The notes under the pieces: model-generated | What the model saw: only the letters and a program-made list of their open reading frames with translations | Database searches by the model: none | Told to the model about the DNA's origin: nothing | Assembly: GCF_040530035.1 (NCBI RefSeq) | Contig: NZ_JBEWCD010000001.1 | Location: forward strand, 1,302,001 to 1,366,000 | Direction of reading: 5' to 3' | Origin: Roseibium sp. HPY-6 | Lineage (GTDB): Bacteria > Pseudomonadota > Alphaproteobacteria > Rhizobiales > Stappiaceae | DNA: 64,000 nucleotides | Shown here: positions 1-64,000 of the stretch, piece after piece | Position numbering within the stretch: position 1 is the stretch's first letter | Layout of the letters: every line of letters begins with the position of its first letter | Translations under genes and position numbers: made by a program

Positions 1-135
1 GTCCTTACAGAGCAGGAAGACAAGGTGCCATCATTCGACACTTATTTCGTGTATCCCTCCGAGCTCAAAAACACGGCTCGCGTGAAGGCATTCCGGGAAT
101 TTTTGCTGACCAGTGCCGAAAAATGGGTGTACTAG
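1..135 (+). CDS. LysR-type regulator, C-terminal end (partial)
   Basis: The window opens inside a reading frame that ends with a TAG at 133-135. The 44 visible residues finish YFVYPSELKNTARVKAFREF...AEKWVY, which matches the last strand and helix of the LysR substrate-binding domain; the YxVYP and 'R.kaFrdfl' pattern is usual there. The DNA-binding part lies outside the window, so the target and ligand cannot be told. A long non-coding stretch with a predicted small RNA follows it. Confidence 0.7.
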   Translation, partial: VLTEQEDKVPSFDTYFVYPSELKNTARVKAFREFLLTSAEKWVY

Positions 136-370
136 CGCGACGCAAAATCAACGCCTAATTAATGGGCAGGGATTTGTTTGCTGATTTTTTAAGCAAATGT
201 GTTTTGTCCAGATTTAACCGAAGGTATTTTTTGGAAAAAAACTGAATAACTTCAGCTGATCGCGGATCAACGTCGGCGCTAATCAGCTGTAAACAAACAG
301 CATTTTAAAATTGACTTAGCGCAATGCCAAAGCTCTGCAGAAATTGCATACCTGATTTGCACACCTGCCA

Positions 371-401
371 CTTGTTTATGCAGCTTGTGCACCGCATATA
401 A
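371..401 (+). promoter_or_regulatory. Sigma-70-type promoter of the predicted small RNA
   Basis: A CTTGTTT -35 element (371-377) and a CATATAA -10 element (395-401) are separated by 17 bases, the optimal spacing. The expected start is near base 407. CTTG at the -35 position is the usual alphaproteobacterial form. Confidence 0.6.
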
Positions 402-406
402 GCAGC

Positions 407-540
407 ACTGTTGGTCACACGGGGATCACATCCTCCTCCCAGTGATGCCCAGACCAGCTGTTCCCCTCTGGAAGGTGATTCCACTGTATTCAGTGAATCA
501 AATCAAACTGCCGGGTCTCTTAAGACCCGGCTCTTTTTTT
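407..540 (+). ncRNA. Candidate trans-acting sRNA with anti-Shine-Dalgarno loop (alpha-r14/cuckoo-like)
   Basis: About 134 nt between a promoter and a strong intrinsic terminator carry no convincing ORF but fold into a row of hairpins. The first has stem arms 421-429 and 442-450 (one G/G mismatch) and shows the motif CCTCCTCCC in its loop (432-440), an exact complement of ribosome binding sites. A second small stem (454-457 with 468-471) exposes a pyrimidine-rich loop, and a third (482-486 with 491-495) is perfect. Rhizobial NfeR1/alpha-r14 and the 'cuckoo' RNA family are known to display CCUCCUCCC in loops. The match here rests on architecture, motif and size, not on an alignment. It probably represses translation of many mRNAs by masking their SD sequences. 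Confidence 0.68.
510..540 (+). terminator. Rho-independent terminator of the sRNA
   Basis: Perfect 9-bp stem GCCGGGTCT (510-518) and AGACCCGGC (523-531) with a CTTA loop, followed by TC and seven T. This is a textbook intrinsic terminator on the plus strand, where no protein gene lies directly upstream. Confidence 0.9.
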
Positions 541-583
541 GTCCAGTGCATTGTGCGGCGCTATCAAATTGCGCGCCGCATGC

Positions 584-1546
584 TCACATGAACAGCTTTT
601 CACCGCTGAGGTTCTGATAAAGGCCGGCGACCTGCTCTTCGTAGCCATTGTAAAGCAGCGTGTCGCGGCGTTCGTCCGTGCCAAGCAGTTTTTCGCTCGC
701 CTGAGACCAACGCCGATGCGGCACTTCCGGATTTACATTCGCCCAGAAGCCGTATTCCTTCGGCTGGATCTCTTCCCAGAAGCTGACCGGACGCTGGTCG
801 GTAAAGGAAATCCGCACGACCGATTTGATGCACTTGAAGCCGTATTTCCACGGTGTCACAAGACGAATGGGTGCACCGAATTGTTTGGCGAGCGGTTTGC
901 CGTAGATGCCAGTTGCCATGAAGGCCAGTTCGTTGGTGGCCTCGTCAAGCGTGAGACCCTCCACATAAGGCCAGGGGTACCAGCTCTGTTTCTGACCGTT
1001 CGCAATGGACGGATCCAGGAACGTTTCGAAGCGCAGGTACTTGGCACCTGATTGCGGGCCCGCGAGTTTCACCAGTTCCGAAAGCGGGAAGCCTGACCAG
1101 GGCACCGCCATCGACCACGCTTCCACGCAGCGATGACGATAAAGCCGTTCTTCAAGCGGCATTTTCGACAGCAGCGTGTCGATGTCGACAATTTGCGGGT
1201 TGTCGATCATTCCGTCCAGCGTCACGGTCCAGGGTCTGATTTGAAGCTGCTGCGCGGCCGGCCAGATCTGCTTGTGCGATCCGAACTCATAAAAGTTGTT
1301 GTACTTGGACGCGATATCTTCGTCCGTCAGGTCCCTGTCGAGCGTAAAGCTGGCATTGCGGCTGACAGGATAAAGTCCGGCGCTCGGGTCTTCTTCCGCG
1401 AAAGCCGGCTTCATGCCGAGGCCAGTCCCCAGAAGGACACCGCCACCGGCCATGCCGGCAAGGATCTGCCGCCGGTTCAAAAAGACGCTTTCAGGTGTAG
1501 CCTCGCGCTCTGGAAGCTCCCAGCTGCGCTTTTTCAAGATGTTCAT
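584..1546 (-). CDS. msrP: Protein-methionine-sulfoxide reductase catalytic subunit MsrP (YedY family)
   Basis: Periplasmic molybdopterin enzyme that reduces methionine sulfoxide in oxidised envelope proteins. The 320-residue product has a twin-arginine signal (NRRQILAGMAGGG, about residues 25-37) followed by the sulfite-oxidase fold. The Mo-ligand cysteine is seen in YRHRCVEAW, and the family motif GAPIRLVTPWKYGFK is present. The ATG at 1546 is preceded by AGGAG at 7 bases; the frame opens two codons earlier with a TTG that has no better site. The usual partner gene msrQ (haem membrane subunit) is not beside it: upstream is a divergent serine hydrolase and downstream the sRNA region. Electrons may come from an msrQ elsewhere. 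Confidence 0.93.
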   Translation of the reverse strand: MNILKKRSWELPEREATPESVFLNRRQILAGMAGGGVLLGTGLGMKPAFAEEDPSAGLYPVSRNASFTLDRDLTDEDIASKYNNFYEFGSHKQIWPAAQQLQIRPWTVTLDGMIDNPQIVDIDTLLSKMPLEERLYRHRCVEAWSMAVPWSGFPLSELVKLAGPQSGAKYLRFETFLDPSIANGQKQSWYPWPYVEGLTLDEATNELAFMATGIYGKPLAKQFGAPIRLVTPWKYGFKCIKSVVRISFTDQRPVSFWEEIQPKEYGFWANVNPEVPHRRWSQASEKLLGTDERRDTLLYNGYEEQVAGLYQNLSGEKLFM

Positions 1547-1846
1547 GGTCAAACTCCTGTTTGTGAACGAAAGAACCTGAAACCGGCCTCAAAGGCAAAT
1601 AACGCCCTAGTGACCGTAAACAACCGGATCGTGATAGGATCTAAAACGCGGCGGACAGGCCCGATTGCGGGGCGAGCGGTCTTTGACCTGATATCTGCTA
1701 ACGGATCTGCGCATGAACGCGACGCAGATCGACGTGCGTTCAGACAAGCAAGGCCAAGTTGCCTGCATAGCAAAATCAAGTGAAAGCGCCGGACCTCTGA
1801 TTTGGGCGTTCTGAAGTGGAGATTTTAAAAGTAGGGGAGGAAGAAA
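1547..1846. other. Intergenic region between divergent msrP and serine hydrolase
   Basis: About 300 bases holding the divergent promoters and both ribosome binding sites. No RNA gene or convincing ORF is seen; only a weak inverted repeat (GAACGC...GCGTTC, about 1715-1741) stands out. Confidence 0.5.
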
Positions 1847-2980
1847 ATGTTGATTGAGAGCGTGCTGAAGAGCGCCGTTGAGGAAGAAAAAGTCCCGTTT
1901 GTTGTTGGTATGACCGGCAACTCCAGCGGCGTGACGCACAAAAGTGCTTTCGGCACGGCCACGGCGGCGAGAGCTGTAGATGCCGATACCGTCTTTCGCA
2001 TCTTTTCCATGACCAAGGCTGTTGGAGGTCTGGCAGCCGCCATCCTGGTGGACCGTGGCAAGCTCAAACTCGACACGCCAGTTGGAGACGTTCTGGACAC
2101 CTGGAACGAGTTACAGGTCCTGGACGGTTTTGATGGCGAAGAACCGGTGTTGCGCGCCCCAAGGACGACGGCCACATTGCGCCACCTGGTAACCCATACA
2201 AGCGGCCTTGAATACGAGTTCTGGAATTCGGACGTGCCGCGATACATGGAACTCACCGGACATCCGACGATCTTGTCGGGGTTGAAAAGCTCGCTCAAGT
2301 ATCCGTTAACCTCCGACCCCGGAACACGCTGGGGATATGGCCCCAGCACCGATTGGCTTGGGCAGATGATCGAGGCCGCGGATGGCAGGCGTATCGACGT
2401 TTTTTGTCAGGAAGAGATTTTCGAACCGCTCGCCATGGCAAGCACAGCCTTCGAGCCGGAAAGGCTGCACGAACGGCTCGCTGATGTCCACATTCGCGGT
2501 GAGGACGGCAAATTCGCGCCAATGGAACTTGCGCCGCCGTCGATGCCTGAAGTGTACGGAATGGGGCACGCCCTTTATTCGACCCCAAACGATTACATGC
2601 GTTTCCTGCGCATGATCTTGAATGGGGGACAATTGGACGGAAGTCGCGTTTTGTCCGAAGATGGCCTGGCAACCATGCTGGGTGACCAGATGAGCGGCCT
2701 CAAGTTCCAGACAATGGTATCCTGCTCGCCGATAACGGCCGACGTGGTTCTTCCTGACGATACGACCCACAGCATGATCGCAACGCTGCACACGTCGGAT
2801 GTTCCGGGGAAACGATCCGCGGGAACACAGAGCTGGGCCGGCGTTTGCAACACCCACTATTGGGTCGATCCGGGCAAGGATCTCGCTGCAGTGATCATGA
2901 CGCAATCCCTCCCCTTCGTGGAACCGCCTTTCATGGAAACCTATGACGCATTCGAGAGGGCTGTTTACGCGGTCAATTGA
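1847..2980 (+). CDS. Beta-lactamase-family serine hydrolase (class C / EstB-like)
   Basis: 377-residue protein of the penicillin-binding-protein/class C beta-lactamase superfamily. The nucleophile motif SxxK is seen as FSMTK near residue 56, within IFSMTKAVGGLAAAILVDRGKL, and a Tyr motif (GYGPSTDWLG) sits around residue 168. There is no signal peptide, which fits the cytoplasmic EstB-type esterases more than a beta-lactamase. The start is set by a strong GGGGAGGAAGAAA leader. It is transcribed away from msrP and ends at a bidirectional terminator. The substrate cannot be told from sequence; a carboxylesterase role is inferred. Confidence 0.85.
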   Translation: MLIESVLKSAVEEEKVPFVVGMTGNSSGVTHKSAFGTATAARAVDADTVFRIFSMTKAVGGLAAAILVDRGKLKLDTPVGDVLDTWNELQVLDGFDGEEPVLRAPRTTATLRHLVTHTSGLEYEFWNSDVPRYMELTGHPTILSGLKSSLKYPLTSDPGTRWGYGPSTDWLGQMIEAADGRRIDVFCQEEIFEPLAMASTAFEPERLHERLADVHIRGEDGKFAPMELAPPSMPEVYGMGHALYSTPNDYMRFLRMILNGGQLDGSRVLSEDGLATMLGDQMSGLKFQTMVSCSPITADVVLPDDTTHSMIATLHTSDVPGKRSAGTQSWAGVCNTHYWVDPGKDLAAVIMTQSLPFVEPPFMETYDAFERAVYAVN

Positions 2981-3010
2981 GCCCAAATGTACATATGAGC
3001 CGATACCAAA

Positions 3011-3033
3011 AAAGGGGCCATTCAGGCCCCTTT
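3011..3033. terminator. Bidirectional intrinsic terminator
   Basis: AAAGGGGCC (3011-3019), loop ATTCA, GGCCCCTTT (3025-3033). The A-run and T-run flanks serve both strands, between the convergent serine hydrolase and EF-G-like genes. Confidence 0.82.
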
Positions 3034-3061
3034 CCCATTGATCGGCTTCATCAATTGGGCG

Positions 3062-5125
3062 TCAAGCTGCCTGCTTGCCGGACCGCTGCAGCGCCTGTTC
3101 CGCGGCTTTGCCGGAGAGTTCCGCCATATGGTCGAACTCAGACGTGTAGCTCGCAACACCGGCTGTGGCTGAGCGTAATTCGACAATCAGGTCCCCGATT
3201 TCCGCTTCCGGCATCAAGGCCTGCACCTCATCCCAACCAGGCCAGTCCGGCCGTGCATCAAAGCCCAGAAGCTGACCTCGCCTTGTAGATACGATCGCGT
3301 TCACCTTTGCCGTCGCATCGTTGGGACAGGCAATCACAACCTTGTGGATCGGCTCGAGAAGGACAGGTTTACAGTCCGGCAAACCTTCCCGGATTGCCAG
3401 AATACCGGCCATCTTGAACGCCTGGTCCGAACTGTCGACCGAATGATAGGAACCATCGGTCAGGCAGATGGCTATGTCGGCAACCGGAAAACCAAAAGTC
3501 CCGCGACCGAGTGCATCCAGAACGCCATCCCTGACGGAGGCGATATATTGTTTGGGCACAACACCGCCTGTGATCGTGTCGGAGAACTGAATGCCTTCGC
3601 CTCTCGGGAGCGGCGAGATTTCCAGGACCACGTCGCCGAACTGGCCATGGCCACCGGACTGCTTCTTGTGCCGGCCCCGGACCTTGGTCTTGCCGCGAAT
3701 GGTCTCCGCGTAGGGCACGTGCGGTGTGTGTATCGAAACTTCCAGTCCGTATTTGCCAGACAGCCGTTCCTGAGCAACGCGAAGATGCATCTCGCCCTGG
3801 CCTTCCAGCAGGGTTTCTGCCGTTGTCTGATTCTGGCTTATGGAAAGAGACGGATCCTCCTCTGATAGTTTTGCAAGCGCCGCAGACAGGCGCACTTCGT
3901 CTTTTCGTTGAGCGGCAGCAACGGCCGTGGCCAGTACCGGGCTGCGGCGATCAATATCGAAGGCACTGCTGATTTCGCCTTCATCATGACTGAGCAGGTC
4001 CCCGGTTTCGACGCCATCCATTCGTCCGAGCGCGACAAGATCGCCTTTTCCGGCAGTCGCAATTTTGCTGGCGTGCTGGCCAAAGATAGAAAACAGGCCT
4101 GAAACCTTCACTTCTTCCCGTCCGTTGCGGAACAAGCTGTCTCCGTCGGAAACCTGGCCTTCGAGAACACGCGCAACGGAGAGCTTTCCGCCATGCTGGG
4201 TATGCAGCGTTTTGACCACCTGGAGAGTAGACCGTGTGCCGTTGTCCAGAACCCGATATTTAAGGACATCCACACCTGGAGCTTCGTGACGGAGCGCTTT
4301 TAAAAGACGGCTGACACCATTGCCGTGATCCGCCGATCCGAAAAACACGGGGCAGATCAGTCCGTCCCGCATCTCCTTGACCAGATCTGAAAAAACAAGG
4401 TCTCGATCAGGAGCAATATCCTCAAGCAGGGCTTCCATCAGATCATCGTCGTGATCGGCGAGATGCTCCAGCATTGTGAACCGGGCTTCAAGTTCACGGG
4501 CCCGGTCTTCATCGGACATGTCGACCCGCGTGCTCGCTTCCTTCTCATGGTAGACATGCGCCCGCTCCAGCGCGAGATCGATAAAACCGGTCGCCTGACC
4601 GTCTTCCCAGATCGGAATTTGCCGCAGTACAAGCGGTACCGCCGAGGCAGGCTGCAGAACGCTCAAGACGTCGCGCACGCGGCGGCTACTCTTGTCGATC
4701 TTGTTCAAAAACAAAACCCGCGGAATGGCGCGGGCTTCGAGGGCTTTCAGTATAAGCTGCAAGGCGGGTACCTTGCGTTCATCGTCCTCCGCAACAACGA
4801 CAGCGAGATCGATACCACTCAGCGCGCCATCCATTTCGCTCAGGAATTCCACCGATCCCGGACAATCGACGAAAACGAACCGATCTCCGAGATATTCCGT
4901 TTCGGCAATATTGAGTTCCACGCTCATGCCATGCGCGCGCGCTTCCGGCGAAGCATCGCCCACCGTATTGCCGTCGGTTACCGTCCCCTGGCGCGCCAGT
5001 TTGTCCGTTCGCGCGAGCAACGCCTCCAAGAGACTGGTCTTTCCGCTTCCGAACGGACCGACGAGGGCGATGCAGCGCGGCGAACTACCGGCAGCTGATC
5101 CTTTTCCGTTTATCGAGTTTGCCAT
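3062..5125 (-). CDS. Elongation factor G-like GTPase (EF-G paralogue)
   Basis: 687-residue translational GTPase with EF-G domain order. The P-loop is GPFGSGKTS (residues 23-31), G3 is VDCPGSVEF, G4 is NKID, and the later domains include the domain IV segment TGGVVPKQYIASV. The start at 5125 has GGGAGG at a good distance; upstream in-frame codons lack a site. It differs from true FusA in two ways: the P-loop lacks the AHIDAGKTT form, and the switch II catalytic histidine (PGH in EF-G) is serine here (PGS). This points to the 'EF-G-like' subfamily that coexists with a normal fusA, with altered GTP hydrolysis and probably a role outside routine translocation. It is monocistronic, with no str-operon neighbours. 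Confidence 0.88.
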   Translation of the reverse strand: MANSINGKGSAAGSSPRCIALVGPFGSGKTSLLEALLARTDKLARQGTVTDGNTVGDASPEARAHGMSVELNIAETEYLGDRFVFVDCPGSVEFLSEMDGALSGIDLAVVVAEDDERKVPALQLILKALEARAIPRVLFLNKIDKSSRRVRDVLSVLQPASAVPLVLRQIPIWEDGQATGFIDLALERAHVYHEKEASTRVDMSDEDRARELEARFTMLEHLADHDDDLMEALLEDIAPDRDLVFSDLVKEMRDGLICPVFFGSADHGNGVSRLLKALRHEAPGVDVLKYRVLDNGTRSTLQVVKTLHTQHGGKLSVARVLEGQVSDGDSLFRNGREEVKVSGLFSIFGQHASKIATAGKGDLVALGRMDGVETGDLLSHDEGEISSAFDIDRRSPVLATAVAAAQRKDEVRLSAALAKLSEEDPSLSISQNQTTAETLLEGQGEMHLRVAQERLSGKYGLEVSIHTPHVPYAETIRGKTKVRGRHKKQSGGHGQFGDVVLEISPLPRGEGIQFSDTITGGVVPKQYIASVRDGVLDALGRGTFGFPVADIAICLTDGSYHSVDSSDQAFKMAGILAIREGLPDCKPVLLEPIHKVVIACPNDATAKVNAIVSTRRGQLLGFDARPDWPGWDEVQALMPEAEIGDLIVELRSATAGVASYTSEFDHMAELSGKAAEQALQRSGKQAA

Positions 5126-5553
5126 AATGAGCCTCCCGTGTGTTTGAGGGTCTCCCCTTAACAACGCGGCATGGCCGACGAGGGACGCGGGCCTGCCGCG
5201 TCTCGCCCGGTTGGGATCGATGGCTGATCCGGCTTTAGTGCGCCTGGACGCCTCAGTGTGAGACGGCGCATCGACCATGGGCGGTCCTTCATCGTCGCGC
5301 TGAAGAGGCCTTGAAGGCAAGGGAATCTTACGTCGCAGCGCAGCAATTTGCGGCCAGGATATGCAAACACGGTGCAATTACATGACCTTGCCCGTTTCAG
5401 ATGTATATCCGGAAGGTCTCGGCTCACACGATATGCGCCTGTCAATGCTCACCAAACTTGTCGGCAGAAGCTGGTTCAAGCTAACCTTGTTTGCATATTC
5501 TGCTCGCATACCCACCTATCAAGGCAGATACACAGCAGCGCAGGTGTACCTGA
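5126..5553. other. Intergenic region between EF-G-like gene and small secreted protein
   Basis: Contains the EF-G-like ribosome binding site at its left edge and the divergent promoters. ORFs run through it in several frames but none has a start site or protein-like composition. No RNA or strong hairpin was seen. Confidence 0.4.
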
Positions 5554-5853
5554 ATGACGTACCGATTGTGCCTTTGGACTATCGCACTCTTGCTTGCAAT
5601 TGCGCCGCCTGCGGCTGCGCAGAATGTACAGCTGCGCGGATTGCCGCAACCCGGCACGTCGCTGTTGCCGTCCGCAGAGCAGCAACTCAATCAAAACCTC
5701 AATCAGCAAAGAAACGACTTTTCAACGCAGCGCCAGATCGATCGTTTCAACAGACAGAACCAGATCGACCAGATCAACCGCCTGAATTCAGAGCGCAGGA
5801 TTCCGGCAGATCCGTGCGCGGGTCCCGGCACGCCTTGCCGCGCGGACGACTGA
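5554..5853 (+). CDS. Small exported Gln/Asn/Arg-rich protein
   Basis: 99-residue product with a clear Sec signal (LCLWTIALLLAIAPPAAAQ, cleavage after AAA/Q near residue 22). The mature part is polar and strongly repetitive in Q, N and R (QLNQNLNQQRND, RQIDRFNRQNQID), suggesting a helical or disordered periplasmic protein, and it ends with two Cys (DPCAGPGTPC). No family is recognised. It is the only frame here with a signal peptide, which supports it as real. Function unknown. Confidence 0.65.
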   Translation: MTYRLCLWTIALLLAIAPPAAAQNVQLRGLPQPGTSLLPSAEQQLNQNLNQQRNDFSTQRQIDRFNRQNQIDQINRLNSERRIPADPCAGPGTPCRADD

Positions 5854-5925
5854 CGCCGGATCTCAAGAACCCGCCTGACAAATGTCCGCCCGTTCCGTGT
5901 TGCAGATCGGGCGTCCAGGATTTTG

Positions 5926-6405
5926 CTAGTTGATGGCTTCAAGCGTCAGTTTGCTGACACCAAGCGTAAGGTTGGTTCCTGTCTGGCTTTCCAGGCTGAA
6001 GGGGTTGAGTGCGATTGAACGATCAAATCCGCCTAAGAGCGCATTCGCCTTGATACCTGCTCCAAGGCTCGCTCCGGCCGTCAGACCACCATATGTTCCG
6101 GCGAGCAGCCCAGGCTTGCGGTTTGCAGAAGGCGCCAGCACGCCCCATACAAGCGTCGCCTCTTTGGTTTTTCCGATATCAAGACCGTAGTCACGGACCT
6201 CACCACTGTAGTACTCGATTGCTCCGCCATCGACCGGTTTGAAACTGCAGCCGAGTTTGGCAGTAGACCCGACAATGAAGCTGTGCTCACCTTCCACCAG
6301 GCAATTCAGGGTCCCGATCTCGACTTTCGGACTGTTTTCTGACGCATAGGCAGGAAGGGTCATCGAAAGTGTTGCAGCAGCAAGTGCCACGCTCAAAAAG
6401 CGCAT
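5926..6405 (-). CDS. DUF992 family exported protein
   Basis: 159-residue protein with a Sec signal (MRFLSVALAAATLSMTLPAYAS) and the DUF992 pattern: GTLNCLVEG near the mature N-terminus, LGCSF, YSGEVRDYGLDIG, LLAGTYGG and a C-terminal glycine-rich strand section. The two cysteines probably form one disulfide. DUF992 proteins are small periplasmic beta proteins common in Hyphomicrobiales and relatives, with no assigned function. The ATG at 6405 is chosen because GGAGA lies 8 bases upstream; an earlier ATG (6420) has none. Confidence 0.85.
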   Translation of the reverse strand: MRFLSVALAAATLSMTLPAYASENSPKVEIGTLNCLVEGEHSFIVGSTAKLGCSFKPVDGGAIEYYSGEVRDYGLDIGKTKEATLVWGVLAPSANRKPGLLAGTYGGLTAGASLGAGIKANALLGGFDRSIALNPFSLESQTGTNLTLGVSKLTLEAIN

Positions 6406-6805
6406 ACTGAATATCTCCATCTTGAATGGTCCCGTTCGCGGATCACGAGCGTCGGGAACGGCGAAGATATGGGTCCGCTTCACGTCAAAATCTGGGCGGA
6501 CCCAGCCTGTCGGGACACTAAAAAAATGTCAGGTTGCAACCGAAGTCGCGGCTCGAACCTTCTCCACGCAGTCGTCGGAGCGGCCCCGAATTCTTCCTCT
6601 TTCGACAGCATCCGCAACACCGGATAACAACCCAGAAGAGTTCAGGATTATCAATTTTTTAAAGTGTAAGACCTATTTCTATCGAAGGTAAGGTCAGGAA
6701 ATTTTTGGCGGAAACGGGAGACTGCAAAGTCGCTTCCACCCCTCAAGCTCACTACCTGGTCATGAGCGGAACAAACGTAAACCGGTCTGAAGTTGTGCGC
6801 TTTTC
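6406..6805. other. Intergenic region between DUF992 gene and glycan cluster
   Basis: About 400 bases between divergent genes, AT-richer near 6640-6700, with no ORF that has a usable start. Presumably holds both promoters. No RNA gene or strong palindrome was recognised. Confidence 0.4.
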
Positions 6806-7834
6806 ATGAAACTGATCGTCCAAATTCCCTGCTACAACGAAGAAAAGACGCTACCGGACGTCGTTTCTGCCATTCCGCGGTCCATTCCAGGGATCAGCAA
6901 AGTCGAAATTCAGATCATTGACGATGGGTCCACGGACGGCACGGTGGAAACGGCGCGCGCATGCGGCGTTGACCATATTGTGCAGAACGGGCGAAACAAG
7001 GGGCTTGCCCGGAGCTTCCAACACGGCATTGAATCGGCGTTGTCTCTTGGTGCGGACATTATTGTCAACACCGACGGCGACAACCAGTATTCAGGGTCCA
7101 GTATTCCGGACCTTGTCGAACCGATTATCCGGAAGCAGGCCGACATCGTTGTCGGTGACAGGAAGCCAGGCGACAATCCTGAGTTTTCCTGGCTGAAAAG
7201 GCAACTGCAGAAATTGGGTACGCGGGTCGTTCGCAACCTTTCGCAGGTGGACGTGGACGACGCGGTATCGGGCTTTCGGGCCTATTCGCGTGAAGCGGCC
7301 TACACGATAAACGTCATGACACGCTTCAGTTACACGACGGAAACGCTCATTCATGCAGGTCAGCATGGCTTGAGCGTCGTTTCTGTTCCTGTGAAAACCA
7401 ATCCGACGACGCGGCCCTCCCGGCTTGCCGGATCCACTTTCCGTTTTCTCAAGAAGCAGATCGTGACGATCCTCAGAAGCTATTTCATGTATCGCTCGCT
7501 GAACGCATTTCTGTGGGCTGGCGTTCTGATGATTGGCATTGGGCTGGTGCCGGTACTGAGGTTTCTCTTCTTTTATGCCATTGGCGACGGTGACGGCAGG
7601 GTCCAGTCATTGGTCTTGGGCAGCATGTTTCTGCTTGCCGGTTACATAACGGTCGTGATCGCGTTTTTAAGTGATGCTCTTGCCACCAACCGCCGCCTGA
7701 CGGAAGCCGTCCTGGAACGGGTGCGGCGACTTGAACAGCCGCCGCCGCAGGTGGACACGACAGACCTGCGGGAAACCTTGCAGATCATGAGACGCTCAGA
7801 TGACAAAGCCTACCGCGCTCGCAGCTCCAAATGA
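6806..7834 (+). CDS. Family 2 glycosyltransferase with membrane anchor (polyprenol-phosphate type)
   Basis: 342 residues. The N-terminal GT-A domain shows VQIPCYNEEKTL at the start, IIDDGSTDGTVE (nucleotide binding) and the DxD region NTDGDNQYSG, followed by GDRKPGDNPEFSW and an acceptor section with VSGFRAYSREA. Two hydrophobic segments follow (about residues 234-256 and 270-292), then a cytoplasmic tail, as in dolichyl/undecaprenyl-phosphate sugar transferases. It heads a three-gene cluster and its 3' end overlaps the next gene by 35 bases, so they are translated together. Likely role: load a sugar onto the lipid carrier used by the following membrane protein. Confidence 0.85.
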   Translation: MKLIVQIPCYNEEKTLPDVVSAIPRSIPGISKVEIQIIDDGSTDGTVETARACGVDHIVQNGRNKGLARSFQHGIESALSLGADIIVNTDGDNQYSGSSIPDLVEPIIRKQADIVVGDRKPGDNPEFSWLKRQLQKLGTRVVRNLSQVDVDDAVSGFRAYSREAAYTINVMTRFSYTTETLIHAGQHGLSVVSVPVKTNPTTRPSRLAGSTFRFLKKQIVTILRSYFMYRSLNAFLWAGVLMIGIGLVPVLRFLFFYAIGDGDGRVQSLVLGSMFLLAGYITVVIAFLSDALATNRRLTEAVLERVRRLEQPPPQVDTTDLRETLQIMRRSDDKAYRARSSK

Positions 7835-9329
7835 TGCGCTGACCGTCTGGCGGGCCATCGACCTCATCCTGATAGGAATGGTGTTCTATGCCGTTCTTGC
7901 AAGCGGGATCCTGCAGATCCCAGGCATCGTTCCCTTTGGACAAAGCATCTACGACGAATACTATCTCGCCCTTCTGGATGGCCACCTGGACATCCCGGCG
8001 CGCGTCGTGCAGCTGGAAGGGCACTATGCGCCGGATGGCACAACCTATCTCTATCATGGTGTCGGCCCCCTTCTGACGCGGTTTGCGCTCGGGTGGTTCT
8101 GGCCGTTTGAAAGTGTCGGGATGGCGCAGTTTTCAATCTGGGCCTGGGCTTGTCTTGGAACGCTCTGCTACCACGCAGCTTTCCTGAAGGCGACCGCACG
8201 GGAAATGGAACAGCTTGGCGAAAAAGGACTGGCGCTCAGCAGGTTGCTTTCGCTGGCCGTCTGGTTCAGCAGTCCCGGCCTGCTTCTGGCGGCCAATACG
8301 TCCTTTTACCACGAACCGATTGCCCTGGCTTATGCGGCGACCGGAGCGTTTGTCCTCATCTGGGCCAACGTCGCATTCGAGGATTGGCCATTGTGGCGAA
8401 CAGCCATCCCGTGTGCGGCACTGGCAGCGGTCACTCTCCACGCACGCCCCAACGTTGCTATCGGCCTTTACGTGGCCTGCACCTTGTTGCTGATGTATCT
8501 GGCAGTGACATCGCTCAAGCAGAACTGGCTTCGGGTCGGCCTGGCTCTGGCAATTCTTGGCACAAGCGGCGTCGGATTTCTCGGACTGAATGTTGCACGT
8601 TTCGGCGATGCGACCGAAACCCATGGCCGATATACCAAAGACAGCATCCAATACGGGTTTGTGTTCTGGGGCTATGAGGATCGCGACAGCGCACGCGCGG
8701 AAGCTTTCAAGGAACACGGCAAGTTCAACGTGAAACGGATCCCGCACAATGTCGCGATCTATGCGCTGGATCTGCCGACGATCCAGGAGTATGTCGATCC
8801 GCTCTCCGAGCAGGTCCACACGTTCGCCAGAAACACGCTCGCCGGCGATCTGGGCTTCATCCGGATCGAAAAACCTTTCGCCGGCATTCTGTTCTTGTGG
8901 CCATTGTGGCTCGTCTTTGCGCTTTGGTCCTTCAAGGCACAACGATCGGTCTGGACGAAACTCGCCATTCCCCTGACCGGCGGGCTCGTTCTGGCCTTTC
9001 TGACACTCTCCTACGGCACCATCACGCTTCGCTATCGGATCGATCTTTGGCCGGCGCTCAGCCTCTTCGTTCTCGCCGGATTGTCCGCCGCAATGCCAAG
9101 GATCGCCGTTACCCGCAACACGGCGGCCTGGAAGTGGGGATTGGGGATCTGTTTTCTGGCCGGTCTTGCAATGTCTGCCAACGTGACGGGCCAGTTGCGC
9201 CAGTTCCGCGTCTCGCCCGAAGCCACATCCGTGTGGAGCCTTGAGGAATGCCGCCAGCTGGCATCGCTGCGGGACTTTACAACCGAGCAGACCGACACGA
9301 TATGCCAGCCGCCAAGGATCGCACGATAG
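7800..9329 (+). CDS. Multi-pass membrane protein, probable GT-C-type glycosyltransferase
   Basis: 509 residues with about ten or more membrane helices. The first external loop carries an acidic pair (SIYDEYYLALLDG, about residues 45-57), the typical position of the catalytic Asp/Glu in GT-C enzymes such as PMT and GT39. Overlap with the upstream GT2 gene and a downstream flippase-like gene supports a role in envelope glycan assembly from a lipid-linked sugar. No closer family is recognised, and sugar and acceptor are unknown. Confidence 0.7.
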   Translation: MTKPTALAAPNDALTVWRAIDLILIGMVFYAVLASGILQIPGIVPFGQSIYDEYYLALLDGHLDIPARVVQLEGHYAPDGTTYLYHGVGPLLTRFALGWFWPFESVGMAQFSIWAWACLGTLCYHAAFLKATAREMEQLGEKGLALSRLLSLAVWFSSPGLLLAANTSFYHEPIALAYAATGAFVLIWANVAFEDWPLWRTAIPCAALAAVTLHARPNVAIGLYVACTLLLMYLAVTSLKQNWLRVGLALAILGTSGVGFLGLNVARFGDATETHGRYTKDSIQYGFVFWGYEDRDSARAEAFKEHGKFNVKRIPHNVAIYALDLPTIQEYVDPLSEQVHTFARNTLAGDLGFIRIEKPFAGILFLWPLWLVFALWSFKAQRSVWTKLAIPLTGGLVLAFLTLSYGTITLRYRIDLWPALSLFVLAGLSAAMPRIAVTRNTAAWKWGLGICFLAGLAMSANVTGQLRQFRVSPEATSVWSLEECRQLASLRDFTTEQTDTICQPPRIAR

Positions 9330-9355
9330 ATTGCTCAAGGTGCTGAGAAACGAAC

Positions 9356-9370
9356 GAGACCTCAGGTCTC
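9356..9370. repeat. Near-perfect palindrome before the flippase-like gene
   Basis: GAGACCT-C-AGGTCTC, 7-bp arms about a single central base, 38 bases before the TTG start. It could be an operator or a stability hairpin. Confidence 0.4.
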
Positions 9371-9407
9371 AGGCAAATAGCAGGATCTGCAAAGGGAACA
9401 CTGTAGC

Positions 9408-10319
9408 TTGAATAGCCGTCTGAAATCTCTGGCAATTTGGGGCGGCAGAGCCGTCCTGCTGGTTGCATTGGGATTTATTGCGGTTCAGATCAGATCCCAC
9501 TGGACGGGTCTTTCCAGCTGGCGCCCGGACAGCACCGATGCCGCGCTTCTCGGCGCGTTGTCGCTGGCCTACTTTGCATCGTTGATGTTCGTGGTCGAAG
9601 GGTGGCACCGGATTGTGGCGCTCTATTCCGCCGAGCCGCGAAGCCGGACATATCCGTCCTTTACGATGACCCAGATCGCCAAGTACATACCCGGAAACGT
9701 TGCGCATCTGTTGGGCCGAGGTCTTTACCTGCGCAGCAGTTCCTTGAGCGATGGTCAGATCGTCAAGGCGACACTGGTGGAGCTTGCCGCGATCCCGGCG
9801 GGCGCAGTGACGGTGATCGCGGTACTTGGAAGCGCTGGATTGCTCTCCCCTCTCCTGCCATGGTTACCGTCCTGGCTATGGGTGCTTCTAGCACCGGGAC
9901 TGGTCCTCGGTGTTCTGGCCGCGCTCGTGCTTGCACCCAGACTAGGACTGGTCCCGCAATCATCTACATCCGGTTTGCTGGTTATCGGCACGCTTTCAAC
10001 GGTTTTCATGGCCCTGCTCGGCCTGATCTTTGCCGCCGTTTTCAGTCTGCTGGCAGCCGCGCCAATTGCTCCGCTCGCCGGGGCCGCCGTGATTGCATGG
10101 CTTGTCGGATATCTCACGCCTGGAGCACCAGGTGGACTGGGCACACGTGAAGCGGCATTGGTCGCTCTTTTGTGGTCCCTGAACCAAGAGGACGCGGTCC
10201 TGATTGCAGCCGCCCTGTTCCGGATCGTGACAACACTGGGTGACGTGCTTCTGTTTTCGGTTGGATGGCTGGTGTTTTCTGGTGGAACCGCTCGCGACGA
10301 GGCTTCGAGCAGCCACTGA
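9408..10319 (+). CDS. Lysylphosphatidylglycerol synthase TM-like membrane protein (UPF0104/AglD type)
   Basis: 303 residues with about eight membrane helices. The family signature is seen as QIAKYIPGNVAHLLGRGLYL (about residues 88-107) and the C-terminal helix pair with the conserved PGGLGTREAAL. Such proteins resemble the MprF flippase domain and occur beside GT2 and GT-C genes, where they are thought to move or handle lipid-linked intermediates. The start is a TTG with AAAGGGA 11 bases upstream; no better codon is in frame. It is the third gene of the 6.8-10.3 kb cluster, which ends at an intrinsic terminator. Confidence 0.78.
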   Translation: MNSRLKSLAIWGGRAVLLVALGFIAVQIRSHWTGLSSWRPDSTDAALLGALSLAYFASLMFVVEGWHRIVALYSAEPRSRTYPSFTMTQIAKYIPGNVAHLLGRGLYLRSSSLSDGQIVKATLVELAAIPAGAVTVIAVLGSAGLLSPLLPWLPSWLWVLLAPGLVLGVLAALVLAPRLGLVPQSSTSGLLVIGTLSTVFMALLGLIFAAVFSLLAAAPIAPLAGAAVIAWLVGYLTPGAPGGLGTREAALVALLWSLNQEDAVLIAAALFRIVTTLGDVLLFSVGWLVFSGGTARDEASSSH

Positions 10320-10320
10320 A

Positions 10321-10342
10321 AAGGGCGGCAAATGCCGCCCTT
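10321..10342. terminator. Bidirectional intrinsic terminator
   Basis: AAGGGCGGC (10321-10329), loop AAAT, GCCGCCCTT (10334-10342), between the convergent flippase-like and aminotransferase genes; on the minus strand it runs into TTTT. Confidence 0.8.
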
Positions 10343-10369
10343 CAATAGCGTTATGCAGCGTGTGAAATC

Positions 10370-11653
<1,284 letters not shown>

Positions 11654-11699
11654 TCAAGCTGGCTAAGCAACTTTTTGGGCTTGGGAGAACCGGCGCTTA

Positions 11700-12848
11700 C
11701 TAGCTGCGTGTTTCCAGAATAAGCTTGGGTTCGTCCTTCTCTTCATCAATGAGAGAACACTTGAACCGCTTTTTCTTTGTCTGGCCATTCAGCGTCGTCA
11801 CCGAGACCGACGACGGGACGTCCGATTCCTGCTTTGCGGCATTCATCAGTGACTGGAAGCTTTCAGCATCCAGGAGTGAATCGGTTATTTGGCGTTCGTC
11901 CAGGCTTTCCGGTGTCAGACTGTAGGTTTTCATGGCGGCCTGGTTGGCTGCAATGATCATCCGTGTCTTGGTGTTGACCACAAGGATGGGCGCGCTGCAC
12001 ATCTCAAAAACTTGCGCGAAATCAACGTCTCCACCCACATGGCCAGCCGAAAACAGAACGCCGCCGACCGTACCGCCGAGACGGAAATACATCGCCTCGT
12101 ACTTAAGGTCGATGCTGTCGCCCGGAGCAATCAGGAACTTGCCGCGGCCTGTTGCGCTTGCTCTACGCGTCAGCGCCGCCAACGCCAGGGAGACGATCGT
12201 TCGTCCGACCCGGTTCTGGATATGTGCGATGTTCCGGCCGAGGATCAGACGCGCGTCTTCGATCTGAAAACTCTTGAGAAAGCCGTCGCTTGCAAAGCGC
12301 ACGTAACCGAAATTGTCGACAAGGAGAACAATTCTTGAAGACGAGGCAACAAAGTGCGACAGGATCGGCGCCAATCCGAGTGCAATCTTGCCTGGATGGT
12401 CATCGGACTCGCCAATCGACGGGAAGCAGATCGCAATTATTCTGCCTTCGGACAATTCATAGCGATGCGCTACGATTGGAATTCCCGGAATTCGGTGATC
12501 GGGGCCGCCGCCGACATCAAACGGACCAGCCTGCCCGTCGCGAATGGCGCCTTGAACCAGGCGCAGGATTGTCTTGCGGTCTTCCGTCGAAAGATGCCGC
12601 AGCGCCTCATTCGACGGCGCTTCCTGCAGCTCCTTGACTTCGCTGTTGAAGTTCTGGGAACCCACTTCGTGCCAGAGCAGGGTTTTTTTGTTGATGTCGG
12701 CAATGAAAAACTGCAATCCCGAAAGCGAAAGCGCGGGCGCTTCCCCTTCATTTGGCTGCGACTGCACACGTGTCTGCTGATCCTCTGCGGATGCCGCGGA
12801 CTCTTCGGACGTTTTGGGCAATGCGTTCTGCGCTGCGTTGAGTGTCAT
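11700..12848 (-). CDS. PAS-domain protein without output domain
   Basis: 382 residues, soluble. Two PAS-like segments are seen: about 168-215 (RIVLLVDNFGYVRFASDGFLKSF) and about 277-350 (APILVVNTKTRMIIAANQAAMKTY). The first 45 residues are low-complexity. There is no HTH, kinase, GGDEF or EAL domain after the PAS segments, so it must act through a partner, or ligand binding itself is the function. The 5' neighbour is distant (about 260 bases) and aatA is downstream on the same strand with a 130-base gap, so it is probably monocistronic. Confidence 0.7.
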   Translation of the reverse strand: MTLNAAQNALPKTSEESAASAEDQQTRVQSQPNEGEAPALSLSGLQFFIADINKKTLLWHEVGSQNFNSEVKELQEAPSNEALRHLSTEDRKTILRLVQGAIRDGQAGPFDVGGGPDHRIPGIPIVAHRYELSEGRIIAICFPSIGESDDHPGKIALGLAPILSHFVASSSRIVLLVDNFGYVRFASDGFLKSFQIEDARLILGRNIAHIQNRVGRTIVSLALAALTRRASATGRGKFLIAPGDSIDLKYEAMYFRLGGTVGGVLFSAGHVGGDVDFAQVFEMCSAPILVVNTKTRMIIAANQAAMKTYSLTPESLDERQITDSLLDAESFQSLMNAAKQESDVPSSVSVTTLNGQTKKKRFKCSLIDEEKDEPKLILETRS

Positions 12849-13111
12849 TCCGCGCCTGACCTGTGCTTAATCCATTATCCCGGAGAATTACTATTGCGCA
12901 AAAATGCAAACAAAGACTGAAGCGGATGACAGAATGAGCCCAATCTCGCCCGAGTTTCAATTAAGGGTTTAGCGCCGTGACCGGTGACACGTCCTGATCC
13001 GCGATCGCGCCGCATTATCGTCACGAAAACTCTCACCGAATGCCTGATTGACGTCGGTCTGAAGACCCAATTGTTGTCGAGAGTGCAAACAGGAAGACGA
13101 TGGAGGTTCCC

Positions 13112-13339
13112 ATGCGGTTTTTGACATCATCGGAAACACCTCGGCGGGCAACAAGGTCTGCGGCTCAGCCGGAGTTGCTGTTTATTCTCGCTATAGCGTT
13201 TTTGATGTTGATGACTCTCGCGGTCGCTCCACTCCTGGCTCTTCCTCTGATTGCTTTCGTTGTAATGGCTGCAGTCACCCGTCAATTGGGTCTGAGGCTT
13301 TATGACGATCTTACCCGGGCGATCGATCAAGACGGTTAG
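13112..13339 (+). CDS. Small membrane protein, unknown
   Basis: 75 residues: a polar N-terminus, then a hydrophobic hairpin of two adjoining segments (LLFILAIAFLMLMTLAV and LLALPLIAFVVMAAV), then a charged tail. The second ATG is chosen because GGAGG sits 5 bases before it. No family is recognised. A second small one-TM gene follows 35 bases later on the same strand, so the two may be cotranscribed. Confidence 0.55.
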   Translation: MRFLTSSETPRRATRSAAQPELLFILAIAFLMLMTLAVAPLLALPLIAFVVMAAVTRQLGLRLYDDLTRAIDQDG

Positions 13340-13374
13340 AAACACGAACGATAAGAAACCGAATAAGACTGACA

Positions 13375-13611
13375 ATGGCAAAGACTGAAGACCTTTCCCA
13401 CCGGAAATCCGTTTCCGGCCGCAGTGACTTGCGCGATGCAAAACCCCTATTGCAGGCAATCTTTCTGGGAATGGTGCTTGCCATTGCTTTGGTCGCGGCA
13501 GCCGCAATGGCGAGTTCCGATGCAGAAGACAGCCCGGATCCGCGCGGTCCTGCGATTGAGCAACCGGTGACCGGTGACGGGCAAACGCAAAGCCCCGGAC
13601 ACGGCATCTAA
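13375..13611 (+). CDS. Small single-pass membrane protein, unknown
   Basis: 78 residues: a charged N-terminus, one membrane helix (LLQAIFLGMVLAIALVAAAAM, about residues 25-45) and a Pro/Asp/Gly-rich tail predicted outside. No strong ribosome binding site is seen. Placement just after another small membrane gene suggests a pair. Unknown function; could be a chance ORF. Confidence 0.45.
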   Translation: MAKTEDLSHRKSVSGRSDLRDAKPLLQAIFLGMVLAIALVAAAAMASSDAEDSPDPRGPAIEQPVTGDGQTQSPGHGI

Positions 13612-13623
13612 TGCGCGGTGGCC

Positions 13624-14055
13624 TTAGATCGCACCCAGCGTGATCGCGGCCACAACAACGTATCTTCCGGTTTTGGCGATGGCCACCAGGATCAGGAATG
13701 GCCAGAACCGCTCTTTGAGCACCCCGGCGGCAAGCGTCAACGGATCTCCGATAAACGGCGCCCAGCTCAACAAAAGACTCCAGCGTCCATAGCGGTGGTA
13801 CCACCGCGTCGCTTTTTCCAGTTTCTCGACACTTACGGGGAACCACTTGGCGTGCGAATAGGCGGCAGCACCACGCCCGATCCCCCAGTTTACGACCGAT
13901 CCCAGCGTATTGCCGAGGCTGGCGACGAGAACCAGAACGGTCACAGGTTCACTTTCCAGATAGATGAGGCTTGCCAGTCCGAACTCGGATTGCGCGGGCA
14001 GCAAGGTCGCTGCAAGAAAAGATACGCCGAATAGGCCGATCAGACTGACACTCAT
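13624..14055 (-). CDS. YqaA-family (DedA/SNARE-associated-like) membrane protein
   Basis: 143 residues, usual for YqaA proteins. Family features: GVSFLAATLLPAQSE in the first helix, ASLGNTLGSVVNWGIGR, the charged loop with KWYHRYGRWSLLLSW (here RWYHRYG...) and PFIGDPLTLAAGVLK. Four or five membrane segments. The DedA superfamily contains proton-dependent lipid scramblases and transporters; YqaA members are not individually characterised. The ATG at 14055 matches the family's N-terminus; a TTG 13 codons earlier is an alternative. Confidence 0.82.
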   Translation of the reverse strand: MSVSLIGLFGVSFLAATLLPAQSEFGLASLIYLESEPVTVLVLVASLGNTLGSVVNWGIGRGAAAYSHAKWFPVSVEKLEKATRWYHRYGRWSLLLSWAPFIGDPLTLAAGVLKERFWPFLILVAIAKTGRYVVVAAITLGAI

Positions 14056-14257
14056 GATGCCGGTTGGATATACGCACACCGGACAAAGAGGCAAGCACCT
14101 GTTCGGCGAAACGAACAGGCGTGCCCTGTTTAACGAACCAAAGGGTTCCGCGAGGGATCGGGCACCAGCTTAAAGCGTGCCGTATCTCTTCGGATTTACG
14201 AGCGATCCGTGCGGTCTTCAGATTACCACCCGAACAATCATTCATCCGGATTGCAGA

Positions 14258-14569
14258 TTAGCTTGCGAGAAACTGCGCGTTTCTGAAAATGGCGCTGTTG
14301 GCAGCGACGATTGCGACCGCATTCATGCGGTTCTTGGCACCAAGACGGGTGATCGCATTGCGGATATGCACTTTCACTGTCGCAGTGGACACACCCAACT
14401 CATAAGCGATCTGCTTGTTGACTTTGCCTTCGCACAAAAGCAGCAGAATTTCGAGCTGACGGCTTGTCAGTTTGTCGCTCAGGGACTGCATTGCGCGCGC
14501 GGCACCCGAAAAGACCTCGTCATGTCCGGTCCGGGCAGTGTGTGTGTCGAGAGCAAAATGAGCGTTCAT
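14258..14569 (-). CDS. Small LuxR-type HTH regulator (no receiver domain)
   Basis: 103 residues. After about 35 unstructured residues comes a complete GerE/LuxR HTH: LTSRQLEILLLLCEGKVNKQIAYELG...TATVKVHIRNAITRLGAKNRMNAV. There is no receiver or autoinducer domain, so activity is set by expression level or a partner. AGGA lies upstream; GTG at 14572 is an alternative start. It is divergent from the MccR-type gene across about 130 bases. Confidence 0.82.
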   Translation of the reverse strand: MNAHFALDTHTARTGHDEVFSGAARAMQSLSDKLTSRQLEILLLLCEGKVNKQIAYELGVSTATVKVHIRNAITRLGAKNRMNAVAIVAANSAIFRNAQFLAS

Positions 14570-14701
14570 CACGATGTTCCTACCTAGAGCGTTTCCAATT
14601 TTTTGATGCGCTCACTTTCATCCAAAGAGAGTATATTGTAAAATGTTAAAGTGCTGACAGAAAATAGCTAAGATTTTGCAATTTGCTCACCGGGTCAAGT
14701 G

Positions 14702-16141
14702 ATGAACAGGAAACTCTACTCAGGACACACGCTTCGGCAGATCAGGTCAGACTTCGGTCTTTCTCAAACCGATTTCGCCAAAAAAGTCGGCCTTTCAACA
14801 GCTTATGTCAACCAGATCGAAAACAACAACCGGCCGGTCACCGCATCCGTCCTGCTCACCATCAACCGCATTTTCGGCGTCGATCTGGCCGCCTTCGAAA
14901 AGAACGATCTCGACCGGGTTGTTCAGGATCTGCAGGAAGTCTTCGCCGATACACAGTTTCATACGTCTTCGGTGAACCGGCAGGAAATACAGGAACTTGT
15001 CACCCGGGCACCCGCCGTAACCCAGGCGATCATGGACCTTTACGGCGCTTTGCGCAGTTACCATGACAGGGATGTGCTTGAAGACGATCTTGTTCAGATG
15101 GGCGGGGAGGAAACCGCTGCAGGTGGTATTCGCAAATCGGCCTATGACGAAGTGCGGGATTTCTTCCATTACACCGACAACTATGTCGACAGTCTCGACC
15201 GCGCCGCCGAAAAGCTCGTACACGAGATCGGGCTTCACGCATGTGAGGACAAATTTGACCGGTTGACCGGCTGGCTCCGCCAGCGCTTCGACATTTCAGT
15301 GGAGCAGCGGCAAGACTACGAGGGCACCCTTATCCGTCACCAGGAATATACGCGAACGATTTCGATCTACCGGGCGGTTCCCCAGTCAACCAAAAATTTT
15401 CTGTTGGGATCGGTAATTGCGGAATTGTGTGTGAAGGATCTGGTTGCCGAGGAAGTCAGGCGCGCGAGTTTTCGAACCGGTTCGGCCGAAAGTATCGCGA
15501 CCCTCGCCCTGCGGAACTATTTTTCCGGCGCGCTTTTGTTGCCCTACGACGATTTTCTGAAAACGGCGACGAAATGCCGGCACGACATTCAGCTTCTGTC
15601 GAACACGATGGATGCCAGCATCGAGACCGTGTGCCACAGACTGTCGACCCTTCAGCGGCCGGGTGCGAATGGTCTTCCGTTCTATTTCGTCAAAATCGAC
15701 CGCGCCGGCAATGTCGTCAAACGGCACAGCGCAACGCGCTTTCAATTTGCGCGTTTCGGCGGGTCCTGCCCGCGCTGGAACGTTCACCAGGCGTTTGAAC
15801 AGAACTCCAACAAGTTTACCGCCCAGATCGCGCAGATGCCCGACGGCGTAGAGTATCTGTGCATCGCGACCAGTGTCACCAAACACCAGCCGGACTATCA
15901 CACCGGCGAACGCCGGTATGCGCTCGGCATCGGCTGCGAAGTCAAATATGCTGACGCCATTGTTTACGCCGATGGCCTGGCTGTGAATGAAGTCGCCGAA
16001 CCGGAGCCGATTGGAGTGAACTGCCGCATCTGCCCGCGTGACGACTGTGATCAGCGGGCCTTTCCGGCAATTGGCAAAGAACCCTTCATCGATCCTGGGC
16101 AGCGCGGCATCGTTCCTTATCGGGTCAAGGCTGCCGAATAG
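14702..16141 (+). CDS. XRE-family short-chain acyl-CoA-type regulator (MccR/RamB/ScfR-like)
   Basis: 479 residues. The N-terminal HTH is clear (LRQIRSDFGLSQTDFAKKVGLS...VNQIENNNRPVTASVLL, residues 8-55). A long middle region corresponds to the IrrE-like segment of this family, and the C-terminus carries the family's Cys motif (GVNCRICPRDDCDQRAFPAIG, near residue 440). The middle region lacks the HExxH zinc site of active IrrE peptidases. Family members sense short-chain acyl-CoAs and control propionate/methylmalonyl or glyoxylate pathways. No such pathway gene is adjacent, so its targets are probably elsewhere. GTG at 14699 is an alternative start. Confidence 0.83.
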   Translation: MNRKLYSGHTLRQIRSDFGLSQTDFAKKVGLSTAYVNQIENNNRPVTASVLLTINRIFGVDLAAFEKNDLDRVVQDLQEVFADTQFHTSSVNRQEIQELVTRAPAVTQAIMDLYGALRSYHDRDVLEDDLVQMGGEETAAGGIRKSAYDEVRDFFHYTDNYVDSLDRAAEKLVHEIGLHACEDKFDRLTGWLRQRFDISVEQRQDYEGTLIRHQEYTRTISIYRAVPQSTKNFLLGSVIAELCVKDLVAEEVRRASFRTGSAESIATLALRNYFSGALLLPYDDFLKTATKCRHDIQLLSNTMDASIETVCHRLSTLQRPGANGLPFYFVKIDRAGNVVKRHSATRFQFARFGGSCPRWNVHQAFEQNSNKFTAQIAQMPDGVEYLCIATSVTKHQPDYHTGERRYALGIGCEVKYADAIVYADGLAVNEVAEPEPIGVNCRICPRDDCDQRAFPAIGKEPFIDPGQRGIVPYRVKAAE

Positions 16142-16153
16142 ATGCAGCCCTGT

Positions 16154-16171
16154 ATCCATCTTCGGATGGAT
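16154..16171. terminator. Hairpin with UUCG tetraloop between convergent genes
   Basis: ATCCATC (16154-16160), TTCG, GATGGAT (16165-16171). An exceptionally stable UUCG loop lies between two convergent regulator genes. There is no clear T-run, so terminator function is likely but not certain. Confidence 0.45.
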
Positions 16172-16198
16172 TGTGCGTCAAATCACCCACAGTTAGTG

Positions 16199-16597
16199 TC
16201 ACTGTGTTGCGCGCGCTGCCGTCATCACCGCGCGCCGTGACGGAAGGTTCAGCCTTTGCAGAACCGCGTGTACGTGATCCTTTACAGTGGCGACGCTAAT
16301 GCCGAACTCTTTTGCGATTTCCCTGTTTGACTTGCCAGCGATGATCAGCCGGGCAACCTCCTTCTGGCGAGGCGTGAGCAGTGCAAGAAAGGCCGGATCT
16401 CCGCCTTCGCGGACAACCGTGATCAGCGGCGCTCCGATTGTCCGGCTGGCCTCCAGGTCGATCTTCAGTTTCGCACCGCGTTCCGCAAGCGGCGCCAGAG
16501 CTTCAATGACCGAGACGGGAATAGGCGTTTGCGGCGTTTCCCGCAGATCGTCCAATGCGTTTTTCAACGCGTCAACCACCTCAGCATCCACCGTCAT
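16199..16597 (-). CDS. LuxR-type HTH regulator
   Basis: 132 residues. The N-terminal half is helical and not recognised. The C-terminal half is a LuxR/GerE HTH: LLTPRQKEVARLIIAGKSNREIAKEFG...ATVKDHVHAVLQRLNLPSR. The start at 16597 is placed by GGAGA 10 bases upstream. Its start lies only 18 bases from the divergent NTF2-like gene at 16616, so each gene's promoter overlaps the other's coding start, a good arrangement for mutual or autoregulation. Confidence 0.82.
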   Translation of the reverse strand: MTVDAEVVDALKNALDDLRETPQTPIPVSVIEALAPLAERGAKLKIDLEASRTIGAPLITVVREGGDPAFLALLTPRQKEVARLIIAGKSNREIAKEFGISVATVKDHVHAVLQRLNLPSRRAVMTAARATQ

Positions 16598-16615
16598 CCG
16601 TGAAAGGTCTCCTTC

Positions 16616-16978
16616 ATGAGCAAGCTGCCCCTGGACATTGCAAACTTCTTTCTGGCAATGCAAGCCGGGCCCTCCGGCGCTGAGATACTTGGCTCATTCT
16701 TTGACGATGACGCGGTGTATTCCGAACCCTTCTCCGGTCAGTCGGAGCCTCATCGCGGACGCGACGCCATTCTGGCAGCTTTTGCGGCAAGTCGAAGCGA
16801 AGACTTCAGCGACGCCGTCATCAATCTTGGCGCGGTTGAAGTCGAAGCTGAAACCATCACGGTCAAATGGACTTGTTATTCCCAGGCCATACCGGGCGGC
16901 AGCGGCAGCGGAACCAATGTCTTCACCGTTTTAAACGGCAAGATTGTCTCCCTGGTCACTACGCTCGACATGCCCTGA
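16616..16978 (+). CDS. NTF2-like/SnoaL-fold protein
   Basis: 120 residues with the alpha+beta cone pattern: the N-terminal helix, FFDDDAVYSEPFSGQSEPHRGRDAI (typical 'f.dDavy..p...g..Gr.ai' of SnoaL-like proteins), and beta strands ending NVFTVLNGKIVSLVTT. Such domains bind small hydrophobic ligands or act as isomerases/dehydratases; substrate unknown. Paired head-to-head with a LuxR-type regulator, its likely controller. Confidence 0.75.
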   Translation: MSKLPLDIANFFLAMQAGPSGAEILGSFFDDDAVYSEPFSGQSEPHRGRDAILAAFAASRSEDFSDAVINLGAVEVEAETITVKWTCYSQAIPGGSGSGTNVFTVLNGKIVSLVTTLDMP

Positions 16979-17034
16979 GGCAAGACCGCAGGAAAGCCTG
17001 GTAGCCTAGCCGCCGCAGCACCCGTCACAGTCCG

Positions 17035-17535
17035 CTAGCTGTCCAGCAGGTTCTGGAAATGGTTTCTCAACTCATAGGCACCACGCTGTCCCTGCAGTAC
17101 TTCCTGCAGGTCACCTTTCCCGTCGAAGAGGAGCAGGGTGACATGCGGCACGCCATACCGGTTGGCAAAGGTCTTGCCCTTGGCAGTCCGGATATTGGCA
17201 ACCACGTAGTTGAGCTGCTCTTCCTCGAACATATCGAGCGCTTTTCGGGCGTCGGCTTGCAGGGATCTGCACAGTGAACACTGGGGATCATGGATCTGCA
17301 CGATCGTCGGGCGGCCGTTGCCGACACGTGTAAGGTCATGCTCATGACGCATGTTCACGTGGTTGCTTGCGAAAACATAACCTGTGCCACCCACCAGAAT
17401 GGCACCGATGGCGATGTTCCGGCCGAGGCGCAGGAAGTTCCGCCTCCCTTGATCGGTCTGCCCTTTTGACGGTGCGCCGGCGGACTGCCGGGACCTTTTG
17501 TCCCGGGCTTTTGGAGACTTGCGTTGCTTTTTCAT
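17035..17535 (-). CDS. Membrane-anchored thioredoxin-like protein
   Basis: 166 residues: a basic N-terminus with a twin-arginine-like RRNFLRLGR, one hydrophobic segment (IAIGAILVGGTGYVFA, about residues 41-56), and a thioredoxin-like domain with the active-site motif CSLC (C86, C89) followed by a cis-Pro strand (VPHVTLLLFDG). Expected to be an anchored periplasmic thiol oxidoreductase. It sits directly downstream of two L,D-transpeptidase genes, whose catalytic cysteines must stay reduced. That link is inference from position. AAGGTG precedes the start. Confidence 0.75.
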   Translation of the reverse strand: MKKQRKSPKARDKRSRQSAGAPSKGQTDQGRRNFLRLGRNIAIGAILVGGTGYVFASNHVNMRHEHDLTRVGNGRPTIVQIHDPQCSLCRSLQADARKALDMFEEEQLNYVVANIRTAKGKTFANRYGVPHVTLLLFDGKGDLQEVLQGQRGAYELRNHFQNLLDS

Positions 17536-17593
17536 AATTCACCTTTTGAAAGGCTTGCGCGGGACACAGGTTGCTGGCCCGCGCGCACAAAAA

Positions 17594-18274
17594 TCAGGTC
17601 ACGACAATTGCAGCACCCGGTTTGACCCGGTCGTAGAGATCGATGACATCCTGGTTGATCAGGCGAACGCAGCCGGAGGACACCGCCTTGCCGATTGAGG
17701 CAGGTTCGTTGGTGCCGTGAAGCCGGTAGAGCGTGTCGACATTGCCCTGAAAAATGTAGAGGGCTCTTGCACCGAGCGGGTTACCCAGCCCGGGCTGCAT
17801 GCCGCCGTTGCGAGCACTGTACTTCTCCAGTTCAGGCTCGCGCGCAATCATTTCATCCGGCGGTGTCCAGGTCGGCCAGGGGCGCTTCCAGGCAATGCGT
17901 GCACGCCCGGACCACTCGAACCCCTGACGGCCAAGACCGACGCCGTATCGCATCGCCGTTCCGCTTGGTTCGACAAGATAGAGGTAGAAATCCCTCGTAT
18001 CGACGATGACCGTCCCGGGGGCCTCGCTGCTGCGATAAGAAATGCGCTGGCGCCTGAATTTCGGCGCAAGCACCCTCGGGTCGATTGCCGGAAGCGGAAA
18101 CTGTTCTTGCGATCTGGGACCGTAGTTCTGCAGGAAACTGGCATCTACACGCGGCTGCTCAGGTGCTTCAACCGGAGTTCGGCTGGTTGTCGTTGTTGAA
18201 CAGCCCGCAAGCGTCAGGCCGGCCAATGCAAACCCGCCACGAAGCACGCCACGCCGTGTCACGAAGTTACTCAT
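17594..18274 (-). CDS. L,D-transpeptidase, lipoprotein
   Basis: 226 residues of the ErfK/YbiS/YcfS/YnhG family, which make 3-3 peptidoglycan cross-links or attach proteins to the wall. A lipobox (LTLAGC, Cys25) predicts an envelope lipoprotein. The catalytic region is complete: YRLHGTNEPASIGKAVSSGCVRL with the conserved His and Cys. The VDTRDFYLYLVE strand near residue 90 is typical. It lies between a second L,D-transpeptidase (22 bases upstream) and the thioredoxin-like gene, on the same strand, so an operon is likely. Confidence 0.9.
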   Translation of the reverse strand: MSNFVTRRGVLRGGFALAGLTLAGCSTTTTSRTPVEAPEQPRVDASFLQNYGPRSQEQFPLPAIDPRVLAPKFRRQRISYRSSEAPGTVIVDTRDFYLYLVEPSGTAMRYGVGLGRQGFEWSGRARIAWKRPWPTWTPPDEMIAREPELEKYSARNGGMQPGLGNPLGARALYIFQGNVDTLYRLHGTNEPASIGKAVSSGCVRLINQDVIDLYDRVKPGAAIVVT

Positions 18275-18295
18275 CGATGATGTATCCGGATCGCG

Positions 18296-18871
18296 CTAAA
18301 GAACCACAACCTGCGTTCCAAGGGGAACGCGTGTGTACAGATCGATGACATGGTCATTGATCATGCGGATACAGCCATTCGACACTGAACGTCCGATCGA
18401 CCAGGGCTGAGTGGTGCCATGGATGCGATAATACGTGTCGCGGCCGTTCTTATAGAGATAAAGCGCGCGCGCGCCGAGCGGATTGTTGATCCCGCCTGGA
18501 ACACCCTCGGCATAACGTGCATATTTTTGCGGTTCGCGTCGGATCATATTCTTTGTCGGCGTCCAGCGCGGCCACTCGGCCTTGCGCTCAACGGTCGCCT
18601 GTCCGCGAAAGGCCAGCCCGGCCTTGCCGACACCGACGCCATAGCGGCGCGCACGGCCCCAGCGTTCCATCAGATACAGATAGTGATTTCGCGGGTCGAC
18701 CACGATCGTTCCGGGCGCGTAGTTCATTGAAAAGAACACGCGCTGCGGCGCATATTGCGGTGCGAGTTTGAAATTCTTGTATTTCTTGGTGTGGTGCGCC
18801 CGGGCAAGGCCAGGCTGCGCCACCAATAGCGCAGCTGCTCCACCGAGCAGCAAATCCCGTTTATTCAACAC
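18296..18871 (-). CDS. L,D-transpeptidase, Sec-exported
   Basis: 191 residues starting at GTG 18871, set by AGGAG 8 bases upstream. Signal peptide RDLLLGGAAALLVAQPGLARAH. Catalytic motif YRIHGTTQPWSIGRSVSNGCIRM with the usual His and SxGC cysteine, and the VDPRNHYLYLME strand. A paralogue of the following gene but with a cleavable signal instead of a lipobox, so the pair may serve different envelope locations. Probably first gene of the cell-wall operon. Confidence 0.88.
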   Translation of the reverse strand: MLNKRDLLLGGAAALLVAQPGLARAHHTKKYKNFKLAPQYAPQRVFFSMNYAPGTIVVDPRNHYLYLMERWGRARRYGVGVGKAGLAFRGQATVERKAEWPRWTPTKNMIRREPQKYARYAEGVPGGINNPLGARALYLYKNGRDTYYRIHGTTQPWSIGRSVSNGCIRMINDHVIDLYTRVPLGTQVVVL

Positions 18872-18938
18872 GATAATATCTCCTGAAATTCCAATACTTA
18901 GTGGGTGAGCGCGTCGGCTCACCGCTTCGTTCGGAATG

Positions 18939-19265
18939 TCAGGAATTGGGTGGCTTGGGTTCCAGCCGTTTCTGCGCAGAGGCCTGGCTACGGTGAGTGA
19001 CCCAATCAGGGTGATCCTGCTCCTTTAAGGAAACGGACAGGACGGATGCCATAACAGCCTTGCATTCGGAATTCTTGCAGAACGAAGGTTTGGTTTCGGC
19101 CACCGGCTGTTCATCGCAACACGCGTCTTCCGACAATTGCGAAACCGCCTGGTCCATAGACATGATCACCTGTGTTTCGGTTTCAGACACATCGACAGTG
19201 CCGCGTGCAAAGCCTTGTTGCACGCCAGCGATCAAAAGGCCGACAATGAGTAAAATCCGGAACAT
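18939..19265 (-). CDS. Small exported Cys-containing protein, unknown
   Basis: 108 residues with a Sec signal (MFRILLIVGLLIAGVQQGFAR) and four clustered Cys (DACCDEQ, SFCKNSEC) in the mature part. No known family. The Cys cluster could hold metal or disulfides. It is on the same strand as the transpeptidases 67 bases downstream, so it may lead that transcript. The ribosome binding site is weak; signal peptide and composition are the support. Confidence 0.6.
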   Translation of the reverse strand: MFRILLIVGLLIAGVQQGFARGTVDVSETETQVIMSMDQAVSQLSEDACCDEQPVAETKPSFCKNSECKAVMASVLSVSLKEQDHPDWVTHRSQASAQKRLEPKPPNS

Positions 19266-19384
19266 GAACAACAATTTACCGAAGCGGGTTAACGAAACCT
19301 AGACACGCAGCTTCACACTATTGTGAGGAGCGCGAGAGCATCTGACCTCCTCGAAGCGCTTGCTGGCACATGCGCCACTGCCAT

Positions 19385-20104
19385 TCACGGCTCGAATTCA
19401 AGCGAGTCGCGGTCATGCACCGTCTCCATATGGCTGAGATCGATCGCAACTTCCGCGAAACGGGTGGCAGCCGCGACCCCGTCGATAACCGGTATCTTGA
19501 ATTCTTCAGCCAATTCGCGCGCAAGATCCGCCATCCCGGCGCACCCGAGTGCAATGGCGCCGGCTTCGTCCTCGGCAAGCGCTTTGGCAATCTCGCTCCG
19601 GATTTTGCGCTTTGCGTCCAAGCCCGCCTCTTCAAGCTCCAGCACGGGCACGCTTGAAGCACGGACTTTGCCGCATCGATGGGCAAGGCCCTGGCGCTGC
19701 AGATTATCTTCCAGCACCGGAACCGAAACCGGCAATGTAGTGACGACGGAGAACCTTTCCGCACTCATGGCTGCCAGATGATAGGCCGCTTCGCCGATGC
19801 CAAGGACAGGTATATTCAAGCGTTTCTTGAGGGTCCAAAGACCGGTGTCGTCGAAGCAGGCAATGATCAGGGCATCATATCTGATCCCTGACGACATGGC
19901 CTCATCGACGAGCGCGTAGAGCCCGGGCAGCGCCGCTTCGCCGTCATCCGCGCCCTGGATCGCCGCGGGTCCGGACACGGGGTTCACGGCCGTAACCCGG
20001 GTTTCAGCTGCCGACACGGACCGCGCACAAATCCCGATTTTCTCCGTCATCGACGCCGTCGTATTGGGATTGACGATCAGGATGTGTTTTGGGGCAGGCT
20101 TCAT
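19385..20104 (-). CDS. Aspartate/glutamate racemase-family protein (hydantoin racemase-like)
   Basis: 239 residues. Both catalytic cysteines of the cofactor-independent racemase fold are present: IIACFDDTG (C83) and ALGCAGM (C188). The N-terminus ILIVNPNTTASMTEKI is the hallmark of the hydantoin/Asp-Glu racemase subgroup. It is the last gene of the ABC uptake operon (7 bases after the permease), so it probably racemises the imported compound or its product, such as a hydantoin or carbamoyl amino acid. The exact substrate is inference only. Confidence 0.85.
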   Translation of the reverse strand: MKPAPKHILIVNPNTTASMTEKIGICARSVSAAETRVTAVNPVSGPAAIQGADDGEAALPGLYALVDEAMSSGIRYDALIIACFDDTGLWTLKKRLNIPVLGIGEAAYHLAAMSAERFSVVTTLPVSVPVLEDNLQRQGLAHRCGKVRASSVPVLELEEAGLDAKRKIRSEIAKALAEDEAGAIALGCAGMADLARELAEEFKIPVIDGVAAATRFAEVAIDLSHMETVHDRDSLEFEP

Positions 20105-20111
20105 CGAGATC

Positions 20112-20951
20112 TCACACCATGCCCTGTCCGGCATCCGACCCATGACGCGCCTGCCTGCGGCGCAACAGGGCAAATCCTCCAAGGAAGGATCCGATGATGA
20201 TGAGCGAAAACACCGTCGTCAGGGTTCCAAGCGCGTAGAGAACGGGCGATGTGACATTGGTCGTCATGCCGAAAATCTCCAGCGGCAACGTATTGTAGGA
20301 TCCGCTGGTCAGAAGCGTTCTTGCAAACTCATCATAGGAAAGCGTGAAGCCGAACAGCGCGACACCAATCAGCATGGGCGCAATGATCGGAAGAACCACG
20401 AACCGGATCGTTTGCCACGAGGTCGCTCCCAGATCTCGTGCTGCCTCCTCGTAGGATTTGTCGAACCGGTTGAACACGGCGAACATGATCAATAGCCCGA
20501 ACGGAAGCGTCCAGGTGAGCTGCGCACCAAATCCGGAGGTCGACCAGTGCACCTCCCAGTCGAGAATATTGAAGATCAGCCCAACGCCGAGCGACACGAG
20601 AATGGACGGAATGATCAGACTGGCGACGATCACGTAGAAGAGCAGGCTCGAACCGCGAAACCGGTTCCGGAACGCAAGCCCGCCCATGACCGACACCACC
20701 ACCGTTACGCTCATCACCATCAGGCCCAAGAGAAGCGACCTTCGAAACGAGCCCCAGATATCGCCAACAGCCTGCTCTTCGAAAAGATCGTAGAACCAGT
20801 GCAGCGAGACACCATTCATCGGGAAGGTCAGCCCCCCTTGGGGCCCCTGGAACGAGAGTATCCCGATCGTGACGACAGGTCCGTAGAGAAACAGCAGGAA
20901 AAGCACGAAGAAGGCGGCAAGAGCGTAAAAGGAGCGGCTTCTGGGTTCCAT
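20112..20951 (-). CDS. ABC transporter permease (PotC/YdcV-like)
   Basis: 279 residues, six membrane helices. The EAA loop that contacts the ATPase is seen as YEEAARDLGATSWQTIRFVVLPIIAP. The N-terminal MEPRSRSFYALAAFFVLFLLF is typical of the PotC-type subunit. AAGGAG precedes the start. It begins 2 bases after the other permease ends, so the two are translationally linked. It forms the pore with the PotB-like partner. Confidence 0.9.
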   Translation of the reverse strand: MEPRSRSFYALAAFFVLFLLFLYGPVVTIGILSFQGPQGGLTFPMNGVSLHWFYDLFEEQAVGDIWGSFRRSLLLGLMVMSVTVVVSVMGGLAFRNRFRGSSLLFYVIVASLIIPSILVSLGVGLIFNILDWEVHWSTSGFGAQLTWTLPFGLLIMFAVFNRFDKSYEEAARDLGATSWQTIRFVVLPIIAPMLIGVALFGFTLSYDEFARTLLTSGSYNTLPLEIFGMTTNVTSPVLYALGTLTTVFSLIIIGSFLGGFALLRRRQARHGSDAGQGMV

Positions 20952-20953
20952 GA

Positions 20954-21904
20954 TCAAAGCTCCTTTCTGATGTCGACGAAGCGCATCATGATGCCGATCA
21001 TCAAGAGAACCGTGCACAGGAGAACAACGGAGGATGCAGCGGCTGCCGGATATTGCAGTAGGGATATTTCGTTTGAGATGATCCGACCGACGGAAGCGCT
21101 CTGGCCGCCGGACATGTGCCGGACCGTGATGAAGTCACCCATCACCAGCGTTACGACGAAGATCGAGCCGATCATGATGCCGGGCTTGGACAGCGGCAGG
21201 ATGACGTTGAAAAGAATCTGAACACCGCTGGCCCCGGCATCGCGTGCAGCTTCAATCAGCGATTTGTCGATGCGCATCATGGTGTTGAATATTGGAACCA
21301 CCATGAACAGCGCATAGAGATGCACAAACGCGAGCACGACCGCGAAATCGGAGTAAAGCAGCCACTCAAGCGGCTCGTCGATCACGCCGATCTGGATCAG
21401 CGTCGAGTTGGCAATTCCGTTCCGTCCGAGGAAGGGAATCCATGAAATCATGCGGATGATGTTGGATGTCCAGAACGGGATCGTACACAACAGAAAGAGT
21501 GCAACCTGCATCGGCAGTGTTTGAACGTGAAACGCGAGAAAATAGGCAATCGTGAAGCCGATCGCAGCGCAGAAGACCCAGGTCAGGGCCATGAACTTGA
21601 GCGTCTTCAGATAGGTCGCCAGGGTCACCGGCGAGGTCAGGTGAAAAATGTAATTGTCGAAAACGAAATCCGGAAAGAAGGACCATTCATTGTAGTTCCA
21701 GAAGCTGACCACAACGATGATCGCGATCGGCAGCAGCAAAAAGAAACCGAGGATGAAGACGAGCGGCGTCGCCAGGAACCAGCTGACACGCTCGGCCAGC
21801 CTGGACGGGTCCAGGCGTCGTGTCTTGGCAGTATTGGAAGAAGCTTCCCTGTCGCCCCCTGCCCGGCCTTCCGCCGGGCAGGAAGCTGCTTGTGAATTCA
21901 TCAT
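20954..21904 (-). CDS. ABC transporter permease (PotB-like)
   Basis: 316 residues with a polar N-terminus (about 40 residues) and six membrane helices. EAA loop: IEAARDAGASGVQILFNVILPLSKPG. The start ATG overlaps the stop of the binding-protein gene by 4 bases (ATGA), indicating coupled translation. It is the partner of the PotC-like permease. Confidence 0.9.
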   Translation of the reverse strand: MMNSQAASCPAEGRAGGDREASSNTAKTRRLDPSRLAERVSWFLATPLVFILGFFLLLPIAIIVVVSFWNYNEWSFFPDFVFDNYIFHLTSPVTLATYLKTLKFMALTWVFCAAIGFTIAYFLAFHVQTLPMQVALFLLCTIPFWTSNIIRMISWIPFLGRNGIANSTLIQIGVIDEPLEWLLYSDFAVVLAFVHLYALFMVVPIFNTMMRIDKSLIEAARDAGASGVQILFNVILPLSKPGIMIGSIFVVTLVMGDFITVRHMSGGQSASVGRIISNEISLLQYPAAAASSVVLLCTVLLMIGIMMRFVDIRKEL

Positions 21905-23193
21905 GCTGCGATGAACTCGTTCCATTTGCGCACCATGTACTGATTTTCGTCCATGACGGCGTTCCAGCAGGCAACGGCGCCCATGCGCTCCAGGAACGCA
22001 CCACCATCGCGGACGGAACCGGCTTTTTCCATGACGTCGCCGAACGGATTGACGATGTCTTCCGTTGCCGGTTTGCCTTCGAACCAGAAGCCCCACTCGT
22101 TTTCGGACATGTAGTTCTTCGACGTTTCCGGAACGGCGGAGTAATAGCCCTGGCGCATGAGGAATCCGCCGACCCAGCCGTCGAGATACCAGTTGATGTA
22201 TTCATAGGCCGCATCCAGCTCGAGTCCGGACAGATTCTTGGAAAGACCGATACCGCCGCCCCATGACCGGTAGCCTTCCTTCAGCGGCTGATAGACACAC
22301 GGGATACCCTTGGAGCGGACCGCCGTGATCGCCGGTGACCACATGGACTGGATGACGACTTCGCCCGACGCCATGAGGTTGACGCTCTCATCGAACGATT
22401 TCCAGAAGGCGCGGAACTGGCCGTTTTTCTTGGCCTCGGTGAAGATCGCCATGGTCTGGTCGATCTCTTCCTTCGTCATGTTGCCCTTGTCGCCATAGTT
22501 GATTTCACCCATGGCTTCACACACCATCGCCGCATCCATGATGCCGATGGAGGAAATATCCAGAATGGAAGCCTTGCCCTTGAATTCCGGGTTCAGCAAT
22601 TCAGTCCAGCTTTCGATAGGGCGGCCGATCAGGTCAGGCCGGATACCGAGCGTGTCGGCGTTGTAGATTGTCGGGATCAGGGTCATCCAGCCTGTTTCTT
22701 CGGGCATGAAGGTCTTGCCGTCTGGGCCGTCGACGAAGCCGACGGTGTGCGGCGCGGTTCCCTGAGCAATCGTCGATTCCGGTGTCAGCTTGCCGCTTTT
22801 GAAAATACCGACAATCTTGTCGTAGTTCTTGATCTTGGACGTTTCCATCGGCTGAAGATTGCCGGCACCCCAGACCTTCTTGCAGATCCAGTATTCGATG
22901 TCCGCAATGTCAAAGGACTTCGGCTGGGTCGCCGCTCTCTGGGTCACGCTGTCGCTGTCCAGTGCCGTCATCTCAAGCGTGAAGCCGAGATCTTCCTTTA
23001 CCTTCGCCGCAACCTCGTTCAGGTTCGACACACCGGTGCCGAACTGGCGCAGTGTCACGTCCTTGATGTTCTGGGCCCAGATTGTTGGAAATCCGGTCAC
23101 GGCGCCGGAGCCGAGCGCGGCACCTGCGGCGGCCGCGCCGCCCTTGAGAATGCTCCGGCGGCTGACGCCCTTCCTGTCTGCTTTACTTGTCAT
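21901..23193 (-). CDS. ABC transporter substrate-binding protein (PotD-like, Tat-exported)
   Basis: 430 residues. A twin-arginine signal (SRRSILKGGAAAAGAALGSGA) is followed by the two-lobed binding fold, with PTIYNADTLG, GKASILD and MWSPAI patterns as in spermidine/putrescine-type binding proteins. GAGGAG lies just before the ATG. A Tat signal is common for this subgroup. The ligand is unknown; the operon's racemase argues for an amino-acid or hydantoin-like compound rather than a polyamine. Confidence 0.88.
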   Translation of the reverse strand: MTSKADRKGVSRRSILKGGAAAAGAALGSGAVTGFPTIWAQNIKDVTLRQFGTGVSNLNEVAAKVKEDLGFTLEMTALDSDSVTQRAATQPKSFDIADIEYWICKKVWGAGNLQPMETSKIKNYDKIVGIFKSGKLTPESTIAQGTAPHTVGFVDGPDGKTFMPEETGWMTLIPTIYNADTLGIRPDLIGRPIESWTELLNPEFKGKASILDISSIGIMDAAMVCEAMGEINYGDKGNMTKEEIDQTMAIFTEAKKNGQFRAFWKSFDESVNLMASGEVVIQSMWSPAITAVRSKGIPCVYQPLKEGYRSWGGGIGLSKNLSGLELDAAYEYINWYLDGWVGGFLMRQGYYSAVPETSKNYMSENEWGFWFEGKPATEDIVNPFGDVMEKAGSVRDGGAFLERMGAVACWNAVMDENQYMVRKWNEFIAA

Positions 23194-23254
23194 TGCTCTA
23201 CTCCTCATCCCCTTGGAGGTCTTGGCCCTTCAGTTCGGGCTTTTCGGCGGCGTT

Positions 23255-24244
23255 CTAAGCCGCCAGGTAATGCGCATCCTCAGGCTTCCAGGACAGGAAG
23301 ACGGTCGCGCCAATTTCGATTGGGTCATTGAAAAAAATCTGGTCTGGAAGAGCCGCTGTCAGGTCACCAAAACCGTTGACAGCAAGAGCCAGGTTCACTG
23401 ACGACCCCTGATACTCGACATCCCTGACACTGGCTTCGACGCCTGAAGTCTCGCCAGCCGACTTCTCGACTTTCAACCGGTCGGCCCTCACGGCGACCGG
23501 CGCTCCATCGACATGCAGAACATTGTGGCCGCCGATAAACCGGGCAACGAACTCGGTGACCGGCGTATTGAAAACCTCCCGCGGAGCCCCAGCCTGCTCG
23601 ATCACACCGTCATTCATCACGATTATCTCGTCGGCCAGAGCCAGCGCTTCGTCCTGCGAATGGGTTACGTGTATGAAGGAAATTCCAAGCTCCCTTTGAA
23701 GCCGCTTGAGCTCCAGCCTCATGCGGATCCGAAGAAACGGATCAAGGGCCGACAGAGGCTCATCAAGGAGTAGAACCGACGGTTCCGTGATAAGTGCACG
23801 CGCAAGGGCAACACGCTGTTGCTGACCGCCCGAAAGTTGTGACGGCAGCCGGTCGGCATAGGTTGCCATGTCGACAAGCTCGAGACGCTCGTGCGCCTGT
23901 GCCCGGCGCGTCGACTTGTCGACACCGCGCATCTTGAGCGAAAAGGCAACGTTGTCGACAACGCTCAGGTGAGGAAACAGCGCGTAGTTCTGGAACATCA
24001 TCGCCGTACCGCGTTTGGCAGGCTGAAGATCGGTGATATTGGTGGAGCCCAGCAGAATGTCGCCGCTGCTGACATGCTCATGGCCCGCAATCATCCGCAA
24101 GGTGGAGGATTTGCCGCATCCGGACGGGCCCAGGAGGCAGGAATATGTTGCGGCTTTGAACCGATGACTGATCGCGTTGACGGCAACCGTTTCCCCATAG
24201 CGCTTGGTCGTTGCGACCAGTTCGAGGTCTTCGGTATTTCTCAT
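23255..24244 (-). CDS. ABC transporter ATP-binding protein (PotA-like)
   Basis: 329 residues. Walker A LGPSGCGKSS, Q-loop MFQNYALFPH, signature LSGGQQQRVALARAL, Walker B VLLLDEPLSALD, H-loop HVTHSQDEA, and a C-terminal TOBE-like domain. It is the first gene of the operon, with the promoter toward the GntR gene. The start MRNTEDLEL is chosen since the family begins about there; the frame opens 35 codons earlier without a site. Confidence 0.92.
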   Translation of the reverse strand: MRNTEDLELVATTKRYGETVAVNAISHRFKAATYSCLLGPSGCGKSSTLRMIAGHEHVSSGDILLGSTNITDLQPAKRGTAMMFQNYALFPHLSVVDNVAFSLKMRGVDKSTRRAQAHERLELVDMATYADRLPSQLSGGQQQRVALARALITEPSVLLLDEPLSALDPFLRIRMRLELKRLQRELGISFIHVTHSQDEALALADEIIVMNDGVIEQAGAPREVFNTPVTEFVARFIGGHNVLHVDGAPVAVRADRLKVEKSAGETSGVEASVRDVEYQGSSVNLALAVNGFGDLTAALPDQIFFNDPIEIGATVFLSWKPEDAHYLAA

Positions 24245-24403
24245 CAGGCACACCTTTGCGTCTCGCGAAGTCACGCACAGATCTGCATTTCGCGTGCCAA
24301 TCGAAACGAACCGCGGTTTTCTGCCATTTCCTGACAAAAGCGTCACCACGCCTCACACAAACGCGCACAAAAATTAATCATTTTAAATACGAACTGATGA
24401 AAA

Positions 24404-24415
24404 ATTGTATACAAT
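24404..24415. promoter_or_regulatory. GntR-type operator palindrome
   Basis: ATTGTATACAAT, a perfect 12-bp palindrome between the divergent ABC operon and the GntR gene (52 bases before the latter). TTGTATACAA is the usual form recognised by FCD-type GntR repressors. Confidence 0.75.
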
Positions 24416-24466
24416 TACGTTTGCGATCGGACACATGCGGCGCTATAGATTAGGCACGAACAGCAC

Positions 24467-25222
24467 ATGCATGATGACAACTCCATGGCCAGATCGATAA
24501 CGGTTCAAGATGGGTTTGGCGCCGCCGCGACGCACGAGACCTTTCCGCTTCCACCCGGACGCACGCTCGACATTTGTCTTGAACTGCACTCGGCGATCCT
24601 GGAGCACCGCTTATCTCCAGGCATGAAACTGTCGGAAGACGAGGTTGGTGAAATCTATGGCGCGAGCCGGACAGTCGTGCGCGCAGCGCTCCAGGCGCTC
24701 GCGCATTCCGGTCTTGTGACGATTGCGCGAAATCGCGGTGCATTCGTATCGCGGCCCAGCATCCGCGAAGCCCAGGAAGTGTTCGAAGCGCGCGCGCTCA
24801 TCGAACCCCGCATTGCCCGCCTCGCCGCAGAGGCCATGAAGACGGCGGACCTGAAAAAGCTGAGAAAGCATCTCGACGCAGAGCACGCCGCACTTGATTC
24901 CGGGGACATGGGCAAAGCGCTGTCATTGTCGGGTGCATTTCACATCGCCATAGCGGATATCGCCGACCAACAGGTCCTGTCTCAAATGGTCCGGTCTCTC
25001 ATTTCCAGATCGTCGCTGATCATTGCTCTTTATTGGCGGCGTGCTGACACGACCTGCGAAAGCCATGCGCACCATGCGCTCATGAAAGCTTTTTCGGAGA
25101 AGGACGGCCCAGGCGCTGAAGAGATCCAGAAAAGTCACATAATTGATCTTCATTCCGGGCTGGATTTGAGAGAGAAGAAAGAACCGAGTTCATCTCTCGC
25201 GGACGCTTTAAAACCCGCCTGA
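24467..25222 (+). CDS. GntR-family regulator (FCD/FadR subfamily)
   Basis: 251 residues. The winged HTH spans about residues 30-95 (KLSEDEVGEIYGASRTVVRAAL..LAHSGLVTIARNRGAFV), followed by the all-helical FCD effector domain with the metal-binding pattern (EARALIEPRIARLA; FHIAIADIADQQVL; HHALMKAF). It faces the transporter/racemase operon across an intergenic region that contains a perfect TTGTATACAA-type site, so it very likely represses that operon and itself until the ligand is present. Confidence 0.9.
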   Translation: MHDDNSMARSITVQDGFGAAATHETFPLPPGRTLDICLELHSAILEHRLSPGMKLSEDEVGEIYGASRTVVRAALQALAHSGLVTIARNRGAFVSRPSIREAQEVFEARALIEPRIARLAAEAMKTADLKKLRKHLDAEHAALDSGDMGKALSLSGAFHIAIADIADQQVLSQMVRSLISRSSLIIALYWRRADTTCESHAHHALMKAFSEKDGPGAEEIQKSHIIDLHSGLDLREKKEPSSSLADALKPA

Positions 25223-25311
25223 GACACCGCGTCTTGCCAACAAGAAGACTTACGACACAACGCTATTACAGCAGTAGAACAGGCTCAAACTTTGCCTGGA
25301 GGTCTGATAGC

Positions 25312-25334
25312 GGGGAGCAGGATATCCGCTCCCC
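25312..25334. terminator. Hairpin between convergent gntR and RTX gene
   Basis: GGGGAGC (25312-25318) and GCTCCCC (25328-25334), 9-base loop. Placed between two converging genes, but without a T-run; possible shared transcript end. Confidence 0.42.
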
Positions 25335-25351
25335 CTATATCTTGGCACCAA

Positions 25352-28300
25352 TCAGATGAACTGAAAATCGTCGTTTTCGAGCGTCACTAGCAACGTGTTT
25401 TGCAGGGTCAGGCTATCGGTTTCGCTCAAAGTGAACACGGTATCGGAGCCTTCCTGAGACGCCGTTGCAAGCACGTCGTCAAAGTCGAATATACCGGCAA
25501 ACGAGATCGAGATCAGATCGCCATCGGCACCAGATACCTCTTCGCCAACGGATGGATCAAAGTCCTGGACAACGTCATTGCCACTGGTGAATACGAAAAT
25601 ATCAAAACCGGCCCCACCGACGAGCAGGTCATTCCCAGCCCCGCCATCCAGCCTGTCGTTTCCAACACCCCCAAACAACTTGTCATTGCCATTCTCGCCC
25701 AGGAGCGTGTCGTTTCCACCTAAGCCGGAAAGCAGATCGTTTCCATCGCGGCCGAAAATACTGTTTGATGCACCGTTGCCCACGATGATATCGGCTGAAT
25801 TCGACCCGACAATGCTCTCAATGCTGACAAGGTCATCATGTTCGATCGTGCCGGACGCAATCCCGGTCGTGAGTGCTGTCCAGCCCAACGATTTGTTGCC
25901 CAGCGAGGTTTCCCAGGACTGATCAAGACGGACATAGATGCCTTCCGCTTCTTGCGAATAGTCCGCCGTATCCGTGCCCTCACCGCCATCAAGCAGGTTT
26001 GAACCACTGCCACCGATCAACCGGTCGTCACCCTCTTCACCAAAGAGGTCATCGTCCCCGCCAAGGCCTGCAACATAGTCGTTGCCGTCGCCTGCGCGAA
26101 CTTCGTTGTTTCCGGCATCACCAACGATCTGGTCGCCGAATGCCGACCCTATGATGTTCTCGATATTCACCAGATCATCATGTTCGATCGTGTTGGCGGC
26201 GATTCCCTGCGTCAGGGCTGCCCATCCAAGCGACTTGTTCGCAAGATCTGTTACCCATCCCTGATCCATGCGGACATAAACAGCGGAGGATTGCAGCGAA
26301 TAGTCGGCAGCATCATTGCCCTCGCCACCATCAAGCAGATTGATGCCGCTACCGTCCTGCAGCCGATCATCCCCTTCGCCGCCCAGAAGATCATCATCTC
26401 CTTCACCGCCATTCAGCGTGTCGTTTCCAAGGCCACCTGAAACGATATCATCACCACCTTCACCACTGATGTCGTCATCATCGGCACCTCCGCGCAAAAG
26501 TTCGTCCTGCTCTGTGCCTGCAACCGGTTCAGAAGGTGCCGGATCATCAGCTGTCGTGAAATTGAAGGTGGACGTGTCCCCTTCAGAGATCCCTTCGAAA
26601 GGATTTCCGTCAAAGTCAACAAATGCACCCTCGGTGATTTCGACATAATAGCGATCGTCAGCCTTCAGATGTTCAGACGGCGTCACGAGAACATCCTTGC
26701 CGTTGAATTGTACGAGCCGTTCATCCGTGACATCGACCGGTGTACGCTCACCGGTATCCCGGTTAACGAGGGTAATGAAACCGCTACCGGCCTCGACCTC
26801 CTCGGTAAATTCGAGAACGAGGGCGCTGTCATTCGGAACGTCGCGTTCGTTGTCCGCTGGCGAGGCTGAAACAAGAAACGGATCTGCGTCTCCCGTGAGT
26901 GAAATTTCGACCGGGAAATAGACCGAACCGTCGGACGAAAAGCCCAGCCTGCCGTCTGAATTCGAGCCCCAGGTAAAGATCGAGCCATCGTCCGCAACCG
27001 CGATCAGCGAGTTCGGTCCGGTATGGAGTTCGACGATGTTGACGTCGTCGAGTTGCGGGATCAGCGTCGGATAGAAGAAGGCATCAGATTCAAGTCCCGG
27101 GTCGCCGTCAAGCCCACCACTCGGGCCTTCGTCATTCGGCCCCCACACGTAGACATCACCGTCTTCAGTCAATGCCGCTCCCCAGCGGGCTCCGCCCTTG
27201 ACCTCAACGACATTGCCCGGAAGTCCGTCCAGTTCGATCGGTGAGAGGACATCCGCAGTATCCGCAGTGAAGGTGCCGTCGCCATTGTCCGTGCCCTGAA
27301 GCAGCTGCCCGTAACGGCTCTCACCCCAGCCGAAGACACGACCGTCGGCTGTTACGGCATAGGAGGTTTTCGTATCCGCAGTAACGGAAATGATGTTGCC
27401 TGGTAGCCCTTCGACCAGGACCGGCTCAACAGACCGGCGCGCAGGTGTGCCGTCATCTTCCAGGGCATCCGGTGATCCAAGCTGTCCGTCAGTGTTGCTG
27501 CCGAAGGCCCAGACCTGACCGTCGGCAGTCAGCGCGAGCGTGAACGCGGTTCCGGACGACACGAGGACGACGGTTTCGTTCGACAATGCTTCCACAACGG
27601 TCGGTTCAAGGCGTTCTTCCTGATCGCCCAGCCCAAGCTGCCCGTTTGAATTCGTTCCCCACGCATAAAGGGTTCCGGTATCGGAAATCGCGTAGGAAAC
27701 ACCATTGCCGTTTTCGATTATGACGATGTTCACATCGTCGAGATCCTCGACCAATGTCGCCGTCGTGCGCGTCTCTTCGTCACCGGTTCCAAGTGGCCCG
27801 CGATTGTTGAAGCCGAAGGCGTAAACGTCACCATCCTCAGTCAGGAAGGTGGTGTGAAGCAGACCGGCCGAAACGGACACGATCTTGCTGTCGAAACCTT
27901 CCGGCATCGCAACTTCAACAGGGGATTTCACGTCAAAACCGGTCGTCCCGATGCCGAGTTGGCCGACGACATTCTCACCGGAGGTGTAGAGTGTGTTTTT
28001 TTCCGTATCCAGGAAGACAGAGAAATGGTTGCCAGCCCCGGCTGTTGCGACGGTGACTTCGGCCTTGCCTTCATAAAACTCGACCGCACGCGGCCTGTTG
28101 AGTTGTCCGTCAAAGTCGGAGGAACCGAAAACGCTGGTTTCACCTTCATCGAGATAGTCGCCGTCACCGTTCAAGTCGCTGAGGCGGACGACGTTGTTCG
28201 CCGCACGGAACGTGTTGGCAGTAAGCGAAAGGTTGCCGTCTTCGTCGGCAGCAACGGAAAAGCCGATCTCAGCGCCGAAGCCCTCTGGCATCGCCGAGGC

Positions 28301-29134
28301 GTTCCAGACTTCAACTGCCTCGGACTGATCGTCGATCTGGCCTGAACCGTCCAGATCTGTCAGCCTGTAGAGCTTCAGCTCTTCACCGAATTCAGGAAAC
28401 CAGGTAAGCGTGTAGAGGGAACCGTCAACGGAAGTGGCGTTGGCGATATCGACCGGTGCGCCGAAATTCATATCGTCGGAAATAAAGGTCGTGACCTCGT
28501 CGTCCTGGATCGTTCCGTCGCCGTTTTTGTCCTCGATCCGGTAGATTGCATCAGTCGCAGCGCCGGTCAGGTCGTTCAGATAGGCGACATCGCCGTCAAA
28601 GCTTATGTCGAACGGAACTGCCGTGTCGATGACGGTCTGCACGTCCAACCAGAGGGTTGCCTCACCCTCGTCGTTTGCGTCTCCGTCTCCATTCAAATCG
28701 ACTGTGCGGTAAATCGCATCCTGGGGCGTCGACGACGTGCCGGCGTTTGTAACGTAGATGGCACCGTCGCCGCCTTCATAGATGCCATTCGGCGTAATCG
28801 TTGAGAACCCGGCGGCGTTTTCCGCCGAAAACCAGACCTTGGCTTCGCCGGCGTCTTGCGCATCGCCGTCATTGTTCAAATCATTCAGTTTGAAGACCGC
28901 ATCGGCAGTGCCGTCACCTATATAGACGGACTTGTCCCTGGACTGATGAACCGTGAAGACATTGTTGGTTGGCAGGGTGAGTCCGGACGCATTGGTCTCA
29001 TCAAAGAAGACCGTCGTCTCGCCTGCACTGCTCGCAGCGCCGTCGCCGTCGAGATCCTGAAGAAGCAAGAGTTGATCCAGGCGCTGGTCTCCGACCAGTA
29101 CGCCGTTTTGAACGCGCGAAATAAGGCGTGCCAT
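25352..29134 (-). CDS. Large secreted RTX protein with RCC1 propeller
   Basis: 1260 residues with no Sec signal, as expected for type I secretion. Order: residues 1-355, six or more Ca-binding DxDGDG-type repeats each followed by an 'AGE..vwf' unit; 365-745, seven RCC1 repeats (pattern 'vyawG.N..GQLG') forming a beta-propeller; 752-862, an Ig-like Big_5 domain (VSASPADNERDVP...LVLEFTEEV); 873-about 1190, RTX nonapeptides (GGxGxDxLx) interrupted by two copies of an about 75-residue module (NLLDGGEG...IEHDDLV.IE.I.GS); then a C-terminal strand section ending in hydrophobic and acidic residues, the type I signal. GGGAG precedes ATG 29134. No secretion genes are adjacent. Likely a surface or released binding protein. 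Confidence 0.88.
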   Translation of the reverse strand: MARLISRVQNGVLVGDQRLDQLLLLQDLDGDGAASSAGETTVFFDETNASGLTLPTNNVFTVHQSRDKSVYIGDGTADAVFKLNDLNNDGDAQDAGEAKVWFSAENAAGFSTITPNGIYEGGDGAIYVTNAGTSSTPQDAIYRTVDLNGDGDANDEGEATLWLDVQTVIDTAVPFDISFDGDVAYLNDLTGAATDAIYRIEDKNGDGTIQDDEVTTFISDDMNFGAPVDIANATSVDGSLYTLTWFPEFGEELKLYRLTDLDGSGQIDDQSEAVEVWNASAMPEGFGAEIGFSVAADEDGNLSLTANTFRAANNVVRLSDLNGDGDYLDEGETSVFGSSDFDGQLNRPRAVEFYEGKAEVTVATAGAGNHFSVFLDTEKNTLYTSGENVVGQLGIGTTGFDVKSPVEVAMPEGFDSKIVSVSAGLLHTTFLTEDGDVYAFGFNNRGPLGTGDEETRTTATLVEDLDDVNIVIIENGNGVSYAISDTGTLYAWGTNSNGQLGLGDQEERLEPTVVEALSNETVVLVSSGTAFTLALTADGQVWAFGSNTDGQLGSPDALEDDGTPARRSVEPVLVEGLPGNIISVTADTKTSYAVTADGRVFGWGESRYGQLLQGTDNGDGTFTADTADVLSPIELDGLPGNVVEVKGGARWGAALTEDGDVYVWGPNDEGPSGGLDGDPGLESDAFFYPTLIPQLDDVNIVELHTGPNSLIAVADDGSIFTWGSNSDGRLGFSSDGSVYFPVEISLTGDADPFLVSASPADNERDVPNDSALVLEFTEEVEAGSGFITLVNRDTGERTPVDVTDERLVQFNGKDVLVTPSEHLKADDRYYVEITEGAFVDFDGNPFEGISEGDTSTFNFTTADDPAPSEPVAGTEQDELLRGGADDDDISGEGGDDIVSGGLGNDTLNGGEGDDDLLGGEGDDRLQDGSGINLLDGGEGNDAADYSLQSSAVYVRMDQGWVTDLANKSLGWAALTQGIAANTIEHDDLVNIENIIGSAFGDQIVGDAGNNEVRAGDGNDYVAGLGGDDDLFGEEGDDRLIGGSGSNLLDGGEGTDTADYSQEAEGIYVRLDQSWETSLGNKSLGWTALTTGIASGTIEHDDLVSIESIVGSNSADIIVGNGASNSIFGRDGNDLLSGLGGNDTLLGENGNDKLFGGVGNDRLDGGAGNDLLVGGAGFDIFVFTSGNDVVQDFDPSVGEEVSGADGDLISISFAGIFDFDDVLATASQEGSDTVFTLSETDSLTLQNTLLVTLENDDFQFI

Positions 29135-29529
29135 GAGAGGCTCCCAAACTGATTGAACATATTTGCCTGGCGAGCCTGCTGGGTGGTTTGGGTCCAATTA
29201 TTTCTCAATGCATGAGTTGTCAATCAACCTTCGATAAAATTTGAATAAAAAATTCAAGTTTAGAATTATTCCATATTTTTCAGATAGATGAACACAGAAT
29301 ACGAATACAGCGTTCGCCACACAGGCGACGGCACACATGTTCTTGCGAACGTTGAGATTTCCGTGCAAAGCCAAACCAAATTCAACGAAACCGTGCCTGG
29401 AACCGGGTTGGAAGACGGGATCAAATCGTAACTTGACGTTGGGGCAATCAACCATCTGAATAAGCACAGGGACCACTGCCGAGACCGCCAGATCTTTGGT
29501 GGGCCCGACACACTGTGGGAGGCGCTGAC
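29135..29529. other. AT-rich intergenic region between RTX and TPR genes
   Basis: About 395 bases with divergent promoters. A short inverted repeat (TTGAA...TTCAA) lies around 29240-29260 in a very AT-rich patch. One 47-codon frame is listed separately. No RNA gene was recognised. Confidence 0.4.
29288..29431 (+). CDS. Possible 47-residue protein, unsupported start
   Basis: A short frame from ATG 29288 to TAA 29429-29431 whose translation looks protein-like (NTEYEYSVRHTGDGTHVLA NVEISV..., alternating polar and hydrophobic as in beta strands). No ribosome binding site is visible and no family is known. It may be a remnant of a longer gene. Confidence 0.25.
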   Translation: MNTEYEYSVRHTGDGTHVLANVEISVQSQTKFNETVPGTGLEDGIKS

Positions 29530-31170
29530 ATGGAATTCGACCTTGGAACCTATTCCCGGAAGGTCTCGACGACCTGTGAGGACGCACAGCGCCTTTTCGA
29601 TAAAGGTCTGGTCTGGCTCTACGGATACAATCACGAGGCCGCAGCAGAGTGTTTTGAAAAAGCCCTTCAGATCGACCCCGAATGTGGCATGGCACATTGG
29701 GGCCTCGCCTATGCCATCGGCCCGAATTACAACAAGCCGTGGGAGTTCTTTGAACCAGACGAGCGCGTTGCCGTTTTGAAGCAGGCCGCGGAGATCGTCG
29801 AGAAAGGCCTTGCTTGCTCCGGCAAGCTGCAGCCCGTCGAAATTGCGTTGATCGAGGCCATCGGCAAACGCTTTCCGGAGGACCCGGCCGTTGAGGACTA
29901 CCTGCCCTGGCATGATGCGTTTGCCGATGCGATGCGTCAGGTGTACTCAGCCCACAGAAGCGACCTCGATGTCGTGACGATTTTTGCAGAAGCGCTGATG
30001 AACCGCTCGCCCTGGCAGCTTTGGGATCTCCCGAACGGTTGTCCGGCAGAAGGAGCGTCCACTCTGGAGGCACAAGCAGCGCTCGAAACCGCCTTTGAAA
30101 GCAATTCTGCCGCATGGGACCATCCGGGTCTTCTGCACATGTATATCCATCTCATGGAAATGTCGCCGACCCCCGAAAAGGCCCTCAAGCACGGCGATCG
30201 TCTCGTCGACCTGGTGCCGGACAGCGGGCATCTGTGCCATATGGCGACCCATATCGATGTCCTTTGCGGCGAATATCAGAATGTTGTCTGGCGCAACCAC
30301 CGGGCCGCACAAGTCGACCGCAAATACGAGGAAATCGCCGGGCCGCAGAATTTCTACACGCTTTACCGCATCCATAACGTCCACTTCGAGGCTTATGGTG
30401 CGATGTTTCTCGGCCAGCCGGAAAAGGCGCTCGCAGCTTCTGAAGAACTGATGCGGATGCTGCCGGATGAAATCGTTCGCTTCATGCCTGATCTGTTTGA
30501 ATCCTTTTATGGAAAGAAGATCCACGTCATGGTCCGCTTCGGCCAGTGGAGCGAAATTCTGGACGAACCGTTCCCTGATGACAGGGAACTCTACTGCTAC
30601 ACCACCGCGGCGATCCATCAGGCACGCGCCGTCGCCCTGGCCAATCTGGGCCGCCTTGACGACGCGGCACAGGAGCGCGAACGCGCGGTTGCTGCAAGAA
30701 AGGCAGTGCCGGAAAGCCGGATGGTCTTCAACAACACTGCAGATGCAGTCCTGGCAATCGGTGAGGCGATGATGGACGGCGAATTTGCCTTCAAGTCCGG
30801 AAAGCGCGACGAAGGGCTGGTACATCTGCGCCGGTCCGTGGAGCTCGACGATGCGCTGCTCTATGACGAACCCTGGGGCTGGATGCAGCCGACACGGCAC
30901 GCCCTTGGCGCTCTGCTTCTGGAAGACAACCGTTTTGAGGAAGCCGAAGCGGTTTACCGCGCGGATCTCGGACTAGACGACACGTTGGCGCGCGCCTGTC
31001 AGCACCCCCAAAATATCTGGAGCCTTCACGGTCTGCATGAGTGCCTGGTCAGACGCGGCGAGCTGACGGAAGCCCGGCATGTCAAGCTGCTGCTGGACAA
31101 GGCGGCTGCCCGCGCAACTGTCCCGGTCCACGCGTCTTGCTATTGCCGCAGCAAGGCCAAGGCGGCGTGA
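29530..31170 (+). CDS. TPR-repeat protein
   Basis: 546 residues. The N-terminus has a clear tetratricopeptide unit (AQRLFDKGLVWLYGYNHEAAAECFEKALQ, then a second helix pair, DPECGMAHWGLAYAIGPNYN), and later units include ARAVALANLGRLDDAAQERERAV and LGALLLEDNRFEEAEAVYRADL. This layout is typical of cytoplasmic TPR proteins of unknown function found in marine bacteria. There is no signal peptide. GGGAGG before ATG 29530 sets the start; GTG 29515 is poorer. It is convergent with the EamA gene. Confidence 0.8.
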   Translation: MEFDLGTYSRKVSTTCEDAQRLFDKGLVWLYGYNHEAAAECFEKALQIDPECGMAHWGLAYAIGPNYNKPWEFFEPDERVAVLKQAAEIVEKGLACSGKLQPVEIALIEAIGKRFPEDPAVEDYLPWHDAFADAMRQVYSAHRSDLDVVTIFAEALMNRSPWQLWDLPNGCPAEGASTLEAQAALETAFESNSAAWDHPGLLHMYIHLMEMSPTPEKALKHGDRLVDLVPDSGHLCHMATHIDVLCGEYQNVVWRNHRAAQVDRKYEEIAGPQNFYTLYRIHNVHFEAYGAMFLGQPEKALAASEELMRMLPDEIVRFMPDLFESFYGKKIHVMVRFGQWSEILDEPFPDDRELYCYTTAAIHQARAVALANLGRLDDAAQERERAVAARKAVPESRMVFNNTADAVLAIGEAMMDGEFAFKSGKRDEGLVHLRRSVELDDALLYDEPWGWMQPTRHALGALLLEDNRFEEAEAVYRADLGLDDTLARACQHPQNIWSLHGLHECLVRRGELTEARHVKLLLDKAAARATVPVHASCYCRSKAKAA

Positions 31171-31201
31171 AGCACGCACCCCGGTACTACGCAAGCTGAT
31201 C

Positions 31202-32077
31202 TTACGAGAACCGTTTCGCGCCGGCAACACAAAGGACGACGAAAACGGTCACCGCAATCATGAGCGGAGGCGTCGGTTCCGACAGCAGGAGGGCTGAAAG
31301 GATCAGGCCGAAGAAAGGCTGGAGCAGTTGCAGCTGACCGACCCCGGCTGTCCCACCCAGTGCGAGCCCCCGGTACCAGAAGAAAAAGCCGATTAACATG
31401 GAAAAAAGCGAGACATAGCCGACGCTGATCCAGACGGGCACCGACAGTCCCGCCAGGGTGTCCGGCTTAAAGAAGAGAGCGAAGACCAGCATCAGGGGCA
31501 GCGCTAGGACGAGGGCCCAGCAGATCACCTGCCAACCGCCGAGGCGCCGGGAAAGCAGCGCCCCTTCCGCGTAACCGAGACCGCAGGCAAGTATCGCCGC
31601 AATCATGAGAGAACCCCCAAGTAGCGAGACGTCGCTGTTTTGCTGAAGCGCGAAACCTGCAACGGCCAGACTGCCCAGCACGGAAAAAATCCAGAACAGT
31701 GGTTCTGGTCTCTTGTCACCGCGCAGAACGCCGAAAATGCCGGTCGCAAGGGGAAGCAGGCCGATGAAGACAATCGAATGGGCTGCTGTGATGTGTTGAA
31801 GCGCAATTGCGGTCAACAGCGGAAAACCGACGACCACACCGGCTGCGACGATCACGAGGGACAAAAGATCGGATCTTTCCGGTCTGGGTTGCTGGAACAC
31901 CATCAGCATCGCAGATCCCAGCAAAGCAGCAATTACAGCCCTCACCGACGTCAGAAACATCGGATCAAGCGCGCCGACTGCAACACGCGTTGCCGGCAGA
32001 GAACCACTGAAGATCAACACCCCCAGGAAGCCGCTGCCCCAACCCGCAAACGAAGTATCTGTCATGCTCAATTTCAT
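31202..32077 (-). CDS. EamA-family (DMT) transporter
   Basis: 291 residues with ten membrane helices in two EamA halves (FLGVLIFSGSLPATRVAV in the first; GYVSLFSMLIGFFFWYRGLALGGTAGVGQLQLLQPFFGLILSALLL in the second, the conserved end of each repeat). Probably a metabolite exporter. It is divergent from a MocR-type PLP regulator, and the two share a 98-base promoter region with an inverted repeat, so the regulator probably controls the exporter. The start is uncertain between 32077 and 32065. Confidence 0.85.
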   Translation of the reverse strand: MKLSMTDTSFAGWGSGFLGVLIFSGSLPATRVAVGALDPMFLTSVRAVIAALLGSAMLMVFQQPRPERSDLLSLVIVAAGVVVGFPLLTAIALQHITAAHSIVFIGLLPLATGIFGVLRGDKRPEPLFWIFSVLGSLAVAGFALQQNSDVSLLGGSLMIAAILACGLGYAEGALLSRRLGGWQVICWALVLALPLMLVFALFFKPDTLAGLSVPVWISVGYVSLFSMLIGFFFWYRGLALGGTAGVGQLQLLQPFFGLILSALLLSEPTPPLMIAVTVFVVLCVAGAKRFS

Positions 32078-32122
32078 GTTTGTTTTTGTAGCGTCGATGG
32101 GATGGCGCCAACAGATACAAAC

Positions 32123-32148
32123 CAGTACAATATGGAAAAACTGTACTG
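32123..32148. promoter_or_regulatory. Inverted repeat in the EamA/MocR divergent promoter
   Basis: CAGTACA (32123-32129) and TGTACTG (32142-32148), 12-base spacer. Likely MocR binding site; a related half (GATACAA) lies just to the left. Confidence 0.6.
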
Positions 32149-32176
32149 CCAATGACATCCATACAGAGAAGGTTTC

Positions 32177-33568
32177 ATGAAGCTGGCCGAACGTCGCAAA
32201 TGGGTCATGGACGACATCAAGCGCCGGATCACGTCCCGGACGATCGCCTCAGGAGACAAGTTGCCGTCCATTCGCAGTTGTGCGGCGCGACTTGACGTTT
32301 CCCCTTCAACCGTTGTGGAGGCCTACGATCTACTGGCCGCGGAAGGTTTGATCCATGCGCGTCGCGGTGCCGGGTTTTTCGTTGCCGACAAGCCGCAACC
32401 CTTTGCGGTCGCGGAAACAGGTCCCCAGCTGGAACGCGAGATAGACCCATTGTGGGTGGCGCGGCAGTCGCTCGACACAGGCGAAGATGTTCCCAAGCCG
32501 GGATGCGGCTGGCTTCCTGCCGACTGGATGCCTGTTGCCAGCTTGCGCAAGGCGATGCGGTCAATGGCAACAGCAGATATCGACATCCTGACAAACTATG
32601 GCAGCGCAAGGGGAGATGCGAAGTTGCGCCGCCTTCTGTCTCAGCGGCTTTACGACCAGGGTGTCGCTGTCGGCCCGGACCAGGTTCTTCTGACTGGTTC
32701 CGGTTCACAGGCGCTGGATCTTGTCTGCCGCATGCTGCTTAGTCCCGGGGACACGGTTCTTGTCGATGATCCTTGCTACTTCAATTTCCAGGCGCTGCTG
32801 CGTGCGCACCAGATATCGATAAGGAGCGTGCCTTATACGCGCACCGGACCTGATCTGGCAAAATTCGAACAAGCTCTGAAAGAGCATCGCCCGCGCCTCT
32901 ATCTGACCAACTCGGCCCTTCACAACCCAACGGGAGCGACGATTTCCGCGCCCATCGCGCACCGCGTGTTGTCGCTTGCCGAAGCGCATGATCTTGTAGT
33001 GGTCGAGGATGATATCTTCGCCGAGTTTGAACCGGAGCTTTCTCCACGTCTTGCTGCACTGGACGGATTGGATCGTGTTCTGAGGGTCGGCAGTTTCTCA
33101 AAGACACTCTCGGCCGCCTGCAGGTGCGGTTACATCGCCGCGCGAACCGACTGGATCGAGGCACTCACCGACATGCAGGTTGCCACCAATTTCAGCGGTC
33201 CCAGCCCCATGGTAGCCGGCCTTCTTCACGCTGTTCTGACCGACGGCAGTTACCGCAAGCACATGGAATCTCTGAAAGCCCGGCTGGTCTCCAGACGCGA
33301 TGAAGTCATCGACCGCCTCGGTGCGCTCGGTATTTCACCATGGGTCATGCCACGGGGTGGCTTCCTTGTCTGGTGTGAGCTTCCGGACGGGCACAACGCA
33401 ACGGAGGTGGCCCGTGCGGCCCTCCAAAAAGGGTTGGTGCTTGCGCCAGGAAACGTCTTTTCCGCAGCGCTGGACAAGGAGACATTCATGCGCTTCAACG
33501 TCAGCCAGATGCAGGACCCGATGTGCTTTGAAATTCTCGCAGACCTCGTCGGAAATGCACGACAGTGA
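32177..33568 (+). CDS. MocR-family regulator (GntR HTH fused to aminotransferase domain)
   Basis: 463 residues. Residues about 1-75 are a GntR winged HTH (VMDDIKRRITSRTIASGDKLPSIRSCAARLDVSPSTVVEAYDLLAAEGLI, with GAGFFV after it), followed by a fold type I aminotransferase domain. Visible are FNFQALLR, TNSALHNPTGATISAP, VEDDIFAEFEP and the PLP lysine in VGSFSKTLSAACRCGY. Such proteins sense PLP-bound amines or amino acids. It is divergently paired with the EamA transporter, its probable target. AGAAGG precedes the start. Confidence 0.9.
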   Translation: MKLAERRKWVMDDIKRRITSRTIASGDKLPSIRSCAARLDVSPSTVVEAYDLLAAEGLIHARRGAGFFVADKPQPFAVAETGPQLEREIDPLWVARQSLDTGEDVPKPGCGWLPADWMPVASLRKAMRSMATADIDILTNYGSARGDAKLRRLLSQRLYDQGVAVGPDQVLLTGSGSQALDLVCRMLLSPGDTVLVDDPCYFNFQALLRAHQISIRSVPYTRTGPDLAKFEQALKEHRPRLYLTNSALHNPTGATISAPIAHRVLSLAEAHDLVVVEDDIFAEFEPELSPRLAALDGLDRVLRVGSFSKTLSAACRCGYIAARTDWIEALTDMQVATNFSGPSPMVAGLLHAVLTDGSYRKHMESLKARLVSRRDEVIDRLGALGISPWVMPRGGFLVWCELPDGHNATEVARAALQKGLVLAPGNVFSAALDKETFMRFNVSQMQDPMCFEILADLVGNARQ

Positions 33569-33624
33569 TCGCGCAAAACCAGCTTTGTTCTGAGGGTCTG
33601 TCTCCACTTATCCGGACTGCGCGT

Positions 33625-34515
33625 TTAAAGGCAATCCAGTTTCCTGCGGATGGTTTCGATCTGTTCCGACGACAGATCGTTGACAGCAAAAACACCCAGC
33701 CTGCCGTTGGCACCGCATTGAATTGTCCGGGTTCCGGATTGAACCATCTCGGGGCGATCCGTGTAGGATATCAGTCCGGATCCAAGGACGGTGTAAAGTC
33801 CATCCGGCTCGGGGTCGGAGAAGAACCCCTCGGCCTGGATGATACCGACCGGAGCATCAAAAAGCGTTGTTTCAAGCCGGCTAGCGTCAATCCCGCCGGG
33901 AATTGGTGTGCCAGTAACATGGGCAAACGCTCCCGAAGAAATGTGTTGAGGATCTATCCCTGCAATTTCGCTGGCTCCTATCCTTGCAGGCAAAACCCCG
34001 TCTGTTTCGAAGAATGTTCCGCTTACCTGGGCAGGTCCTTGCCAGTCCGGCAAGTGCTCGATCGCCGTTACGAGTATGCGCTCCGAACGCCAGAAACCGC
34101 TGACCGCAACCCAATCCCCTTCATTCACTGTAATCGCCAGTGCTCCAAGGTCGATGGTCGTACCCAGGACGCTCAGGGATCCGTCGCCGACCGCTTCCAC
34201 GGGCCCGACAAGTGGAAGCACCTGCCGGATACCGAGCGCCCGCCACGCCTCGCCTTCCAGAGCTGCCACGACTGCCACCGTCTGTCCCGGTTTGAGTGCG
34301 CCAGCGGAAATGTCTGGGACTGACCCCATCACGGGCAAGTCGCTGGCGATTTCAATCTTCTGACCATTGACCAGGATACTGCCGAGTTCAGTGATTTCAC
34401 CCACAATCCCCGTGCCGACGATGCCGCCTTCGCGTTCTTCCTTTTCTTCGGCTAATACCGGGTGCACGCTGAAAACAATGGCAGCAACTGCAATGATACG
34501 GAGGAGCACTGTCAC
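33625..34515 (-). CDS. DUF5666-type exported protein
   Basis: 296 residues, signal peptide MTVLLRIIAVAAIVFSVHPVLAEE. The mature part has repeated short beta domains with the pattern 'GtvteigS.lvNGq.ie' and 'GD.VaVsGfwr...I.Ati', as in DUF5666 proteins (OB-like repeats). There is a Cys pair at the C-terminal end (IQCGANG, RKLDCL). It starts with GTG overlapping the stop of the DUF6502 gene by 4 bases, so the two are translated together. Function unknown. Confidence 0.8.
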   Translation of the reverse strand: MTVLLRIIAVAAIVFSVHPVLAEEKEEREGGIVGTGIVGEITELGSILVNGQKIEIASDLPVMGSVPDISAGALKPGQTVAVVAALEGEAWRALGIRQVLPLVGPVEAVGDGSLSVLGTTIDLGALAITVNEGDWVAVSGFWRSERILVTAIEHLPDWQGPAQVSGTFFETDGVLPARIGASEIAGIDPQHISSGAFAHVTGTPIPGGIDASRLETTLFDAPVGIIQAEGFFSDPEPDGLYTVLGSGLISYTDRPEMVQSGTRTIQCGANGRLGVFAVNDLSSEQIETIRRKLDCL

Positions 34516-35324
34516 CCTTCCTTGTCTTCTGGAAGCGTCGGCAGGATGTACGTACCGGCCACAAACCGGCCTGTCTGATTGTCGTCCTCGTCCCGGTCCT
34601 GCAACTGGCGTGCCTTTGCGTTGATCGTTTGAAGAAACTGCTGTGCCTTTTCTGACGATAGGGCGCGCAACTCTTCCACCGATGCAGCAGACAAATGTGA
34701 ATATCGTACGGCACGATCGAAATGGCGGGGCGTATCGTCACCTGCAATAAGGTTGTGTGTCGCGGCGGCCAGGTGTGCGGACAAGGTGGCCCGGTAGGCG
34801 GCGACCTGCTCGGCGCTTCCGGCCGTCGGCACAAATGCGTCACCCAAAAGCCTGTAGGTTCCGTCTGCCAACGCGGATATGAGCTTCTGGTCGAGGAGCG
34901 TCTGCAAAACTGTTCCGGGCGCCATGTCTATTCTTGCCAGACGCACAAGATCGTCAAACCCGGGTTGGCCATCCTTTGATTTTCGGCTGAGTTCACGCGG
35001 CGCATTGTTTTCCGACTGAAATTCCGGCGAGGTCGACCAGTAGCCGATAATGAGCGCCGCTGCACTGCAACTGCGTTTGGCGGGCACGGTCTCTTCGTCG
35101 CTGCGCAACCGTTTGACATCCTTGCGGTGGATGCCGGTCAGCGCGCTGACCTTGCTGTCGCTCAGTCCATCTTCGGAGCTTTCCTCGGCAGCTGTGACCA
35201 GGGATTTCTTCAACGCCTCCGTCGCCGTTGCGACAGTGACCCCACGCGCAACCATTGCCTTTGCCAGGGGTATTAGCAAATCGGCAAGCGCGATTTCAAA
35301 CGGGTCCTTCGGTCCAGTCGACAT
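34512..35324 (-). CDS. DUF6502 family protein
   Basis: 270 residues, soluble. The N-terminal helical region includes a DNA-binding-like segment (AKAMVARGVTVATATEALKKSLV...SDSKVSALTGIHRKDVKRLR, residues 18-75), the known signature of this family, followed by a mixed domain and a C-terminal strand ending in TGRFVAGTYILP. It is linked to the DUF5666 gene with a 4-base overlap. The HTH-like part suggests a regulatory role, not shown. Confidence 0.78.
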   Translation of the reverse strand: MSTGPKDPFEIALADLLIPLAKAMVARGVTVATATEALKKSLVTAAEESSEDGLSDSKVSALTGIHRKDVKRLRSDEETVPAKRSCSAAALIIGYWSTSPEFQSENNAPRELSRKSKDGQPGFDDLVRLARIDMAPGTVLQTLLDQKLISALADGTYRLLGDAFVPTAGSAEQVAAYRATLSAHLAAATHNLIAGDDTPRHFDRAVRYSHLSAASVEELRALSSEKAQQFLQTINAKARQLQDRDEDDNQTGRFVAGTYILPTLPEDKEG

Positions 35325-35433
35325 ATTAATCCATACAGCTCTGTCAGCCTAAGTATCTAGCACTCAATCCAAAACTTGCGCCCCCAGGGGGTTCAACATT
35401 TTCGTGAAAAGGAGTTTAACGAACGTGACACAA

Positions 35434-35452
35434 AATGGGAAAAATTCCCATT
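35434..35452. promoter_or_regulatory. Perfect 8-bp inverted repeat before the adenylation operon
   Basis: AATGGGAA, AAA, TTCCCATT, ending 36 bases before the start codon. Operator or leader hairpin; see the leader-ORF finding. Confidence 0.5.
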
Positions 35453-35488
35453 AATAATGAAACCGCTTCAAACAAATGGGAGGGTGCC

Positions 35489-37111
35489 ATGCCGGAATTT
35501 TCGCTTCATGCCTTGAACGGGTCACAACCAGTCAATCCCGTTATCCCTCAGTTTCATTCAAACCCTCTGGCGTGCCTGTCTCCGGAAGATCGCGAGAAAT
35601 TCCTTGAATTCGGCTGGGGCGCCAAAGTATCGCCGCGCCACGCCACAATTTCGGCGGCCATCGCCTACTGGCTGCGCGCACAACCCGACACGATCGCCGT
35701 TGAATGCGGTTGCGAAACCATGACCTACCAGGAACTCGATCAGGCCTCCAACAAGCTGGTTGCGGTCCTGTTTGAGCACGGCGTAAGGCGCGGAGACGCT
35801 GTTTGTCTTTATCTTCGCCGGTCGCTCGAAATGGTGGTCGGTATCGTCGCCGCAATGAAACTCGGCGCAGCTTATGTGCCACAACATGTTGGCGTTGCGC
35901 CGGAAAAGGGCCTGCTTCACATTTCCAAAGTCACCAACGCCAAGGTGCTTCTCACCCTTGGCGAAATGGCTGACCAGGTTCCGGTTCAGCCCCACCAGAA
36001 ACTGGTTGCGATCGATGATGTGCTCGCCGGCCAGAGCTCGAGCCCTGAAGCACCGGACCTCTTCCTGCAGCAGGTTGAACCGGACGATCTGGCGATGATC
36101 CTGTTCACGTCGGGCACAACGGGCGTTCCGAATGGCGTGCAGGTCACGCACCGAAATCTTGCCAATATTCTCCTGACCGCACCCGGAGGTCTCGGTATGC
36201 GCCCGGGACTGAAGGTCGGTCAGATCCTTTCGATTGCCTTCGATATGGCAGCCTGGGAAATCCTGGGTGCTCTTTCGAACGGCGCAACGCTCGTAATTCG
36301 CGGAAAATCCATTCAGGAAACGGCTGAAGAAGTCGACATCATCGTCGCGACGCCGTCCATTCTCGCGTCTCTCGACCACGCACGTTGTCAGCAGGTAAAG
36401 GTCGCCGCGGTCGCAGGCGAACCATGCCCCCGTTCGCTCGCAGACAAATGGTCTTCGTTTTGTATCTTCTACAATTCCTGCGGGCCGACCGAGACGACGA
36501 TTATCAATACTGCCGAGGCGCATTTTCCGGAAAAAGACGTGCTGTCAATTGGCAGCCCGACACCCAACAACACCGTCTATATTCTGGATGACGATCTGCA
36601 GCCCCTCCCGATCGGCGAAAAGGGCGAGATGTGGGCCGGAGGCGACTGCGTAACGGCTGGTTATCTCGCCAACCGGAAACTCACCGACGAGCGGTATCGC
36701 CCCGACCCGTTCCGGCCGGGCCACATGATGTTCCGCACCCGGGACCTTGGTCGCTGGACGGACACCGGGGAACTTGAACATTTCGGAAGGGTCGACGACC
36801 TCGTCAAAATCCGGGGGTTCCGGGTCGAGCTCGACGGCGTGTCGAATGCGCTTGAGCGCGCGGACTGCTGTGTCCGAGCGGTCACGTTGAAGCTCGATGA
36901 CCGCAACCTGGTGAGTTTCATCTCACCGGCAACCGCCTGTCCTGAAAAGGCGCGGGAACAGGTCAATGAAAGCCTGCCTTACTATTGCATGCCAACCGTC
37001 GTGCTGCCCCTGCCCGAGCTGCCGCGCACCCCGCGCGGCAAACTGGACAAGCGCCTGCTGCACCAACTCGCCCAAACCCATATCGCCGGCGAAGGGGTGG
37101 AGCTGAACTGA
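35489..37111 (+). CDS. Stand-alone NRPS-type amino-acid adenylation enzyme
   Basis: 540 residues of the AMP-binding superfamily with NRPS core motifs: A3 LFTSGTTGVPNGV (205-217; the usual Lys is Asn), A4 FDMAAWEI with the Asp that holds the alpha-amino group of amino acids, A5 YNSCGPTETT, A7 DLGRW, A8 KIRGFRVEL and the A10 lysine in TPRGKLDK. No carrier-protein motif follows; the chain ends about 15 residues after A10. It therefore probably activates a free amino acid as adenylate for a partner. GGGAGG sets the start. The stop overlaps the next start by 1 base (TGATG). Confidence 0.82.
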   Translation: MPEFSLHALNGSQPVNPVIPQFHSNPLACLSPEDREKFLEFGWGAKVSPRHATISAAIAYWLRAQPDTIAVECGCETMTYQELDQASNKLVAVLFEHGVRRGDAVCLYLRRSLEMVVGIVAAMKLGAAYVPQHVGVAPEKGLLHISKVTNAKVLLTLGEMADQVPVQPHQKLVAIDDVLAGQSSSPEAPDLFLQQVEPDDLAMILFTSGTTGVPNGVQVTHRNLANILLTAPGGLGMRPGLKVGQILSIAFDMAAWEILGALSNGATLVIRGKSIQETAEEVDIIVATPSILASLDHARCQQVKVAAVAGEPCPRSLADKWSSFCIFYNSCGPTETTIINTAEAHFPEKDVLSIGSPTPNNTVYILDDDLQPLPIGEKGEMWAGGDCVTAGYLANRKLTDERYRPDPFRPGHMMFRTRDLGRWTDTGELEHFGRVDDLVKIRGFRVELDGVSNALERADCCVRAVTLKLDDRNLVSFISPATACPEKAREQVNESLPYYCMPTVVLPLPELPRTPRGKLDKRLLHQLAQTHIAGEGVELN

Positions 37112-38424
37112 TGGCGTCACAAGCAACAGACCTTTCCTACGCCGCGCCGAATTGGCGCCGGGTGACACGACATCCCGCCCTGATGGAATACCGGAGGCTT
37201 TTCGTGATTGTCGCGCTTGCCAATCTGACGGTGTTCGCGGCAGGCGTTCAAAATGGCCATTGGTATGATGGCCAGGCCTTTCGCCTGGACAGGATCGCCG
37301 ACATGGCACTCATCAATCTCTCATTGGGTATCTTGATCCGCCAGCAAAGGGTCGTGAATGTCCTGTTCTGGCTGGCGACCCGTATCCCTGTTTCCTGGCC
37401 TTTGTGGATCCGCTGGGGCGCCGGTAAAGTCTTTCATTTTGGCGGGTTGCACTATGGCGGCACGGTTATTGGCACGCTCTGGTTCGCGTTTTTGCTCTAT
37501 GCGATGGCCCAAGGCTGGCAGTCCGGCAATGCGCAGGTTTCTGGCATTACCTTGGGTTTGAGCGGTCTCATGGTGGCACTCATGACGCTGATGATCCTGA
37601 CGGCTCTCAGCCGCTTCCGGGCGAAGTTCCACAATGCGTTTGAAAAGATCCATCGCTTTGTCGGTTGGACCGTGCTGGCCCTCTTCTGGGCGCAGACGGT
37701 CTCGATTTCCGGAGACATGGGCGTCGTTCTGACGAGCACACCGGCCTTCTGGATGCTGTGCCTGATAACCCTGTCCATCGCCTCGCCCTGGCTCACGCTG
37801 AAGCGGGTGAACGTTGAAATCGTCAAACCTTCAAACCACGTCGTGCTGGCCCGTTTCAACTATGGCGACACCCCGTTTGCCGGTAGCTCGAACGCAATCA
37901 GTCACACACCCTTCGGCGAGTATCACTCCTTTGCCAACATTCCCGCGCCGAATGAACCGGGTTATCGGCTCGCGATTTCCCGTGCGGGAGACTGGACCGG
38001 CGACTTTATTGACACCCCGCCGTCCAAGGTCTGGGTCAAGGGCATCACCACGAGCGGAGTTGCCCGCATCGAGGATCTTTTCAGGAAGGTGGTCTACGTG
38101 GGCACAGGCTCAGGCATCGGCCCCATTCTGCCGCATCTTCTGAAAGGAAAGGTGCCGAACCGCCTGATCTGGTCAACCCGTTCACCCCGAAAAACCTACG
38201 GAGATGACCTGATCAATGAAATTGAGACCCATACGGAAAATCCATTGATCTGGGACACCGATACGCACGGAAAACCGGATCTTTCGGCTTTGGCACTTCA
38301 GGCCGTGCGCGAAAGCGGGGCCGAGGCGGTCATCGTGATTTCGAACCAGAAACTGACACGCAAGGTGGTCTACGACATGGAAGCGCTCGGCATCCCCGCC
38401 TACGGCGCCATCTGGGACAGCTGA
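37111..38424 (+). CDS. Membrane flavo-reductase, TmpA/ferric-reductase-like
   Basis: 437 residues. About seven membrane segments in the first 240, with histidines well placed for haem (HFGGLHYGG; FHNAFEKIHRFVGW). The C-terminal half looks like a ferredoxin-reductase module, with an FAD-type strand section and a clear NAD(P) motif VYVGTGSGIGPILPHLL (about 330-346). Similar membrane flavoproteins, named TmpA in fungi, occur fused to or beside adenylation domains; the likeness here is by architecture, not by search. Tight coupling to the adenylation gene suggests it acts on, or depends on, the adenylated product. What is reduced is unknown. Confidence 0.68.
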   Translation: MASQATDLSYAAPNWRRVTRHPALMEYRRLFVIVALANLTVFAAGVQNGHWYDGQAFRLDRIADMALINLSLGILIRQQRVVNVLFWLATRIPVSWPLWIRWGAGKVFHFGGLHYGGTVIGTLWFAFLLYAMAQGWQSGNAQVSGITLGLSGLMVALMTLMILTALSRFRAKFHNAFEKIHRFVGWTVLALFWAQTVSISGDMGVVLTSTPAFWMLCLITLSIASPWLTLKRVNVEIVKPSNHVVLARFNYGDTPFAGSSNAISHTPFGEYHSFANIPAPNEPGYRLAISRAGDWTGDFIDTPPSKVWVKGITTSGVARIEDLFRKVVYVGTGSGIGPILPHLLKGKVPNRLIWSTRSPRKTYGDDLINEIETHTENPLIWDTDTHGKPDLSALALQAVRESGAEAVIVISNQKLTRKVVYDMEALGIPAYGAIWDS

Positions 38425-38425
38425 T

Positions 38426-39196
38426 ATGTTTAAAACCATCGAAACATCTGTCGACGGCCGCGTGGCAACGATCCGGCTGAACAGGCCGAAGCAACTCAAT
38501 GCCCTCAATTCGACGGTCATGGAGGAAGTCCTCGCGGCCGCGCAGGCGTTCGACGCAGATCCTCAGATCGGATGCCTGTTGCTGAGGGGAAACGAACGCG
38601 CCTTCGCGGCGGGCGCAGACATCAAGGAACTCGCCGTCCAGGATCATGCGAGCATGCAGGCAGGCGATTACTTTGCAGACTGGGATCGGTTTGCTGCGCT
38701 TCGCATAGCAAAAATAGCTGTCGTTGAAGGCTACGCCCTTGGTGGCGGCTGCGAGCTTGCCATGATGTGCGACCTGATCCTGGCAGGTGAAAAGGCACAG
38801 TTCGGGCAGCCGGAGATCAAGATCGGCTGCATCCCGGGCATAGGCGGCACGCAGCGGCTGACACGGTTGATAGGCAGAACCCGGACAATGGACATGATTT
38901 TGACCGGACGCATGATCGATGCTCGGGAAGCGCTGGAAACAGGTCTCGTCAGCCGTGTCATTTCGCCGGAAGATCTGGAAAACGAGATCCGGGACGTCGC
39001 GCAAAGCGTGGCGGAGGCCCCAAGAGAAATCGTCCAGATGGCGCGTGCCTGCGTCAACTTTGCCGAAAACAGCACACTGGATGCCGGAATGCGCTATGAG
39101 CGCCAGACCTATCATGCCCTTTACGGTTTGCCGGCGCAGCGCGAGGGAATGTCCGCCTTCCTCGAAAAGCGGCCGCCCCGGTTCAACGAGGCCTGA
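38426..39196 (+). CDS. Enoyl-CoA hydratase (crotonase family)
   Basis: 256 residues, full length. Both catalytic glutamates of true hydratases are kept: GGGCELAMMCD and FGQPEIKIG. The oxyanion-hole strand AFAAGADIKEL and the segment PGIGGTQRL are present, as in FadB/EchA types. The start lies 1 base after the stop of the membrane reductase, so it is the third gene of the operon. It would add water to an alpha,beta-unsaturated acyl-CoA; with the neighbours, a tailoring role in a small-molecule pathway is possible. Confidence 0.9.
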   Translation: MFKTIETSVDGRVATIRLNRPKQLNALNSTVMEEVLAAAQAFDADPQIGCLLLRGNERAFAAGADIKELAVQDHASMQAGDYFADWDRFAALRIAKIAVVEGYALGGGCELAMMCDLILAGEKAQFGQPEIKIGCIPGIGGTQRLTRLIGRTRTMDMILTGRMIDAREALETGLVSRVISPEDLENEIRDVAQSVAEAPREIVQMARACVNFAENSTLDAGMRYERQTYHALYGLPAQREGMSAFLEKRPPRFNEA

Positions 39197-39214
39197 CGCC
39201 ACTTTTGAAAGCAA

Positions 39215-39252
39215 AGGCCCGGCATTATGCAATTTGCATGAATGCCAGGCCT
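39215..39252. repeat. 38-base imperfect inverted repeat after the operon
   Basis: AGGCC, C, GGCATT, ATGCAA, T, TTGCAT, G, AATGCC, A, GGCCT: 17 paired bases broken by one bulge and one mismatch. It lies 19 bases after the crotonase stop and would fold into a long stem. It lacks a T-run; may end or stabilise the transcript. Confidence 0.5.
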
Positions 39253-39342
39253 GAGTGCCCGGTCCGCCCCGGAAACCGAAATATCGTCGACCGAACCTGT
39301 CTTTCACCGGAATGCGTCGCTGCGTTGTTTACCGCGCGCGCG

Positions 39343-39356
39343 TTGATCCGGGTCAA
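39343..39356. promoter_or_regulatory. FNR/FixK-type box
   Basis: TTGATCCGGGTCAA matches TTGAT-N4-ATCAA at nine of ten fixed positions, with the common CCGG centre. It lies 249 bases before the DUF3775 gene; a TATAGGG (about 39436-39442) lies between. Confidence 0.55.
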
Positions 39357-39604
39357 GGACAGTTCCTTGCGTCTCGTGCGAGTAAAGCAAGTGACAAAAA
39401 CCACTGCAAGGCCGTTCAGCACTCTGAGAAGGCGTATAGGGTCATTTAACTGAAACCGGGTTATGATTTGAGCGACTCTCGTGGATAAACCTGTTGGAAA
39501 CGATGCCTTGCACGGACTGCGGGGAACAAGGAATTCGCGACATGACCATTGCCAATGAAGAAAAGTGGATCGATAAAGAAAAGACAGGTTTGTCGGAGGC
39601 AGCC

Positions 39605-40015
39605 ATGAACATCAACCTCACACTTTCGGCCGACACGATCCGCATGTTCGCGCAGAAGGCACGTGCGGTCGCATCCGCTCTGCAGGACACGTTCGAAGAC
39701 GGCCATGACGGCGAGGTGGAATTCGACGCGGATTCCCTGGAAGAAGGCCACAACCATGATGGCCTTGCGGAGGAAGAAAGCGACGATCTCTCCGATGAGG
39801 AACTGCGGGAACTGATTGAAGACCTGAACGTGGATGAAGCGGCAGAACTGGTTGCCATCACCTGGATCGGTCGCGGGGATTTTGAAGCGGACGATTTTGA
39901 GCAGGTCGTCGAAGAAGCACGCGAACGCGCCGTCGGGTCGACTGCCAAATATCTAATCGGTATGCCGCTTTTGGCGGACTACCTGGAAGCCGGTCTCGAC
40001 GCGCTCGACCTTTGA
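39605..40015 (+). CDS. DUF3775 family protein
   Basis: 136 residues, strongly acidic centre. The family's C-terminal half is clear: LSDEELRELIEDLNVDEAAELVAITWIGRGDFEADDFEQVVEEA, then YLIGMPLLADYLEAGLDAL. DUF3775 is a small alphaproteobacterial family without assigned function. GGAGG five bases before ATG 39605 fixes the start; the longer in-frame form (39494) would add a Cys-bearing N-terminus not typical of the family. A candidate FNR/FixK box lies upstream. Confidence 0.82.
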   Translation: MNINLTLSADTIRMFAQKARAVASALQDTFEDGHDGEVEFDADSLEEGHNHDGLAEEESDDLSDEELRELIEDLNVDEAAELVAITWIGRGDFEADDFEQVVEEARERAVGSTAKYLIGMPLLADYLEAGLDALDL

Positions 40016-40161
40016 TCATTTGGCTCGGCTCTCACCGGTCTGACAACGTTTTCGGCTCAAACGATGTGTCCTTCACGCACCGCGGAGATAGTTCTTCGAA
40101 AATCCGCGTGAATTTGGCAACATGCCCCGATAAGCAGCTTGTCAGGACAACGGAGAGAGCC

Positions 40162-41364
40162 TTGGATCCCTTTCGCGGAGTGTTTACCCAACAAGAGGCA
40201 ATACCGGACGAGGCCATCGCCGCGGCGGTCGACGTCATGCGCAGTGGCCGGCTGCACCGGTATAATACGCTCGGCGACGAGTTGAGCCCGGCATCGGAGC
40301 TTGAGCGTAATTTCGCCGCCTATCAGGGAAGTCGCTATTGCCTTGCCTGTGCCTCAGGCGGCTATGCAATGTCGATCGCCCTCAGGGCAGCGGGTGTCCA
40401 ACCCGGAGACCATGTTCTGACGAACAGTTTCACGCTCGCGCCGGTCCCCGGTGCGATCGCAAGTGTTGGGGCAAGACCCGTCTTTGTTGAGATAACCGAA
40501 AACCTGGTTCTGGATCTTGCGGATCTGGAAGCAAAAATCAGCGAAACGGATGCCAAAGTCCTGCTGCTCTCAAGCATGCGCGGACATTTGTGCGACATGG
40601 ATGCGCTGGTTTCCATCCTTGAGGACAACGGCATCTTGCTGCTGGAAGACTGCGCCCACACAATGGGAGCCAAATGGAAGGATCGGCTCAGCGGAAACTT
40701 CGGCCTTGCGGGGTGTTTTTCAACGCAGACCTACAAGCATCTGAATTCCGGTGAAGGCGGATTGCTCACGTCAAACGATCCGGAGTTCATGGCGCGTGCC
40801 ACTATGCTGTCTGGATCCTACATGCTTTATGACCGCCATGGCGCGGTTCCGGCAAGTGAGACGTTTGAGGACATACGGCTTGAAACGGCGAACATGTCAG
40901 GGCGCATGGACAATCTGCGCGCCGCCGTTTTGTTGCCACAGCTTGCGGCACTGGAAGACAGCATTCGCCGCTGGAATGAGCGGTATGATCTCATCGCCCG
41001 CCAGTTGAGCGGTTTGGGGGCCATTCAATTGCCTCACCGCCCGCCGGAAGAACGTTACGTGGGAAGCTCCATTCAGTTCCGACTGCCGTCCGTTACCCCG
41101 GACCAGGCGCGCGCTTTCCTTGCCGCCAACAAGAACCTTGGCGTTGAACTGAAGTGGTTCGGCGACGACAATCCGGTGGGGTTCACATCCAATCATCACA
41201 GTTGGAAATATGTGGATCCGCAAAAGCTTCCGGTAACGGATCAGATCCTTGCCGGCCTTTTCGACATGCGCATTCCGCTGAGTTTCACGCTTGAGGATTG
41301 CGCACATATCAGCCGCATCATCCGTAATACTGTCGAGGAACTTTCCTTGTCCGGTGCCGCCTGA
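40162..41364 (+). CDS. DegT/DnrJ/EryC1/StrS-family PLP aminotransferase
   Basis: 400 residues. The fold type I pattern of sugar and cyclitol aminotransferases is present: VMRSGRLHRYN near the N-terminus, CASGGYAMSIAL, LLEDCAHTMGAKW and the PLP lysine in STQTYKHLNSGEGG (K192), with NMSGRMDNLRAAVLLPQL. The substrate is not clear and no nucleotide-sugar genes are near. The start is a TTG preceded by GGAGAG; the open frame reaches back to 40012, overlapping the DUF3775 stop, but that part is not protein-like. An intrinsic terminator follows. Confidence 0.85.
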   Translation: MDPFRGVFTQQEAIPDEAIAAAVDVMRSGRLHRYNTLGDELSPASELERNFAAYQGSRYCLACASGGYAMSIALRAAGVQPGDHVLTNSFTLAPVPGAIASVGARPVFVEITENLVLDLADLEAKISETDAKVLLLSSMRGHLCDMDALVSILEDNGILLLEDCAHTMGAKWKDRLSGNFGLAGCFSTQTYKHLNSGEGGLLTSNDPEFMARATMLSGSYMLYDRHGAVPASETFEDIRLETANMSGRMDNLRAAVLLPQLAALEDSIRRWNERYDLIARQLSGLGAIQLPHRPPEERYVGSSIQFRLPSVTPDQARAFLAANKNLGVELKWFGDDNPVGFTSNHHSWKYVDPQKLPVTDQILAGLFDMRIPLSFTLEDCAHISRIIRNTVEELSLSGAA

Positions 41365-41406
41365 CGCTTTCGCGCTGATCCACAAGAGAAACTTCTCAAG
41401 AGCGAC

Positions 41407-41430
41407 AATTGGGAGAAACACCCAATTTTT
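41407..41430 (+). terminator. Rho-independent terminator after DegT gene
   Basis: AATTGGG (41407-41413), loop AGAAACA, CCCAATT (41421-41427), then TTT (five T in a row at the end). Confidence 0.75.
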
Positions 41431-41596
41431 CAGGCCGTTATCGACGTCAAGAGGTGACGCACTGCTTTGCCGGATGCTCCACACCTCGATGTTTTTCTTG
41501 GGAAAACAGAGCTGGATATCAATTCCGGGCTTTTCGCATCACGCGAATTGCCCCACTCTCGCCAAAGTTCATGGTGGGACTAGGGAGTTGAGGGCA

Positions 41597-41722
41597 ATGC
41601 TGCAAGACCCGGCGAACCGCGATGCGTTTACCGTTCATCGTCCGTCTCCGTGGCCGTTTGTTGGCGCTATGCTCGCCGCAACAGCTTTGATCACAACATT
41701 GGTTGTTGCTTTCAGCAGCTAG
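41597..41722 (+). CDS. Very small membrane protein, unknown
   Basis: 41 residues: a polar head (MLQDPANRDAFTVHRPSPW) and one membrane helix (PFVGAMLAATALITTLVVAF). GGGAG lies 9 bases upstream. It ends 49 bases before the DUF1624 gene and may share its transcript. The same frame is open further upstream but without protein-like sequence. Confidence 0.5.
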   Translation: MLQDPANRDAFTVHRPSPWPFVGAMLAATALITTLVVAFSS

Positions 41723-41771
41723 GAAGACAGATCACTTGAGAAACTGTCCCTGATCCGATAGCGATCGGGAG

Positions 41772-42761
41772 ATGCAAGTTTCTACAAAAAGTTCCGGGAC
41801 GCCGCCCGGTCGTTTGGCGGTGCTGGACCTTGCCCGTGGCGCGGCGGTCGTCGCCATGGCGATCTACCACTTCTCCTGGGATCTTTATTGGTTTGCCTTT
41901 GTCGACTGGCCTGTGGCCCAGGGTACGGGTTGGCGGGCCTTTGCTGTGACGATTGCCGGAAGCTTTCTGTTTCTGGCCGGGGTCAGCCTGGATCTTGCGC
42001 ATCACACCGGCATTCGTTGGCAGTCCTTCTGGCGGCGATTTGCGGTCATTGCCGCCGCTGCGGCAACCGTTTCCCTGGTGACGTTTTTCACGTTCGGTGA
42101 GAATTTCGTGCGGTTCGGGATCCTCCACTGCATTGCGGCTTCAAGTTTGATTTCACTGCCATTCCTGCGATCACCATTCTGGACCTCAGGTGCCGCGGCC
42201 CTGTTTCTGCTCACTCTCCCACTCTGGGCAAGCTCCGCTGCCTTCGACGGTGCTCCGTGGCTTTGGACAGGTTTGGGAACCCCCGGTTTCGGGAGCGTAG
42301 ATTATGTGCCCATTGCCCCCTGGGCCGGTATCGCTCTTGCCGGACTGAGCCTTTCAAAGGTGTTTCGAAAACTGCAGATCTGGCAACGCCTGTCAGTGTT
42401 GTCATTTTCCGGGCGCGCTGGCGGTCTCACACGGTTGATGGGCCGGCATTCGCTGTCGATTTACCTGCTGCACCAGCCGATCCTCTACGGACTGGTCTGG
42501 GCCGCGGCAATGGTCAGCCCGGAAGTCGATCGTGCAGCAAGTGCATTTGTCGGCAATTGTTCCGCCGCCTGTTCACAAACGCTTGGGGAACCGGACCTGT
42601 GCGTGGCAGCCTGCAGCTGCACACTCGATCATCTGAAATCTGACGGAACCTGGACCATGCTCGTCGTCGAACCTGACGATCAGTCGCTGCGCGAGCGTAT
42701 GAATGAGCACTACAAACTCTGTTTGGCCGACCCGGACAGACGTCCGCCAGTCATCGAATAA
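41772..42761 (+). CDS. DUF1624 / heparan-alpha-glucosaminide N-acetyltransferase-like membrane protein
   Basis: 329 residues with about eight membrane helices. The family head AVLDLARGAAVVAMAIYHFSWDLYWF is unmistakable, with AGSFLFLAGVSLDLAH, FGILHCIAASSLIS and MGRHSLSIYLLHQPILY. Such proteins transfer acyl groups across the membrane to envelope sugars. After the last helix come about 70 extra residues with six Cys in NCSAACS, DLCVAACSC and later LCLADP, a probable metal or disulfide site not usual in the family core. The 3' end overlaps the convergent kinase gene by 11 bases. Confidence 0.85.
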   Translation: MQVSTKSSGTPPGRLAVLDLARGAAVVAMAIYHFSWDLYWFAFVDWPVAQGTGWRAFAVTIAGSFLFLAGVSLDLAHHTGIRWQSFWRRFAVIAAAAATVSLVTFFTFGENFVRFGILHCIAASSLISLPFLRSPFWTSGAAALFLLTLPLWASSAAFDGAPWLWTGLGTPGFGSVDYVPIAPWAGIALAGLSLSKVFRKLQIWQRLSVLSFSGRAGGLTRLMGRHSLSIYLLHQPILYGLVWAAAMVSPEVDRAASAFVGNCSAACSQTLGEPDLCVAACSCTLDHLKSDGTWTMLVVEPDDQSLRERMNEHYKLCLADPDRRPPVIE

Positions 42762-43644
42762 AGTTTGCAGCCCTGGAAAGGGCCCGATCTCGCCTTTCAC
42801 GCGCAAAGGCAAGGAAATCCGTGCGGTCGCTTTCCTGGCGGAGTTGTTCCAGCGCCCAAAGCGCCGAAACAGCATCACATTTGACTTTCATGATCTCGAC
42901 TTGCCGGGGCGTCGGACAACGTGCATCGGGAACTACGGCCTGATAAGCCCCAACCAGCACCCTTTCCTGCGAAACTGAAAACGCGTGTTCAAGCACCGTG
43001 TACGCAATATCCCATTCCGGTGCCGCCATTGCGGAATATTCCCAGTCGATAAGCCAGAACGTGTCCGATGTTGCCAGACAATTGCCCGGCGAAAGGTCTC
43101 CATGGCTTGGCACCAGCCTGTTCGGCAGCGATCCGGCTTCAAGCAGCGACAACTCCACGAGCACACTTTCAAGCGACTTCACTTCGTTCAACAAATCTGA
43201 CCGCGCCGACAAAACCTCTCTTTGGGCTTCGATGACGCGGTCTGCGCTCAGCTGGCCTTTAAAAACGGCTCCGGATGCGTGGAGCCGCCCGATAGCTTTC
43301 CCGAGCTGAACAGCCAGGGCGTCAGCGGCCAGCGAGACGGGTTCAACGGCAGGGGTCAGCAGAATGCCGCTCTCCGGTTCGCAGAAAACCGGTGGCAACG
43401 CAACCGAGAGCCCGGCGGCAATGTCGATGTTCCACGCTTCTGAAAAGCGGTCCACCATACCTGCTGTTTCCGGCCTCGGAAGACGCAGGAAAAAGCACCC
43501 CATGTCGGCTTCCAGACGATAGACGCGATTGCTCAAACCCGTCTGACGCTTCGCTGCACGAACCGCGCCGCAGATCTTGAAAAGCTCGGAATGCGCCTGA
43601 AACGCCTCACGAATATCTGGCGGTAGGGAGGTTGAATGTGTCAC
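42751..43644 (-). CDS. Choline/ethanolamine kinase-like phosphotransferase (APH fold)
   Basis: 297 residues of the aminoglycoside-phosphotransferase/choline-kinase superfamily. Catalytic Brenner loop VPSHGDLSPGNCLAT and the metal-binding IDWEYSAMAAPEWDIAY are intact; the N-lobe GLSNRVYRLEAD replaces the glycine loop. In bacteria such enzymes phosphorylate choline, ethanolamine or related alcohols. Start GTG at 43644, with no strong site. Convergent with the DUF1624 gene and divergent from the SelT-like gene. Confidence 0.82.
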   Translation of the reverse strand: MTHSTSLPPDIREAFQAHSELFKICGAVRAAKRQTGLSNRVYRLEADMGCFFLRLPRPETAGMVDRFSEAWNIDIAAGLSVALPPVFCEPESGILLTPAVEPVSLAADALAVQLGKAIGRLHASGAVFKGQLSADRVIEAQREVLSARSDLLNEVKSLESVLVELSLLEAGSLPNRLVPSHGDLSPGNCLATSDTFWLIDWEYSAMAAPEWDIAYTVLEHAFSVSQERVLVGAYQAVVPDARCPTPRQVEIMKVKCDAVSALWALEQLRQESDRTDFLAFARERRDRALSRAANFIR

Positions 43645-43691
43645 AAGCGCTGAAGTTCGTTTGCTCTTGCTGAAAGTGAAGGCCAGACGCC

Positions 43692-43991
43692 ATGACCGAC
43701 GTCCCCTCGCCCCATATCATCATTACCTACTGCCGCCAATGCAACTGGTTGCTCAGATCCGCCTGGATGGCGCAGGAAATCCTTAGCACCTTTTCCGAGG
43801 AAACCGGCGCCGTGACACTTGTCCCCGGCACCGGTGGCATCTTTGTTATTTCGTGTAACGGCACAACTGTTTGGGACAGAACTACCGACGGCGGCTTTCC
43901 CGAAGCAAAGGTTCTGAAGCAACGCTTGCGAGATCTTCTGTGGCCCGACAAGGATCTGGGGCATTCCGGTGGCAAGGCGGCGGATCGGTAA
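43692..43991 (+). CDS. SelT/SelW/SelH-family (Rdx) thioredoxin-like protein
   Basis: 99 residues. The short family with CxxC replacing the selenocysteine motif: ITYCRQCNWLLRSAWMAQEIL (C14, C17). The C-terminal WDRTTDGGFPEAKVLKQRLRDLLWP is typical of the Rdx domain. Probably a small cytoplasmic redox protein; no partner is known. Confidence 0.88.
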   Translation: MTDVPSPHIIITYCRQCNWLLRSAWMAQEILSTFSEETGAVTLVPGTGGIFVISCNGTTVWDRTTDGGFPEAKVLKQRLRDLLWPDKDLGHSGGKAADR

Positions 43992-44315
43992 CGCAGCGCC
44001 GCCCAGACCAGTCTCATCGAGGAAATCTTTCATCCATGAGTTCGCGCGTCTTTCAACGCAGCTGATCAACAATCCAGCTTGCCGTCATCGCTTCCCTGCT
44101 GTCCCGTTCCGGGCAATGTCCGGGCGTATTGACGACCCCTTGCTATCTTTCCCTGTTTTCAGAACGGAAATTGCCGGGCACGACGGGTTACTGGTCGCAA
44201 ACAATAACCCGTCATTGCGATCTGAGCGCTGGATTGCTCAGGCTTGAAACCCGATACCTTGTGCCGGGCCTTGCCGGTTCATTTTACGACGCAGTCTTTG
44301 CGACCAGGCCAATCA
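43992..44315. other. Intergenic region, no gene recognised
   Basis: 324 bases between convergent SelT-like and carboxymuconolactone decarboxylase-like genes. Frames run through it but none has a start site and protein-like content. May be a decayed gene. Confidence 0.4.
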
Positions 44316-44717
44316 TTATCGCGCCTGTTCAGATTGCGACGTCTGATCCCGCTCAGCAAACACTTCGCGCGCTGCGTTCAAGCCATTGATCGCAGCCGGC
44401 AGTCCGCCGTAGACCGCCATCTGCCAGATCGCCTCGACGATTTCGACCCGGCTCGCGCCCGCTGCAAGCGTGTGTTCGATGTTGACCTTCAGTTGCGGCG
44501 CCGTTTGCCCGCCCAGCACCGTGAGAGCCGCAATCGTGCAGAGCTGCCGTGTTTTCAGATCGAGCCCCGGCCGCGCGTAGTGCCGCCCGTAGCCCCACTC
44601 CACGAGACTCTCCGTGAAGCCTGGCAGCAGATCGTCGTATCTGGACCTGAGGGTTGCTTCCAGATCAGGGTTGAGGCGGCGCGCTATTTCCCGTCCCCGG
44701 TTCAGTGCTTCGCTCAT
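44316..44717 (-). CDS. Carboxymuconolactone decarboxylase-family protein
   Basis: 133 residues, the usual size of PcaC-type proteins. Conserved segments: YGRHYARPGLDLKTRQLCTIAALTVLGG and EIVEAIWQMAVYGGLPAAINGLN. The CxxC of the AhpD branch is absent, which favours the decarboxylase-type branch. The substrate is unknown. Its start lies within the end of the MerR gene on the same strand (53-base overlap), so the regulator and enzyme are one transcript. Confidence 0.88.
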   Translation of the reverse strand: MSEALNRGREIARRLNPDLEATLRSRYDDLLPGFTESLVEWGYGRHYARPGLDLKTRQLCTIAALTVLGGQTAPQLKVNIEHTLAAGASRVEIVEAIWQMAVYGGLPAAINGLNAAREVFAERDQTSQSEQAR

Positions 44718-45147
44718 CGTCAATGCCTTTCGAAGATGGCTGCGCGCCGTGTTCGGTCCGGGCGCAGTTTTCAAAGGCTGGGTCGACAGCTTCGCCGGCC
44801 TCCATCCTTTTGTAGAGGTCGATTTTTTCGTCCAGTACCGTCAGCATCTCGGTCAGACGTGCAACGTCGCCCGCGACCTTTTCCCGATGAGTCTCGAGCA
44901 TTTGTCTGCGCTCGGTCAGCGAAGCTGCGCCCTTCGTGCGCAGATCCGCATAACGCAGACGGCCCTTGATGCCCATGCCGGTCGATTTGAGCCTGGCAAG
45001 AAAGTCAATCCAGCGCAGAACCGTCTCGTCATAGACCCGGCGTCCGCCGCCATCGCGAGGCGGTTTCGGCAAAAGACCGATCTTCTCGTAGTAACGCAGC
45101 GTGTCGGTCGAGAGTCCCGACTTTTCAGCAAGATCACCAATCCGCAT
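44665..45147 (-). CDS. MerR-family transcriptional regulator
   Basis: 160 residues. The winged HTH is at the start: RIGDLAEKSGLSTDTLRYYEKIGLL...GRRVYDETVLRWIDFLARLK, followed by a dimerising coiled coil (TERRQMLETHREKV...MLTVLDEKIDLYKRMEAG). A few Cys are present (ENCARTEHG), but no metal-binding pair of known MerR sensors, so an organic inducer is more likely. Cotranscribed with the carboxymuconolactone decarboxylase-like gene, its probable target. Confidence 0.88.
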   Translation of the reverse strand: MRIGDLAEKSGLSTDTLRYYEKIGLLPKPPRDGGGRRVYDETVLRWIDFLARLKSTGMGIKGRLRYADLRTKGAASLTERRQMLETHREKVAGDVARLTEMLTVLDEKIDLYKRMEAGEAVDPAFENCARTEHGAQPSSKGIDDERSTEPGTGNSAPPQP

Positions 45148-45607
45148 GACTGTCTCCGAACAGAACGATCTGCTTCACATACATGTTGGAGCGCACTCCA
45201 GGTCAAGAGCCTTTTCTGTCCTGTTTACGCCGATATGGGTTTGTAAGTTGATCCCAGGTCGACGGATTGGTCATTCCGGCTGAAGCACAGCGGAAGGCCG
45301 GAACCCGGTAACCTCTTGCTTTGTCGCCTATCCTTCCCTCGGTCACACGGGGTGCCGGACCATGGCCTTGCCGCTTGCGCATGAAACCGGGACGACAAGT
45401 CCGGCAAAAATCACCATCCAGACTTGGCGACGGACGAAGTTGTGTGGCGCTCTCAACGACAAAAAACCGGTTTCATTTTCTAATCCGGGCCGCATTGAAC
45501 AAGACCCGGATGTCGGAAATCGGCAACAGATGTCCGTGTTTTGATTGATTGACCAATCAAGAACCAGATACGCTTTCAGCGACTCAGATCCAGCCACGGG
45601 GAATGCC
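45148..45607. other. Intergenic region upstream of the choline sulfatase
   Basis: 460 bases between divergent merR and sulfatase genes. It contains the BetI-like box near the right edge and presumably both promoters. A 60-codon frame at 45362-45544 has no start site and is not accepted. Confidence 0.4.
45545..45560. promoter_or_regulatory. BetI-like operator upstream of choline sulfatase
   Basis: TTGATTG, AC, CAATCAA: a 16-bp palindrome with 7-bp arms, 47 bases before the sulfatase start. It resembles TetR/BetI sites controlling choline and choline-sulfate genes. Confidence 0.6.
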
Positions 45608-47125
45608 ATGACTTCTCGCAAGAACATTCTGATCTTGATGGTGGATCAGCTGAACGGCACCCTGTTTCCCGATGGGCCTGCCGATTTTCTCCATGCACCG
45701 AACTTGAAGAACCTTGCTGCGCGGTCGGTTCGGTTCCAGAACACCTACACGGCCTCGCCGCTTTGCGCCCCGGGCCGGGCCAGTTTCATGTCCGGGCAAC
45801 TGCCGCGCCGGACGGGCGTCTATGACAACGCGGCTGAATTCGCTTCGGATATTCCGACCTATGCCCATCACCTTCGCCGGGCCGGGTATACGACATGCCT
45901 TTCGGGCAAGATGCATTTCGTCGGGCCCGACCAGATGCATGGCTTCGAGGAAAGGTTGACCACGGACATCTACCCTGCCGATTTCGGCTGGACTCCCGAC
46001 TACCGCAAACCGGGAGAACGCATCGACTGGTGGTATCACAACATGGGCTCGGTCACTGGAGCCGGCATTGCCGAAATTTCCAATCAGATGGAATACGACG
46101 ACGACGTCGCCTTCCAGGCTGTTCGGAAGATTTATGACTATGGCCGCGGCAAGTATGACCGTCCCTTCTGCCTCACGGTCAGCTTCACACACCCTCACGA
46201 CCCCTATGTCGCGCGGAAGAAGTACTGGGATCTTTATGAGGACTGCGAGCACCTGCTGCCGGAAATCCCGGCAATGGACTACGAGGATCACGATCCTCAT
46301 TCAAAGCGCATTTTCGATGCCAACGACTGGCGCAGTTTCAACATAACCGGAGAAGATGTCCGTCGCTCTCGCCGTGCCTATTTCGCCAATATCTCGTATC
46401 TCGACGACAAGATTGGCGAGATCCTACACGCGCTCGAGGCCATGCACCTGGCAGACGACACGACAATCCTGTTCGTTTCGGACCACGGCGACATGCTGGG
46501 CGAGCGTGGTCTCTGGTTCAAGATGACCTTCTTTGAAGGATCTTCGCGCGTCCCCTTGATGATCTGCGACAAGAACCTTTCCCCAAAGCATGTCACCGCA
46601 CCTGTCAGCACGCTCGACGTATTGCCGACCGCCTGTGATCTGGTCGGCATCGACATGAGCGAAATCATGCCGTGGACCAATGGCGAGAGCCTGCTGCCAC
46701 TCGCGACCGGAGAAGAGCGAAGCTCACCGGTCCTCATGGAATACGCCGCTGAAGCCTCCTACGCCCCGCTGGTCGGCATCCGCGAAGGTGACTGGAAGTA
46801 CATTCACTGCGAGCTGGATCCGCCGCAACTCTTCAATCTTGCCGACGATCCGTTTGAGCTCGAAAATCTCGCAGAAGACCCGGCCTATGCCGACGCTTGC
46901 GAGCGGTTTGCCGACGCAGTTCGGGCGCGTTGGGACATGGGCGCTTTTGATGCGGAGGTTCGTCAGTCGCAAGCGCGGCGCTGGATCGTCTACGAAGCCC
47001 TTCGCAACGGCGCCTATTTCCCATGGGACTACCAGCCCCTCCAGAAAGCCTCCGAACGCTACATGCGCAACCATATGGATCTCAACGAGGTCGAGGAAGG
47101 ACAGCGGTTTCCGAGGGGCGAGTGA
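45608..47125 (+). CDS. betC: Choline sulfatase
   Basis: 505 residues, full length for BetC. The sulfatase motif CxPxR is SPLCAPGRASFMSGQLPRR, where C53 becomes formylglycine. The metal-site motifs ILILMVDQLNG and VSDHGDMLGERGLW are also present. It hydrolyses choline-O-sulfate to choline, which feeds glycine betaine synthesis. ATG 45608 is chosen because an earlier frame start would lie inside the upstream operator. betI, betA and betB are not adjacent, so this is an orphan betC whose control by BetI is inferred from the box. Confidence 0.86.
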   Translation: MTSRKNILILMVDQLNGTLFPDGPADFLHAPNLKNLAARSVRFQNTYTASPLCAPGRASFMSGQLPRRTGVYDNAAEFASDIPTYAHHLRRAGYTTCLSGKMHFVGPDQMHGFEERLTTDIYPADFGWTPDYRKPGERIDWWYHNMGSVTGAGIAEISNQMEYDDDVAFQAVRKIYDYGRGKYDRPFCLTVSFTHPHDPYVARKKYWDLYEDCEHLLPEIPAMDYEDHDPHSKRIFDANDWRSFNITGEDVRRSRRAYFANISYLDDKIGEILHALEAMHLADDTTILFVSDHGDMLGERGLWFKMTFFEGSSRVPLMICDKNLSPKHVTAPVSTLDVLPTACDLVGIDMSEIMPWTNGESLLPLATGEERSSPVLMEYAAEASYAPLVGIREGDWKYIHCELDPPQLFNLADDPFELENLAEDPAYADACERFADAVRARWDMGAFDAEVRQSQARRWIVYEALRNGAYFPWDYQPLQKASERYMRNHMDLNEVEEGQRFPRGE

Positions 47126-47134
47126 GGTTGTCGC

Positions 47135-47983
47135 CTATTCGGCGAATGCCTCCAGCCCGATCGGAAATTCAGCGCCGGATTTCGATGCTTCCTGGCCAAC
47201 CATTTCAAAAAGCGACACGCGACTTTCCGAGAAAGTCGGTGCCGCTGCGCCTGTCGCCATGGCAAGCCGTTCCAGGCCGAGGCCGCCACCGACGCCTCCG
47301 CCTCCGCCTGACGACGGCTCCGCCAGGCTGATCTCACCGATCTCCAGGTAACCCGGAAGTGGGTAGGACAGCTCACCTGGCGTCCCCTCTCCGCTCGGGT
47401 AATGAATACTGACAGTCGCAAAGCCCTTCGTATCAGGATGGCCTGCTGGCGCGAAAAAGCCGGAACCATCCCCTGCTGCCTGTGCCTCCGCCAGATCTCT
47501 TTTTACGAAGCGCCCCTTTTGAAACACTGGCTCGGCATTGAAATAGCGTTCAAACACTTCGGTCGATACAAAGACCAGCTTGTCCGGGTCAATTTCCATG
47601 TTGTCGACGAGATAGCCGAAGAGCTGGCCAAGAGCGTCCCCAGGCCCCGCGCCGGCCGGCAAATTGAGAACCATGATGTGAAACAGCGCAAGAACCCCTG
47701 GCTCCGTTGACTTGCCACCATCCTCAATGCGGCAGGCCGGTTGAACACAAATGGAGGCAGCGTCGGGATAGGACGGCCGCGTATCGTCATATCTGAGCCC
47801 GCCGTTGAACCCAACGCCGGTTATCAGAGGGAGCGGATCAAGGACTTTCGCACCCTGACCGGAAAAGTGCTGAATGAAACCCGTCGAAGAGGTCGCGGCC
47901 GCATTTGCCGAAAGTCCGGGCAGCATCATTCCCAAGCCTCCGGTCGCGGCAAGGCTCATAAGGCGTCTTCGGTCGAGCTCCAT
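47135..47983 (-). CDS. Tat-exported protein of unknown function
   Basis: 282 residues. Twin-arginine signal DRRRLMSLAATGGLGMMLPGLSANAA, then a soluble domain with a glycine-rich stretch near the C-terminus (SSGGGGGVGGG). No domain is recognised. AAGGAG sits 6 bases before the ATG. A Tat signal suggests a folded or cofactor-bearing exported protein. Convergent with betC (9 bases apart). Confidence 0.6.
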   Translation of the reverse strand: MELDRRRLMSLAATGGLGMMLPGLSANAAATSSTGFIQHFSGQGAKVLDPLPLITGVGFNGGLRYDDTRPSYPDAASICVQPACRIEDGGKSTEPGVLALFHIMVLNLPAGAGPGDALGQLFGYLVDNMEIDPDKLVFVSTEVFERYFNAEPVFQKGRFVKRDLAEAQAAGDGSGFFAPAGHPDTKGFATVSIHYPSGEGTPGELSYPLPGYLEIGEISLAEPSSGGGGGVGGGLGLERLAMATGAAAPTFSESRVSLFEMVGQEASKSGAEFPIGLEAFAE

Positions 47984-48242
47984 CGCATTCTCCTTGGCTT
48001 CGACGGGAGAGGTCAACATTATCCACCCGGCCTATAGCTTGTAAAACCTCCTTGCAGCCTCATCGCTGCAACTCCTGAAAAAAGCTCCCCTGATCTTCCT
48101 AAAATCTGCATTCACGCCCTAACCTCACATTAACTGAGACTCTCAAAACACGGGCCTTTTCGGGTGTTGCAAACCTCGTTTTCATCGTCGGCGTGCCATC
48201 ACTCTCCCGGGCAAGGGACTTCTGCGAACAGGGAGCCGGGGC

Positions 48243-49775
48243 GTGACAGGGAACAGGCAGAACAAAGGCATATTGGCGAAGGCCGGTGAGGACAAGGCGC
48301 AAAGGGTCCGGCTGCGGCATCTCGCCTACGCCTCGATCTCGATGCTTCTTGCTGGCGGCGTCTTCGCCATGGCTTATCTGTTCCTCAGCACCACCCACAG
48401 CGCCGACCAGCTTGCATTGCGTCACGAGCGCGCTCTTGTCACCGAGGCCCTGGAGCACAGTCTGGAACTCGAAGCGCGGCATCAGACATTCATTGCCGTC
48501 AACGACAAGACGGCCCGCGAAGTTCAGATCGACGACCGCATCGACGATGAATTCGCCCACGAGATTGCCCGCCAGATGTGGCTTGATTTCCACCATGACT
48601 GGACGCTGATCGTCGACGGCAAGAATGATCTCATCCTGGTCGCTGCGGAAGACGAAATCGTTCCGCCGATTGCTGGCCAGGAGATTCTGGATGCCACCCG
48701 CGACCTCGTCGCCAAGGCCAGGATCGGCTATCAGGCCGTGCGCCGCCCGGCTGCGGAAGGTTTCAAGGTCAAATATGTTGAAAAAGGCGAACTCGCGCCG
48801 ATATACGCGACCGACGTCCGCGATGTCGCCGGCAAACCGGCTCTCGTCAGCGCCATGGCCATTGTTCCTGAATCCGATGATCTGGCACTGCCGGACGGAC
48901 CTCCTGGGGTCATCGTGTCCGTTGCCCTGATCGAAGAAGCTTTTCTGTCCGAAATCGGTGAGACCTTGCTCCTGCAGGATTTCATCTATGTCGCGGGTGA
49001 GGACCATCACGAGGCAAGCGTTCCCGTCGCAGTCCACGGCCACAAGCCGATCGGATATTTCGAATGGACCAGCGAAGCGCCGGGCAGCAAGATCCGCAAC
49101 GCCATCGGACCCATCGCAGCCATACTTGTCTTGATGTTTGTGGCAATCGGTGCGTTTTTCGCGCGCAAGCTGGCACAAAAATCCAGGGCTCTGGAAGACA
49201 GTGAATCCCTCAACCGGCGCATGGCAACCCACGACCTTATGACAGGGCTTGCCAACCGTCCGCACTTCCACAATGCCTTTGAGCGCGCCATCGCCCAGTG
49301 CCACACCACGCCCTGCGCCGTCATGGCGATCGATCTCGATCGCTTCAAGGCGGTCAACGACACGTTCGGGCACGAGGCCGGTGACATGGTGATCCGACAG
49401 GCAGCCCATCGCCTGCGCACCGTTTTGTCGAAGCACGCCCTGATTGCCAGAACCGGCGGCGACGAGTTCATGGCACTCCTCACAGGTCCGGTCGACGAGA
49501 ACCGCATGCGCTGGCTCTGCGACACGTTGATCGAGGCCATCGCACAGCCCATTCCGGTTTCCGGCGGCCTTGCCCAGATTGGCGTCAGCATCGGCTGGGC
49601 AACTGCGCCCAAACACGCCGACACGGCCTCGCACCTGCTTGCTCTCGCCGATCAGGCGCTTTACTGCGCCAAGGAAAACGGACGCAACATGGCGGTGTGT
49701 ATCGAAGATCTCTACAGGCGGCAGCAACCGACCGTGGTTGCGGACAGACGCCAGCAGGGGCAACGATCAGCATAA
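48243..49775 (+). CDS. Membrane diguanylate cyclase with CHASE4-like sensor
   Basis: 510 residues. TM1 about 28-50, an extracytoplasmic sensor about 51-290 with a CHASE4-like pattern (TFIAVNDKTAREVQIDD...), TM2 about 292-312, then a GGDEF domain (HDLMTGLANRPHFHNAFERAI) with an intact active site RTGGDEFMALL. It should make cyclic di-GMP in response to an external cue. The allosteric RxxD site before GGDEF is not seen. GTG start with GGGAG upstream. No EAL domain or partner is adjacent. Confidence 0.9.
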   Translation: MTGNRQNKGILAKAGEDKAQRVRLRHLAYASISMLLAGGVFAMAYLFLSTTHSADQLALRHERALVTEALEHSLELEARHQTFIAVNDKTAREVQIDDRIDDEFAHEIARQMWLDFHHDWTLIVDGKNDLILVAAEDEIVPPIAGQEILDATRDLVAKARIGYQAVRRPAAEGFKVKYVEKGELAPIYATDVRDVAGKPALVSAMAIVPESDDLALPDGPPGVIVSVALIEEAFLSEIGETLLLQDFIYVAGEDHHEASVPVAVHGHKPIGYFEWTSEAPGSKIRNAIGPIAAILVLMFVAIGAFFARKLAQKSRALEDSESLNRRMATHDLMTGLANRPHFHNAFERAIAQCHTTPCAVMAIDLDRFKAVNDTFGHEAGDMVIRQAAHRLRTVLSKHALIARTGGDEFMALLTGPVDENRMRWLCDTLIEAIAQPIPVSGGLAQIGVSIGWATAPKHADTASHLLALADQALYCAKENGRNMAVCIEDLYRRQQPTVVADRRQQGQRSA

Positions 49776-49821
49776 GGCGAAAGCGGGGTCACCCTCTCCC
49801 GTCAAATGCCCTCGTTCCGGA

Positions 49822-51414
49822 TTACCAGTTGGCGCGGGTGCCGCGCACGTCGACATGCACAAATGTGTTGTAAACGCCGATCCCCCCTTCAAACAGACCG
49901 GACGCCCGTATCGTCTTCATGCGCTTGGCCCAAGCCGACGTTCCACCCCCACCGCCGCCGGCAACTTTGAAATCGGCCGCGGTAAACGCCATGTGCTGGC
50001 TGCGCGTCGCACCTCCGATTTTGGCGTTATAGGCCGGGCTGCGATAAACGCTGGTGAGGACGACCGGCAGGCCAATCTGGTCCCTGAATTCGTCCAGAGC
50101 CCGGGCCAGCGGCAGGACATTTTCCCACAGATGCTCGGGCGGATCCGTGTTCAGACCGTTGCTTGAATGCGAACCGCCCTTGATCAGAAACTCGTGCCAC
50201 TTGAAATACCTGATGTCGGGAAGGTTCTTGTCAAAGAACGCCTGAAAGGGATGTTCCGGCGGAACGTTGTCATCGATATTCGGCTGGTTGTTATCGACGA
50301 CTGCACTGACATCCGCATCGGAGTCAGGCTGGTTCTGCTCGTCCTCGCTGGTGAGGTCCAGCTTCAGGTCGACATGGCCGTTTTCATGCAGGAATTTCAA
50401 AAAGGTGGCACACCCGCACTGCTTGGAGACAGCCGTCTTGCTGAAAACACCGTCTCCGACATATTTGCCTTTGTCGTAGATCGACGAAAAGCTCCACAGA
50501 TAGGGCGTCGGCAGGCGTTTTTTCCGGTACCCCCACCCGTTATAACGCTCCCAGCGCCAGAGCGCCCTGGGCAGGGACCAATCCTTCAGTCCGGCCAGCT
50601 TTTGATGGCGTAGGGCATCCTGCGCGCTTGCTTCCCAGGAGTTTGGCGGATTCCATTTCTTCGGCTTGCCGGATGGAACGCGAAATGTCCGCTTTGTCAG
50701 TGGATCGCCATTGTGGAGGTGCGTCGAAAAATTGTACGTCGATTCCAGAAGGTGGATCCCGGCGATGAACCACCACGGAATGCCAAGCGGCGTTCCGACG
50801 GCTTCATAGCGCGACTGGTTGCCCACAGCTTTAAGCGCGAACTTCTTGATGAGGGCTTCACGGTCGTTCTTGTAGCCCGCCGAGACGAAGAACCTGACAT
50901 ATTCATCCGCGATTTCGGCGAATTCCCGGCTGGTCGAGGTCTTGGGGGCAACCAGGATCTTGTCCGGCACGATGTCGTCGGGAATGGTTACCGGGTCGAT
51001 CACCGGAGCCAGTTTCTTTTCGTCGTCTTCCAGGTCTTCCGCCTGCTCTTCCGAGTTATGGGTCTTGCGCAGCCCCTCGTCGTCGTGAAACAGGCGCAGC
51101 GCTTCGGAAAGACGGTTGTTGAGAGCGGCGAGCGCCGGTGCAGCGTCGGGATCTCTGTCCGGAGTGATCTTGAAAAAGCTCGTGTCCAGGTCGTCGATCG
51201 ACTTGAGGATGTTCTCGGTCACGTTCAGGAATCGGCGCGTTCCGGCGCGAAATCCCGCCACACTCTCAAGCAGCCGCTTTCCGAGTAGTTCATTGGCAAA
51301 CTTCTGTATCGCGACGACTTCTTCAATTGACTGCGCCTGGTCAATCAGATCAATCAGATTGGCCGCCGATAGTTCATCATTGAGTTTTGCAAGAACTTCT
51401 TCTGGTGAATCCAT
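49822..51414 (-). CDS. Bifunctional peptidoglycan hydrolase: lysozyme-like domain plus M15 peptidase
   Basis: 530 residues with no signal peptide. Residues 1-about 130 are helical. About 215-350 matches the lysozyme-family pattern of COG5526 (GIPWWFIAGIHLLESTYNF, ALWRWERYNGWGYRKK, PYLWSFSSIYDKGKYV), including the catalytic-type Glu in the ESTYNF segment. An acidic linker follows, then a peptidase M15 domain at about 425-530 with zinc ligands in SQHMAFTAADF and FVHVDV. It would cut both glycan and stem peptide. GGAGG before ATG 51414 sets the start. The missing export signal suggests release by lysis or by a specialised system. Confidence 0.78.
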   Translation of the reverse strand: MDSPEEVLAKLNDELSAANLIDLIDQAQSIEEVVAIQKFANELLGKRLLESVAGFRAGTRRFLNVTENILKSIDDLDTSFFKITPDRDPDAAPALAALNNRLSEALRLFHDDEGLRKTHNSEEQAEDLEDDEKKLAPVIDPVTIPDDIVPDKILVAPKTSTSREFAEIADEYVRFFVSAGYKNDREALIKKFALKAVGNQSRYEAVGTPLGIPWWFIAGIHLLESTYNFSTHLHNGDPLTKRTFRVPSGKPKKWNPPNSWEASAQDALRHQKLAGLKDWSLPRALWRWERYNGWGYRKKRLPTPYLWSFSSIYDKGKYVGDGVFSKTAVSKQCGCATFLKFLHENGHVDLKLDLTSEDEQNQPDSDADVSAVVDNNQPNIDDNVPPEHPFQAFFDKNLPDIRYFKWHEFLIKGGSHSSNGLNTDPPEHLWENVLPLARALDEFRDQIGLPVVLTSVYRSPAYNAKIGGATRSQHMAFTAADFKVAGGGGGGTSAWAKRMKTIRASGLFEGGIGVYNTFVHVDVRGTRANW

Positions 51415-51567
51415 GGCACCCCCCCTCCGAAAAATGCCTCGGCAGGACACTTCAAGGTTTCTCTCCCGACGCTGACCTAGAGTAAACGCGAAGTGGTGCA
51501 AGCAATACAAGTGTCGGAATTTTCCGGAGACGCGAATTGCGCCTTGCGTGTCGACAACGGCCCCCGT

Positions 51568-52554
51568 TTAGCGGCTGCCCATCGCTGTAAGGCGGACCTT
51601 CCGGATCGCGACCCAGAACGCCTCAGACCGGCGGCGAACTTCCTCGGCTTCGACAGCAACGCGCGTCAGATTGGCGGTAGTCACCTGCGGCGTTTCGGCC
51701 GCCGCTACGAGCACATCGAGCGCTGTGGAAGTCTGTTCAAGCAATTCGACATAGGCCGTCAGGCTTTCGTGAAACTCGGCGATGCTTCTTGACGTCGCGC
51801 TGAATTTCCTGTTCGCCAACCCGACGGCCTGCGTGTTGCCGGAGAGTTCGGCAATGCGCCGCTCCGCCCGGATGTTCACGAGGTCGATTTCGCGCGCCCG
51901 CAGGAAAATCGTGTAGATCTGGCTGGTGTCGTCACCAAGTGCCTGCAAAAGCTCCTGAATATCACCCTTGCTTTGCAGGATTGACTGTCGAACTGCGGCG
52001 CCGGCACGCGCCTGACCAAACCTTTGCGCAATATCGCTGGCATATGTTGCGCCTTGCGGAATGAGCGCGGAGAGCCCGCCGCCCGGCACAATGCCGATAG
52101 CAGCGACGGAGTTGGCGAGCGTCGCGAGTTCGTCAACCCGATTGTTGAAGGCGGCAGTGTTCTTGCCTTCGGCGATATCGACCAGCATTCCGTTGTAGAT
52201 TGCGACGGCGGACAGGGCGTCGCGCCGGGCGACAATTGCGGGGTCTTCGTTGAGACGGGCTTCCGTGCCGCCACGTGCGGTGCTTGGGTCAAAGCACTGC
52301 GGGTATCCCAAACGCGACGTCCCGCATTTGGCGGTGCTGGCAGTTGGCGTCCTGCCGGAAACAATCGGTGAAATCTCGTCAATAAGCAGATCACCGGCAT
52401 CCCGAGCCTGTGTGAATGCATCGGCATAGGTGGTGAGTGTTTCGACCGGAATGCCCGAGCAACTGGCGATAAAGGAAAACAGCGGCAACAGAACTGCAGC
52501 AAGCGCCGCACGCTCACTTGAAAACGCCCCCCGCGCTCCAGCGAAACCAGCCAA
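51568..52554 (-). CDS. Predicted lipoprotein, unknown function
   Basis: 328 residues. A lipobox (FIASC, Cys32) follows a hydrophobic signal, predicting an envelope lipoprotein. The mature part is mostly helical with an early CGTSRLGYPQC pair that may form a disulfide. No family is recognised. It lies on the same strand 154 bases before the hydrolase gene, so a shared transcript is possible. The start is a TTG; no other codon in frame allows a full signal. Confidence 0.6.
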   Translation of the reverse strand: MAGFAGARGAFSSERAALAAVLLPLFSFIASCSGIPVETLTTYADAFTQARDAGDLLIDEISPIVSGRTPTASTAKCGTSRLGYPQCFDPSTARGGTEARLNEDPAIVARRDALSAVAIYNGMLVDIAEGKNTAAFNNRVDELATLANSVAAIGIVPGGGLSALIPQGATYASDIAQRFGQARAGAAVRQSILQSKGDIQELLQALGDDTSQIYTIFLRAREIDLVNIRAERRIAELSGNTQAVGLANRKFSATSRSIAEFHESLTAYVELLEQTSTALDVLVAAAETPQVTTANLTRVAVEAEEVRRRSEAFWVAIRKVRLTAMGSR

Positions 52555-52852
52555 TTCCTATCCCCCGACGGGCCGGGCCCGCAGGAGCGGAATCACCGAC
52601 TTACCGAGCCTAACGGGCCGATACGCGCATTAGCAACCGAAAGAAGTGCCGTAACGGACACCTACCCACATCTAGTTCCCCAAAATGACCTTTGGCTCGC
52701 GGTCTTCGCGCCGAACGAAACGCCAAAAGACAGGCGGAATTCGCTCTCTCCTGACACCATGATGTCAGGAGACTGACAGGAAGTCCGGAAAAGCCTCCTG
52801 AAGTCGTCTGAGCCCCCTTTCCTCGCGCGCGGAACAGGACCATATTGCCCCC
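52555..52852. other. Divergent promoter region of lipoprotein and uvrB
   Basis: 298 bases without a gene. The main feature is the 26-base inverted repeat at 52747-52772. No classic alphaproteobacterial SOS box (GTTC-N7-GTTC) was noticed. Confidence 0.4.
52747..52772. repeat. Perfect 10-bp inverted repeat upstream of uvrB
   Basis: TCTCCTGACA, CCATGA, TGTCAGGAGA, ending 80 bases before the uvrB start. Operator-like spacing (16 bp between arm starts) and perfect symmetry. Confidence 0.6.
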
Positions 52853-55969
<3,117 letters not shown>

Positions 55970-56124
55970 TTAATCGGTACAGAGGCCCCATTTTGGCTGT
56001 GTACAAAACAAGGGCACCTATTTTTTTCACTCGAAATCAACTTATTCCGACGACAAAGAGTGAATATGATACCAAACAAAACTGACTCGCTTTAGTGTGA
56101 ACAAGTGTCTTGGGGAGATCTGAC

Positions 56125-56319
56125 ATGAAAGATCGCAACGTTAAAAAGCAGGCAGCACCTTCAATCAAGGGTAGCGAAAACCGTGACAGTGGGCTTTATC
56201 AGACGGTACGCCGAGATATTCAATCACTGCAGCATGCAGCTGAAAATACAACGAACGACAAATGGATATCGATTAGAAGATCTATAGCTACGGGAAAGTT
56301 CGCAAACGCAAAAAAGTAA
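56125..56319 (+). CDS. Small basic protein preceding the dGTPase
   Basis: 64 residues, rich in Lys, Arg, Asn and Ser (DRNVKKQAAPSIKG; KWISIRRSIATGKFANAKK). No family is recognised and there is no membrane segment. GGGGAG lies 7 bases before ATG 56125. It ends 15 bases before the dGTPase start, and both have the same AT-rich composition, so they form a two-gene unit. It could be a regulator, an inhibitor or a DNA-binding partner of the dGTPase. Confidence 0.62.
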   Translation: MKDRNVKKQAAPSIKGSENRDSGLYQTVRRDIQSLQHAAENTTNDKWISIRRSIATGKFANAKK

Positions 56320-56334
56320 GGGCAAAATAACCCA

Positions 56335-57807
56335 ATGCCGGGTCTCTATCGCAAGACAGATTCTAAGCGCCACGCCGTTGCAAGTAAAATTGCCAGTACG
56401 GAACCCTATCGTAGCGCTTGGCGTAGAGATTATGCTAGGTTGTTACATTCTGCTTCTTTCAGGCGACTTCAAGGTAAAACTCAGGTATTTCCTGGAGTCG
56501 AAAGCGATTTTTTCAGAAATCGACTTACGCACTCTTTAGAAGTAGCACAAATTGCCAAATCAATTGCCATTAAGCTAAATGAAACTCATAAACTCTTTAA
56601 AAACAAAAACAAAAAAATTGAACCTGATTTAGTTGAATTTGCTGGCCTAGCACACGATTTAGGACACCCTCCATTTGGTCACAACGGCGAGGAAGCGTTG
56701 GATGAATGCATGCGCGACCATGGTGGATTTGAAGGGAATGCACAGACACTTAGAATACTCTCTCGGCTTGAAAAGAAAGAAAATGCTCTGCCAGCAACCA
56801 GCGAGTACATAGTATTCGACCAAGATGGCTCTGATCAGCGGCGTGGTCTTGGACTTACCTACAGATCACTCGCCTCTGTGTTGAAATATGACAACCCTAT
56901 TCCAGAACGAAGCCGAGACAGAGAGAACAAAGAAGAAGTAGTAAAGGGGTACTACAGAGGCGACTTCGAACTCGTTAAAGAAATAAAGAGAGCTGTACTA
57001 GGAAAATATTTCAGAGGGAAGTTTAAAACAATTGAATGCAGCATTATGGATATTGCAGATGATATTGCATATTCGACGTATGATCTCGAAGATGTATTCA
57101 AAAGCGGATTCAAGAAACCTTTGGACCTATTTGTACTTCCATCAAATATCTATGAGAACGTTGTCAAAACAATCAACAAAAGACTGAAGAAACAGTATCC
57201 AGACCACCCAAACATGAAAGTTAACACAAGCGACATTCAAGAAATACTGCACTACGTTTTCGTTGAAGAATTATTTGAATTTGGAAAAAACGAGTACAAG
57301 TTACTTAAAAAAAGGAAGATGTCCGCAGAAGCAAAGAAAATGTACTATGCTGCACAGTCGCAACAGGCATCGCAAACTTTGGCTGAAAACGGATACTATC
57401 GGACAAGATTTACTTCCAAGTTGGTTGAAATGGCCCTCAACGGTATTGAAGTAAAAAAGCATAAGAAATACCCGCAATTGCACCAAGCGCGGCTCGACGT
57501 ATATACATTTATCATAGTGGAAGTGCTGAAAAACATAACATTTGAAACTATAATTCGCGCTCCCGCACTACAAGTTGTAGAGTATAGAGGGCGAGACATC
57601 GTAAAAAAGATTTTCGAAGCAATTATAAAGGATGGTGGTGAAAGGTTACTGCCGGATGACTTCAGAGAGACTTTTTGCGGTGGCGATGAGCTAAATCGGT
57701 ACCGAACTGCTTGTGACTTCATAGCCGGCATGACCGATAGATATGCAATTGAATTCTACACAAGACTTTACGGTGCAAATGGAATGACGATGCATAAGCC
57801 TTTGTAA
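56335..57807 (+). CDS. Deoxyguanosine triphosphate triphosphohydrolase (dGTPase), AT-rich
   Basis: 490 residues, near the size of E. coli Dgt. The HD-domain metal site is complete: RNRLTHSLEVAQIA (H66), FAGLAHDLGHPPFGHNGE (H107, D108) and MDIADDIAYSTYDLEDV, plus the family string GGFEGNAQTLR. It splits dGTP to deoxyguanosine and triphosphate. Base use is far from the neighbours: 38% GC in a hand-counted 60-base line (57301-57360) against 58% in a uvrB line. That indicates transfer. dGTPases of this kind can deplete dGTP to stop phage replication; whether this one does is inference. A separate housekeeping dgt is expected elsewhere. Confidence 0.9.
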   Translation: MPGLYRKTDSKRHAVASKIASTEPYRSAWRRDYARLLHSASFRRLQGKTQVFPGVESDFFRNRLTHSLEVAQIAKSIAIKLNETHKLFKNKNKKIEPDLVEFAGLAHDLGHPPFGHNGEEALDECMRDHGGFEGNAQTLRILSRLEKKENALPATSEYIVFDQDGSDQRRGLGLTYRSLASVLKYDNPIPERSRDRENKEEVVKGYYRGDFELVKEIKRAVLGKYFRGKFKTIECSIMDIADDIAYSTYDLEDVFKSGFKKPLDLFVLPSNIYENVVKTINKRLKKQYPDHPNMKVNTSDIQEILHYVFVEELFEFGKNEYKLLKKRKMSAEAKKMYYAAQSQQASQTLAENGYYRTRFTSKLVEMALNGIEVKKHKKYPQLHQARLDVYTFIIVEVLKNITFETIIRAPALQVVEYRGRDIVKKIFEAIIKDGGERLLPDDFRETFCGGDELNRYRTACDFIAGMTDRYAIEFYTRLYGANGMTMHKPL

Positions 57808-57910
57808 AATAGACAAATGTAAATGAACGAGGTTTTCAAGAACACCGAAAAAAACGCCCGCGCTTCAAAGACCCGTTTTGCCGATTGACACAGCGTGTTA
57901 CTCTCTTCTC

Positions 57911-58285
57911 ATGTCCTGGAAACCCGACGGCTATACGTCCGCCAGCCCTTACCTGATCGTGCGCGACGCCGAGGCGACGCTTCGGTTTCTGGAGCATGCC
58001 TTCTCGGCCACCCGGCTGCGCATTCACACCCGGGAAGGCGGCGCCGGGATCAAGCATGCCGAGGCGCGTCTCGATGATACCGTCATCATGCTGGGCGAAA
58101 TGCCGGAAACCGTCGCTGCTCATGTGCATGTCTATGTCGCGGATGCCGACGCCGCGTTTGCAAGGGCCGTTGAGGCGGGTGGTCAGATCATCCAGGCGAT
58201 GAGCCGCTCCGGCGATGGCGACTATCGCGGCGGGATCGCCGACCCGAACGGCATCGTCTGGTGGATCTCCACGCAGGAAGACTGA
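57911..58285 (+). CDS. VOC-family (glyoxalase/bleomycin-resistance-like) protein
   Basis: 124 residues in two beta-alpha-beta-beta-beta units. Typical segments: SASPYLIVRDAEATLRFLEHAFSA, ARLDDTVIMLGE, HVHVYVADADAAFARAVEAGG and the C-terminal YRGGIADPNGIVWWIST. Similar to the PhnB-like/YdeP-type VOC group; ligand unknown. Base composition returns to the genome norm here, marking the end of the AT-rich islet. Confidence 0.88.
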   Translation: MSWKPDGYTSASPYLIVRDAEATLRFLEHAFSATRLRIHTREGGAGIKHAEARLDDTVIMLGEMPETVAAHVHVYVADADAAFARAVEAGGQIIQAMSRSGDGDYRGGIADPNGIVWWISTQED

Positions 58286-58312
58286 CAAACAGCGTTTTCT
58301 TTAACGGTCGGC

Positions 58313-59524
58313 TTAGTCGCTCGCGGGCAACCCAAGGGACCCGAAGCTGGTGACCGACCGGAGATCGCTGAAGACCGAAACGGCAAATGACGCAAGATAG
58401 GCGATCGCCACGAAAGCAAGCCCGGCCTGCGGACCGGCAGAACCCGCGACGAGACCTCCCAGAAGCGCGCCCAAGGGCCTTATCCCATAGATGGCCGTTT
58501 GGATGACCGCATTCACCCGCCCGAGCATCGCAGGTGGCGTGACAAGCTGACGAACCGAGTTCTGGACGACGAGCCACATCGACGGCCCGAAGCCAAGCAG
58601 AAAAAAGGTGGCGTAAAGCCAGAATTCTCCGGTCTCGGGCTGGATCGCAAGCAGACCGCAGGCCGCAAGCACAGAACTCCCCGGTCCGAACAGCAGGATG
58701 ACAGAAGGCGAGATCCGATTGGAAAAACGGCCCGCCAGCCAGCTCCCCAAAATGGCAGCCAATCCGAATGCGGCGAGACAGATGCCGAATGTCCCGGCAC
58801 TAAGGCGATAGATCTCCTTAATCACGGGGACCATAATGACCAGCAGCGCCGCAAACGCGAGATTCCAGAAGACCGCGCAAAGCGAGATGGGCAGCAGCAG
58901 TGGATGCCGGACAACATACCGGGCACCCTCCAGGATCTGCGGGAGAACTCTTGACGCCGGCTTTTGCACGATGTCGAATTTCGGGAGGGAAACCGAAGCC
59001 ATCACGGCAACACCTGACGCGGCGCAGGCAACAGCGAATATCAACGCGGCGGGCGCTTGGCCGATGGCGAGGCCCACGGCCAGCGGGACGGCGAATGAGC
59101 TGATCGCACGGGGAATTTCGATGCTGGCGTTTGCCCGGGCCAAATGCTGAGGACCGACCGCTCTGGGCACCATGGAAAGCGCCGTCAGGCCAAACAGAAC
59201 CACACCAAATCCGGCGAACGTGATCGCAGCGCCAAACCAGAAAACGGTCCCGAGGAAAATGCTTGCGACAGCGCCACCGAAACCTGCCACGGACATTGCA
59301 GCCGACGCGATGGCAAGGGTCCGCAATTGTTTCCGGTCGATAAGAATGCCGAATGGAATCGAGCCGATCAGATGAGCCGCCGACTGGCAGGCGACGAGAA
59401 TGCCTATGACTTCAGGAGATGCCCCAAAGGCCAGGACAGCGACGAGCGGAACGGAAACGAGCGCAATCTGATCAGCAAAGTGCATCCCGTAGGCGGCACC
59501 TGTCAGGCGGTGAATGGTGGACAA
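58313..59524 (-). CDS. Major facilitator superfamily transporter
   Basis: 403 residues, twelve membrane helices. The loop 2-3 motif is seen in a variant form (GILIDRKQLRTL), and the central loop between helices 6 and 7 and the repeat LAAILGSWLAGRFSNRISP in the second half are usual. Probably a drug or metabolite exporter of the EntS/MFS_3 type. The start is a TTG with AAGGAG 7 bases upstream; the open frame runs 13 codons further without a site. Convergent with the VOC gene. Confidence 0.86.
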   Translation of the reverse strand: MSTIHRLTGAAYGMHFADQIALVSVPLVAVLAFGASPEVIGILVACQSAAHLIGSIPFGILIDRKQLRTLAIASAAMSVAGFGGAVASIFLGTVFWFGAAITFAGFGVVLFGLTALSMVPRAVGPQHLARANASIEIPRAISSFAVPLAVGLAIGQAPAALIFAVACAASGVAVMASVSLPKFDIVQKPASRVLPQILEGARYVVRHPLLLPISLCAVFWNLAFAALLVIMVPVIKEIYRLSAGTFGICLAAFGLAAILGSWLAGRFSNRISPSVILLFGPGSSVLAACGLLAIQPETGEFWLYATFFLLGFGPSMWLVVQNSVRQLVTPPAMLGRVNAVIQTAIYGIRPLGALLGGLVAGSAGPQAGLAFVAIAYLASFAVSVFSDLRSVTSFGSLGLPASD

Positions 59525-59620
59525 AGGCAAACTCCTTAAGTTTGCCCGGCACAATAGGAACACAGCTGTTTCTGAACGACCCGAAACGCGAGCGCATGAG
59601 TTCCAGACCTTTGCTCTTGC

Positions 59621-59703
59621 GCCGTCCAGGACCTGATCCGGGACGTCTCTCGTTCGCCACCGACAGGCCCCGGCTCAAGAGAGGGCGGCAACATTTTTGG
59701 CCA
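59621..59703 (+). repeat. REP-like palindromic element, type B (copy 1)
   Basis: Two palindromes in a row, of the form 'CCGTCC.GGAC..GATCCGGGAC' and 'GGCCCCGGCTC...GGCGGCAACATTT'. This copy has a damaged second stem (AAGAGAGGG instead of AAGGCCGGG). It is the first of the series that runs to about 62.9 kb. Confidence 0.7.
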
Positions 59704-59726
59704 CCTTGATACCTCAAGCATTGTTA

Positions 59727-59757
59727 GTCATCCCCGACTTGATCGGGGATCCAATCC
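59727..59757 (+). repeat. Palindromic element, type A (unit 1, left end)
   Basis: GTCAT, CCCCGA, CTTGA, TCGGGG, ATCC and AATCC. Forms a 6-bp GC-rich stem with a 5-base loop. 15 bases before the first GIY-YIG gene. Confidence 0.85.
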
Positions 59758-59772
59758 ACGCAACAACCGGGT

Positions 59773-60060
59773 ATGGCGTTTTTCGTCTACATCCTCGCCA
59801 GCCGCCAGCGCGGGACCCTTTACACCGGCGTGACCAATGACCTGGCGAGACGGGTGCATGAACATCGGGAAAAAACTGGTAGCGCGTTTACCCGGCGCTA
59901 CGGTGTCACCCGCTTGGTTTACTACGAAACTTTCGACACTCCGGATACAGCCATCGCCCGCGAGAAGCGTCTCAAACGCTGGCCAAGGGAATGGAAGGTG
60001 CAGACAATTGAGAAGTTTAATCCGGAGTGGCGGGATCTCTATGAAGACCTGAACCGCTGA
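59773..60060 (+). CDS. GIY-YIG nuclease-family protein, copy 1
   Basis: 95 residues, a single GIY-YIG catalytic domain (UPF0213/YhbQ-like size). Residues expected for catalysis are present: FVYILAS (the GIY strand), GTLYTGVTNDLARRVHEHR (YTG for YIG and the conserved Arg), TAIAREKRLKRWPREWK with the metal-binding Glu, and a C-terminal FNPEWRDLY with the Asn. It is framed by inverted copies of the type A palindrome and has an almost identical copy 726 bases on. It may nick DNA; the link with the repeats is inference. Confidence 0.87.
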   Translation: MAFFVYILASRQRGTLYTGVTNDLARRVHEHREKTGSAFTRRYGVTRLVYYETFDTPDTAIAREKRLKRWPREWKVQTIEKFNPEWRDLYEDLNR

Positions 60061-60079
60061 TTTGAATTTGCGGGCAGGT

Positions 60080-60110
60080 GGAATGGATCCCCGATCAAGT
60101 CGGGTATGAC
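60080..60110 (-). repeat. Palindromic element, type A (unit 1, right end, inverted)
   Basis: Inverted copy of the element at 59727, with the variant CCCGACTTG and one substitution in the stem (GGGTATGAC). 20 bases after the first GIY-YIG gene. Confidence 0.82.
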
Positions 60111-60134
60111 CTTGAGTATAGATTTCAATGCCCT

Positions 60135-60446
60135 GCCCCAAAAGCGCGCTGTCCCGAACCTCTTTGGTTCGCCGCCAGTAGGCCCCGGCTCAAGGCCGGG
60201 GCGGCAACATTTGTGGGGAAACTGCGTTGCTTCAAAACGTGCCGTCCCGGACTCGATCCGGGAACTTTCTCGTTCGCCGCTGATTGGCCCCGGCTTAAGG
60301 CCGGGTCGGCAACATTTGTGGGGAGACTGCGTTGCTTCAAAACGTGCCGTCCCGGACTCGATCCGGGACCTCTCTCGCTCCCCTCCGGCAGGCCCCAGCT
60401 CGAGACCGGGGCAGCGACATTTGTGGGGAGACTGCGTTACCCAGGC
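60135..60446 (+). repeat. Array of three type B elements, about 104 bp each
   Basis: Copies at about 60135-60238 (lacking about 14 bases), 60239-60342 and 60343-60446. Each has the palindrome TCCCGGA, CTCGA, TCCGGGA, then GGCCCCGGCT.AAG.CCGGG, then GGCAACATTTGTGGGGA and ACTGCGTT. The copies differ at scattered positions, so they are not recent slippage products alone. Confidence 0.82.
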
Positions 60447-60452
60447 ACGTTT

Positions 60453-60483
60453 GTCATCCCCGACTTGATCGGGGATCCAATCC
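60453..60483 (+). repeat. Palindromic element, type A (unit 2, left end)
   Basis: Identical to the element at 59727 and followed by the same 15 bases up to the second GIY-YIG start. Confidence 0.85.
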
Positions 60484-60498
60484 ACGCAACAACCGGGT

Positions 60499-60786
60499 AT
60501 GGCGTTTTTCGTCTACATCCTCGCCAGCCGCCAGCACGGGACCCTCTACACGGGTGTCACCAATGACCTGGCAAGACGGGTGCATGAACATCGGGAAAAA
60601 ACTGGTAGTGCGTTTACCCGGCGCTATGGTGTGACCCGCTTGGTTTACTACGAAACCTTCGACACTCCGGATACAGCCATCGCCCGCGAGAAGCGTCTCA
60701 AACGCTGGCCAAGAGAATGGAACGTGCAGACAATTGAGAAGTTTAATCCGGAGTGGCGGGATCTCTATGAAGATCTCAACCGTTGA
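60499..60786 (+). CDS. GIY-YIG nuclease-family protein, copy 2
   Basis: 95 residues, differing from copy 1 only at residue 13 (H for R) and residue 75 (N for K). All catalytic-type residues are kept. At DNA level the two genes differ at 15 positions, 13 of which are silent. The upstream 46 bases are identical, and the downstream about 160 bases are nearly so, including the inverted type A element. It is therefore a duplicated unit, not just a duplicated gene. Confidence 0.87.
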   Translation: MAFFVYILASRQHGTLYTGVTNDLARRVHEHREKTGSAFTRRYGVTRLVYYETFDTPDTAIAREKRLKRWPREWNVQTIEKFNPEWRDLYEDLNR

Positions 60787-60805
60787 TTTGAATTTGCGGG
60801 CAGGT

Positions 60806-60836
60806 GGATTGGATCCCCGATCAAGTCGGGGATGAC
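60806..60836 (-). repeat. Palindromic element, type A (unit 2, right end, inverted)
   Basis: Inverted copy with a perfect stem (CCCCGA...TCGGGG), 20 bases after the second GIY-YIG gene. Confidence 0.85.
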
Positions 60837-60870
60837 CTTGAGTATAGATTTCAATGCCCTGCCCCAAACT

Positions 60871-60965
60871 GTGCTGTCCCGGACCTCTTTGGTTCGCCGC
60901 CAGTAGGCCCCGGCTCAAGGCCGGGGCGGCAAGATTTGTGGCCGCCTTCTTGCCCCAAGCACGTT
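60871..60965 (+). repeat. Type B element (after unit 2)
   Basis: Matches the short type B copy at 60135 (TGTGCTGTCCCGGACC, GGTTCGCCGCCAGTAGGCC, CCGGCTCAAGGCCGGGG), again with the about 14-base gap in the first palindrome. Confidence 0.78.
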
Positions 60966-60966
60966 T

Positions 60967-60996
60967 GTCATCCCCGACTTGATCGGGGATCCACTC
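60967..60996 (+). repeat. Palindromic element, type A (solitary)
   Basis: GTCATCCCCGACTTGATCGG then GGATCCACTC; same stem as the bracketing copies but with no nuclease gene after it. Could be a remnant or a new insertion. Confidence 0.82.
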
Positions 60997-61111
60997 ACTT
61001 CCAGAGCAATGATTGAAGCGTCGAACACAAATTTGATGGATGCACGACCTCTTTCAACCATCAGCCATTGTTACGCACGATCAGATCCGACACGTCTTTC
61101 AAACCAGCGAT

Positions 61112-61140
61112 CAGGCCTAGGCTCAAGGCCGGGACGGCAA
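61112..61140 (+). repeat. Partial type B element
   Basis: CAGGCCTAGGCTCAAGGCC then GGGACGGCAA: only the second palindrome of type B, with mismatches. Confidence 0.6.
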
Positions 61141-61224
61141 CAAGAGAGGTCTTGAGTGCAAAAAGGCGAAGAGTTACCTGAAAAAACCCAATGAAAATAG
61201 ACACATGCCCGACAATCCCTCCTC

Positions 61225-61719
61225 TCACGAGTGACAGAGATTCACATCTCGTGCACTTGGCGCGTCGCAGGTTTGCCGGTTCTGCAGCGCGTGGGCGTCT
61301 TCCCGGTAGTCGGAAATGCACGCCGAAAGCGACAGGTACAGCTTCTTGAAGCCTGATGCCGGCGAGTAACCGGCGCGAAGGTGCGCGCCCTTCAGTTCAA
61401 AAGGAACGCTCTTCTCCTCGCCGTCGGTCATCGACGTCACGACCCGTTGGTGGCTCGAATACTTCCCGGGCAGCATGACTGTTGTCATCGCCTTTGCCTG
61501 ACAGGCGCAAATGGAAACAGGCACGGACTTGTCAGTGATCTTGAGGCGCATGCCCGAGACATGTTCATCGCAGGCCGTGTAAGCGGCGAATTGTGCCTCA
61601 TCAAGATCATGATCCGTCATGATCCTGGCGATTTCGGCCTGCCTGTCCTGATGAACGCCAAAGGCCAACCAGAGGATCACTCCGACAAAGCCCAAAGCAA
61701 AATAACCCTTGAGCGGCAT
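61225..61719 (-). CDS. Membrane-anchored Cys-containing protein, unknown (paralogue 1)
   Basis: 164 residues: an N-terminal helix (YFALGFVGVILWLAFGV) as anchor, then an exported domain with the pattern 'D..EaqfAAY.aCd..vSG', 'VPvSICACQAK.M..VMLPGKYSSH.R.V.S.T.GE' and three more C-terminal Cys (SACISDYRED, QTCDAP, VNLCHS). Not a known family to me. GGAGA before ATG 61719. The gene upstream on the same strand is a clear paralogue, so the pair arose by tandem duplication. Confidence 0.7.
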   Translation of the reverse strand: MPLKGYFALGFVGVILWLAFGVHQDRQAEIARIMTDHDLDEAQFAAYTACDEHVSGMRLKITDKSVPVSICACQAKAMTTVMLPGKYSSHQRVVTSMTDGEEKSVPFELKGAHLRAGYSPASGFKKLYLSLSACISDYREDAHALQNRQTCDAPSARDVNLCHS

Positions 61720-61802
61720 GACTTTCTCCAAAACTCAATCAGAAACCGAATGAAGCGATCTACGTAGGGCCACGTGCATTAGCAAAGCAGTTGGCCCAAA
61801 TC

Positions 61803-62324
61803 TCAAGACCGGCACAGATGGGTGTCACGTGAATCGGGAGAGTTACAGATTTTCCGGATGGTCTCCCGCTGCTGCGCCTCTCGCTCAACACGATAGTCGG
61901 AAATACAACCCAGAAGTGATCGCTGCAGCTTTGTAAAAGCGACCGAAGGCGAATAGCGGGCAACCACCTGGGTTTCAATCAGTTCCGTGGGCGTATCTTT
62001 TTCGCCGTTGGTGATCGACTTAACAATGCGCCTGTGGCTCGAGTATTTCCCCGGCAGCATGACCTTGACCATTTCCTTTGCCTGACAGGCACAGATCGAA
62101 ATCGGCACAGACCCGTTGAAAACTTTGATATTCGGGTTCTTCGGATTGAGCTGTTTGCCGGACATCTGACTGTCGCAGGCCTTGTAGGCGGCAAGTTGAA
62201 CCTCATCGAGATTATGCTCTTCGATAACCTGGGCAATTTCAGCGTGCCTTTTTTCGTAAACGCCAAATGCAATCCAGACGATCACACCCATAAAACCAAT
62301 CGCAAAATAATTTTTGAGAGACAT
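61803..62324 (-). CDS. Membrane-anchored Cys-containing protein, unknown (paralogue 2)
   Basis: 173 residues with the same layout as paralogue 1: anchor helix (YFAIGFMGVIVWIAFGVY), CDSQMSGKQL, VPISICACQAKEMVKVMLPGKYSSHRRIVKSITNGE, and C-terminal GCISDYR, KICNSPDS and HLCRS. Extra residues (NPKNPNIKVFNG) separate the first two Cys. GGAG before ATG 62324. All Cys positions are shared by the pair, suggesting disulfides or metal binding in the periplasm. Confidence 0.7.
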   Translation of the reverse strand: MSLKNYFAIGFMGVIVWIAFGVYEKRHAEIAQVIEEHNLDEVQLAAYKACDSQMSGKQLNPKNPNIKVFNGSVPISICACQAKEMVKVMLPGKYSSHRRIVKSITNGEKDTPTELIETQVVARYSPSVAFTKLQRSLLGCISDYRVEREAQQRETIRKICNSPDSRDTHLCRS

Positions 62325-62530
62325 AGGTTACTCCAGACATTTCAATCTGGGATTGAAATACTTTGAGAAGATAAACTTTGGGTGAAAAGCATTGGTCAAA
62401 TTGTCAATCTGAAAGCCAAAAGTCCTCTCAGTACCAAGAACAGCTGCACACGCCTCAAATACAAACGCAGCACAATCACCAAACAAATCGGAGACGGATA
62501 AGGGCTTGATCGAAAATGCGGGTCTAAATG

Positions 62531-62665
62531 ACCGATCCTTCGAGATGGACCTGACGGTCCTCCTCAGCATGAGGGCCGTGTGTTTGAAACCTCAAAACGG
62601 AGACCCCGCATTCAAAGCCTCTTCCTGAGGAGCTGCACAAGCCGCGAGCCGAAGGATACGCTCCT
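62531..62665. repeat. Repeat pair of the 'ATCCTTCGAGA...CCTCAGCATGAGG' type
   Basis: ATCCTTCGAGATGGACCTGA followed by CGGTCCTCCTCAGCATGAGG (62534-62573), then a second, inverted half with CTCTTCCTGAGGAGCTGC and GAGCCGAAGGATACG (about 62619-62660). This sort of CTCAGGA/TCGAAGGAT repeat is scattered in many Hyphomicrobiales genomes. Confidence 0.55.
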
Positions 62666-62702
62666 TGCACCGTTCGGGAGTGGCAACAGTCGGTACCAAA
62701 CC

Positions 62703-62890
62703 AATAGGCCGTTCCGGACTCGATCCGGCACCTCTCTGGTTTGCCGCCGGCAGGCCCCGGCTCAAGGCCGGAGCGGCAACATTTGTGGCGTGACTACGTT
62801 GCCGCAACCGATGCGCCGTCCCGGACCTGATCCGGGACCTCTTTGGTTCACCTCTGAAAGGCCCCGGCTCAAAGCCGGCGCGATCACTGG
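62703..62890 (+). repeat. Two type B elements in tandem
   Basis: First copy from TAGGCCGTTCCGGACTCGAT (62706) with GGCCCCGGCTCAAGGCCGG and GCGGCAACATTTGTGG; second from GCGCCGTCCCGGACCTGATC (about 62811) with GGCCCCGGCTCAAAGCCGG. No GIY-YIG gene here. Confidence 0.75.
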
Positions 62891-63108
62891 ATCGGGAGCA
62901 AACCAAACGTCGGAGGAAGCAGCGGCGTGCGGTTAGTCGCTGCGCGCTCGGACACGCCATTGCGGACGTCCTTCGCACTCAATTGACGCAAAACCTTCGC
63001 TGGTTTAGGGTCCCGCTCAACACGGGAGTGCTCCGTCAATGATCAAGTAAGTGCCATTTATGAAATCGCCCTGCCGGGCATTGGGTACTTACATGCGGAG
63101 CACATCTT

Positions 63109-63645
63109 ATGCATCCAATCATCTACGACGTTGCCGTGTCGCTGGACGGGTTTATCTCGGGCCCTGGCGGCGAAATATCCAAATTTGCGCACGAGGGAGA
63201 GGTGGTCGACGACTACTTTGCCCGCCTGGGAGACTACACTACGGCCATCATGGGGCGCGCGACATATGAATTCGGATACCGGTTTGGTCTGAAACCGGGC
63301 CAAAATCCCTATAAGCACATGCGAACAATCGTCTTTTCCAAGTCACTGCAATGCCCGGAAGACGCCGAAATCGAAATTGAAAGCGTGCTGACGCCAGAAA
63401 GCCTCAAAACGGTGAAGGAGACATCCGAAGGTCCGGTCTATCTTTGCGGCGGCGGATCGTTCGCAGGAGCCGTGCTGGAATTGGGCCTTATCGACCGCCT
63501 CCGTCTCAAAAGATCGCCGGTGGTCATCGGCGGCGGCGTCCGGCTGTTCGCAGACAAGGAAAGCCGATCCAGCTTCCTCTGCACCGGGACGAAGCGATAT
63601 GACTCCGGTCATGTGCTGGAGGACTATGAGATCAGGCCGGGCTGA
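63109..63645 (+). CDS. Dihydrofolate reductase-family (RibD C-terminal-like) protein
   Basis: 178 residues, the YyaP/YwjB-like group. Visible: the N-terminal strand IIYDVAVSLDGFISGPGG, the phosphate-binding TTAIMGRATYEFGY, TIVFSKSL, and PVYLCGGGSFAGAVLELGLIDRLRLKRSPVVIGGGVRLF (NADPH site and dimer strand). It reduces an unknown substrate; it is not a folate enzyme of the main type. It stands alone after the repeat region. Confidence 0.87.
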   Translation: MHPIIYDVAVSLDGFISGPGGEISKFAHEGEVVDDYFARLGDYTTAIMGRATYEFGYRFGLKPGQNPYKHMRTIVFSKSLQCPEDAEIEIESVLTPESLKTVKETSEGPVYLCGGGSFAGAVLELGLIDRLRLKRSPVVIGGGVRLFADKESRSSFLCTGTKRYDSGHVLEDYEIRPG

Positions 63646-63760
63646 CAGCCTTTCGGTCACTGATCGTCGCGCGAATTAGCTCGTCCAATGAAGGTGCATT
63701 GGCAGAGACTACGCAGGCGTTCAGAACCAACATGGAAAGTGTTTCAAACAGCTGGTCAAA

Positions 63761-63779
63761 CCCCGGTCCAGGACCGGGG
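63761..63779. repeat. Perfect palindrome between convergent genes (REP-like or terminator)
   Basis: CCCCGGTCC, A, GGACCGGGG, followed by CGGCACC. 9-bp arms about one base. It resembles the second stem of type B (CCCCGGC...GCCGGGGCGGCAAC), but it also lies where a shared terminator would be. Confidence 0.6.
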
Positions 63780-63798
63780 CGGCACCGGGCGGATTTGC

Positions 63799-64000
63799 TC
63801 AAGCAAGCGCAAATACTTCCACTTTGCCGGTAATGCCTCTCAGCTCCTGAGCGCTGAACCTTTCCGTATCCCAACCTGTGTGTGCGGCCACCGCCTCATC
63901 CAACAGCACTGCCTTACCGAGCACTTTGCCATGGGCCTCAAGCCGGGCCGCACGGTTGACTGTGTCGCCGTAAACCGTGAAGGCCTGTCGGTTGGATGAG
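63799..64000 (-). CDS. Class III adenylate/guanylate cyclase, C-terminal end (partial)
   Basis: The frame runs in from the right edge of the window and stops at TGA 63801-63799. The 66 visible residues include FTVYGDTVNRAARLEAHGK, the well-kept cyclase segment with the transition-state Asn and Arg (NRAAR), and the closing strands (ERFSAQELRGITGKVEVFALA). The rest of the gene, including metal-binding residues and any sensor, is outside the window. Confidence 0.82.
   Translation of the reverse strand, partial: SSNRQAFTVYGDTVNRAARLEAHGKVLGKAVLLDEAVAAHTGWDTERFSAQELRGITGKVEVFALA

Follow-up and report, generated by a model that had tools for sequence, protein, structure and literature searches.

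The closest described counterpart of the locus analysed here is the REPtron. As set out in the portions of two reports on which we draw (PMC3733652, PMC8266576), it consists of a small nuclease gene, termed RAYT or TnpA-REP, that lies between inverted palindromes carrying a tag at the hairpin foot; its enzymes are repeat-specific and of the Y1 (HUH) type, the tag is GTAG, and gene-less copies of the repeats are dispersed. A second class of REPs carries a different tag. The relevant parts of the survey by Di Nocera et al., 2013 (PMC3733652) define the CGTC superfamily by a stem of 8–9 bp with terminal AT pairs, a loop of 4–5 nt, a CCA-like tail and an unpaired terminal CGTC (or TGTC, CCTC) at one end, together with an arrangement in pairs whose tags point outward (HH). 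The same parts of the survey place CGTC-tagged REPs in five phyla, count Neisseria dRS3 and Rickettsia RPE-4 and RPE-6 among them, describe them as apparently without a dedicated transposase, assign no enzyme to them and report no tyrosine transposase gene flanked by CGTC sequences.

Two groups of GIY-YIG proteins are also relevant. For UPF0213, the prokaryotic Slx1-like GIY-YIG proteins, the pertinent section of an earlier study predicts a role in DNA repair and defines the group as being without the C-terminal Asn (PMC1564403). GIY-YIG homing endonucleases of the I-TevI type have a separate DNA-binding domain after the catalytic one, and their genes are found in some alleles only. Among the matches listed in a search of open-licence full-text literature, a scope that leaves most subscription papers and bioRxiv preprints outside, no title joins GIY-YIG genes with REPs.

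The window, by which we mean the whole 64-kb stretch of DNA that was analysed, contains two GIY-YIG nuclease genes on the + strand, copy 1 at 59773..60060 and copy 2 at 60499..60786. Both encode proteins of 95 aa with a PF01541 domain, which are 98% identical, and both are bracketed by inverted copies of a palindrome, termed type A, that reads GTC-ATCCCCGACTTGATCGGGGAT-CCA, i.e., GTC-ATCCCCGA-CTTGA-TCGGGGAT-CCA. The upstream brackets are found at 59727..59753 (+; tag GTC, 8-bp stem, 5-nt loop CTTGA, tail CCA) and 60453..60479 (+), the downstream ones at 60084..60110 (−; tag GAC outward) and 60810..60836 (−), so that at both genes the tags face outward and the tails inward. An additional type A copy (60967..60993, +) lies 130 nt past the preceding one. 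The cores of the five copies are at 59730-59750, 60456-60476 and 60970-60990 (+) and at 60087-60107 and 60813-60833 (inverted). The first-pass annotation of the window had recognised the two 95-codon genes and their inverted brackets. The distances it gave, 15 and 20 nt, need correction to 22 nt from palindrome to ATG and 26 nt from stop to palindrome, and its description of the downstream copy as the same palindrome is exact for gene 2, where the inverted copy is perfect, but not for gene 1, where one stem mismatch is present. It had seen no such palindrome in the first 59 kb and related ones up to 62.9 kb. The type A core (at most 2 mismatches) occurs only at 59.7–61.0 kb, and further related palindromes, at 62710..62880, are of a second type, type B, without a GIY-YIG gene between them.

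Part of this arrangement is a tandem duplication of 300 nt that comprises the REP and most of gene 1 (59723..60022, +) and recurs at 60449-60748 with 96% identity and an offset of 726 nt. Between the genes lies a type B cluster of three 105-nt tandem copies (60152..60466, +; 100, 88 and 66% to the first), which contains GTCCCGG..CCGGGAC and GGCCCCGG..CCGGGGCC; a stretch related to these copies (66%) is found at 60877-60981. Two tandem paralogous genes (61225-61731 and 61803-62324) that are almost without relatives in 41 genomes adjoin the repeat cluster. An empty site for the window unit was sought via the first of them, which has matches in only two of the 41 genomes, its own and a weak one.

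Judged by its sequence, the type A palindrome fits a CGTC-type REP. The stem of 8 bp with terminal AT pairs, the 5-nt loop and the CCA tail (ATCCCCGA/CTTGA/TCGGGGAT/CCA) are those of the superfamily, and the GTC of the tag is present in all five window copies, whereas the base preceding it varies (T, T, A, G, G); in 52 clean units at large this base is C in 24, T in 24 and G in 4. A further difference is that a nuclease gene is linked to the repeat here. The window's own genome (7.03 Mb, 8 contigs) contains 10 type A copies (at most 3 mismatches) and 33 copies of a wider CGTC pattern. Neither number is due to chance, since the reversed-pattern controls give 0 in both cases. The GTCCCGG form of type B also has 10 copies in this genome, one of them next to a more distant GIY-YIG paralogue.

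PF01541 is the sole Pfam domain of the two window proteins (E-values 1e-16 and 1.8e-16). They retain the residues Y, Y, R, H and E of this domain, which we take to be the catalytic ones, and a window protein matches 1zg2 and 1ywl in sequence. The fold predicted for copy 2 (model pLDDT 93) is nearest to Slx1, a structure-selective repair nuclease. Slx1 cuts 1–3 nt from branch points. Thus, in size, domain, structural matches and nearest predicted fold the window protein resembles UPF0213; the differences are that this group was earlier tied to DNA repair and is here tied to repeats, and that several paralogues occur per genome. N83 is invariant in A1 and A3 and may or may not equal the Asn meant in the definition cited above (PMC1564403). 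No family was assigned to the two proteins by NCBIfam, and PADLOC gave no match for either; PHROGs yielded one weak unnamed family and phage records five weak matches of less than 40% identity.

Bracketing was scored as the best ungapped inverted match (+1/−2) between the 250 nt before and the 250 nt after a gene, with a strict threshold of at least 18 and a looser one of 12. The first set of 164 loci yielded 158 scored loci, namely 141 cases, which include a few broken genes, 14 loci initially taken as controls and three low-scoring ones (L189, L190, L207); three loci without a gene in the centre (L058, L204, L205), a repeat of L005 (L193) and two loci with short flanks (L090, L184) were dropped. 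At the strict threshold, 61 of the 141 genes of the window's type, from its genus and class, are bracketed (24/49 in the genus, 37/92 outside it), compared to 24 of 846 mismatched flank pairs and none of 222 mechanical ORFs of at least 80 aa taken from 20 of these genomes, in 20 arbitrarily chosen stretches (Fisher 4e-30). The 55 control ORFs with spacers of at least 60 nt do not reach it either. The first-pass annotation had made the link depend on most genes of this type being flanked, which is not the case at the strict score but holds at the looser one (102/141 genes vs 2/222 control ORFs). Direct, non-inverted flank matches are equally frequent (62/141), because palindromes match both ways; the orientation of the brackets comes from the tags. 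In a second set of 80 loci of named, mostly alphaproteobacterial genomes, seven of which are the same DNA as first-set loci, 35 reach 18, compared to 12 of 636 mismatched pairs. The 80 include 23 loci of other or no stated group, many of them from MAGs, and six of these 23 reach 18: they belong to Desulfobacteraceae, Omnitrophota, Planctomycetota, Smithella, Dehalococcoidia (where the repeat is not of the CGTC type) and one unassigned bacterium. Bacteroidetes, Parcubacteria, Ignavibacteria, Bacillota and others have the gene and miss a score of 18. That the association between gene and repeat is real we regard as nearly certain.

The 60 proteins of the window's genus fall into clades whose flanks carry differing motifs. 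The VYILRC type is accompanied by ATCCTTCGAG in 8/8 loci (0/52 outside the clade), the window's cluster by CGGGGATGAC in 16/25 (2/35), the ETLYTG clade by AGATCCGGGA in 7/10 (0/50), the FWVYILA clade by ATCCATGCCG in 5/7 (0/53) and the GGTLYVG clade by AAGACCGGGA in 5/7 (1/53); these motifs were picked from the top 10-mers of each clade and are thus partly selected. Less prone to this bias is a comparison of pairs with non-homologous far flanks, in which the near flanks share any 12-mer in 208/375 same-clade but only 118/1342 different-clade pairs. VYILRC genes had been considered as a negative control, a choice we rejected as in the window's genus they proved to be bracketed by a palindrome family of their own; for this reason other genes were taken as controls. 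Of 18 VYILRC-type loci newly located outside the genus, 8 have motif pieces in both flanks; one locus, L319, was not located, and the flanks of another, L206, have no motif pieces. We propose that the VYILRC-type nuclease does the same for its palindrome family as the window type does for the CGTC repeats. Two other kinds of GIY-YIG genes (L194, L200) have flank scores of 7 and 9.

Within the window's own genome, the paralogues L003, L004 and L008 adjoin other palindromes, and L005 and L006 have none by the stem test, yet L005 sits in a CATCCTTCGAGAC repeat. The GIY-YIG gene at C1:971289-971563 (L008, L009) is broken and adjoins palindromes such as GTCATGCCATGGCTTGACCATGGCATCC; an uncultured Roseibium has an open copy at the matching place (L274).

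The first-pass annotation had suggested that a GIY-YIG nuclease may fill the role of a RAYT, a suggestion favoured by the pairing of clades with palindromes, by units that end near the tags and by sites that are occupied in some genomes and empty in others. We think it probable that GTC-palindrome-CCA, GIY-YIG gene and TGG-palindrome-GAC together form a small mobile, REPtron-like element, whose enzyme is a Slx1-like GIY-YIG protein rather than a Y1 (HUH) RAYT, and to the same degree that this nuclease spreads the repeats. As in the REPtron, a small nuclease gene lies between inverted REPs that belong to its own family, in the window as well as in its relatives; however, it is a PF01541 gene of an unrelated fold instead of a Y1/HUH (PF01797) gene, and the tag is GTC/GAC instead of GTAG. 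A REPtron enzyme cuts its REP in single-stranded form. For the GIY-YIG protein we infer that it cleaves the palindrome and that this is how the palindrome moves. The pairing of clades and palindromes suggests that the nuclease would recognise palindromes of its own family as hairpins or cruciforms. From the cut positions of Slx1 and the ends of the units, the nick might be expected some 3 nt beyond the hairpin base on its 3' side, a position that on either strand coincides with the outer limit of the GTC/GAC tag; we put forward this exact cut site only tentatively. The freed or copied segment, either a whole unit or a gene-less palindrome pair with its tags outside, would then enter another site via host repair, being pasted or copied there without target duplication, and the scattered genomic REPs would be non-autonomous offspring.

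Several pairs of units at different places have DNA in common that runs from about the GTC tag to about the GAC tag and then ends. For the pair L050/L056 the common DNA extends 46 nt before the start and 50 nt after the stop, the same two distances at which the tags of L050 end; L257 and L258 are 90% identical over 404 nt and lie 617 kb apart on one contig. Many other unit pairs have the gene alone in common. In Azospirillum lipoferum 4B sufB and sufC are separated by a unit that has palindrome pairs to its left and right; the unit is missing between sufB and sufC of A. ramasamyi, A. oryzae, Azospirillum sp. B510 and A. thermophilum, where the spacer is too diverged to give the exact insertion point. 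On Sphingobium plasmids a unit is found between fnrL and a response regulator gene in seven records, in one of which the gene is in two pieces; at the same spot TomTYG64 has one palindrome that is tagged at either end, TomTYG74 an imperfect palindrome, TomTYG65 a different palindrome without tag and TomTYG72 none. On pSymB of S. meliloti Ak57 a truncated unit (palindrome, 3' GIY-YIG remnant, inverted palindrome) is followed by a whole one, and in Sinorhizobium sp. K101 one palindrome with tags CTC and GAC replaces the truncated unit, without a gene. The unit of Shinella WSC3-e is absent at the matching spot of Shinella H4-D48, where the edges are too diverged to be read. Between 19 locus pairs, many of them too diverged, no clean case of a single-REP indel was seen.

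Double-tagged palindromes may be collapse products of the unit or its entry site. An alternative is homing, according to which the REP would be the target rather than the cargo, the gene having been copied into a cut palindrome that was split into two tagged halves, with the palindromes spreading by other means. The window protein has the catalytic fold of I-TevI-type enzymes, and its gene, like theirs, is present in some alleles only. However, both brackets are complete palindromes and not halves, the Azospirillum empty alleles and one Sphingobium allele contain no palindrome, and a double-tagged target is rare (one among the 485 tagged palindromes of the loci). Moreover, the protein, at 95 aa and with one Pfam domain, is without the added DNA-binding tail, and its gene lies outside introns and coding genes, between palindromes. 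We consider homing unlikely.

At the level of whole genomes, we surveyed a sample of 289 alphaproteobacterial genomes, one to three per family. First-type genes, defined by a protein E ≤ 1e-15 and an A1 profile E ≤ 1e-29, are present in 82 of them. The CGTC pattern searched, GTCATNCCN{10,13}GGNATCC, catches only CC/GG stems. That repeat number follows gene presence, a test proposed in the first-pass annotation, was found: 48/82 genomes with the gene have at least five CGTC repeats, compared to 19/207 without it (Fisher 1e-17), and the direction is unchanged in five size bins. The second, VYILRC type (A2 E ≤ 1e-24) is present in 30 genomes, G339 (4e-22) being left out as its match is a first-type gene; its pattern, TTCGAGACN{12,20}CTCAGGATGA, was found in 26 genomes, in 17/30 with the gene and 9/259 without (2e-13). 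The raw cross-associations between types and repeats have p-values of 0.001 and 0.0008; in a joint model that includes genome size, each type is a predictor of its own repeat (z 6.9 and 5.7) but hardly of the other one (z 1.1 and 1.2). Among the 30 families that differ in the first-type gene, repeats go up with it in 19, down in 6 and are tied in 5 (within-family permutation p 0.002); for the second type 16 families divide into 10 up, 0 down and 6 tied (p 0.002), and the within-family cross terms have p-values of 0.30 and 0.24. With kinship handled per family, these permutations and the non-syntenic pairs argue against shared ancestry as the sole cause. Contrary cases are 19 genomes with at least five CGTC repeats and no gene, one with 142, and 23 gene-bearing genomes with 0–1 repeats of the searched pattern. 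Such discordance might come from repeats that outlive the enzyme, from assemblies broken at repeats and from the restriction of the pattern to CC/GG stems. In the genome with 142 repeats (G337), in which the first-type gene went undetected, several repeats lie at contig ends, so that a piece of the assembly may be missing.

A correlation between gene and repeat numbers would also arise if the nuclease had a house-keeping function and trimmed or resolved REP cruciforms during replication, palindrome-rich genomes retaining a matching nuclease. The predicted fold, nearest to that of a structure-selective repair nuclease, would suit such a function. Brackets of the gene's own family, unit ends near the tags and presence/absence alleles are left unexplained by it, however, and we rate it slightly below homing.

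The 52 clean units have a median distance of 22 nt between palindrome and start and of 22.5 nt between stop and palindrome. None of them has a direct repeat of at least 3 nt as left by insertion sequences or MITEs on insertion, where shuffling gives an expectation of 0.85 at 3 nt. Of 99 loci tagged on both sides, judged by the nearest tagged palindromes at any distance available, 54 show both tags outward, and the remaining arrangements account for 17, 15, 12 and 1; other adjacent palindrome pairs in the loci have their tags outside in 56 and inside in 61 cases. The short distances suit mRNA hairpins, and the palindromes might accordingly be operators or terminators of the gene that regulate or insulate it and are REP-like by accident. 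Yet these palindromes are also found at other places that have no such gene, and outward tags on both sides (54/99) are unneeded for two terminators; this explanation appears very improbable. Hardly better or worse placed, and marginally the poorer of the two, is the view that small dispensable genes and REPs passively accumulate at the same intergenic spots. Type B and other repeats are indeed clustered near some genes, but at the strict score none of the 222 other genes (ORFs of at least 80 aa) is bracketed, nor any of the 55 spaced ones, clade-specific pairing is seen at non-syntenic sites, and two types are each associated with their own repeats.

Finally, we rejected, as scarcely credible on genome counts and the joint model, mobilisation of the repeats in trans by Y1 (RAYT or other IS200-like) transposases with the GIY-YIG gene incidental: PF01797 matches, present in 58/289 genomes, are in the raw counts weakly associated with CGTC repeats (20/58 vs 47/231, p 0.036), but this effect is gone once GIY-YIG genes enter the model (z 0.48; across both repeats, Y1_Tnp has z 0.5 and 0.6 and predicts neither), PF01797 has no match in the window's genome, and the parts of the 2013 survey used here report no CGTC-flanked tyrosine transposase genes (PMC3733652). 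For G171 and G201 the PF01797 matches number 12 and 13, the CGTC pattern searched being present 0 and 4 times.

We therefore see in the GIY-YIG nuclease a strong candidate for the enzyme behind the spread of a bacterial repeat class that is common and to which the consulted parts of the 2013 survey assign no enzyme (PMC3733652). A wider reading, to which we give close to an even chance, is that small Slx1-like GIY-YIG proteins are an unrecognised REP-mobilising class that comprises several clades with their own palindrome families, extends over several phyla and is independent of Y1 enzymes. Such proteins would be the driving force so far missing for the CGTC REPs, Neisseria dRS3 among them, placing a nick at the tag, some 3 nt away from the hairpin base, and spreading both gene-bearing units and gene-less pairs. 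If so, REP-type parasitism would have arisen at least twice, from unrelated nucleases, and a function would be suggested for the widespread type annotated as 'GIY-YIG nuclease family protein'. The second GIY-YIG type with its own palindrome serves as an independent replicate, and the system provides a cut site that can be tested, mismatched combinations of clade and palindrome as natural negatives, and occupied and empty alleles in alphaproteobacteria that are convenient for laboratory work.

A plasmid collection contained 37 records with a match; flanks were inspected in 11 of them and subsequently in another two. Among the 11, those of Rhizobium tumorigenes, Planktothrix agardhii and Spirosoma oryzicola show no clear bracket. 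The records of Azospirillum lipoferum, Novosphingobium aromaticivorans pNL2, Sphingobium TomMM7A, Shinella WSC3-e, Rhizobium sp. CIAT894 and S. meliloti pSymB have CGTC-like palindromes around or next to the gene; in Aeromonas caviae there is one such palindrome per flank, and the tag of the second is altered. The same is seen in a chromosome-sized record of Neisseria gonorrhoeae, where the palindromes look to us like dRS3 (named in PMC3733652). Two records filed as plasmids, NZ_CP119140.1 (L329; 2.2 Mb) and NZ_AP026896.1 (L332; 4.9 Mb), resemble chromosomes. On plasmid p1 of Planktothrix agardhii (L333) the GIY-YIG gene has a type IIL restriction-modification gene (MmeI) on one side and DISARM drmA on the other, amid short TGTCATTCTGAG-type repeats, and on the plasmid of Rhizobium sp. 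CIAT894 (L338) an IS4-family transposase gene is found 242 nt upstream of the GIY-YIG gene.
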